From Thermodesulfovibrionales bacterium (GTDB lineage Bacteria > Nitrospirota > Thermodesulfovibrionia > Thermodesulfovibrionales > UBA9159): 34,151 nt of DNA. The stretch spans positions 1-34,151 of the forward strand of contig DASRZP010000118.1 in assembly GCA_035686305.1 (NCBI GenBank). Direction: 5' to 3'. Below, piece after piece: positions 1-34,151 of the stretch. The stretch's first letter is position 1. Every line of letters starts with the position of its first letter. Under the pieces are notes generated by a model. The model was given only the letters and a program-made list of their open reading frames with translations, did not search any database and had not been told where the DNA came from. The translations under genes were made by a program, and so were the position numbers.

Positions 1-696
1 TGTAACAGTAAGTGCGCCGTCGATACTGACGGTACGAGGATTGTCGAATGTCCCCTTAATGAGAGGCTGAGTGCAATTGCCGGAGCCATCCATTATATTG
101 CAGTTATCTATGTAGAGCATGTTCGAGCCGGTTTCAGAAGACCCGGCGTTATGGCCGATGAACACATTGCCGTTTCCGGTATAGTTGTTTTGTCCGGCCA
201 GGGCTCCGACGAAAGTGTTCCAGCTCCCATGGTTATAGTAACCGGCACTTTCTCCAAGGAAGACGTCATAGCCTCCGGCGGCACTGCTGAATCCGGCATT
301 GACACCGACGAAGGTATTTTGAGAACCTTCGTGGTTGCCCAACCCTGCTTGATATCCTAGAAAAACATTGTCTTCGCCGGAGGTGATGTCGCGCCCGGCT
401 TCAGATCCGACGAAAGTGTTGTAGTTAGCAGAGCTATTACCGTAGCCGGCTTCAGCCCCTATGAACGTGTTGTAGTTACCATTCACCTGAATACCAACGT
501 TGTAGCCGACATAGGTGTTCCATTGACCTGAGGTACACCAGCGGCCGGAATAAGCCCCCATAAATGTATCATAGTTACAGGTATCACAGAATTCACCTGC
601 GTTGTCTCCAATGATGGTATTATTGTTGCCATAGGCACTTGCCGACAGGACAAAAAGTACAGAAAACAAGACCGCCGAGATTCTCCTTGACTTCAT
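1..696 (-). CDS. Secreted repeat-rich surface protein (adhesin / tail-fibre-like), C-terminus outside the window
   Basis: An open frame of 232 codons runs off the left edge. It starts with ATG behind a strong ribosome site (AAGGAGGAGAG). Residues 1-23 form a signal peptide (basic start, hydrophobic core, ASAYG cut region). The rest is a ladder of 20-22-residue repeats of the pattern N-T-F-(V/I)-G-x-x-A-G followed by a Gly/Asn/Ser turn; about nine copies are visible. It ends in a passage reading MLYIDN...PLIKG...SIDGALTVT. That layout is typical of beta-helical head repeats in trimeric adhesins and of proteins ending in an S74-type intramolecular chaperone domain, but the diagnostic end is missing. 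Three cysteine pairs (for example C-D-T-C near residues 36-39) are unusual for such repeats. The gene is preceded by a promoter and a GEMM-like riboswitch, which would fit second-messenger control of a surface structure. Function in adhesion is inferred. Confidence 0.8.
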   Translation of the reverse strand, partial: MKSRRISAVLFSVLFVLSASAYGNNNTIIGDNAGEFCDTCNYDTFMGAYSGRWCTSGQWNTYVGYNVGIQVNGNYNTFIGAEAGYGNSSANYNTFVGSEAGRDITSGEDNVFLGYQAGLGNHEGSQNTFVGVNAGFSSAAGGYDVFLGESAGYYNHGSWNTFVGALAGQNNYTGNGNVFIGHNAGSSETGSNMLYIDNCNIMDGSGNCTQPLIKGTFDNPRTVSIDGALTVT

Positions 697-804
697 TTCT
701 CTCCTCCTTTGATGTGTGTTATTCCATAAAGTCTGCATCGATAGATTGTCAAGTTCTATCCCCAGACTACAAATAAGAAAGCCGAGCATACCAAAGGTCT
801 TTCA

Positions 805-885
805 CCCTTCGGCAGCTCAGCCATCTTTTGTTAGATCCGCCGCTTTCCGCCCCTCCTCACGAAGAAATTGGCTTTGTCGGGATCC
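805..885 (-). promoter_or_regulatory. GEMM-I-like (c-di-GMP-I-type) riboswitch aptamer, copy 1
   Basis: Read on the minus strand, the RNA begins GACAAAGCC. It then forms a stem closed by the GNRA tetraloop GUGA (CUUC-GUGA-GGAG). Next come GGAAAGC and a second arm holding CUAA on one side and GAUGG on the other, and it ends in CUGCCGAA. Known GEMM-I aptamers have the same order: a GNRA-capped P2, an A-rich joining strand, and a P3 with a CUAA/UAUGG-type tetraloop receptor ending in GCCGAA. The companion copy at 3448 has GUAA in the loop and a U-G to C-G change in the stem, which keeps the fold. After the aptamer, GAAAG-A-CC and GG-CUUUC can pair ahead of UUAUUUG, a possible terminator switch. 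The core differs from the canonical GCAAAGCC, so the ligand is open. Confidence 0.62.
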
Positions 886-897
886 TCTTTTGATTAC

Positions 898-925
898 ATC
901 GTACCAAAGAAAAGCCATCTGTCAA
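898..925 (-). promoter_or_regulatory. Sigma70-type promoter of the riboswitch and surface-protein gene
   Basis: On the minus strand there is a perfect -35 TTGACA (920-925), a 16-bp spacer and a -10 TACGAT (898-903). Transcription would begin just before the riboswitch and run to the gene starting at 696. The same promoter is conserved in the second cassette. Confidence 0.7.
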
Positions 926-950
926 GTTGAAACTTTCGGCAACAGAATTA

Positions 951-1094
951 CTAATCAGTACATAGGTAAGAGAGCATTGAATAAAAATCTCCCCTAACCC
1001 CTCTTTGCCAAAGAGGGGTATATATGAATGCCTCCCTTCAGCAAAGGGAGGAGGGGAGGGATTTTATGATGTTCTCATACTTTCGAACTCTTAG
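951..1094. mobile_element. MITE-like palindromic insertion flanked by TA
   Basis: Comparison with the uninterrupted cassette at 3436-3665 shows a clean insertion: the second copy reads GAATTAATGG, this one GAATTA-(144 bp)-TAATGG, so TA is duplicated. The insert starts CTAA and ends TTAG. It folds into a three-armed structure: outer arms AAAATC.TCCCCT (984-995) and AGGGGAGGGATTTT (1052-1065), a 9-bp hairpin at 998-1018 and an 8-bp hairpin at 1031-1051. It has no coding capacity. A TA duplication is typical of elements moved by IS630/Tc1-mariner-type transposases, and an IS630-family gene lies at the far end of this window. Confidence 0.75.
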
Positions 1095-1176
1095 TAATGG
1101 AGTTATTGAGGTGGGACCCTCATCATGCCGATCTTTCGGAAACCCGCAATAGTTTCGAGCAGCAATAGGGTAATTG

Positions 1177-1935
1177 GGGTAATTGGGGACACACCCCTAT
1201 TTATTGACATAGACGAGGGCTTTCTGTAAGCTGTTTTCATGGCGAGAATTGGTAGGGCAGTTGCAATAGGATTCCCCCACCACATAGTGCAGAGGGGAAA
1301 CAATCGGGAGAATGTTTTCTTTGCCGAAGAAGATAGGGAGAAATACTTGAAGTTAGTCAGGAATTATTCTCAGAGACGGGATACTCCTGTGCTCGCCTAT
1401 TGTCTTATGAACAATCATGTGCATTTACTGGCCCGCCCTAAGAGTGATATATCCATGTACAAGATGATGCAAGGTATTACTCTATGTTAAACGCAGCACA
1501 GTAACAGGAAATACAATAGAACGGGCAGGTTATGGGAAAGCCGGTATCATTCCTGCATAGTGGATAAGGAGAAGTACTTATGGGCAGTGGCCCGGTACAT
1601 CGAGCAGAATCCGGTACGGACGGGGATGGTAAAGAGGGCGGAGAATTATCCATTTTCAAGTGCAAGGTCTCATATGACAGGCAAAAGGGACGAGATATTG
1701 AGGGAAGAACTCTTTGAGGAGAGGCAGAGAGGAGATTATCGAGAAATGCTGCGTACGAGCCTTTCTAAAGAAGAGATGCAGGGAATCAGAGATTCAACGA
1801 AAACCGGCAGGCCCTATGGTTTAAGAAGGTTCATAGAAACTATGGAGAAGAAACTTCAGAAGAGGTTTATTCTAAGGTCACCGGGAAGACCGAAGAAAGG
1901 AAAAGAGAAATAGGGAATGTGTCCCCTATTAACCC
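1177..1935 (+). mobile_element. REP-associated (RAYT) transposase element with imperfect terminal inverted repeats
   Basis: The left flank GGGTAATTGGGGACACACCC (1177 onward, continuing to 1202) is an imperfect inverted copy of 1908-1935 (AAATAGGGAATGTGTCCCCT, then ATTAACCC). Between the two lies the transposase pseudogene. Further part-copies (TAATTGGGG, CCCCTATTA) sit just outside each end. Such GGGGACA/TGTCCCC palindromes are the usual recognition hairpins flanking RAYT genes. The left end abuts the point where the duplicated cassette loses similarity. Confidence 0.7.
1239..1913 (+). pseudogene. REP-associated tyrosine transposase (Y1/HUH family), broken by one nonsense codon
   Basis: Two open segments, 1239-1487 and 1560-1913, lie in the same frame and are separated by a single TAA at codon 84 (1488-1490). 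The frame stays readable through the gap (T-Q-H-S-N-R-K-Y-N-R-T-G-R-L-W-E-S), so the lesion is one substitution and not a frameshift. Relatives usually have Tyr at this position (TAC/TAT to TAA). The HUH metal motif N-N-H60-V-H62 lies before the stop. The likely catalytic tyrosine, in A-R-Y120-I-E-Q-N-P-V-R, lies after it, aligning with Tyr115 of E. coli TnpA-REP. Total 224 codons, normal for the family. A GTG at 1560 could restart translation, but that product would lack the metal site. The element is probably immobile unless the stop is suppressed or is a sequencing error. Confidence 0.88.
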
Positions 1936-2092
1936 CCTATTAACCTGTCCCCTATTATGGAAAGCGAGAATGCTACTAAGAGCTTCGGGATGAGAATTAT
2001 CTTTGTGAGTGTCATAACTGATTTGTACGTATTGAGTTCCTCTCTCACATCATCGACTACCCTCGCCACTTTCAGTTCGTTTGCTCATCTCT

Positions 2093-3259
2093 TCACATCG
2101 CCCACTTGTATATCTGTATCACGTCATTGAGTGAAGGACAACGGGGGTTGGTCAAGCCGCAAGCGTCTTTCTGCGCATTTTCTGCCATAATCTTCAAGTC
2201 CGCCTCCTTCACACCCAATTCCTTTAGTCCACTCGGAATGCCGACATCTTTCGAGAGAGTTTTGATAGCATCCAAAGCTTTCTCCGCCGCTGCACGTGGT
2301 GCCAGGCCATCAACGTATTCACCCATTGCCAAGGCGACATTTACAAAACGGTCCATCTTTGCAATCAAGTTAAAACGCTCGACAGCGGGCAAAAGTATGG
2401 CATTGCATACGCCGTGAGGGAGATCATAGAAGCCACCTAGCTGATGAGCCATCGCGTGGACATGCCCCAAGCTAGCGTTATTAAAAGCCATTCCGCCGAG
2501 ATATTCAGCATATGCCATCCCATCACGCGCAACCATGTCACCGCCGTTTGCCACCGCAGCCCTCAGGTGTTGTGCAATTAATTCAATCGCCTTTATCGCA
2601 CAGGCGTCCGTCACGGGCGTGGCGATAGTAGAAACATAGGCTTCTACCGCGTGGGTTAGCGCATCCATGCCAGTCGCTGCAGTTAATGACGGAGGCATTC
2701 CTGCCATCAGTAGGGGATCATTGATAGCAACATTCGGAGTCACTCTCCAGTCAACAATAGCCATCTTTATCTTACGTCTCGTATCCGTGATGATGCAGAA
2801 CCTGGTCATTTCGCTCGCGGTCCCCGCAGTCGTATTGATCGCAATAAACGGCGGCATTGGCTTGGCAGATCTATCGATGCCCTCGTAGTCATGGATTTTC
2901 CCGCCGTTTCTCGCCAATATCCCCACTGCCTTGCCACAGTCATGAGGACTACCACCGCCCAGGGAAATGATACTGTCGCAGCCATTCTTTTTGTAAACTT
3001 CCAGGCCATCGTGGGCGTTCTTGTCCGTTGGATTTGGAATTGTCTTATCGAAAATAACCACCTCTGCCTGTGCGTCCTTACGGACTATGTCGGCGATCTT
3101 CTCAGCTATGCCCGCCTTCACAATACCCTTGTCGGTGACAATGAGCGGCTTCTTACAGCCAAGCATCTTGACACGTTCACCTGTTTGTTTGTGCGCACCG
3201 ATACCCATCAGCGTAACAGTGGGAATGTAAAACCCAAATACCTGTTCTCCTACTGCCAT
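2093..3259 (-). CDS. Iron-containing (group III) alcohol dehydrogenase
   Basis: 388 residues, the usual length for the family. It oxidises or reduces alcohol/aldehyde pairs with NAD(P)(H) in the cytoplasm. Visible motifs: the nucleotide-binding G-G-G-S-P-H-D-C-G-K and the metal-site helix H-A-M-A-H-Q-L-G-G followed by L-P-H-G-V-C-N-A, which supplies the iron-binding histidines. The closest known subtypes are 1,3-propanediol dehydrogenase (DhaT), butanol dehydrogenase and NAD-dependent methanol dehydrogenase; the substrate cannot be read from the sequence. The start ATG follows a good AAGGAGG site. It stands alone, about 180 bp downstream of the second riboswitch cassette, so its expression is probably controlled by that RNA. 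A short GCCCT/AGGGC hairpin lies in the leader. Confidence 0.92.
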   Translation of the reverse strand: MAVGEQVFGFYIPTVTLMGIGAHKQTGERVKMLGCKKPLIVTDKGIVKAGIAEKIADIVRKDAQAEVVIFDKTIPNPTDKNAHDGLEVYKKNGCDSIISLGGGSPHDCGKAVGILARNGGKIHDYEGIDRSAKPMPPFIAINTTAGTASEMTRFCIITDTRRKIKMAIVDWRVTPNVAINDPLLMAGMPPSLTAATGMDALTHAVEAYVSTIATPVTDACAIKAIELIAQHLRAAVANGGDMVARDGMAYAEYLGGMAFNNASLGHVHAMAHQLGGFYDLPHGVCNAILLPAVERFNLIAKMDRFVNVALAMGEYVDGLAPRAAAEKALDAIKTLSKDVGIPSGLKELGVKEADLKIMAENAQKDACGLTNPRCPSLNDVIQIYKWAM

Positions 3260-3292
3260 ATGTGCCTCCTTTTTGCCGGATGTTTAATAGAA

Positions 3293-3307
3293 GCCCTAAA
3301 ACAGGGC
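3293..3307 (-). other. Small hairpin in the dehydrogenase leader
   Basis: On the minus strand, GCCCT-GUUUU-AGGGC is followed by UUCUAUU, 34 bases before the start codon at 3259. The stem is only 5 bp and the U tract is poor. It could be a weak terminator or a translation-level element; a chance hairpin is possible. Confidence 0.3.
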
Positions 3308-3447
3308 ATGGAACCTCTTGACTTCTTCAGTGACAGAGTAACGCTCCAACTATCAATGGCGTCGTGACGTGCTCTTTTCATTACTCTTGCCCCTTGGTTC
3401 ATTCCTTATAATTGGAAACAAAAGAACCGAACTTGCCAAAGGGGTCT

Positions 3448-3526
3448 TCCTTCGGCAGCTCAGCCATCTTTTGTTAGATCCGCCGCTTTCGCCCCTCCTT
3501 ACGAAGAGATTGGCTTTGTCGGGATC
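3448..3526 (-). promoter_or_regulatory. GEMM-I-like (c-di-GMP-I-type) riboswitch aptamer, copy 2
   Basis: Same architecture as the RNA at 805-885: GACAAAGCC, a stem capped by GUAA (a GNRA loop), GCGAAAGC, CUAA...GAUGG, CUGCCGAA. One base is missing in the A-rich joining strand compared with copy 1 (GGGGCGAAAGC against GGGGCGGAAAGC). This is close to the site where canonical GEMM-I RNAs place the stacking adenine. Downstream, AAGACC can pair with GGUUCUU (one bulge) before UUGUUUCC, a possible terminator. It precedes the alcohol dehydrogenase by about 190 bases. Confidence 0.62.
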
Positions 3527-3539
3527 GTCTTATGATTAC

Positions 3540-3567
3540 ATCGTACCAAAGGAAAGCCATCTGTCAA
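3540..3567 (-). promoter_or_regulatory. Sigma70-type promoter of the second riboswitch cassette
   Basis: -35 TTGACA (3562-3567), 16-bp spacer, -10 TACGAT (3540-3545), read on the minus strand. Identical hexamers and spacing to the promoter at 898-925. Confidence 0.7.
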
Positions 3568-3861
3568 GTTGAAACTTTCGGCAACAGAATTAATGGAGTT
3601 ATTGAGTTGGGACCTCCTCATCATGCTGATCTTTCGGAAACCCGCAATAGTTTCGAGCAGCAATACCGTAACTCTCGATTCGTCGGTGCAATCGAGATTG
3701 CAAGACCGTCGTGTGAGTGATGTATGGAACGCACATGTTTCGGATGTAAGATATCTTCCGCAATGTGCTCCCTTCGGGCATGAATTACCAACAAAATGCA
3801 CGCCCCTAGCTCGCCGCACGTGCTGAATCCGAAGAAAGGAGATCCTCCCATCTCAATGTTG

Positions 3862-4542
3862 TTAACTGCCATGAGCCAAGGACTTCTTGAATACATTCCC
3901 CACGGTTGTTCCGATAGCTGTTCCGATGATGGCCCCGGCAACAAAATCCGAAAACCAGTGGATTGTCATTGAAACGCCGACACCTATGTAAAGAGCATAG
4001 GGCAAAGCAACACATCGCACCGTTTTGCTCCTCGGATAGAGTGTCCATAGAGCTGCTGACATCGCGCATGCAACGGTGGCATGTGACGATGGCCAGCCGA
4101 AGAAGACCCCTCCCTTTAAGAATCCGAAATGAAACTCTCGGCTGGTATCAACGAGTGTGAGGGCGGAGCGTCTTAACCCTGGCCTTCCCGTGAATGCCTT
4201 GTACGCCGAGGATATGAGAACGCCGATGACGGCTGCCTGCGCCGTCGAATAGGCGGTACAGATTGCACGCAGATCCTTACGGACGACGCCGACGATATAT
4301 AAGGCGACGGGGAATAGTATCGGTGCGCGCCAGCCCAAGATAACAGCGGGAAAAAGATACGGGGCAAGAGGCCTGGTCACCGTGAAATATGTCCAATCCA
4401 AGCCGGAACTCACCATGAACAGCGTGGCGCCGATCGCAACAAGATGCCAGAGAACGTTGCGCCCGCAGAAGGACCGGAGAATATTGCTCGGCAGTGTGGA
4501 AAAGAAATCTCGCGTCAGTTCGTGTTTCTTATCAGATGCCAC
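3862..4542 (-). CDS. PAP2-family membrane phosphatase
   Basis: 226 residues with several hydrophobic segments. The three motifs of the acid phosphatase / lipid phosphatase superfamily are present in order: K-A-F-T-G-R-P (K-x6-R-P type), W-P-S-S-H-A-T (the P-S-x-H motif) and S-M-T-I-H-W-F-S-D (the catalytic histidine and aspartate). In the third motif the usual S-R is replaced by S-M. Members remove phosphate from undecaprenyl pyrophosphate, phosphatidic acid or lipid A at the outer face of the inner membrane; which applies here is unknown. The start is a GTG with no clear ribosome site. An in-frame TAG eight codons upstream leaves no ATG alternative. It stands apart from its neighbours. Confidence 0.85.
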   Translation of the reverse strand: MASDKKHELTRDFFSTLPSNILRSFCGRNVLWHLVAIGATLFMVSSGLDWTYFTVTRPLAPYLFPAVILGWRAPILFPVALYIVGVVRKDLRAICTAYSTAQAAVIGVLISSAYKAFTGRPGLRRSALTLVDTSREFHFGFLKGGVFFGWPSSHATVACAMSAALWTLYPRSKTVRCVALPYALYIGVGVSMTIHWFSDFVAGAIIGTAIGTTVGNVFKKSLAHGS

Positions 4543-4736
4543 TGGCAGCGTGTCGGAGGGAAGCTACCGTGGCGCTCTACCGGGACAAATGCCCTCTTTT
4601 TCTCGTGATCTCATAAGTCCTCCTCATAGGTGCAATCGGTAAGCACCGTCCTCTGCGAGCTGCCCCACATCAATGAGGGCACTCGGGTGCGTCATGCGGA
4701 TTCGTGAATGCATGGGGTCCCTCAAGTACACTCTTT

Positions 4737-5300
4737 TCACATCGGCGGTGTCAATCTTTTCGTCCACGCAACGAGGTTCTCCAGCAGTTGACGTATGAGC
4801 TCTCTTGTTTTCTGGTCTGTGACCCTTCCCTCTTTATCAATCTTCTCCTGTGCATTGGCGACCATGACCTCGGGCTGATTCAGCGCAAAACAGCTCAGGA
4901 AGACGAAGCATTGCCGCAGATGGTACTGGGCCCTCGCAGTGCCTATCGTGCCAACAGAGGCTCCCATGACGGCCACCGGTTTATGTGCGAATGCATTGTC
5001 TCCATACGGCCTTGAGGCACAGTCCATAGCGTTCTTCAGGACGCCCGGTATTGAGTAGTTATACTCAGGCGTAGCGATGAGAATAGCATCGGCATCCCGA
5101 ATCTTTGCCTTGAACTCTTTCACCTTCTCCACGGGTTCCTGTTCCAGGTCCTGGTTAAACGGAGGGATGCCTTCCAGATCAAAAATCTCAAGTTCGACAT
5201 TTTCCGGAACAAGCTCCCGAGCCGCCCTCAGGAGAGCCTTGTTGAAAGAATCCCTGCGCAAGCTGCCTGCAAATCCGAGAATCTTGAAAACCTTCCCCAT
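4737..5300 (-). CDS. NADPH-dependent FMN reductase (flavodoxin fold)
   Basis: 187 residues. Residues 5-18 read I-L-G-F-A-G-S-L-R-R-D-S-F-N, the FMN-phosphate loop of the chromate/azo/FMN reductase family. A-T-P-E-Y-N-Y-S-I-P-G-V-L-K-N-A-M-D-C-A-S is the second signature of that family. It should transfer electrons from NAD(P)H through FMN to quinones, azo compounds or metal ions in the cytoplasm. The start is well set by AGGAGG eight bases upstream. A 42-codon ORF ends inside this ribosome site. Confidence 0.9.
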   Translation of the reverse strand: MGKVFKILGFAGSLRRDSFNKALLRAARELVPENVELEIFDLEGIPPFNQDLEQEPVEKVKEFKAKIRDADAILIATPEYNYSIPGVLKNAMDCASRPYGDNAFAHKPVAVMGASVGTIGTARAQYHLRQCFVFLSCFALNQPEVMVANAQEKIDKEGRVTDQKTRELIRQLLENLVAWTKRLTPPM

Positions 5301-5306
5301 TATGAT

Positions 5307-5435
5307 CTACCTCCTCATCCGCCTTCTTTCGCAACGGCGGTCAACAACTGACACTGCGCTCAGGCCCGATGTTTGATAAAAGCGTCTTTTTTCAAACTCC
5401 TCAAATGCTATCCGCAATTCCTCCTGAGTCATCAT
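5307..5435 (-). CDS. Possible 42-residue upstream ORF of the FMN reductase
   Basis: ATG-ATG-ACT follows AGAGGGG by four bases. The frame reads MMTQEELRIAFEEFEKRRFY and then a basic tail, and stops at TAG overlapping the reductase ribosome site (AGGAGGTAG). The N-terminal half looks like a plausible amphipathic helix. The C-terminal half (R-R-C-E-R-R-R-M-R-R) is encoded partly by Shine-Dalgarno sequence and looks accidental. It may be a coupled small protein, a truncated gene or chance. Confidence 0.35.
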   Translation of the reverse strand: MMTQEELRIAFEEFEKRRFYQTSGLSAVSVVDRRCERRRMRR

Positions 5436-5512
5436 GGAACCCCTCTTTCCATTTTATCAGCTTTTCAGCGTATATCAAGCAACTATGAACACCGGTGCTG
5501 CTCGGACAGAGA

Positions 5513-5731
5513 ATTCACGGTAACGTTGCAAACGATTGCAAGGAAGGCATGGATCGAAGCCCTGTACAGGCGATGAGATTCCGGCAATGAGGTACTTCGA
5601 TGACTTCACCGAAAGTGATCTCCCGCATTGAGCATACGGCGGCAGTCGTCAACCGTCAAAGGTATCACGATACAAGGCTTCTCACCATACCTGCCTTCCC
5701 GAACAAGATAGTTTTATGCAACTGGAAGGTT
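5513..5731 (+). repeat. Dispersed intergenic repeat, member A
   Basis: The stretch from ATTCACGGTAACGTTGCAAA to CAACTGGAAGGTT matches the reverse complement of 21498-21730 at high identity over its full length (for example TGCATAAAACTATCTTC and GCGGCAGTCG in both). The left end keeps a terminus that is the inverted partner of the end kept by the other full copy. The right terminus is lost here. No ORF is conserved between the copies, so this looks like a non-coding mobile or structured repeat. Confidence 0.85.
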
Positions 5732-5763
5732 CATCCAAAGTCATGCCGGGAACCTTCATCCGC

Positions 5764-6933
5764 TCATAACAGCGACAGATACCCGTCGGGAGACAGGCTG
5801 GTGGCAAGCATCACCATATTGATTTCGCGATGCTCTGCCCAACTGCCGGATTCTCGATTATGTTGCTCAAGCCAAAATCCATTGATCTGCTCAATCAGAT
5901 GGGCATACTCCCTGATGCTTCGAATATGAGAAGAGACATCACGGTTGTTGCCGAAGAAATCTCGGTATTGACCGATCAACCCTTGAAGTCTCTGGATCGC
6001 CTGTAATCCGATGGACAACCCGAACTCCCGGAATGCCAGCCGGTAATCAGCGGGGAGATTCAAGGGTGAGTGTCCCGCAAAGTGCTCCAGACCCGCCACT
6101 GAATCATGCAAAACAGTCTCGAGGAGATCGGGCCGTATGAAGCTGCCTGAAACAATCAACCCTGCCATCCTGTAAGCTGCAACCAGGAGACCGCCAATGC
6201 CGAGAGGGTCATCGGTGGTCCAGTCCCTCCCCTCACAAACAACGGCCATGTCGGCAATCTCCGCGCCGAGATCAGGCGATGCCGAACGCCCGAAATAGTT
6301 CTCCGCAGTCGCCCGGAGCTCGCTGTACGTGACCACTCCGTCAAGAGGATCGTGATGACCCATGGACGATACAAGCGGATACGATAGATCAATGCTCATT
6401 TTCCAGTACAGACGTTTCCCCCCTCTGCGAGGCAGGGTGTACGTGAACTTTCCATGGGCTGTTTTTGCGAGCTCTATGGCCCACCTGTTGAAGGTCGAAT
6501 CTCCGGTAACCCTGCTCACGGAGGCGAGTGCATGCATCCATTGAGTCAGGTAATGATAATACTGTCCGTCCCGGTCCCATTCCAGACGCTCATCAAAGGG
6601 TTCACCGGGCCGCCGCTCGCCCATCTCTTTGCCGATCCGCAGTCCCCCTTTTGTAGGGTGTCTGCGGCCTTCCTCTTCAGAGAGCCCGCTGATCCAGCCG
6701 GTGCGGGGATCATCTCTGCGATGGCGGCCCAGTGTTGCATGCACCTGATGGACGAGAAGCATGGCGAGATCCTTGTAGTGCTCGTCATTCGTCTGGCGGT
6801 AGAGCCCAAGGAAATTGCAGACTGCATAGGCATCAGTCCATAGGTATCGCCTTGGAGGGAACCTCACCGGCGAGAGACCCGTCAGTTTCGCAAATTCGAT
6901 CATTATTTCGGCAACCACAGAGCTCCCTTCCAT
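5764..6933 (-). CDS. Conserved six-hairpin-glycosidase-like protein, function unknown
   Basis: 389 residues, no signal peptide and no membrane segment. It opens with a conserved block, Y-L-W-T-D-A-Y-A-V-C-N-F-L-G-L-Y, then H-A-T-L-G-R-H-R-x-D-D-x-R-x-G-W-I-S-G-L and H-P-T-K-G-G-L-R-I-G-K. A later block reads Y-Y-H-Y-L-T-Q-W-M-H-A-L. The helical pattern with aromatic and acidic residues resembles (alpha/alpha)6 toroid enzymes acting on sugars; this is inferred from pattern only. Its start lies 34 bp from the divergent S51 peptidase gene, and a GH57 enzyme lies beyond, so a role in storage-polymer turnover is possible. The ATG has no strong ribosome site. Confidence 0.7.
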   Translation of the reverse strand: MEGSSVVAEIMIEFAKLTGLSPVRFPPRRYLWTDAYAVCNFLGLYRQTNDEHYKDLAMLLVHQVHATLGRHRRDDPRTGWISGLSEEEGRRHPTKGGLRIGKEMGERRPGEPFDERLEWDRDGQYYHYLTQWMHALASVSRVTGDSTFNRWAIELAKTAHGKFTYTLPRRGGKRLYWKMSIDLSYPLVSSMGHHDPLDGVVTYSELRATAENYFGRSASPDLGAEIADMAVVCEGRDWTTDDPLGIGGLLVAAYRMAGLIVSGSFIRPDLLETVLHDSVAGLEHFAGHSPLNLPADYRLAFREFGLSIGLQAIQRLQGLIGQYRDFFGNNRDVSSHIRSIREYAHLIEQINGFWLEQHNRESGSWAEHREINMVMLATSLSPDGYLSLL

Positions 6934-6967
6934 CTATAATAATAGGAGAGGGCACAACATTCAAGAA

Positions 6968-7657
6968 ATGAAAGGCCATATCCTCTTAGAAGGCGGTGCA
7001 GAGTTCGGCGGGCGAATGGAAGAGCCGGACAAGCGTGCCCTGGAGCTGGCGGGCGGCCTCGATGCTCAGGTCAGTATCATCCCCACCGCTGCTGTTCCCG
7101 ACCATAATCACAGACGGGCAGGTCAATCAGGAGTTCGTTGGTTTCAACGTCTGGGTGCAACACGCGTAACTTCACTGCCCCTTATCGATCGGGCATCGGC
7201 CGATCAATCTGCGCTGGCGAGTGCTTTGCGCCGGTCTCGGCTCATTTATATCCTGGGCGGCTTCCCGCGCTATCTTGCTCAAACGCTCGCCGGCACGTCC
7301 AGTTGGCGAGCCATTCTTGAGGCATACGCCACGGGAGCGGTGATCGGCGGCAGCAGCGCCGGGGCGATGATCTTATGCGGGCACTACTACGATCCCGATA
7401 CGGAGAGGATTGCTGAGGGACTGAATGTCGTTCCCCGGGCATACCTCATTCCCCATCATGATACCTTTGGGAAGGGCTGGGCACCTTCTCTGGTTCCCTC
7501 TCTTCCGGACGCCGTCTTTGTCGGCGTTGACGAACAGACCGGACTGATCGATGATGGTGCCGAAGGTGAATGGACCATTTATGGAAAGGGCCTGGTAACA
7601 ATCTACAGAGGCGGAAAGACCAGGACCCACCGCTCAGGCGAGACGCTTTCTCTCTGA
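6968..7657 (+). CDS. Peptidase S51 / cyanophycinase-like serine hydrolase
   Basis: 229 residues, cytoplasmic. The nucleophile elbow G-G-S-S-A-G-A-M (Ser near residue 129) and the preceding I-L-G-G-F-P-R-Y block are the signatures of family S51, whose members include cyanophycinase and dipeptidase E (Asp-dipeptidase). The late D-E-Q-T-G-L block is also characteristic. Cyanophycinase cuts the Asp-Arg storage polymer cyanophycin, but no cphA synthetase is seen here, so the substrate is open. It is transcribed away from the six-hairpin-like gene, with 34 bp between the starts, so the two promoters must overlap the opposing coding regions or this gap. Confidence 0.85.
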   Translation: MKGHILLEGGAEFGGRMEEPDKRALELAGGLDAQVSIIPTAAVPDHNHRRAGQSGVRWFQRLGATRVTSLPLIDRASADQSALASALRRSRLIYILGGFPRYLAQTLAGTSSWRAILEAYATGAVIGGSSAGAMILCGHYYDPDTERIAEGLNVVPRAYLIPHHDTFGKGWAPSLVPSLPDAVFVGVDEQTGLIDDGAEGEWTIYGKGLVTIYRGGKTRTHRSGETLSL

Positions 7658-7733
7658 TATACAAGATTCTGGTGTTCACAGAGGGAAAAGCCGCCTGCTG
7701 CCGTTCTTCGGTTCAGGACAGGTGAAAGTGGCT

Positions 7734-7803
7734 GGAGGTATCGCTACAAAAGGCCTTTCAGCATGCCTGCCTTCCCGGAAGATTGTGTTTTATACAACGA
7801 TAA
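7734..7803 (+). repeat. Dispersed intergenic repeat, member C (short, diverged)
   Basis: About 70 bp with the same core order as member A: GGTATCGCTACAAAAGGCC, CATGCCTGCCTTCCCG, GTTTTATACAAC. It lies between the convergent ends of the S51 peptidase and GH57 genes. Termini are not recognisable. Confidence 0.6.
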
Positions 7804-7805
7804 AG

Positions 7806-10250
7806 TTAACTCTTCGGCAGCATCGATGAAACATTAAAGAACAACAGCTCCCCCAAATATTTGAATGCCGATACCCATCTGCGGGCATCCTCATTGCCTG
7901 CCTCAGCCTCCGGGAGAACATCCCGGTACGTTGTGTTCGCAATTTTGTAATAGATGTTCTGGCTCCGCCAGTAATCGACTTCGACGGGTAGTAATCTCAA
8001 TATCTCCAGTTCCTCTTGGACCCTCTGAAGGAAAGCCGGATCCGACGGATTTGCAGACAGTGTCTCCATCATCCCCTCGAGTCTCGTTCTTGCCAAGAAC
8101 TGAATGGCCGTAGAATCCGCTGACACGTCCCATTTCCTCATGGTACTGATCATATTCTGTATTTTGTCAATATCAGGTTTCTCATCCCGCAAGATCTCCT
8201 GAATATCATCATCAACGGTGACCTCTGCGGCGACGCGAAAGGCTCTCGGAATGGGTACTCCTTCCTCCAACAGAGAGGCCATGAGGACACGATTGTTTTC
8301 GTAAATAGTCCTGTAGGTATCAACGAAACCTTCTACGGGCCTGCTGACGAGAAGGTTTAGAATCTTGCGCTGCTCATCTCTGAAGAGATCCCTTAGGGAA
8401 TAGTTGTGCATTCCGAAATGCCTGTCCATAAGCCTTATCATGTCGGCAAAATCACCTCGTTCAAAGGCCTGAACCATCTCATCCCTCATCCTTTGATAAT
8501 GATCGAATCCGATAAAGGCACGGACGCCTCCATTTATGGCCTGATTGCCGAGGTGAAGGACGCAGAAGCTGATGAGCTCGGACTCCCTCGTGATTGTTGA
8601 TTCGACAAGAACATTCCCGGTGGCAAATTTTGTCCTGCCTGACTCAAACCGTTGATAATCCCTTTTTCTCATGCGGTAACAGTAGATGTCCGTCTCATCT
8701 CCATAGTCTTCGAAAAAAGAACTCATTGCGTAGTGCATCGCAACTTTTCTCAGGTCAATCAACTCTTTCTTTGCGAATTTCACATATATCTGCCGGCCAT
8801 TGCCGTGCTCTGGCAAATTACTTTTGGCATGGGTGACCCTCGCGAGAAAGGCATTCTCAAGGGCCTCGCCAAAGAGGTCTTCTGATAACTGTATGGCCCT
8901 GCAGGCATACTGCATCACTTTGATCGTTTCGAGTCCTGAAAGCTCATCAAAAAACCATCCGCAGCTCGTGTACATCAACATCAAATGTCTGTGGATTTCA
9001 AGGAACTTAAGCAAAAAGACTATCTCGTCTCTCCCTAATTTCCTTCCTCCATGATGCTCCATAAACCGTTCAACATGCTCCCAGGACCGGTTGAGGACAA
9101 TATCAATATACTCATCCCTGGCCTGCCAGGGTTTCCTGAAGAACTTCTTTACACTGTTTTCATATCTGAAAGACAGCTGGTCTCTAAGCCAATCGAGAGA
9201 ATCGCGCAAAGGTTTCCTCCACTCCTGATCCCATTCAGGGCGTCCGCCGGAATTGCATCCGCAGTTGGTCCTCCAGCGTTCGACACCATGGATACAGCTC
9301 CAGGAACTGTTCTCAACGATTTGAACCTCGTGAGTCGGAGGAAACTTATCAAGATATTCGCCATAGTTGGTAAGCCGTGCCAACCCATTGGATTCTATGT
9401 AATTGAGGGCATAGGAGACCGCCATATCTCCAAACTTGTGATGATGCCCATACGTTTCCCCGTCAGTGGCGATGTTGAGAATCTGCGGCCACTGCCTGCG
9501 GTCGGAAAAACCCGACAGGAGACGGTCGGCAAGATCCTCTCCCCTTTCGAGTATCTTTTCAAAAGCCACCGCATGGGATATGGGTCCGTCATAAAAAAAG
9601 ACATTCAGTCTCCGTCCCGACGGAAGTTTCAGGAGATATGCCCTCGTGGGGTCGATGATACCTCCGCTGACGCTTTTCCACTTTCCTGTGCCAATCCTCC
9701 TTACCCTGAGGGCTTGATGAGGAGCAAGGATCGTAAACCTTATTCCCTGTTCCGCAAGGATCTTCAGCGTCTCCATGTCTACCGCGGTTTCGGAAAGCCA
9801 CATGCCCTCAGGGAAACGCTTGAACCGGTACTCAAAATCCCTTATGCCCCATATTACCTGCGTCCGCTTATCCCGGCTATTGGCAAGGGGCATGATCATA
9901 TGATTATAGACCTGCGCAATTGCATTGCCGTGACCAGAACGCAATTTCATGCCCTGCCGGTCTCCTTCGAGAATGGAATGATATACTTCAGGAGCGCATG
10001 TCTCCATCCAGGAAAGCACGGTAGGCCCGAAATTAAAGCTTATCCTGGCATAGTTATTCACAAGATCAATGATGCGGTTTTCGCCATCAAGGATGCGTGA
10101 CGCGGAATTGGGAGCATAGCACTCGGACGTCACCCTCTCATTCCAGTCATGGAAGGGATGGGCCGAGTCCTGGATCTCTACCGCCTCAAGCCAGGGGTTT
10201 TCTCGCGGCGGCTGGTAGAAATGGCCGTGAATGCAGATATAGCGTTCCAT
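7806..10250 (-). CDS. GH57-family glycoside hydrolase with C-terminal DUF3536 region
   Basis: 814 residues, no signal peptide. GH57 motif 1 is seen in C-I-H-G-H-F-Y-Q-P-P-R-E-N-P-W near the start. The putative nucleophile is Glu154 in G-M-W-L-S-E-T-A-V-D and the acid/base aspartate is Asp263 in A-T-D-G-E-T-Y-G-H-H. GH57 enzymes (alpha-amylase, branching enzyme, 4-alpha-glucanotransferase) act on alpha-glucans by a retaining mechanism. The C-terminal 400 residues match the DUF3536-type extension found in large, uncharacterised GH57 members. A role in glycogen or similar polymer metabolism is likely but not proven. The start follows GGGGAAGAG and lies 33 bp downstream of the quinone reductase gene, so the two may share a transcript. 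Confidence 0.88.
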   Translation of the reverse strand: MERYICIHGHFYQPPRENPWLEAVEIQDSAHPFHDWNERVTSECYAPNSASRILDGENRIIDLVNNYARISFNFGPTVLSWMETCAPEVYHSILEGDRQGMKLRSGHGNAIAQVYNHMIMPLANSRDKRTQVIWGIRDFEYRFKRFPEGMWLSETAVDMETLKILAEQGIRFTILAPHQALRVRRIGTGKWKSVSGGIIDPTRAYLLKLPSGRRLNVFFYDGPISHAVAFEKILERGEDLADRLLSGFSDRRQWPQILNIATDGETYGHHHKFGDMAVSYALNYIESNGLARLTNYGEYLDKFPPTHEVQIVENSSWSCIHGVERWRTNCGCNSGGRPEWDQEWRKPLRDSLDWLRDQLSFRYENSVKKFFRKPWQARDEYIDIVLNRSWEHVERFMEHHGGRKLGRDEIVFLLKFLEIHRHLMLMYTSCGWFFDELSGLETIKVMQYACRAIQLSEDLFGEALENAFLARVTHAKSNLPEHGNGRQIYVKFAKKELIDLRKVAMHYAMSSFFEDYGDETDIYCYRMRKRDYQRFESGRTKFATGNVLVESTITRESELISFCVLHLGNQAINGGVRAFIGFDHYQRMRDEMVQAFERGDFADMIRLMDRHFGMHNYSLRDLFRDEQRKILNLLVSRPVEGFVDTYRTIYENNRVLMASLLEEGVPIPRAFRVAAEVTVDDDIQEILRDEKPDIDKIQNMISTMRKWDVSADSTAIQFLARTRLEGMMETLSANPSDPAFLQRVQEELEILRLLPVEVDYWRSQNIYYKIANTTYRDVLPEAEAGNEDARRWVSAFKYLGELLFFNVSSMLPKS

Positions 10251-10283
10251 AAAGAGCTCTTCCCCTTGTAATTCTCGCCCGGC

Positions 10284-10868
10284 CTATAATAGGGTATCTC
10301 TTACCAGCAATCTGAGTTCTTCAAGCATCTGTTTCCTGTCTTCTTCAGAAACATAGGGGACGGACGAAAAATATTTATGCCCGATGACTTCCATACCGCT
10401 AAAGCGAAATATCGCCGTATCCATTGACATATTCATCATCTCGAAAGCTCCCATCCTGTCATAATCTTCTCTGGACGCACCTGTCGTGCTTACTATGAAC
10501 GCCTTCTTGCCTTTGAGTAATCCTATAACTCCATCGGTCGTTATGTCATAGGCAAATTTCAAGGAAAAGACCCTGTCAATATAGCCCTTTAACATTGCCG
10601 GCATTGATGACCACCAAATCGGAAATACAAACAAAAGGGTATCTGCCGAGCGGATATGGTCCTGTTCCCTCTTAATATCCTGGGGCACAGCACCGTTTTG
10701 AATGGCCGTCAGATCGTCCCGTGAAAGGATGGGGTTGAACTTCATGCCATAGAGGTCTCTTACTTCAAAATCCCTCTTGCCCTTCCCTAATTCATCCGAG
10801 ATCGTTTCCATGATCGCATGGTTGAAACTGGCAGTATCGGGATGTGCGTAAATGATCAAATATTTCAT
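10284..10868 (-). CDS. Flavodoxin-2 family NAD(P)H quinone oxidoreductase
   Basis: 194 residues. Y-A-H-P-D-T-A-S-F-N-H-A near the N-terminus and F-P-I-W-W-S-S-M-P-A-M-L-K-G-Y-I-D-R-V-F in the middle are signatures of the DT-diaphorase/MdaB/KefF-type family. These are FAD/FMN enzymes that reduce quinones by two electrons in the cytoplasm. The start chosen is the ATG at 10868, which sits eight bases after GGAG. An earlier in-frame ATG at 10874 is only two bases from that site and is unlikely to be used. Followed 33 bp later by the GH57 gene. Confidence 0.87.
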   Translation of the reverse strand: MKYLIIYAHPDTASFNHAIMETISDELGKGKRDFEVRDLYGMKFNPILSRDDLTAIQNGAVPQDIKREQDHIRSADTLLFVFPIWWSSMPAMLKGYIDRVFSLKFAYDITTDGVIGLLKGKKAFIVSTTGASREDYDRMGAFEMMNMSMDTAIFRFSGMEVIGHKYFSSVPYVSEEDRKQMLEELRLLVRDTLL

Positions 10869-11104
10869 CTCCATGTCTCCTTTCTCGTATGCTGAAACCC
10901 TGCCTTTATTCTCTTCAGGATAACAAAAAAGGCCTCTTCGTGCCAGGTCCTCACAGGGTCTCTCATTCCGGTTTGAATCTCCTCAGGGCTTTCTACTCGG
11001 CAAGGGAAAAAAACGGGGCTTGAAGATGTCCGTTTTCACACTTGCGGCATACCTTTGCATTTTATGCCCTTTTGGACATTTTTGGTTACACTTTGGCTAC
11101 AGCC

Positions 11105-11144
11105 TTGATTTTTATATACTCATGAGTATAATACTCTAAAGTAT
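11105..11144 (+). promoter_or_regulatory. Promoter with overlapping palindromic operators
   Basis: -35 TTGATT (11105-11110), 16-bp spacer and a perfect -10 TATAAT (11127-11132). Four alternating half-sites cover the -10: ATACTC (11116), GAGTAT (11124), ATACTC (11131) and AAGTAT (11139). They make a perfect 14-bp palindrome ATACTCATGAGTAT and a near-perfect second one starting 15 bp later, with a third palindrome (GAGTATAATACTC) centred on the -10 itself. This is the layout of a self-repressing operator. Confidence 0.7.
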
Positions 11145-11160
11145 ATCTTTTGAGGATGAG

Positions 11161-12540
11161 ATGGAATTCATAAACAGAAAAAAAGAGCTGACCTTTCTCG
11201 AAGAGAAATGGCGGCACCCAAAGGCGCAGCTCATAGTCCTATGGGGAAAGCGCCGTGTCGGAAAGACTGAGCTCGTAAAGCAGTTCGTAAAGGACAAGCC
11301 TCACGTTTACTTCCTTTCCGAAAGTGTCAACGAGGTCGAGCAACTGAGAAGATTCTCAAACTCAATCGGCAGTCATTTCAACGAGTCCCTGCTTCAAACG
11401 AGGGGATTTGCAGACTGGGAGGAAGGTTTTCGCTACATCAGGGACGAGAAACAGAGGTTTGTCTTCGCTATCGATGAATTCCCGTACCTTATAGAATCGA
11501 ACCGGGCAATCCCCTCCATCTTCCAGAAGGGATGGGATGAATACCTCTCCAAAAGCAATGTTTTTCTTATCCTTCTCGGCTCAAGCATATCCATGATGGA
11601 GACCGAGGTCCTCGGTTACAGAGCACCGCTTTACGGCAGAAGGACAGGCCAGTGGAGGGTTGACCCTATAACGTTCGAACAGGCAGGCAGATTCAGGAAA
11701 GGGAAGCCCTTTGAAGACAGGCTTATGCATTATGCCGTTGCCGGCGGAATTCCGGCCTACTGGCTTCAGTTTTCAAAGGAAAAAGATATCTTTAAGAATC
11801 TTAAGGACCATGTACTCAAAAAGGGCGAGATGCTTTATGAAGAGGTGGAGCTTATCCTCAAGGAGGAACTCAGGGAGCCGCGTTATTATTTTGCCCTCCT
11901 TCAGGCCATTTCGCAGGGGAAAAGGAAGCTCTCGGAGATTGTGAACGCGACCGGTATAACACAGCCTATGGCGAATAAATACCTTGGGGTCCTTTCCGAT
12001 CTCAAGATTGTGGAAAGAGAGCTTCCTGTCACGGAAGAAAAGCCGCTTAAAAGCAAAAAGGGTCTGTACCGGATCTCTGATGAATTCTTTCAGTTCTGGT
12101 TCCGCTTTGTCTTTCCAAGACGCGGCGAGCTTGAGATGGAGAGAATTGATGAAGTCCTTTCGGATATCAGAAAGGCGATGCCGCAGCATCTTTCCTCCGT
12201 CTATGAAAAGGTGGCAGTTGAGCTCCTCTGGAAGAATATGGATGTGTTCTTCCCCTTTACGGCAGTGGGCAGGTGGTGGGAGAGGAATGAAGAGATAGAT
12301 GCGGTCAGCGTCAATCCTGATCTGAACTCAATCCTTTTCTCCGAGGTAAAGTGGAGTGAAAGACATGTGGGGCTCGACGTCTACGAGGCGCTCAAAGAAA
12401 AGGCCAAACTTGTAGAATGGCGAAAGAAGGATAGGAAAGAATATTTCTGCCTCTTTAGCAGGACAGGCTTTACGGAGGCGATGGTTAAGACCGCTTCCAA
12501 GGAAAATGTCAGCCTGTTCAAAGGCGAAGTAGTTTTATAA
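11161..12540 (+). CDS. AAA+ ATPase of the archaeal-type ATPase / DUF234 family
   Basis: 459 residues. Walker A is G-K-R-R-V-G-K-T-E (residues 29-37), Walker B is F-A-I-D-E-F-P-Y-L (about 103-111), and sensor-like L-L-G-S-S follows. A winged-helix segment near 265-300 (I-V-N-A-T-G-I-T-Q-P-M-A-N-K-Y-L) suits DNA binding. The C-terminal third matches the DUF234 nuclease-like region (E-I-D-A-V, then S-E-V-K-W, resembling the E...D...E-x-K core of PD-(D/E)XK folds). The family is common in archaea and in bacterial accessory regions, and its biological role is unsettled. The gene follows a palindrome-covered promoter, consistent with autoregulation through the winged helix, and is followed by a toxin-antitoxin pair. 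Confidence 0.87.
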   Translation: MEFINRKKELTFLEEKWRHPKAQLIVLWGKRRVGKTELVKQFVKDKPHVYFLSESVNEVEQLRRFSNSIGSHFNESLLQTRGFADWEEGFRYIRDEKQRFVFAIDEFPYLIESNRAIPSIFQKGWDEYLSKSNVFLILLGSSISMMETEVLGYRAPLYGRRTGQWRVDPITFEQAGRFRKGKPFEDRLMHYAVAGGIPAYWLQFSKEKDIFKNLKDHVLKKGEMLYEEVELILKEELREPRYYFALLQAISQGKRKLSEIVNATGITQPMANKYLGVLSDLKIVERELPVTEEKPLKSKKGLYRISDEFFQFWFRFVFPRRGELEMERIDEVLSDIRKAMPQHLSSVYEKVAVELLWKNMDVFFPFTAVGRWWERNEEIDAVSVNPDLNSILFSEVKWSERHVGLDVYEALKEKAKLVEWRKKDRKEYFCLFSRTGFTEAMVKTASKENVSLFKGEVVL

Positions 12541-12584
12541 AACGGATAGCATCGCAGCCCATCGGTAAGCCGTCCCTGGTCCCA

Positions 12585-12614
12585 TTGACAACGATAATAT
12601 GAAACAAGTAGACT
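12585..12614 (+). promoter_or_regulatory. Putative promoter of the RHH/RelE toxin-antitoxin pair
   Basis: A perfect -35 TTGACA (12585-12590) is followed after 18 bp by TAGACT (12609-12614), a 4/6 match to the -10. The antitoxin start is 19 bp downstream with AGAAGG in between. No clear operator palindrome was seen. Confidence 0.45.
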
Positions 12615-12632
12615 AATTTCAGAAGGTTGAAT

Positions 12633-12875
12633 ATGTCTACAACAACGGTAAGAATTCCCGAGGACAAACGGGACACACTCAAGATCATCGCCAGTGTCGA
12701 GAAAAGGGATATTAAGGAGATACTTTCCGAACTCATCGACGACTATATCGAGAGACACGAAGAAACCCTCGAAATCCTCTCTAAGCCGGGCTGGGTTGAT
12801 GCAATCAATCAGGGGATCGAGGCAGCGGAGAGAGGCGAAACCGTAAGGTGGCGAAAAAAGAAGTCTGGGAGATAG
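12633..12875 (+). CDS. Ribbon-helix-helix antitoxin
   Basis: 80 residues. The first 12 (S-T-T-T-V-R-I-P-E-D-K) form the beta ribbon of MetJ/Arc-type proteins, followed by two helices (D-T-L-K-I-I-A-S-V-E-K, then I-K-E-I-L-S-E-L-I-D-D-Y-I-E-R-H). The charged C-terminal part (W-V-D-A-I-N-Q-G-I-E-A-A) is the usual toxin-binding tail. The ATG at 12633 is chosen because AGAAGG lies six bases upstream. A TTG two codons earlier would overlap that site. It overlaps the toxin gene by 28 bases, so the two are translated together. Confidence 0.85.
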   Translation: MSTTTVRIPEDKRDTLKIIASVEKRDIKEILSELIDDYIERHEETLEILSKPGWVDAINQGIEAAERGETVRWRKKKSGR

Positions 12876-13138
12876 ACCTTACAAGACCCGCAGAAAAGGT
12901 CTATGACAAGGCTTCCACTGCCGTCAGACAAAGGCTTGATGACTGCTTCGAGAACCTTGAGGAGAATCCTTTATACGGCAATAGCATAAAAGCCCTGACA
13001 GGCAAGCTTAAAGGGCTCTATCGTTACAGAATTGGCGATTGGCGGGTCATCTACAGATTGAAGAGAGAACAGCATGTTGTCGAGATAATAGCAATACTTC
13101 CACGGGGTGATGCTTATAAGCGACTCAGCAGACAATAA
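12848..13138 (+). CDS. RelE/ParE-family toxin
   Basis: 96 residues with GTG start. The family core is clear: N-P-L-Y-G-N-S-I-K-A-L-T-G-K-L-K-G-L-Y-R, then R-I-G-D-W-R-V-I-Y-R-L, then V-E-I-I-A-I-L-P-R-G-D-A-Y. RelE-type members cut mRNA in the ribosome and ParE-type members poison gyrase; the terminal R-G-D-A-Y leans towards RelE. Both partners are complete, so this pair is likely functional. Confidence 0.87.
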   Translation: MAKKEVWEIDLTRPAEKVYDKASTAVRQRLDDCFENLEENPLYGNSIKALTGKLKGLYRYRIGDWRVIYRLKREQHVVEIIAILPRGDAYKRLSRQ

Positions 13139-13196
13139 GAGTATTGCGATAAAAATGCTGTTTTTCAGACTCCTCAGAACCGGGTTTAATAATATC

Positions 13197-13322
13197 ATCA
13201 GATGTAATCATGAACATCTGATCCGTGAGGCGATGCCCAACGGATAATTCAGATGGAGGTATTTAGAAAAAACTTCAAAATCTGAGTATCTCGCCGCTGC
13301 AAAGCAGCTATAGAGCAGATTT
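13197..13322. other. Two strong inverted repeats between the toxin gene and tRNA
   Basis: The first is ATCAGATGT (13197-13205) with ACATCTGAT (13214-13222), a perfect 9-bp stem with an 8-base loop. The second is nested: AAATCTG (13278-13284) with CAGATTT (13316-13322) enclosing GCTGC-AAA-GCAGC (13296-13308). Neither is followed by a good T tract on the plus strand. They may end or protect the toxin transcript, or be small structured repeats. The rest of 13139-13349 holds no gene. Confidence 0.45.
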
Positions 13323-13349
13323 GAAAGGGTATCCCGCTATAGAATGGCT

Positions 13350-13389
13350 TGCAATAAAAGAAAAAGGGCTTGCATCTCTGCAAACCCTT
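13350..13389 (-). terminator. Intrinsic terminator of the initiator tRNA
   Basis: On the minus strand, AAGGGTTTGCA-GAGA-TGCAAGCCCTT makes an 11-bp stem with one G-U pair, followed by TTTTTCTTTTATTG. It lies 8 bases after the tRNA CCA end. Confidence 0.9.
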
Positions 13390-13397
13390 GTCCCTAT

Positions 13398-13474
<77 letters not shown>

Positions 13475-13482
13475 AATATTTA

Positions 13483-13512
13483 AGACTAACTCATTACCCT
13501 TCACGTTGTCAA
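13483..13512 (-). promoter_or_regulatory. Putative promoter of the initiator tRNA
   Basis: A perfect -35 TTGACA (13507-13512, minus strand) is followed after 18 bp by TAGTCT (13483-13488), a weak -10, ending 8 bases before the tRNA. The position is right; the -10 match is poor. Confidence 0.45.
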
Positions 13513-13609
13513 TCTCTCGACCCTCCATGCCGGCCAAACTTGCTGAAACGATGTGTTTTAGTGCAAAATAGACGGATTCTGTAGATTTCTTATTCATGAA
13601 AGGAGTTCC

Positions 13610-14593
13610 ATGCCTGTACGGGTTGCCGTTGTCGGTGCTGGATATCTCGGACAACACCATGCAAGGGTCTATTCGGAAATCAGGGAAGCCGAGTTGGTCG
13701 GTGTGGTCGACATTGACCTCGAAAGGGCAAGAGAAGTTGCGGCGAGATATGGTTCAAGGGCCTTTAGCAGCTATAAGGAAGTCCTTGACTCTTCAGACGC
13801 GCTGAGCATTGTTGTACCGACGACATCCCATTACGAAGTAGCGCTGGACTGTATCAGGGCTGGCAAGGACGTCCTTGTGGAAAAACCGATGACAGTCACC
13901 TTAGAGCAGGCCGACGCGTTGATCAGGGAAGCAAAAAGGACCGGCCACATCCTCCAGGTAGGCCACCTTGAACGATACAATCCTGGTGTCATCGCCCTCT
14001 CGACGATGATCGTGAAACCACGCTTTATTGAAGCCTTGCGGGTCTCCCCCTTCCTCAGCAGGGCAGCCGATGTGGACGTCACTCTCGACCTCATGATACA
14101 CGACATCGACGTCATCCTTAGCCTCGTTCCCTCACCGATAAAGACACTCCATGCCACGGGCTTCTCCTTCATAACCGAAAAGATTGATGATGCGCGGGCA
14201 TGGATCGAGTTCGAAAACGGTACGGTAGCGATCCTTACGTCGAGTCGGATGGCCCGGGACAAGGAGAGGAAACTGAAGGTCTTCCAAGAGGATTCCTACC
14301 TTGAATTGGATTACCAGAAGACGGAGATCCGGCGGTATTACCACCCCTCCTGCGGAAGGGCCCATACCGTCACTCCCGATCCGTCCCTTTGCGGTCTAAA
14401 ACTTGAGGTCCGCAGTGAATCCGTCCCGGGATGCAGTGTGGACACCATCAAGCCTGAGTACATGGAGCCTCTCAAGAAAGAACTGACGGACTTTATCCAT
14501 TGCATTGTGAACGGAGAAAGGCCGAAGGTCTCGGGGACTGAAGGCAGGGATGCATTGAACGTGGCACTCGAAATAAATTCGTTGATGAGGTGA
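13610..14593 (+). CDS. gnnA: Gfo/Idh/MocA oxidoreductase, probable UDP-GlcNAc 3-dehydrogenase (GnnA-like)
   Basis: 327 residues. N-terminal Rossmann motif V-V-G-A-G-Y-L-G-Q-H-H and the family signature V-L-V-E-K-P-M-T are present. The catalytic region includes H-D-I-D-V-I. Gfo/Idh enzymes oxidise sugar hydroxyls with NAD+. The gene is joined by a 3-base overlap (or close spacing) to a DegT aminotransferase and then lpxB-msbA-waaA. In Acidithiobacillus ferrooxidans GnnA and GnnB, encoded among the lpx genes, turn UDP-GlcNAc into UDP-GlcNAc3N for amide-rich lipid A. The same pairing and setting here support that role, but the family also includes many other sugar dehydrogenases. The start follows AAAGGAG. 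Confidence 0.78.
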   Translation: MPVRVAVVGAGYLGQHHARVYSEIREAELVGVVDIDLERAREVAARYGSRAFSSYKEVLDSSDALSIVVPTTSHYEVALDCIRAGKDVLVEKPMTVTLEQADALIREAKRTGHILQVGHLERYNPGVIALSTMIVKPRFIEALRVSPFLSRAADVDVTLDLMIHDIDVILSLVPSPIKTLHATGFSFITEKIDDARAWIEFENGTVAILTSSRMARDKERKLKVFQEDSYLELDYQKTEIRRYYHPSCGRAHTVTPDPSLCGLKLEVRSESVPGCSVDTIKPEYMEPLKKELTDFIHCIVNGERPKVSGTEGRDALNVALEINSLMR

Positions 14594-14601
14594 TCGGTCA
14601 G

Positions 14602-15696
14602 ATGATACCCATGGTGGACTTAAGCAGGCAGTTTGCGGAGATCAGAGAAGAGGTATTCGAGATGATGAGCGGGATTCTCGAGAGTTCCCAGTATATTCTC
14701 GGCCCGAGAGTACAGGAATTCGAGAAAAAGGTGGCTCATTATGTCGGGGCGGCCGATGCCCTGGGCGTCGCTTCAGGGACGGATGCCCTTCATCTCTCTG
14801 TCAAGGCCCTGGATATCGGTGAAGGAGATGAAGTCATCACCACCCCCTTTACGTTCTTCGCCACTGCCGAGGCGATCATCTACACCGGTGCGCGACCGGT
14901 GTTCGTCGATATCGATATCGAGACCTTCGCCATAGATTGCAGCAAGATAGAAGAGAAGATAACGCCCCGGACAAAGGCAATCCTTCCGGTCCATCTTTTC
15001 GGCCATTCTGCGGACATGGAAGGCATTATGGGAATCGCGGGGAAGTATAACCTCTCTGTCATCGAGGACTGCGCCCAGGCCTTCGGCGCTGAAGCACGGG
15101 GGAAGAAGGTCGGGAGCCTCGGGGATGCGGGATGTTTTAGCTTCTATCCGAGCAAGAATCTCGGCGCCTGTGGTGACGGAGGCATGATTACCCTGAAGGG
15201 CACGAAGCTCTCCGATATTCTCAGGAGCCTGAGGAATCACGGCTCCAAAGGTTCATACATCCATGATTCAGTCGGTTTCAACAGCAGACTCGATGAGATG
15301 CAGGCAGGCATTCTCCTGGTAAAATTGAAGAAGATAGACGAATACAACAGGGCGAGGAGGCGTAACGCCTCGCTCTACCGCGATCTGCTCTGCGATGCCG
15401 TCCGTTGTCCCGTAGAAAAGGACGGCTTCTATCATGTCTATAATCAGTATACGATCCTCTCGGCAAGGCGTGATGAGATCCGGAAGAGACTGCAGGAGCA
15501 TTCGGTATCCTCGGTCGTTTATTACCCGAAACCTCTTCACCTTCAGAAGGCCCTCAGTTTCCTCGGCCACAGGGAGGGGGATTTTCCGCGTGCCGAACAG
15601 GCATCGCGTGAGGTCTTGTCCCTGCCCATGTATCCTGAGCTTGAGGGGTCCGCCATAACGGAGATCGCCGAGATCATACGAGGGACCTTCCGGTGA
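14602..15696 (+). CDS. gnnB: DegT/DnrJ/EryC1 aminotransferase, probable GnnB
   Basis: 364 residues from the ATG at 14602 (M-I-P-M-V-D-L-S-R-Q-F, the standard family opening); a GTG at 14590 overlapping the gnnA stop is the alternative. PLP-enzyme signatures are visible: G-S-L-G-D-A-G-C-F-S-F-Y-P-S-K-N-L-G with the Schiff-base lysine, E-D-C-A-Q-A-F-G-A and G-T-D-A-L-H-L. It would transfer an amino group to the 3-keto sugar made by the upstream dehydrogenase. Members of this family make many amino sugars, so the lipid A assignment rests on the operon. Confidence 0.78.
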   Translation: MIPMVDLSRQFAEIREEVFEMMSGILESSQYILGPRVQEFEKKVAHYVGAADALGVASGTDALHLSVKALDIGEGDEVITTPFTFFATAEAIIYTGARPVFVDIDIETFAIDCSKIEEKITPRTKAILPVHLFGHSADMEGIMGIAGKYNLSVIEDCAQAFGAEARGKKVGSLGDAGCFSFYPSKNLGACGDGGMITLKGTKLSDILRSLRNHGSKGSYIHDSVGFNSRLDEMQAGILLVKLKKIDEYNRARRRNASLYRDLLCDAVRCPVEKDGFYHVYNQYTILSARRDEIRKRLQEHSVSSVVYYPKPLHLQKALSFLGHREGDFPRAEQASREVLSLPMYPELEGSAITEIAEIIRGTFR

Positions 15697-15774
15697 TCCG
15701 TTATGCCTGCGGCAAGAGGAGAATACTCGGCTCGTGGTGTACGGTCCTTTCGTGACCTTTCCACTTCATGCGGC

Positions 15775-16938
15775 ATGAAGACCGTGATGATCGTCGCAGG
15801 GGAAAGTTCCGGCGAGTGGTATGGCTCGCTCCTTACAAAGGAACTGAAGGACCTTTGGCCGGACATCAGGGTCCTGGGTATCGGAGGCGAGAGGATGAAG
15901 GATGCGGGGGTCGAGATACTTTCAGGGATATCGAGCGGACTCGGCATAACAGAACTCCTTCCGTCGCTCAAGAGAATCCGGGACTCTTTTAGCATTGCCT
16001 CAAAGGCCCTCGCCGAAATGAAACCCGACGTCCTTGTCCTCATTGATTATCCGGATTTCAATTTCAGGCTCGGCAGGGTAGCAAAGAGGCTCGGCATCAA
16101 GGTGCTCTACTATGTGAGCCCCCAGGTCTGGGTCTGGAGAAAGGGAAGAGTGAAGACCATGGGGGAGATCGCGGACAGGGTCTCTGTGATACTTCCCTTT
16201 GAAGAGGAGATCTATAGAAAGGCCGGTATACCCTGTGAATTTGTCGGCCATCCTGCCATGGAGGAGCTTGAGCTGTCCGATGCCCGGAATCTCAAGACAG
16301 AAATAAGCAGGGGGCACGGGGCATTGAGGGTCGCCCTTCTTCCGGGTTCACGGCCGAATGAATTGAAGGCCCTCCTGCCTGTATTCATTAACCTCGTGAG
16401 AAGATGCAAAGGAGAATTTCGCGACCCCCGGTTTACGCTCCCCCTTGCACCCAACCTAGAGATCGAGCGGTTCCGTTCCGATCTCACACTTCTTGAAGAA
16501 GAGGGAGTCAGGATTGTTAAGGGTGACGTCCTCAAGTGCCTCTCTTCCTCGGATGCGGCTGTGATCGCTTCAGGTACGGCAACGCTCCAGGCAGCTCTCC
16601 TCGGCGTCCCTTCCGTTGTGGTATATAAAGTCTCTCTTTTAACATACATCATGGGCAAGATTATTCTTAATACGAAGTTCATATCCCTCATAAATATCAT
16701 GTCAGGTGAGGAAGTCCTTCGGGAACTGATCCAGCGCAAGGCGAATGCTGAGGATATCCTGACAGAACTGAAGAGGATACTCTCTGATGAGCGTCACAGG
16801 ACGAAGATGGTCTCCTCCATGAAAAGGGTGAGGGAAGCCTTTGCCGGCAGGCAGCCCTCACGGAGAGTCGCCCTGACAATAGGCGAGATGACCGGTTGGG
16901 GTCTCGGAGAGTCCGAAGGTTCTTCAGGAGGTCACTGA
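15775..16938 (+). CDS. lpxB: Lipid-A-disaccharide synthase
   Basis: 387 residues. It condenses UDP-diacyl-glucosamine with lipid X to make the lipid A disaccharide at the inner membrane. Signatures: I-V-A-G-E-S-S-G-E-W-Y-G-S-L-L at the N-terminus, L-I-D-Y-P-D-F-N-F-R-L, Y-V-S-P-Q-V-W-V-W-R, F-V-G-H-P, L-L-P-G-S-R-P-N-E and A-S-G-T-A-T-L-Q-A-A. The start is placed at M-K-T-V-M-I, where family similarity begins. An upstream in-frame ATG at 15703 would add 24 residues unlike any LpxB, and neither start has a strong ribosome site. It overlaps msbA by one base (TGATG). Confidence 0.93.
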   Translation: MKTVMIVAGESSGEWYGSLLTKELKDLWPDIRVLGIGGERMKDAGVEILSGISSGLGITELLPSLKRIRDSFSIASKALAEMKPDVLVLIDYPDFNFRLGRVAKRLGIKVLYYVSPQVWVWRKGRVKTMGEIADRVSVILPFEEEIYRKAGIPCEFVGHPAMEELELSDARNLKTEISRGHGALRVALLPGSRPNELKALLPVFINLVRRCKGEFRDPRFTLPLAPNLEIERFRSDLTLLEEEGVRIVKGDVLKCLSSSDAAVIASGTATLQAALLGVPSVVVYKVSLLTYIMGKIILNTKFISLINIMSGEEVLRELIQRKANAEDILTELKRILSDERHRTKMVSSMKRVREAFAGRQPSRRVALTIGEMTGWGLGESEGSSGGH

Positions 16939-18656
16939 TGGAGGCTCTCAAGAAGATTTTGATCCTCGTGAAACCTTACTGGACGCGTATCGTCCTCGCG
17001 GCCCTCTTCGGCCTTGTCGTCTCGGGGCTGAACGGCGCACTGGCCTGGCTCATCAAACCTGCGGTCGACCAGGTATTCGTCGAGCGGAACTTGACATCCA
17101 TCATGCTTGTCAGTTTCGGCATTATGGGCTCCTTTGTCGGGAGGGGTGTTTTCGAATTTCTCCAATCCTATCTCATGATGTCGGCCGGCGCAAAGGTGGT
17201 GAGGGACATACGGGACAGGATGTTCCATCACATGCTCTATCTTCCTGCGAAATTTATCAACAAGGATTCAACGGGCGCCATGGTCTCAAGAGTCATCAAT
17301 GACGCCGGGGCAGTCCAGGGGGTCCTCGCATATAACGTCAAAGATCTCTTTGTCGAGACGACGACCGTCATCGTTCTGACATGCATTGCACTTGTGAGGC
17401 GCTGGGACCTCACCCTCATGTCATTGGTCGTCTTGCCTGTTGCCTTCTATTTCGTCTCGAGGTTCGGCAAGAGACTCAGGAAGGTGAGCAGCCGGACACA
17501 GGAGAAGATATCGGACATAACGGAGATGCTTGCCGAGAGCTTTACGGGCAGCAAGATCATTAAATCCTTCACCCGCGAGGAGGATGAAACGGTAAAGTTC
17601 AGGGACAAGAATCAGGACTTTTACCGCGAACTCATGCGTTCGACAAGAATCACGGAAGCCACGTCTCTCATGATGGAGTTTGTCGGCGGCACCGGCATCG
17701 GATTCGTAGTCTGGTATGGAGGGAGTCTCGTGATGAGGGGGGTGATTACTGCCGGTGATTTCTTCTCCTTTCTCGCTGCCATCTTTATGATCTATACCCC
17801 GGCCAGGAGGCTTGCCTCGGCCCATAATGTACTTCAGCAGGCAAGGGCTCCTCTTGAGAGGATTGAGGAGTTCCTTGCAGAAGAACGCGAAGTTGACGGA
17901 AAGCGCATGCTCAAGGGATTCACTGATGAGATCGTCTTTGACAACGTCTCCTTCCGCCATGAAGGCACTGATGACGACGCCGTCAGCGGGATCAGCCTCA
18001 GGGCAAAGAAGGGGGAGATCGTCGCCCTTGTGGGGAAGAGCGGCGCAGGCAAGACCACCTTAGTGGACCTCATTCCGCGATTCTCCATACCCCACGAGGG
18101 CGCCATATCTCTTGACGGAGTCGACATCTCGACCGTAACGCTCACGTCCCTCCGCTCTCTTATCGGCCTCGTGAGCCAGGACGTCATCCTCTTTAACGAC
18201 ACGGTAATGGCGAACATATCCTACGGGAATCCCGCCGCATCAGAGGCGGAGATAATCACTGCGGCCAGGGCAGCCTTTGCCCATGACTTCATCCTTGAAC
18301 TCCCCGATGGTTACAAGACGGTGATCGGTGAGAAGGGTGTGAGGCTTTCAGGCGGCCAGAAACAGAGGCTCTCGATAGCGAGGGCTTTACTAAAGAACCC
18401 TCCGATCCTCATCCTCGATGAGGCAACATCATCCCTCGATAGCGCCTCAGAAGTCATGGTCCAGAAGGCACTGGAAAATCTCATGACGGACAGGACAGCC
18501 TTTGTCATTGCCCACAGGCTGTCCACAATTCGACGGGCAGACAGAATCTTCGTACTCGACAAAGGCAGGATCGTGGAATCAGGGACCCATGAAGAACTGC
18601 TCTCCGGAGGAGGTCTCTACAAGAAGCTCCATGACATGCAGTTTGAAGATGTCTGA
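16938..18656 (+). CDS. msbA: Lipid A flippase, ABC exporter MsbA
   Basis: 572 residues: an N-terminal six-helix ABC exporter domain (about 1-310) fused to an ATPase. Walker A G-K-S-G-A-G-K-T-T, signature L-S-G-G-Q-K-Q-R, Walker B I-L-I-L-D-E-A-T-S-S-L-D and the H-loop A-H-R-L-S-T are intact. It moves lipid A-core across the inner membrane using ATP. The ATG at 16938 follows AGGAGG by six bases; a TTG 14 codons earlier lies inside lpxB and is not needed. Its place between lpxB and waaA supports the lipid A assignment over a general drug exporter. Confidence 0.92.
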   Translation: MEALKKILILVKPYWTRIVLAALFGLVVSGLNGALAWLIKPAVDQVFVERNLTSIMLVSFGIMGSFVGRGVFEFLQSYLMMSAGAKVVRDIRDRMFHHMLYLPAKFINKDSTGAMVSRVINDAGAVQGVLAYNVKDLFVETTTVIVLTCIALVRRWDLTLMSLVVLPVAFYFVSRFGKRLRKVSSRTQEKISDITEMLAESFTGSKIIKSFTREEDETVKFRDKNQDFYRELMRSTRITEATSLMMEFVGGTGIGFVVWYGGSLVMRGVITAGDFFSFLAAIFMIYTPARRLASAHNVLQQARAPLERIEEFLAEEREVDGKRMLKGFTDEIVFDNVSFRHEGTDDDAVSGISLRAKKGEIVALVGKSGAGKTTLVDLIPRFSIPHEGAISLDGVDISTVTLTSLRSLIGLVSQDVILFNDTVMANISYGNPAASEAEIITAARAAFAHDFILELPDGYKTVIGEKGVRLSGGQKQRLSIARALLKNPPILILDEATSSLDSASEVMVQKALENLMTDRTAFVIAHRLSTIRRADRIFVLDKGRIVESGTHEELLSGGGLYKKLHDMQFEDV

Positions 18657-18667
18657 GGGGTACGGCC

Positions 18668-19936
18668 GTGTTCTTCCTTTACAGCCTTCTTTATGGTGTC
18701 GCAGCCGTTATCCTTCTTCCCTTTGAGTATGCAAGGCGTCCTGCTCCTGTCAGGAAGAGATGGCTGAAGGAGAAATTCGGATGTGTGGACCTTCCGACGG
18801 GAACAGAAGATTCACCGTTGCTTTGGATCCATGCCGTCTCCGTCGGCGAGACACTGTCGGCCGTACCCTTCATCAAGGAAATCAAGGGGCGCTATCCCTC
18901 GATCCGTGTTGTCCTTTCGACCATAACCGATACGGGCCAAGCGGTCGCCCGTGAGAGGTTGGCGGGGGTTGCTGACGCGGTCTATCTTCCCTTTGACCTC
19001 TCCTTTTGCATCAAGCCTCTCTTCAGGAAGATAAGGCCCTCTGCCTTCATAGTGATCGAGACTGAGCTTTGGCCCAATATCTTCAGGGTTTCGAAGAAGA
19101 TGGGGATACCCCTTCTGGTCATGAACGGGCGGCTCTCTGAAAAGTCCTTCAGAGGATACATGCGGATACGGTTCTTCATGAAGGCAGTCCTTGAATGTGT
19201 TGACCTCTTCTGCATGCAGGAAAAGGCATATGCTGAGAGGATAACGGCACTGGGAGCGGACGAGGGGAAGGTGATCGTGACGGGGAGCTTCAAGTTCGAC
19301 ACGGGTCCCCCGGGGAAGCTCCCCGAATGGGCCTGGGTGCTGAAGGGTCCGGTCATCCTCGCGGGGAGCACACACCCCGGTGAGGAGGAACTGATCCTTG
19401 GTGTTTACGAGGACTTGAGACAAGATTTCCCCGGCCTGAATCTTATAATAGCTCCGCGCCGCCCCGATCGTTTTCAAGAGGTTTACGCATTGATGAAGGC
19501 ACGGGGGTTTTCCTGCAAAAAAAGGTCGGAGATCTCCGGAGTCTCTCCGGCCGAAAGCGGATTATCTCCTGGAACCATCGTCCTCCTCGACACTGTGGGA
19601 GAGCTTGCAGCGGCATATGGTATCTGCGATATCGCCATCATCGGCGGCAGTTTCATACGGCACGGCGGCCAGAATCCCCTTGAACCTGCCTTCTGGCAGA
19701 AACCCATCATCTGCGGACCGCATATGGAGAACTTTTCTTTCATTGAAGAGTTTTACCGGAAAGGGGCTGCGGAAAAGACAGAGAGAGAGGGGCTCCGTGA
19801 CCTGCTGAAGGAACTGCTCGGAAACGGAGAAAAGAGAAAGACGATGGGAGAAGCGGCAAAGGCCCTCTACCGCGAAAAGGCTGGTGCAGTGAACAGGGCC
19901 ATAGACGCCCTCGGCAAGATCGTTCTCTCACCTTAA
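18668..19936 (+). CDS. waaA: 3-deoxy-D-manno-octulosonic acid (Kdo) transferase
   Basis: 422 residues with GTG start. An N-terminal hydrophobic anchor (F-F-L-Y-S-L-L-Y-G-V-A-A-V-I-L-L) is followed by the Kdo-transferase signature L-W-I-H-A-V-S-V-G-E. Further conserved blocks: V-I-E-T-E-L-W-P-N, F-C-M-Q, V-I-L-A-G-S-T-H-P-G-E-E, A-P-R-R-P-D-R-F and I-G-G-S-F-x-x-H-G-G-Q-N-P-L-E-P. It adds Kdo to lipid IVA. It is the last gene of the gnnA-gnnB-lpxB-msbA-waaA run, 12 bp after msbA. Confidence 0.93.
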   Translation: MFFLYSLLYGVAAVILLPFEYARRPAPVRKRWLKEKFGCVDLPTGTEDSPLLWIHAVSVGETLSAVPFIKEIKGRYPSIRVVLSTITDTGQAVARERLAGVADAVYLPFDLSFCIKPLFRKIRPSAFIVIETELWPNIFRVSKKMGIPLLVMNGRLSEKSFRGYMRIRFFMKAVLECVDLFCMQEKAYAERITALGADEGKVIVTGSFKFDTGPPGKLPEWAWVLKGPVILAGSTHPGEEELILGVYEDLRQDFPGLNLIIAPRRPDRFQEVYALMKARGFSCKKRSEISGVSPAESGLSPGTIVLLDTVGELAAAYGICDIAIIGGSFIRHGGQNPLEPAFWQKPIICGPHMENFSFIEEFYRKGAAEKTEREGLRDLLKELLGNGEKRKTMGEAAKALYREKAGAVNRAIDALGKIVLSP

Positions 19937-19938
19937 GG

Positions 19939-19967
19939 TTGACATATACCCCAAAACTTCATACCAT
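19939..19967 (+). promoter_or_regulatory. Promoter of the small winged-helix-like gene
   Basis: A perfect -35 TTGACA (19939-19944) lies three bases after the waaA stop. A 17-bp spacer is followed by TACCAT (19962-19967, 4/6). This gives the next gene its own start point independent of the lipid A operon. Confidence 0.6.
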
Positions 19968-20033
19968 TTTGATAGAGGAGCCTTCGGGATAAAGATTATC
20001 AGGAAATCTGTCTTCTCACAGGGGGAAGAGACA

Positions 20034-20273
20034 ATGACGAAAACTGCAGAAAAGATCATGGAACTGTTCAAGAGGCATGATAGGATAAAAGCGGGTATGA
20101 TCTTGACTCCCGCAGAATTATCCCTCGGTTCGAGCGATTGGGAACCATCGGATTTCGCGAACCTTGATGAGGCAATAAGAGAATTGAGGAATGAGGGCTG
20201 CGTAATCGTAACACCCACAAAGGGGTTGGAACTCACTGAGGAGGGCTACAACTATCTCCTGGGTGAGGGATGA
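20034..20273 (+). CDS. Small winged-helix-like protein, function unknown
   Basis: 79 residues behind a GGGGGAAG ribosome site. The pattern (I-M-E-L-F-K-R-H ... L-D-E-A-I-R-E-L-R-N-E-G-C-V-I-V-T-P-T-K-G-L-E-L-T-E-E-G) is helix-helix-helix with a beta hairpin, as in winged helix DNA-binding domains; the T-x-x-G turn and L-T-E-E-G end are typical. It converges with the TauE-like gene. Function is not known; a regulatory role is inferred. Confidence 0.7.
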   Translation: MTKTAEKIMELFKRHDRIKAGMILTPAELSLGSSDWEPSDFANLDEAIRELRNEGCVIVTPTKGLELTEEGYNYLLGEG

Positions 20274-20324
20274 AGGCTGCCGTCGCGAAAAGATAAGAGG
20301 AAAGATCCTATCCCCACGATCCCT

Positions 20325-21041
20325 CTATGACCTGAATGCCCGATATATGAAGACGATCCCGACGACGACCATGACAAGGGCAGAAGCCCGAGAGAGCCTC
20401 TTCCTCAGCCATTCTCCCTTTATCGAGACGACCTTCCCGATGAGAAAGAGCGCAGGCGAGGTCCCGAGCCCGAAAAGGAAAAGGAGGAGCATTCCTCGCA
20501 GAAACCCCCTGGCTCGGCTTCCCGCCTCAACGCCAGCACCTGCTGCTGCGATAAGCGCCGTGTAGAGAAGGCCGCAGGGTATAAAGCCGAAAACCAGCCC
20601 CATCGGAAAATAGGCGCCGACTGTTCTCGCTCCAGCGATAAACGTTACAATGCGGTTCAGGAAAAGGGTAAACGAAAGGCCAGGCGCCTTCACCTTCTTC
20701 TCCTTGTTCTCCTGCCCTCCGGGCCTCAGAAATGTGAGCCAGCCGGCAGAGGCGAGTCCCACGAGGGCCATCACGATTCCGAGAGTTCCGAGGGCAAGGT
20801 ACTGGAACCGTTCAAAGAGCTTCACCGAACCGACAAAGGAGCCTGTCAGCCCTGTCATGCCTCCGAGCAGACTGTAGGTCGTGACGCGGCCAAGATTATA
20901 AAGGAGGTGGGGGGCATAACTCTTCCGCTCCACACGAAGGGAATAAATCGCAACGACCGGACCGCACATGCCGATACAATGCCCGAACCCTCCGAGAAAT
21001 CCGGAAAGAAAAAGCAGAACATAGAGGGAATCAGTAAGCAA
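20325..21041 (-). CDS. TauE/SafE (UreH-like) membrane protein of the cbb3 oxidase locus
   Basis: 238 residues, about six membrane helices. G-G-F-G-H-C-I-G-M-C-G-P in the first helix and its echo F-G-F-I-P-C-G-L-L-Y-T in the second half are the cysteine motifs of the UreH-like sulfite-exporter family, members of which often sit beside ccoS/ccoI and appear to help copper or thiol handling. A cytoplasmic loop carries a charged insert (N-K-E-K-K). Last gene of the oxidase transcript; its start overlaps the preceding gene by 11 bases. Role in oxidase assembly is inferred from position. Confidence 0.85.
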   Translation of the reverse strand: MLTDSLYVLLFLSGFLGGFGHCIGMCGPVVAIYSLRVERKSYAPHLLYNLGRVTTYSLLGGMTGLTGSFVGSVKLFERFQYLALGTLGIVMALVGLASAGWLTFLRPGGQENKEKKVKAPGLSFTLFLNRIVTFIAGARTVGAYFPMGLVFGFIPCGLLYTALIAAAGAGVEAGSRARGFLRGMLLLFLFGLGTSPALFLIGKVVSIKGEWLRKRLSRASALVMVVVGIVFIYRAFRS

Positions 21042-21489
21042 CGTTGAACAGGAAACTGACGTTCCCCATCTCCCGAATCTCGACGGTCGCCTGCCAGAGT
21101 CTCCTCCCGCTGGGACACTTCGGTATCACTCCCTTGCCTGAAAAGGTGGACGGACCGTTTCTCCCGAGCATGACCGCGTTCTTCCCCATATACATTCCCG
21201 GCATGGCGAGATCAAGGGTTATCACCCGGGTGCCCGATATCACCTTCCCCTCACCGATGAGCTTCACGGTAAAGGAAAGCTCCTTCATTGCCTTCACAGG
21301 CTTCGGATTGATGTCGAGAATCACTTCCATAGTGCCGATCACCTTTGAGCATGGTCCCTTGTCTATCTCACAATCCACGATCTTCTCCGCGTCGGCAGCG
21401 GCAATCGCCTGCCCCGTTCTTGCCGACGGGAACGGGGCGATGAAGAGCGCAAAAACCACAAGGCCAAAAACGGCTGCGATATGTCTCAT
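21031..21489 (-). CDS. Exported YtkA/FixH-like domain protein
   Basis: 152 residues with a signal peptide (hydrophobic stretch V-F-G-L-V-V-F-A-L-F-I-A-P-F, residues 7-20). The rest is a small beta-sandwich rich in the YtkA-type pattern: K-E-L-S-F-T-V-K-L, then D-L-A-M-P-G-M-Y-M-G-K-N, then L-W-Q-A-T-V-E-I. The Met-rich M-P-G-M-Y-M run could bind copper. Two cysteines (C-E-I-D-K-G-P-C) lie soon after the signal. Sandwiched between a dispersed repeat and the TauE-like gene. The start has only a weak ribosome site. Confidence 0.75.
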   Translation of the reverse strand: MRHIAAVFGLVVFALFIAPFPSARTGQAIAAADAEKIVDCEIDKGPCSKVIGTMEVILDINPKPVKAMKELSFTVKLIGEGKVISGTRVITLDLAMPGMYMGKNAVMLGRNGPSTFSGKGVIPKCPSGRRLWQATVEIREMGNVSFLFNVAY

Positions 21490-21497
21490 AAAAACCT

Positions 21498-21730
21498 ATT
21501 CACCGTAACGTTGAGTAAACCTTCCAGTTGCATAAAACTATCTTCTTCGGGAAGGCAGGTATGGTGAGAAGCCTTGTATCGCGATACCTTTGATGGTTGC
21601 CGACTGCCGCTGTATGCTCAATGCGGGAGGTCACTTGCGGTGGAGTCATCGAAGTACCTCATCGTCGGAATCTCATCGCATGTACAGAGCTTCGATCCAT
21701 GCCTGCCTTGCCATCGTTTGCAACGTTGGG
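21498..21730 (-). repeat. Dispersed intergenic repeat, member B
   Basis: Full-length inverted copy of member A at 5513-5731. It begins ATTCACCGTAACGTTGAGTA, which is nearly identical to the opposite end of member A, so the two together show a terminal inverted repeat of about 16 bp. It lies inside the oxidase cluster between ccoS and the YtkA-like gene and may separate or weaken expression of the last two genes. Confidence 0.85.
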
Positions 21731-21732
21731 TT

Positions 21733-21909
21733 TCACTTGTCATTTTGTTCGGTCCTATCGCCGCTCTTCTTCTCTTCGTCCTCAAGCATCCTGTACTTCG
21801 GTCCCTCCACATCGTCATATTGCCCGCTCTTTACCGACCATATGAAAAAAAGCCATGCCCCTATTCCGAGGACGAGGGAGAGAAAGATCATGAAGGTTAT
21901 TGCCCACAT
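21733..21909 (-). CDS. ccoS: cbb3 oxidase maturation protein CcoS
   Basis: 58 residues: M-W-A-I-T-F-M-I-F-L-S-L-V-L-G-I-G-A-W-L then F-F-I-W-S-V-K-S-G-Q-Y-D-D-V-E-G. One membrane helix followed by the CcoS hallmark S-G-Q-Y-D-D and a charged tail with P-K-Y-R-M-L. CcoS is needed to insert copper and heme cofactors into CcoN. It overlaps the end of ccoI by 13 bases, the usual ccoI-ccoS arrangement. Confidence 0.93.
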   Translation of the reverse strand: MWAITFMIFLSLVLGIGAWLFFIWSVKSGQYDDVEGPKYRMLEDEEKKSGDRTEQNDK

Positions 21910-24344
21910 CTCTTGACCCTCAGCGAGTTCCCGACAACAAAGAGGGAGCTGGCAGCCATCGCACCCGCCGCGACAATAGGGTGGAGGACGCCGGTCACCG
22001 CCAGGGGAATCGCGATGATGTTATAGAAAAAGGCCCAGAAGATGTTCTCCTTGATGATGCCCGAGGCCTTCCTCGAGAGGCGAATGAAATAGGGAACAAG
22101 CCTGAGGTCGTTCCTCACCAGAACAGCGTCTGAACTCTCCCTTGCGATATCCGTTCCTCTTCCCATGGCGAGACCGACCACGGCCTCTGTAAGGGCAGGT
22201 GCATCGTTTATGCCGTCTCCCACCATGATCACCTTCTCTCCCGCGGACTGGATCTCGGCAACGATCTCCCTTTTCTTCACCGGCGAGGCCTCGGAAACGG
22301 CATGTTCGATGCCGACCCTTGACGCGATAGATTCCGTAGTGCCCTGATTGTCCCCGCTCACCAGCGAGAGGGAATAGTTCATCTTCCTGATCTCGCTGAC
22401 CGCTTCCGCTGCCTCGGCCCTGACAACATCCGAGACTACCATGACGGCCCTCACTCTCCCTTCCCACCCCATGAAAACAACCGTTTCCCCCCTTTTCTCG
22501 AGGTCTCTGATATCTTCAGTATAGGACTGCGCATGAGGCATTACAATGCCGTGCTCTTCCATGAAGCTCCGGTTGCCGATCACGATTCTCTTTCCCTCTG
22601 CCGTACCTTCAACACCCTTCCCGGGAAAGGTCTTGAACCCTGATACGCTGAATGCAGGACGGGCAGCAGTGGTGATCGCATGGCCTATGCTGTGTTCGGA
22701 GAGTCCTTCAAGGGACGCTGCGAGGCTCAGGAGATATCCTCTGTCCCAGGCGTTCTCAAGGACAATCATGTCCTTGAGGACCGGTTTCCCTATCGTTACC
22801 GTACCGGTCTTGTCAAAAATCACGTGGTTCACTCTGCTTACGTTCTCGATCACTTCACCGCTCTTTATGAGAATCCCTCGTGACGATGCCATGGTCGTGA
22901 AGATAAGGACAGCGAGGGGGGTTGCGAGCCCCAGACTGCAGGGACAGGCGATGACAAGGACAGAGACGCCTGTCATGAGTGCCCGGTGTATTGATGCACC
23001 CCTCAAGATATAAAGGAGGAGCGTCGAGACTGCAATGAGCAGGATAAGCGGCACAAAATAGCCGACGACCCTGTCTGCCACTCTCTGTATCCTCGGTTTC
23101 CGCGCCTGGGCGTCTTCTACGGCCTCGATGATATTCGCCAGTATCGTTTCCTTTCCTGTCCTTTTCACCTCAAAGGTGAGCATGCCGTAAAGGTTGATGC
23201 TCCCTCCGACAACTTCAGATCCCACGACCTTCAAGACCGGTCTCGACTCGCCCGTCAGGAAGGATTCATCGACCTCAGACTCGCCGCTGATGACAGTCCC
23301 GTCAAGGGCGATCCTCTCGCCCGGTTTCACTTCCAGCCAATCGCCCTTTTCGATAGACGTGACCGCTACTTGCCCCCGTCCGGCGGCTCCGGCCTCACCC
23401 TTGAGTAACCTGGTTGCCGTTGTGGGGCTCAGCTCCGCCAACCGTTCAAGCGTCTCCGAGGCCTTGCCTTTTGCAACGGCCTCTAAGTACCTGCCGAGGA
23501 GGATGAGGGTTATGATCATGGCTGACGTGTCAAAATAGACCTCTCCGCCGGCAACCATCTCTGAGACACTGTATACAAACGCTGATCCCGCACCGATCGT
23601 TATGAGAGAGTCCATCGTAAAATGGAGGCGGCTCAGTCCTTTAACCGTGCTTCTGATAAGGGGCATCCCCGAATAGAAGAGGACCGGGAAGGTGAGGACC
23701 ATGGCAATGACCTCGAAGATGCCCTTTGTCTGGGCATCGATCCCCTGGAAATATCCTGCGTAGAGAGCTACGCTGTAAATCATGAGCTGCGATGAGAGGA
23801 AGGCTGCGGTACCGAAGCGTATCAGGAGGTCTCTCGTCTCCGATTCCCTGGCCTTGAACTGCTCTGATTTCGTATAAGGCTTCGGACGGTAACCGATGGA
23901 GAGTATCCGTTTCAGGATCTTCTCGATCCCCACGAGCTCGGGGTTCCAGGCGATCCTCGCCCTGTGAGTGGCATAGTTGACCCTCGCATGGCTGACCCCC
24001 TCTGTCCTGCTCAGGATCTTTTCATTGAGCCAGACACAGGAGGCACAGCGGATCCCCTCGATCGAAAGATCTATCTCCTTCTCCCCGTTGTCCCTGTCCC
24101 TGACATGCTCGGCAAAGGGGCTAATATCGATTTCGCCCTTCAGGAGGGAAGCCGGTATACCGGTTTCATCCCACCGTCTCTTTTCATAGAAGGCATCGAG
24201 ACCCTCGCCGTGGATAATCCTGTAGATGCCCCTGCAGCCGTTGCAGCAGAATGTCTTTTCCTTTCCGTCACAGATATCGTAAACAGCGTCCCTCTCAGGA
24301 AAGCTCAGAAGACAATGGTCACAGGTGAGTTGAGATGCGTGCAT
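21897..24344 (-). CDS. ccoI: Copper-translocating P1B-type ATPase CcoI/FixI
   Basis: 815 residues from M-H-A-S-Q-L-T-C. The N-terminal cysteine cluster C-D-H-C...C-C-N-G-C and a heavy-metal domain (G-I-R-C-A-S-C-V-W) precede eight membrane helices. The ion channel motif is C-P-C (A-C-P-C-S-L-G-L-A-T-P), the phosphorylation site D-K-T-G-T, the hinge G-D-G-I-N-D-A-P-A-L, and T-G-E-S lies in the actuator domain. It exports Cu(I) for the CcoN heme-copper centre. The longer open frame up to 24563 would add 73 residues that only mirror the cytochrome gene on another frame; the ATG at 24344 has AGAGGAA before it. Confidence 0.94.
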   Translation of the reverse strand: MHASQLTCDHCLLSFPERDAVYDICDGKEKTFCCNGCRGIYRIIHGEGLDAFYEKRRWDETGIPASLLKGEIDISPFAEHVRDRDNGEKEIDLSIEGIRCASCVWLNEKILSRTEGVSHARVNYATHRARIAWNPELVGIEKILKRILSIGYRPKPYTKSEQFKARESETRDLLIRFGTAAFLSSQLMIYSVALYAGYFQGIDAQTKGIFEVIAMVLTFPVLFYSGMPLIRSTVKGLSRLHFTMDSLITIGAGSAFVYSVSEMVAGGEVYFDTSAMIITLILLGRYLEAVAKGKASETLERLAELSPTTATRLLKGEAGAAGRGQVAVTSIEKGDWLEVKPGERIALDGTVISGESEVDESFLTGESRPVLKVVGSEVVGGSINLYGMLTFEVKRTGKETILANIIEAVEDAQARKPRIQRVADRVVGYFVPLILLIAVSTLLLYILRGASIHRALMTGVSVLVIACPCSLGLATPLAVLIFTTMASSRGILIKSGEVIENVSRVNHVIFDKTGTVTIGKPVLKDMIVLENAWDRGYLLSLAASLEGLSEHSIGHAITTAARPAFSVSGFKTFPGKGVEGTAEGKRIVIGNRSFMEEHGIVMPHAQSYTEDIRDLEKRGETVVFMGWEGRVRAVMVVSDVVRAEAAEAVSEIRKMNYSLSLVSGDNQGTTESIASRVGIEHAVSEASPVKKREIVAEIQSAGEKVIMVGDGINDAPALTEAVVGLAMGRGTDIARESSDAVLVRNDLRLVPYFIRLSRKASGIIKENIFWAFFYNIIAIPLAVTGVLHPIVAAGAMAASSLFVVGNSLRVKRCGQ

Positions 24345-24364
24345 CTCTGTTCCTCTGGCGCCGT

Positions 24365-24724
24365 TTATTTCTGTTCGATGCTCCGTATATAAGTGATCAC
24401 CTTCCATATCCTGTCTTGACCAAGACTGTTCTCCCAGTTGGGCATGCCGCCGGGTCTGCCTTTCGAAATGGTCAGGTAGAGGTCTGCATCTGAGTCTCCA
24501 TATTTCTTCGATTTCAGCGTTAGATTCGGACAGATATCGCCCCTTCCGCCTGCGCCGTGGCATACCTGACAGTTCTTCTTGAATATCTCAGCTCCTTCCT
24601 GAAGTGCCCTCGGATCACCCTCATAGGGATTCTTCTGGGCAAGAGCGGGTTCTGATTGCACGATGCCCGCCTGAAGCATCAGGGAGATGAAGAGTAACAA
24701 AACGGGCATCATCGTTCTTTTCAT
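24365..24724 (-). CDS. Exported monoheme cytochrome c
   Basis: 119 residues. A signal peptide (L-L-L-F-I-S-L-M-L-Q-A-G) is followed by one heme site C52-Q-V-C55-H56 and a likely axial Met94 (G-R-P-G-G-M-P-N-W). The passage N-P-Y-E-G-D-P-R-A ... N-C-Q-V-C-H-G closely resembles the heme domain fused to CcoO (N-P-L-A-G-D-P-K-A ... N-C-A-A-C-H-G), so it probably supplies the second CcoP-type heme missing from the main subunits. It overlaps ccoH by four bases (ATGA). Periplasmic electron transfer to the oxidase is inferred. Confidence 0.88.
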   Translation of the reverse strand: MKRTMMPVLLLFISLMLQAGIVQSEPALAQKNPYEGDPRALQEGAEIFKKNCQVCHGAGGRGDICPNLTLKSKKYGDSDADLYLTISKGRPGGMPNWENSLGQDRIWKVITYIRSIEQK

Positions 24725-25182
24725 CGAGATGATCCTCCTTTCTCGACATAGATCCTTTTTTCGAAGACAATCTCTTTGCCCTTGACGGGCACGGGAATCT
24801 TCAGATCCCAGAAACCATGGAGAGGAAAACTGACGGAAGCCCTGTAGACCCCTTCCCCTGCCATGACAGTATTGAAGGTCCTGTCATATGTCGCCGATGA
24901 CGGTCTGCTGATCGTGATCGATACGGCTTCACCATCAAAAGGCCTGTCCTCCCGATCCAGGACCGAGAAGAGGATGTCATTGTCTCCCGTCACAAAGGTT
25001 TTCGTCAGAATCTCGATTCTCAATCCTGACGAGGCCCTTTCCTTCTCCGTCCTGTCCCAGGAGAGCCCCTTCTCATAAGGCTTTTCCGTAACAATCCCCT
25101 CAAAAGTCCTCGTTCCGACTATGATGGCACCGACAACAGAGAGAAGTCCCACAAGGACGACGATTGCGATAACGGTTTTCAT
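24721..25182 (-). CDS. ccoH: cbb3 oxidase assembly protein CcoH/FixH
   Basis: 153 residues: one N-terminal membrane helix (V-I-A-I-V-V-L-V-G-L-L-S-V-V-G-A-I-I-V) and a periplasmic FixH domain (Y-E-K-G-L-S-W-D, then D-R-P-F-D-G-E-A-V, then G-V-Y-R-A-S-V-S-F-P-L-H-G-F-W-D-L). The Y-x-K-G-L-x-W motif and G-x-W-D-L end are typical. CcoH stabilises the oxidase complex with CcoG and CcoI. It begins one base after the ccoG stop. Confidence 0.88.
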   Translation of the reverse strand: MKTVIAIVVLVGLLSVVGAIIVGTRTFEGIVTEKPYEKGLSWDRTEKERASSGLRIEILTKTFVTGDNDILFSVLDREDRPFDGEAVSITISRPSSATYDRTFNTVMAGEGVYRASVSFPLHGFWDLKIPVPVKGKEIVFEKRIYVEKGGSSR

Positions 25183-26400
25183 TTATGAATGAGGCACCTC
25201 AAAATACACCTTCTTTGTTATTGTATCAACTCTCTCATCCTGTCGCGATTCGACAGAGATGTCAACGCCGCCGGAGCCGCCTTTCAACGCTTCTCCTTCC
25301 ATCCTGACGAATACGGGGATCTTCCGGTATTCCCCTGCCTTGAGGAGGATCGTGTCAGGAATAATGCTCACTTCCCCCCTCTCTCCTTTGGCCCTGATCT
25401 TCACCGTGAGGTCGGCCCTCGACCTGTTCCTGAAAGAGAGAAGATAGGAGTTCAGCGCAGTGCCGTCAGCACTGGTTCGCGGAAGAAAGCCCTGGTTTGG
25501 CAGCACCGTCATGTCTATGGCGACCCTTGAGAAAAAAAGGTGGAGGAGAAAAGCAAAGGAGGCGAGCGTTATAAGGGAGATCATGACCACATTCTGACGG
25601 ATGATCTTCCTCTTCTCCCCCGGCAAGCCAAAAGAGTAGTTGATCAGACTTTCTTTCTTCACCTTCGCCCTCATCTCCGTGCACTTATCAATGCATTCGG
25701 CGCAGTTTATACAAGCACCGCTCATGCCCTTCCTGATGTCTATACCGACGGGACAGACCCTGACGCAGGCCATGCAGTCCATGCACTCCTCCCTCCTCTC
25801 CGGGTCAAAGGCGATAACAAGGGTACCATTGTCGTAAAGGACGCTCTGGAGCTTTGCATATGGGCATACTGTTGCGCAGAACCTGTGTCTGAGGAAGACG
25901 AAGTTCAGGAAGAGTATCCCTGTCAGGACGATCCAGAATCCCCATATGATCTTTCCCATATCCTCCGAGAGGAGCCGTCCAAAGAACTCGTACGGAGAGA
26001 CAAAATACCAGATGAGGCTTGCGGCAACGATGACGCTGACGGCAAGGGTCGCTGCAAGAGATGCGAGCTTGTACCCGAATCCCTTTGACGAGGCCCTGTC
26101 AACAAACCTGGTGAAGTCGACGATAACGGTCTGAGGGCAGAGCCATCCGCACCATATCCTTCCGAAGACCACGGTGATGAGGACGATGAGGAAGGTCACG
26201 AAGATGACCGCCACAAGGACGATGAAGAACTCTTCCATCCAGAGTGTCACGCCGAAGAAGTGGAGCTTCAACGAGGGGATATCGAACCTCAGGGCGCTCT
26301 CGCCTCCAATCTTCAGGAAGGGGATTCCGAGGATGACCGCTCCCTGAAGTACCTCTGTGAGACGCCTCCATCGCTGAATCCCCTTAATCCCGATCGTCAT
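25183..26400 (-). CDS. ccoG: Cupric reductase / oxidase assembly ferredoxin CcoG (FixG)
   Basis: 405 residues from M-T-I-G-I-K-G-I-Q-R-W-R. Several membrane helices carry R-I-W-C-G-W-L-C-P-Q-T and F-C-A-T-V-C-P-Y-A-K. Two [4Fe-4S] motifs follow: C-M-D-C-M-A-C-V-R-V-C-P and C-I-N-C-A-E-C-I-D-K-C. A C-terminal beta domain (I-P-V-F-V-R) is the FixG Ig-like part. CcoG reduces Cu(II) to Cu(I) for delivery to the oxidase. The frame is open to 26478, but those 26 extra residues overlap ccoQ and are unlike the family. The chosen ATG overlaps ccoQ by 17 bases. Confidence 0.92.
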   Translation of the reverse strand: MTIGIKGIQRWRRLTEVLQGAVILGIPFLKIGGESALRFDIPSLKLHFFGVTLWMEEFFIVLVAVIFVTFLIVLITVVFGRIWCGWLCPQTVIVDFTRFVDRASSKGFGYKLASLAATLAVSVIVAASLIWYFVSPYEFFGRLLSEDMGKIIWGFWIVLTGILFLNFVFLRHRFCATVCPYAKLQSVLYDNGTLVIAFDPERREECMDCMACVRVCPVGIDIRKGMSGACINCAECIDKCTEMRAKVKKESLINYSFGLPGEKRKIIRQNVVMISLITLASFAFLLHLFFSRVAIDMTVLPNQGFLPRTSADGTALNSYLLSFRNRSRADLTVKIRAKGERGEVSIIPDTILLKAGEYRKIPVFVRMEGEALKGGSGGVDISVESRQDERVDTITKKVYFEVPHS

Positions 26401-26533
26401 CGTCCAACATCCGGTACTTCGGCTCTTCGACTCTTTCATGTCTCTTTTTCGAGTAATAAAAGACGATGATGACCACAAAGAGGACGACGAGCACGAGACC
26501 GAATATGAGATAGCTTATCGCAGTTGCGTGCAC
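26384..26533 (-). CDS. ccoQ: Small cbb3 oxidase subunit CcoQ
   Basis: 49 residues with GTG start eight bases after GGAG. One membrane helix (S-Y-L-I-F-G-L-V-L-V-V-L-F-V-V-I-I-V-F-Y) is followed by a basic then acidic tail ending V-E-E-P-K-Y-R-M-L-D-D-D-D. Size, topology and position before ccoG fit CcoQ/FixQ, which stabilises the complex. The P-K-Y-R-M-L-(D/E)-D tail is also found in CcoS of the same locus. CcoS identity is less likely because S-G-Q-Y-D-D is absent. Confidence 0.8.
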   Translation of the reverse strand: MHATAISYLIFGLVLVVLFVVIIVFYYSKKRHERVEEPKYRMLDDDDRD

Positions 26534-26562
26534 TGTAATCGCTCCAAGTTTCCGAGAAGTTT

Positions 26563-26655
26563 CTACTTACTCTTTCTCATTGCAAGATAAAGGTAGAGTA
26601 TACCGACCGCAGCGGCGGCCGTGAAGCCTATTGTAGCAACTACCGAGATGTCCAT
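26563..26655 (-). CDS. 30-residue single-helix membrane peptide in the cbb3 operon
   Basis: M-D-I-S-V-V-A-T-I-G-F-T-A-A-A-A-V-G-I-L and then Y-L-Y-L-A-M-R-K-S-K. It is preceded by an excellent AGGAGG six bases before the ATG, stronger than most in the operon, which argues that it is translated. One helix with a positive C-terminus predicts N-out, C-in topology. It resembles no named subunit that I recognise; it may be an accessory subunit like CcoM or a second CcoQ-like peptide. Confidence 0.7.
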   Translation of the reverse strand: MDISVVATIGFTAAAAVGILYLYLAMRKSK

Positions 26656-26673
26656 GAAACCTCCTGCATCTGT

Positions 26674-26717
26674 CTGACGGTGGACATGTCAGGAATCCCT
26701 GAACGTCCACCCGTCAG
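26674..26717 (-). other. Long intercistronic mRNA hairpin
   Basis: On the minus strand, CTGACGGGTGGAC pairs with GTCCACCGTCAG (12 bp, one bulged G), and inside it TCAGG pairs with CCTGA around a four-base loop. It starts 13 bases after the end of the ccoP anchor gene and finishes before the ribosome site of the 30-residue peptide. No T tract follows, so it is more likely an mRNA processing or stability element than a full terminator. Confidence 0.75.
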
Positions 26718-26729
26718 GATTCATCGTCA

Positions 26730-26924
26730 CTATTTCTTCACCGACTCCTCATATGCCTTTTGCTGACTCCAGCCGCTGATAGCGGGGGTGTAAGAGACAA
26801 AATAGTAGATACCCCAGAGGATCAGCCCCCAGAAGAGTATCAGCCATCCGATGGGGATCTTTCTCTTTGCATCCACACTCTCTTCAACGAGAAACTCCTT
26901 TAAGCTGTCGAGTTCTTCTGCCAT
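26730..26924 (-). CDS. Detached CcoP N-terminal membrane anchor
   Basis: 64 residues. K-R-K-I-P-I-G-W-L-I-L-F-W-G-L-I-L-W-G-I-Y-Y-F is the FixP_N-type membrane helix and loop. The following Y-T-P-A-I-S-G-W-S-Q-Q-K-A-Y matches the part of CcoP just before its first heme domain. No heme motif is present; the protein stops there. It sits ten bases downstream of the ccoO-ccoP fusion. It likely anchors or docks cytochrome domains encoded separately. A frameshifted full CcoP is ruled out because the heme domain is located elsewhere, fused to CcoO. Confidence 0.8.
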   Translation of the reverse strand: MAEELDSLKEFLVEESVDAKRKIPIGWLILFWGLILWGIYYFVSYTPAISGWSQQKAYEESVKK

Positions 26925-26933
26925 TGCACCCTC

Positions 26934-27878
26934 CTATTTCCCCTGCAGGGAACGAATATATGCAACCAGGGACCATATCTTGCTCTTATCCATGGACGTG
27001 CCGAAGGGCGGCATGCCTCCCTTTGCCGTGCGGCCGTCTTCGATCATGCCCGGCTGGGTCCCGTTATTGATGACCTCAAAATAGTCGTCATCGGGAACGT
27101 CGCCTTTCACGTAGAGAAACTCGTCGTCAACGAGACTCGGTCCGATCCCGCCCTTGCCGTCTGCGCCATGGCATGCTGCACAGTTCGAGGCATACAAGGC
27201 TTTCCCCAGTTCAATCGCCTTTGGATCACCGGCAAGAGGATTCGCCACGTGGCTTTCCTTTATCGCAGCCAGGGAAGGCATCTCGACCTGCTTCTTGACG
27301 GCAGTCCCGATCACCTGCATATACGCCACAAGGGCGTCCATCTCGGTCTTCCCATTCAGGCCGTTGATCTCATCCTGCGAATATGGGAAGTCCAGGGCCT
27401 TCATGCGTGCCTCCACCTCTTTCGGATCGAGGATGTTGTTCTTCAGCCAGCCGTATTTCGGCATGTTCGACTCGGTGAAGAAGGCCTGGGGATTTTCAAA
27501 GTGCCGGTAATGCCATGCATCGGGATACTTTCCACCGATCCTCGCGAGATCCGGCCCCGTCCTCTTCGACCCCCACAAAAAAGGATGGTCATACGCGAAC
27601 TCCCCGGCCTTTGAGTATTCGCCGTAGCGCATCACCTCTGTCTTCAAAGGTCTCACGGTCTGCGTATGACAGTAATGGCAGCCGTCCCGCTGATAGATGT
27701 CCCGTCCGGCGAGCTGGAGCGCCGTGAAGGGTTTGAGGTTCTCGAGCTTCGGGTGCATCTGCTGCGTGAGCATCGGAATGAACATCGTCACGACCGTTCC
27801 GACAAGAATGACTACTGCCGACAGGACCGCAAAGAATATCGGGCTCGTGTGGAGTTTATGATGGAATTCGCTTGCCAT
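26934..27878 (-). CDS. ccoO: CcoO fused to a CcoP-type cytochrome c domain
   Basis: 314 residues, longer than a typical CcoO (about 200-240). Residues 1-195 are CcoO: one membrane helix (13-35), heme site G-C67-H-Y-C70-H71 followed by T-Q-T-V-R-P, T-G-P-D-L-A-R-I-G-G-K-Y, and the axial Met140 in S-N-M-P-K-Y-G-W-L. Residues 215-314 are a second cytochrome c domain with C233-A-A-C236-H237 and Met289 in G-G-M-P-P-F, like the C-terminal domain of CcoP. The two are joined by A-V-K-K-Q-V-E-M-P-S. The product would carry electrons through two hemes c to CcoN. Twelve bases separate it from ccoN. Confidence 0.93.
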   Translation of the reverse strand: MASEFHHKLHTSPIFFAVLSAVVILVGTVVTMFIPMLTQQMHPKLENLKPFTALQLAGRDIYQRDGCHYCHTQTVRPLKTEVMRYGEYSKAGEFAYDHPFLWGSKRTGPDLARIGGKYPDAWHYRHFENPQAFFTESNMPKYGWLKNNILDPKEVEARMKALDFPYSQDEINGLNGKTEMDALVAYMQVIGTAVKKQVEMPSLAAIKESHVANPLAGDPKAIELGKALYASNCAACHGADGKGGIGPSLVDDEFLYVKGDVPDDDYFEVINNGTQPGMIEDGRTAKGGMPPFGTSMDKSKIWSLVAYIRSLQGK

Positions 27879-27889
27879 GCTTCACCTCC

Positions 27890-29284
27890 TCATGCCGTCG
27901 CTGCCAGGGCCTTGCCCTTGCGAATTGTCATGGCGATGTTGTAAATGAAAAAGAGCATCCCCACTGTGAAGATAACGCCGCCCAGGGTCCTCATCTTCCA
28001 GAAGGGATAGTTCTTGACAAGTACTTCCATGAAGGTGTATTTGAGGCTTCCGTCGGGGTTCACCGCTTTCCAGAGGGTCCCCTGCATTATTCCCGTGATC
28101 CACATCGTAATCGAGAATATGAGCTGTCCGATCAGCACGAGCCAGAAATGGGTGTTCGCAATCTTGACGCTATAAATCTCAGTGTCATAGATCTTGGGGA
28201 TCACGTAGTAGATCGACGCTGCAGTGGTCATCGTGACCCACCCCATCGTTCCCATGTGGACATGGCCGGGCACCCAGTCGGTGTAATGGATCAACTGGCT
28301 CACAACCCGCAACCCCTGAGTCGGGCCCTGCACGGTCTGGAGGCCGTAGAACGTTATGCCGAGGATAAAAAACTTCGTGAGATAGTTTGTCCTCATCTTT
28401 TCCCAGTCGCTGCCGACCGTATAATAGCCGTTCACGACCGAGCCCCATGAGGGCGCTATGAGGAAGATGGTGAAAACGATAGCAAGGGTCTGTATCCAGT
28501 CAGGCAGCGGAGTGTAGACAAGATGATGGGCGCCGGTCCAGAGATAGGCGAATATGAGTGACCAAAAGGCGATGATCGAGAGCCGGTGGCTGTATATCGG
28601 GATCCCTGTTGTCTTGGGGAGGAAGTAATAAAACATCGCGAGTATCGGCGTAGTGAACACAAAACCGACGGCGTTGTGGCCGTACCACCACTCCACATTG
28701 GCGCTGTTTACGCCGGCGAAGATATGATAAGACTTGAAAAAGCCGGCGGGAATCGAGAGGTTGTTCACGATGTAGAGCACCGCAACCGCGATAACCGTAG
28801 CGATAACATACCAGAGAGAGACATACATCTGCTCTTCCCTCCGCTTTATGATCGTAGCGAAGATATTGACCGCGAAGATGACCCAGAGAATGACGACGAC
28901 GATGTCCAGCGGCCATTCCAGTTCCGCATACTCCAGGGCCTGGTTCATCCCCGCAAAGAGACTGATCGCAGCCAGGGCTATCGCGGCATTGAAGAGATAA
29001 AGGTGGAATCGCGCGAGCTTGGGGAAGACGAGCGGACGCCTTGTGAGCCTCATCGTTATGTAGTAGAAAATACCGAAAATAGCCCCCACACCAAGTCCGA
29101 AGGCGAGGCCGTTCGTGTGCACCACCCTCAGTCTTCCGTATGTGAAAAAGGGAGGAATATTCCATTCCGGTTTCCAGAACTGAATTGAGATCCAGAGCCC
29201 GATGAGAATACCCACGACGCCCCAGAAGATGGAGGAGATGATGAAGCCCTTTACCGTCCGATTATCGTAGGCGTATTCATTCAT
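27890..29284 (-). CDS. ccoN: cbb3-type cytochrome c oxidase catalytic subunit CcoN
   Basis: 464 residues and about twelve membrane helices. Heme-copper ligands are visible: R-V-V-H56-T-N-G for low-spin heme b, W-W-Y-G-H-N-A-V-G-F for CuB, G-A-H-H-L-V-Y-T for the CuB histidine pair, and G-H-V-H-M-G-T-M-G-W for the hemes. The cbb3-specific Tyr is expected in the helix containing I-T-F-Y-G-L-Q-T-V-Q-G-P. It reduces oxygen to water with high affinity and pumps protons. First gene of the operon, with GGAGGG eight bases before the ATG and a promoter about 70 bp upstream. Confidence 0.95.
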   Translation of the reverse strand: MNEYAYDNRTVKGFIISSIFWGVVGILIGLWISIQFWKPEWNIPPFFTYGRLRVVHTNGLAFGLGVGAIFGIFYYITMRLTRRPLVFPKLARFHLYLFNAAIALAAISLFAGMNQALEYAELEWPLDIVVVILWVIFAVNIFATIIKRREEQMYVSLWYVIATVIAVAVLYIVNNLSIPAGFFKSYHIFAGVNSANVEWWYGHNAVGFVFTTPILAMFYYFLPKTTGIPIYSHRLSIIAFWSLIFAYLWTGAHHLVYTPLPDWIQTLAIVFTIFLIAPSWGSVVNGYYTVGSDWEKMRTNYLTKFFILGITFYGLQTVQGPTQGLRVVSQLIHYTDWVPGHVHMGTMGWVTMTTAASIYYVIPKIYDTEIYSVKIANTHFWLVLIGQLIFSITMWITGIMQGTLWKAVNPDGSLKYTFMEVLVKNYPFWKMRTLGGVIFTVGMLFFIYNIAMTIRKGKALAATA

Positions 29285-29350
29285 GATTCTGCGCCCTCCT
29301 CAACAATTTGCTGAAGGCCCCAAGGGAGCCATTACCTTCCCGTTAAGTTC

Positions 29351-29378
29351 ATTATATCTCCTGTCAGGCTGATTGCAA
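29351..29378 (-). promoter_or_regulatory. Putative promoter of the cbb3 operon
   Basis: On the minus strand, TTGCAA (29373-29378), a 16-bp spacer and a perfect TATAAT (29351-29356). No convincing FNR-type box (TTGAT-N4-ATCAA) was found nearby, so oxygen control is not evident from sequence. The rest of 29285-29489 holds no gene. Confidence 0.6.
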
Positions 29379-29489
29379 CGCGCGGTCATGAAAGTTTCCT
29401 TCTGACAATTAGGATAATAATACTCTTCTTTAGCGGCCCTGTCAAGCAAGAAGAGTTCGTTCATTTAATAATTGGGTTCCGGACTAAAA

Positions 29490-30335
29490 TCAGCCTTTGA
29501 GAACACATGATTTACAACCTGCGCGATTATCCGGCCTGCAGAGTCCGGATATCCCCTGATGGCAGAGGGCAAAGTCATACCGCAGGGGGTCGACAGGATC
29601 AAGCAACTTCAGGGTCTCTGTGATCTCGACCGCCGCTTTCCAATCTGCTGATCTTCTCTTTGTGAGCCCGAGACATCTTCCTATCCTTGCGATATGCGTA
29701 TCGAGGGGTATCACGAGATGATTCTTTGATATCCCCTTCCATATCCCGAAATCGATGTCCCTGTCCCTTATCATCCAGCGCAGGAAGAGATTCATCCTCT
29801 TGCAGGCGCTCCCGTTGGCAGGAGAAGGGAAGAACTGGAGCAGGCCCGCTGGACGGACATTTCTCCCGTACGCCTTTGTCGTGTCAACGGAAAGAATCTC
29901 CTCTACGAATCCGGTAATCGCCCTCCCGGTATTTCCATGTTCCGGGAGATAGTGTCCCATAAAGGCCCTTTCGAGGGATGAATACTTCAGCAGAAGTCCG
30001 TGGATGATGAACAGGAGGCAGACGATATCCCTGTCTTCGTTAAAGCGGTACTTGAAGGGGAAAAGTCTTCCCTGTTTCTTTACATCAAAGTCGGTGAGAA
30101 AAGATCGGGGGCTCTTGCCCATGACCGACAGGATCTTCTTCACGACCGCCTTGAAGAGATCCACCCTGCCATAGGCAAGGCAAGTGGCGATGAAGGCAGA
30201 AATTTCGATATCGCCGACGTCGTCATAGTGATGAGGGAATTCTATAGGGTCGTGGGCAATTCTCCCTGTGAAATCATAGTCATCATAGAATCTGTCGAGT
30301 ACCTTTTTTAATTGTTGTCGTCTCTTCTCGGTCAT
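29490..30335 (-). CDS. TIGR02757/DUF2400 family protein, possible HhH-GPD-like Fe-S protein
   Basis: 281 residues from M-T-E-K-R-R-Q-Q; a TTG at 30350 would add five. The family blocks F-F-P-S-P-A-N-G-S-A-C-K-R-M-N-L-F-L-R-W-M, P-L-D-T-H-I-A-R-I-G-R and L-D-P-V-D-P-L-R-Y-D-F-A-L-C are present. D-T-H-x-x-R followed by a C-terminal cysteine set (C-x7-C-x7-C-x2-C) recalls endonuclease III-type DNA glycosylases, with their V-D-T-H-V and [4Fe-4S] loop. That link is my inference. The gene is directly coupled to rnr upstream: 11 bases separate the rnr stop from the ATG, or they overlap if TTG is used. Confidence 0.82.
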   Translation of the reverse strand: MTEKRRQQLKKVLDRFYDDYDFTGRIAHDPIEFPHHYDDVGDIEISAFIATCLAYGRVDLFKAVVKKILSVMGKSPRSFLTDFDVKKQGRLFPFKYRFNEDRDIVCLLFIIHGLLLKYSSLERAFMGHYLPEHGNTGRAITGFVEEILSVDTTKAYGRNVRPAGLLQFFPSPANGSACKRMNLFLRWMIRDRDIDFGIWKGISKNHLVIPLDTHIARIGRCLGLTKRRSADWKAAVEITETLKLLDPVDPLRYDFALCHQGISGLCRPDNRAGCKSCVLKG

Positions 30336-30346
30336 GGGCTGAATCT

Positions 30347-32446
30347 TCAAACCAATCCGAAGACTATCTCCCGCTCCTCCCTGTCGACCTTGTCGATACT
30401 TACCTTTACGTCCTTACCTATGGTAAAGACTCTTCCCGTATTCCTCCCCGAGAGCGAGAGGTTCCTCTCGTTATATTGATAGAAGTCGTCGGTCAGGTAC
30501 GAAAGGTGAATGAACCCTTCAACGTAAAAGTCTTTGAGCCGCACCCGAAGGCCGTAAGGAGTGACGCCCGTTATCCTGCCTTCATACTCTTCTCCCACCT
30601 TATCCTTCATAAACCATACCCTCATAGCACTGATCACTTCCCTCTCTGCATCGTCGGAAAGGCGTTCCATCCTCGATGCATGGAAGGCGATGTCTGAGAG
30701 CAGTCCTTCGAGTTCCTTCATTCTCTTATCCGAAAGGCGCCTCTTTGACAGAACCTCTCTTAGAATCCGGTGGACAACAAGGTCCGGGTATCTTCTGATG
30801 GGAGAGGTAAAATGCGTGTAACACTTTGAGGCGAGTCCGAAGTGTCCGACATTGATCGGAGAGTACCGCGCCTGCTTGAGACTCCGCAACACCACGTAAT
30901 TGATGACCTCCTCTCCGGGCGTGCCCTTTATGCCGAGAAGCAGTTGAGAGAAGTCTTTCGGTTTCAGAGATCTCTTCCCTGCGCGAATCAGCGGCCTGAT
31001 GATCTTCAGCATCTCTTCGAGCTTCAGAGGATCAGGCTCTTCATGGACCCTGTAAAGACTCGGCACTCCGAGGTTTTCGAGATGCTCTGCCACAGCCTCA
31101 TTCGCCGCAATCATAAATTCTTCGATAATCATATGAGCGAGGTTTCTCTCGGCCTTCAAGATCGCCTCAGGGTTCCCCTGGAGGTCAAGGAGCACCTCCG
31201 GCTCGGGGAGGTCAAAGTCGAGGCTTCCCCTCTCAAGCCTCTTCTGCCTGAGGATGTTGCAGAGTTCGTTCATCAGCTCGAAGGCCTGAAGGAGATGGTC
31301 ATATCTCTGGCGCTCCTGCCCGTCCTGGTCGACGAGTATCTTCCTGACGGATGTATAGGTCATCCTCGCGGCGCTCCTGATCAAGCTCGGATAGAACCGC
31401 GACTTAACCCTCTCGCCTTTCCTGTCAAAATCCATCTCGACCGTAAAGGCATATCTGTCGACCTGCGGCTTGAGGCTGCAGAGGTCTTCTGAAAGTTCTT
31501 TGGGGAGCATGGGGATCACCCTGTCGGGGAAATAGACGCTTGTGCCCCGTTTCCTCGCCTCGTCGTCTATCACCGTGTTCCATCCGACATAAAAACCGAC
31601 ATCGGCAATATGCACCCACAGTCTGTAGCCTTGTTCTGCTAGAGAGATCGAGACTGCATCGTCGAAGTCCTTTGCCCGTTCACCGTCGATGGTAACGGTC
31701 GCAAGATCACGCAGGTCTTTCCTCTTCTGTTCCGGAAGTGGAGAGGGAGGTCGCTCATAAAGGATCCTTGCCTCGTCATGGACGGCCCTCGGGAACCTGA
31801 GGGGGAGATTGAACTCCTCGATGATCGACTCGACCTCGGCCATCGGGTCTTCCGGTTCTTCGAGCACCTTGATGACCTTTGCCGAGGGAGGCCTCTTGTC
31901 AGCCGGATAGCTGATGATCTCGGCAATTACCTTATCACCATGCCTCGCCTTGCCCCTGTCCCCGGGCGATACATAGAGGTGAAAAGGCACAGCCCTGTTC
32001 TTTGGTCTCACAAAAGATGCTGTTCGCGTGACATCGAGTTCCCCGACAATTCGTGTCGTCGCCCTCTCGAGGATCCTGATGATCCTGCCTTCACGCCTCT
32101 GCCAGTTCTCAACCCTGACGATGACCCTGTCATGGTTCATGGCACCCGACGTCCGACGGGCGGGCACAAAGATATCCCGTTCCCCGGGCTTTTCGAGTAT
32201 AACAAAGCCGTAACCGTCCCTGTGGGCCTCGAAATAACCGTTAACGAGGTTCATCTCCTCAGCGGGGCCATAGAGCCCCTTCCTGGTCATCACAAGATCG
32301 CCCTCACGCATCATCTGTCGAAGGAGACGCTTCAGCGCCCGTGCTTCAGGATGGCTGAGTTTCATCAAAGATACGATCTCTTTGAAGCCAAGGGGTTTCC
32401 CTGTCTTTTCCCGGAAGAAAGTGAGGATTGTTTCTCTGTTCACCAT
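30347..32446 (-). CDS. rnr: Ribonuclease R
   Basis: 699 residues. An N-terminal winged-helix region and cold-shock OB domains (D-I-F-V-P-A-R-R, then N-H-D-R-V-I-V-R) precede the RNB catalytic domain with A-T-V-T-I-D-G-E-R-A-K-D-F-D-D-A-V (the metal-binding aspartates) and F-T-S-P-I-R-R-Y-P-D-L-V-V-H-R. The S1 domain (G-R-I-T-G-V-T-P-Y-G-L-R-V-R-L) ends the protein. It degrades structured RNA 3' to 5'. It is on the short side for the family, lacking the long basic C-terminal tail of E. coli RNase R. The start has no strong ribosome site; a dispersed repeat lies just upstream. Confidence 0.94.
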   Translation of the reverse strand: MVNRETILTFFREKTGKPLGFKEIVSLMKLSHPEARALKRLLRQMMREGDLVMTRKGLYGPAEEMNLVNGYFEAHRDGYGFVILEKPGERDIFVPARRTSGAMNHDRVIVRVENWQRREGRIIRILERATTRIVGELDVTRTASFVRPKNRAVPFHLYVSPGDRGKARHGDKVIAEIISYPADKRPPSAKVIKVLEEPEDPMAEVESIIEEFNLPLRFPRAVHDEARILYERPPSPLPEQKRKDLRDLATVTIDGERAKDFDDAVSISLAEQGYRLWVHIADVGFYVGWNTVIDDEARKRGTSVYFPDRVIPMLPKELSEDLCSLKPQVDRYAFTVEMDFDRKGERVKSRFYPSLIRSAARMTYTSVRKILVDQDGQERQRYDHLLQAFELMNELCNILRQKRLERGSLDFDLPEPEVLLDLQGNPEAILKAERNLAHMIIEEFMIAANEAVAEHLENLGVPSLYRVHEEPDPLKLEEMLKIIRPLIRAGKRSLKPKDFSQLLLGIKGTPGEEVINYVVLRSLKQARYSPINVGHFGLASKCYTHFTSPIRRYPDLVVHRILREVLSKRRLSDKRMKELEGLLSDIAFHASRMERLSDDAEREVISAMRVWFMKDKVGEEYEGRITGVTPYGLRVRLKDFYVEGFIHLSYLTDDFYQYNERNLSLSGRNTGRVFTIGKDVKVSIDKVDREEREIVFGLV

Positions 32447-32489
32447 AGTACTATTCTATGCCACACCGCAGGGAATAACAATCTGCCTG

Positions 32490-32560
32490 CGGTTGTTGGA
32501 AAACTTTGTTCGGGAAGGCAGGCTTGCTGCGAAGCCATTTCGTAACTTTGCGGTCTTGCC
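32490..32560 (-). repeat. Dispersed intergenic repeat, member D (short, diverged)
   Basis: About 70 bp carrying the family core TTCGGGAAGGCAGGCTTGCT followed by GCGAAGCC, in the same orientation as member B (TTCGGGAAGGCAGGTATGGT then GAGAAGCC). It lies between rnr and the broken toxin gene. An adjoining CCGCAGG/CCTGCGG hairpin (about 32466-32492) is next to the rnr start. Confidence 0.6.
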
Positions 32561-32573
32561 TTACTGAAAAGCA

Positions 32574-32601
32574 TTGACAGTAGTAGCCACTTGGCTACAA
32601 T
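32574..32601 (+). promoter_or_regulatory. Promoter and operator of the HigBA-type pair
   Basis: -35 TTGACA (32574-32579), 16-bp spacer, -10 TACAAT (32596-32601). A perfect inverted repeat GTAGCCA-CT-TGGCTAC (32583-32598) fills the spacer and runs into the -10, the expected place for antitoxin binding. The GTG start at 32608 is only seven bases from the -10, so the toxin mRNA would be leaderless. Confidence 0.8.
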
Positions 32602-32607
32602 ATAACT

Positions 32608-32897
32608 GTGCTTGAAATCCGCAAGACTGACACCTATGCGCAATGGTTAGACGGCCTGCATGACATAAAAGCACGTGCGCGCGATTGGCACGTGTTGAAC
32701 GCCTCGCAGCCGGCAATCCGGGAGATGTAAGGCCGGTTGGCGAAGGCGTGTCGGAAATGCGGATTGACTATGGTCCCGGATATCGCGTGTATTACACAAA
32801 ACGTAGACGAACGTTGATAATTCTACTGACCGGTGGCGATAAGCGAACACAGGAGGCTGACGTTAAGACTGCGCTGCGTTTAGCGCGCAATTTGTAG
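32608..32897 (+). pseudogene. RelE-type toxin (HI1419/COG3657 type), frameshifted
   Basis: The first 25 codons (V-L-E-I-R-K-T-D-T-Y-A-Q-W-L-D-G-L-H-D-I, then K-A-R-A-R) and the later part (A-R-V-E-R-L-A-A-G-N-P-G-D-V-R-P-V-G, then Y-G-P-G-Y-R-V-Y-Y and L-L-T-G-G-D-K-R-T-Q) are both good matches to the family but lie in different frames. The break is near 32683, where CGC-GATTG-GCA has five bases where six are expected, so one base is lost. Without it the gene would encode about 96 residues. The first frame ends at a TAA 39 codons in. The antitoxin downstream is intact. Confidence 0.85.
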
Positions 32898-32906
32898 GAG
32901 GGCATT

Positions 32907-33254
32907 ATGAGCAAGGCTAAAGCTAAAACCAAAACAACTCGGTACGATGTTGCAGAACATCTTCGTAACCCGGAAGAAATGGCCGCTTATCTTGAAGCAT
33001 GTTTTGAGGAAGCCAATGGCGACGCTGCGTTCATCGCGAAGGCCCTGGGCGATATCGCCCGCGCAAAGGGTATGGCCCAAGTCGCACGGGATGCCGGCTT
33101 GTCCCGAGAGAGTCTTTATAAAGCACTCTCCGGCGAGCGAAGTCCCGGTTTCGACACCATTCTCAAGGTCATGGATGCACTCGGCTTGAAACTACATGCC
33201 GAAGCATCCTATGTGAGGAGGAAAGATGAAGATTCGCTATTTCACGGATACTGA
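32907..33254 (+). CDS. Antitoxin of the HI1420/COG3636 type (HTH)
   Basis: 115 residues behind TAGGAGGG. The pattern Y-D-V-A-E-H-L-R-N-P-E-E-M-A-A-Y-L is followed by an XRE-like helix-turn-helix (M-A-Q-V-A-R-D-A-G-L-S-R-E-S-L-Y-K-A-L-S) and S-P-G-F-D-T-I-L-K-V-M-D-A-L-G. It would neutralise the adjacent toxin and repress the shared promoter through the palindrome at 32583. Its toxin is broken, leaving it an orphan. Its last 29 bases overlap the following DUF2283 frame. Confidence 0.88.
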   Translation: MSKAKAKTKTTRYDVAEHLRNPEEMAAYLEACFEEANGDAAFIAKALGDIARAKGMAQVARDAGLSRESLYKALSGERSPGFDTILKVMDALGLKLHAEASYVRRKDEDSLFHGY

Positions 33255-33432
33255 TACAGCGTTGATTGAGTTTTCAAATGTTGCTGTTGTTGAAAGAAAG
33301 GAAATATCCTAAAACCTCTACGTTGACCTGGATAAAAAAGGCAATGTTGTGAGTATGACCATCGAACATGCGAGAGAGAAAGCGGGTCTTTCTGAAGTTT
33401 CGGTTCTTCAGATGGAACAAACAAAGGCCTAA
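33226..33432 (+). pseudogene. DUF2283 family protein with an internal stop
   Basis: 68 codons in one frame, M-K-I-R-Y-F-T-D-T-D-T-A-L-I-E-F-S then N-L-Y-V-D-L-D-K-K-G-N-V-V-S-M-T and I-E-H-A-R. A TAA at codon 29 (33310-33312) interrupts it just where family members usually have Glu (GAA to TAA). A strong GAGGAGGAAAG site precedes the ATG. DUF2283 proteins are small and often sit beside toxin-antitoxin or toxin-like genes; their function is unknown. Confidence 0.85.
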
Positions 33433-33551
33433 CGAATCACTCGTGCCGATGCGCTTCGCTATCGCAGGGCGCGAGGAGAGTCAGGTTTACACACTTGACA
33501 AAGATGTCTTGAAGGTAGAAGACAAGTCGAAATATTCCAGCTACTGCCGTA

Positions 33552-33809
33552 TTGACAAAACTGGCGTTGGAGAGGGAAGATTATAGAGAGGGTCCGGATG
33601 GAGTTTCATGTCGAGCCCGACCATACGAAGAAGGCCACCATCTGTCTGAGCCACAGGTTCAGTGGCCCTTCCTCAAGAAGATTGAGCGGCAGTTCGGCAT
33701 CAGAGCATCGACGGTATCGTGGGGCAGCCGCCGTTTTGAATCAGCCCTTTCAGAGGGTATGCGGATCGGAAGGAGAGTGGGCAAAATTGGGAGGGCGCCT
33801 AATTTGTAA
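33552..33809 (+). pseudogene. Possible remnant of a transposase C-terminus
   Basis: The second half of this frame, F-L-K-K-I-E-R-Q-F-G-I-R-A-S-T-V-S-W-G-S then R-R-F-E-S-A-L, resembles the DnaA-like helix-turn-helix tail seen at the end of some RAYT-type transposases (pattern F-G-I-x-x-x-x-V-S-x-x-x-R-R-F). The first half is not convincing and no catalytic part is present. The rest of 33433-33856 shows no intact gene. Confidence 0.35.
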
Positions 33810-33856
33810 AATGCGTAGACCTGATCCTCTGCACTCGCCTGATATTGGAGTGAAAA

Positions 33857-34036
33857 ATGGTTAGCAAAGAAGAGAGCGATTTTTTCAAATCGTTAGAGGC
33901 CCGTTATTTTAAGCTGCGTTCCAGGGAAGATGTGAAGAAGTTTGATAAATGTCTTCACCATTATTTGGAACAACGGATGAACTGGCACGGAATGCCTCTT
34001 GTAGACTTATTAGTGTCCTGTGTCATTAATAAGTGA
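33857..34036 (+). pseudogene. Unidentified ORF cut by an IS630-family insertion
   Basis: The frame begins M-V-S-K-E-E-S-D-F-F-K-S-L-E-A-R-Y-F-K-L and continues with charged helical sequence to about W-H-G-M-P-L-V-D-L. The last residues (L-V-S-C-V-I-N-K) are encoded by the end of the insertion element, so the original C-terminus is missing. I do not recognise the family. The length left is 59 residues. Confidence 0.5.
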
Positions 34037-34151
34037 CATAAGTCGTTTTAATTTCTTGAAGATAGAATCAGCGGTAGCGGTCCAAATAAAGGGTGCAGCC
34101 TTTTCATTGTAATGGTCCACGAAGGTTTGAATATTACGGATCAGCTCTTTA
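34010..34151 (-). CDS. IS630-family transposase, C-terminal end (continues outside the window)
   Basis: 46 residues are visible: K-E-L-I-R-N-I-Q-T-F-V-D-H-Y-N-E-K-A-A-P, then F-I-W-T-A-T-A-D-S-I-F-K-K-L-K-R, ending N-D-T-G-H. The motif Y-N-x-x-A-x-P-F-x-W-T-A-T and a C-terminal T-G-H are characteristic of the DDE transposase end in IS630. The element edge lies near 34005, where ACTTATTA and TAATAAGT (34027-34034) can pair. Confidence 0.85.
   Translation of the reverse strand, partial: KELIRNIQTFVDHYNEKAAPFIWTATADSIFKKLKRLMSLINDTGH

Follow-up and report, generated by a model that had tools for sequence, protein, structure and literature searches.

Closest described systems

The riboswitch discussed here belongs to a family with several well-described members. 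Vc2-type c-di-GMP-I aptamers (RF01051; Vibrio cholerae) combine a three-helix layout with a GNRA loop and the pocket nucleotides G20, A47 and C92. These positions are given throughout in Vc2 numbering, mapped onto other aptamers via covariance-model alignment. The Geobacter c-AMP-GMP (GEMM-Ib) switches pilM and Gs1761 have A at position 20 and a terminator that competes with the aptamer; in an example of this arrangement, the pilM switch is turned ON by terminator competition (PMC9262584). In Desulfobacca acetoxidans, one aptamer type occurs with either G or A, all within one organism and in tandem with AdoCbl switches; these aptamers are predicted ON switches, and in-line probing showed that a pocket G favours c-di-GMP and a pocket A favours c-AMP-GMP (PMC9481103). 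A further clan model, c-di-GMP-I-GGC (RF03167), presumably takes the last part of its name from the nucleotides at positions 20, 47 and 92.

The window analysed here is a stretch of 34,151 nucleotides and constitutes a whole contig of a 3.23-Mb draft genome (97.7% complete) of a Thermodesulfovibrionales bacterium. Its aptamer belongs to a known class, has the canonical pocket and is ordinary in kind. It shares the layout, the GNRA loop and the pocket nucleotides of the Vc2 type and scores above the cut-off of that model, whereas it differs in having C21-G46 for G21-C46, a short P3 and a P2 rich in G-U pairs. Terminator competition and the predicted ON direction are common to the window and the Geobacter switches, and Gs1761 presumably also shares the C21-G46 pair and the GGGGCGGAAAGC strand with it, but position 20 in the window is G instead of A. 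The predicted ON direction is likewise as in D. acetoxidans, and the window has the pocket G that is tied to c-di-GMP there; in contrast to that tandem cluster, the aptamers here are single.

A duplicated promoter-aptamer-terminator module

An earlier note on this DNA had proposed a GEMM-I-like riboswitch on the minus strand and had suggested the Rfam GEMM-I model as a check. Under Rfam curated thresholds, the proposed aptamer (copy 1; Table 1) exceeds the RF01051 gathering score of 35 bits (E 5.2e-5, calculated over the window and all families), as does a near-copy of it (copy 2) that was absent from the earlier reading. The GNRA-capped stem (GUGA), the A-rich joining strand (ACAAA) and the end sequence (GCUGCCGAAG) are present, as the note had said, and the letters CUAA/GAUGG are present in copy 1. 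Both scores exceed the cut-off by no more than a modest margin. That the aptamer is not a chance match is reasoned from the nine aptamers in the genome that reach the cut-off (three weaker matches were also found) and from the covariation of its pairs in relatives.

Covarying homologues, to which the earlier note had given weight, were sought with a covariance model (R1) built from the nine genome aptamers. The model returned 76 matches in the genome itself and its relatives, corresponding to 74 distinct sequences, and 20 of the 21 aptamer pairs are changed on both sides among them, so that P1, P2 and P3 are all backed by covariation. Paired cells amount to 92.6%, as compared to 76.5% in shuffles and 33–49% with slid partners, and none of 500 shuffles reaches any of the covariation measures; fitting the alignment to the structure favours pairing, but the margin is large nonetheless.

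Between the two window copies, blastn identity is 93–96% over promoter, aptamer, terminator and a stretch further upstream; therefore, the module as a whole has been duplicated. The promoter described in the earlier note is present in copy 1 and its hexamers are preserved in the duplicate, although shuffles yield about as many promoter-like sites, so that the copy 1 site does not rise above chance by itself. The copy 1 insertion resembles a mobile element, and about ten further occurrences of its core (984-1063) are spread over the genome; an inverted-repeat scan of 900-1200 found nothing. Between the riboswitch copies, what is left of a Y1 (IS200-like) transposase gene (1239-1913, plus strand) is apparently broken into two frames.

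Table 1. Coordinates of the riboswitch modules and adjoining features in the window
Feature	Position	Strand	Description
5' part of regulated secreted repeat protein gene	1..696	-	ATG at 696; continues on contig C52 to base 1035
Intrinsic terminator, copy 1	771..822	-	Hairpin 822-781, U-rich tail 780-771; -30.5 kcal/mol
c-di-GMP-I (GEMM-I) aptamer, copy 1	808..882	-	RF01051 41.6 bits; G20, A47, C92, C21-G46
Sigma-70-like promoter, copy 1	898..925	-	TTGACA-16-TACGAT, TG before -10; 10/12 consensus matches
146-bp insertion in copy 1	951..1096		Upstream of promoter, between TA dinucleotides; absent from copy 2
Iron-containing alcohol dehydrogenase gene	2093..3259	-	Downstream of copy 2
Terminator, copy 2	3418..3464	-	Same design as copy 1; arms changed together, GUUCGGU for GCUCGGC
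c-di-GMP-I aptamer, copy 2	3451..3524	-	RF01051 37.9 bits; one G missing from lower P2 strand, C22 opposite C
Promoter, copy 2	3540..3567	-	Hexamers identical to copy 1

It is unlikely that the riboswitch, copy 2 in particular, is a decayed and non-functional remnant. The G lost from the lower P2 strand of copy 2, the insertion upstream of the copy 1 promoter and a truncated aptamer on contig C134, which indicates that decay does occur in this genome, could be read in that way. However, neither copy shows damage to its promoter, pocket nucleotides or terminator, the differences between their terminator arms preserve pairing, and the insertion lies outside the promoter and the aptamer.

Ligand pocket

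The earlier note held that the core of the aptamer (GACAAAGCC and GGAAAGC) departs from the canonical one and might signify an altered ligand choice. The core does depart, but these two strings had not been aligned to the consensus in register. In the covariance-model alignment, the main difference is that C21-G46 replaces G21-C46, a compensatory flip that the earlier reading had missed and that most siblings share; among the 74 distinct sequences, the 21-46 pair is CG in 40, GC in 31 and UG in two. Both window copies, like every one of the nine genome aptamers behind R1, have G, A and C at positions 20, 47 and 92, which is the canonical c-di-GMP set. Over the 76 matches, the triplet is G/A/C in 57, A/A/C in nine and G/A/U in eight. 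An altered ligand, as read from the core letters, was accordingly dropped once the alignment had placed G, A and C in the pocket. Judged from the aligned letters, the odd-looking core appears to be a harmless swapped base pair that gives no sign of a new ligand.

The c-di-GMP-I-GGC model, another check put forward by the earlier note, was also rejected. It is the best clan model for the window in an E-value scan and several siblings pass its cut-off; the window copies score 47.9 (copy 1) and 43.0 (copy 2) against a gathering score of 59 and have A47 against a model consensus of G.

The enzymes of messenger metabolism agree with the pocket. Hypr serine, in place of Asp, is the mark of a GGDEF domain that makes cGAMP (PMC6456294). 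In the 97.7% complete draft, 11 of the 12 GGDEF genes have the canonical Asp and none has the Hypr serine, the degenerate L022 domain being without Ser at the aligned position; the Hypr GGDEF that would point to a GEMM-Ib system is thus missing from this draft. Searches of the genome for a SMODS synthase and for an EAL domain found none; further searches yielded seven HD-GYP-type matches, 19 PilZ matches and one strong c-di-AMP cyclase. Because the pocket is G/A/C, neither Hypr serine nor SMODS synthase was found and HD-GYP and PilZ proteins are present, c-di-GMP is the likely ligand of the window aptamers.

A cGAMP (GEMM-Ib-like) or dual-ligand switch, in which C21-G46 would be the hallmark of a cGAMP-type scaffold and G20 would accept either ligand, is very unlikely. 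C21-G46 presumably occurs in the cGAMP aptamer Gs1761 as well, A20 versions exist in sister genera, and in every A20 aptamer among the relatives except one, G46 stands opposite C21 or U21. Mutations in the lower P2 can shift selectivity (PMC9262584), so some binding of cGAMP is possible. Against this, C21-G46 is found just as well in 33 of the 66 G20 relatives, the pocket is the c-di-GMP set and the genome search found neither a Hypr GGDEF nor a SMODS synthase. The window aptamer is best regarded as an ordinary c-di-GMP-sensing switch, one of about ten in the genome.

The A20 (cGAMP-type) GEMM-I aptamers of the sister genera comprise L306, L307, L308, L309, L310, L311, L312 (in genome G002) and L313 (in G003). 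They have C21-G46 or U21-G46, and most possess a terminator-like platform. Searches of the genomes that bear them, which are drafts in which some G002 domains are fragments, found neither a Hypr GGDEF nor a SMODS gene. It is an unlikely proposal that the C21-G46 scaffold of the family has toggled several times between c-di-GMP (G20) and cGAMP (A20), with the A20 versions answering either to a cGAMP source other than Hypr GGDEF and SMODS or to c-di-GMP via a protonated adenine.

Proposed switching mechanism

A possible terminator, noticed earlier, proved to be a strong hairpin with a U-rich tail. In copy 1 it reads GGCUGAGC-UG-CCGAAGG / CCUUUGG-UAU-GCUCGGC, followed by UUUCUUAUUU, and its 5' arm consists of the 3' strands of P3 and P1; hence aptamer and terminator are mutually exclusive. 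The minimum-energy state of the full leader is the terminator state. In the predicted apo fold of both copies, the 5' strands of P1 and P3 alternatively pair with each other, which may hinder folding of the free aptamer.

A P3-complementary arm followed by U residues accompanies 24 of 36 C21-G46 aptamers of the bacterial family, as compared to 0.57 expected from shuffling, and the terminator arms of family members show compensatory changes (for example, CCGAGU/ACUCGG and CCGGGC/GCCCGG).

Since the terminator shares strands with the aptamer, the ligand should prevent termination, and the riboswitch very probably acts as a transcriptional ON switch of the c-di-GMP-I class. RNA polymerase would start just upstream of the aptamer. 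When c-di-GMP is absent, the 3' strands of P3 and P1 would pair with the downstream CCUUUGGUAUGCUCGGC, and the resulting strong hairpin and U residues would terminate transcription. Binding of c-di-GMP between G20, A47 and C92 would hold P1 and P3 and block the terminator, and the secreted repeat (S74) protein would be made.

An OFF switch, or translational in place of transcriptional control, is most improbable: both signs are known for c-di-GMP-I switches (Cd1 is OFF; PMC9262584) and the genome siblings labelled C92 and C83b lack a terminator and may be controlled at translation, given that their Shine-Dalgarno is potentially complementary to the P1 5' strand, but in both window copies the U-tailed hairpin overlaps aptamer strands and cannot coexist with the aptamer.

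Downstream genes

The signal-peptide-bearing repeat protein that the earlier note had placed downstream of copy 1 begins as described. The end of the window is identical to the first 141 bases of contig C52, and the joined frame encodes 530 aa. The protein opens with what looks like a signal peptide, contains repeats of the NTFVG type and carries a Peptidase_S74 chaperone domain at its C-terminus. These features suggest a secreted trimeric fibre-like protein, which we infer may have a role in attachment or surface structure. A conserved link between riboswitch and repeat protein was not found: few relatives have the protein, and in G047, the richest holder, the single aptamer lies on another contig. 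For the alcohol dehydrogenase downstream of copy 2, 79 loci around the closest relatives, which are mostly from Desulfobacterota, gave no credible aptamer (18.8 bits at most).

Other aptamers of the genome lie upstream of multihaem cytochromes, a PEP-CTERM protein, a lipocalin-like protein and other exported proteins. L095 1084-1164 (+) and L093 1546-1626 (-) are G21-C46 siblings without a terminator before closely similar multihaem cytochrome genes; at L095, the P1 5' strand CUCCGAA is a potential pairing partner of the Shine-Dalgarno UUCGGAGG, suggesting translational control. A weak A20-type aptamer-like match at L098 755-836 (+) (R1 24.8 bits, Rfam 19.1) precedes a small exported protein. 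The truncated aptamer on contig C134 (L099 875-945, minus strand) retains promoter and P2 and has lost P3; it is apparently a decayed riboswitch, and the frame downstream of it resembles a stress protein.

Biological implications

The flipped pair beside the pocket calls for caution, as it is not to be taken for a change in ligand preference. Natural G20/A20 pairs in which ligand switching could be studied are available in the sister genera. With c-di-GMP as the likely ligand, the riboswitches described here would add a small c-di-GMP regulon of exported proteins (S74 repeat, multihaem cytochromes, PEP-CTERM and lipocalin-like) in an uncultured lineage, together with an unusual target, the alcohol dehydrogenase behind the duplicated switch.
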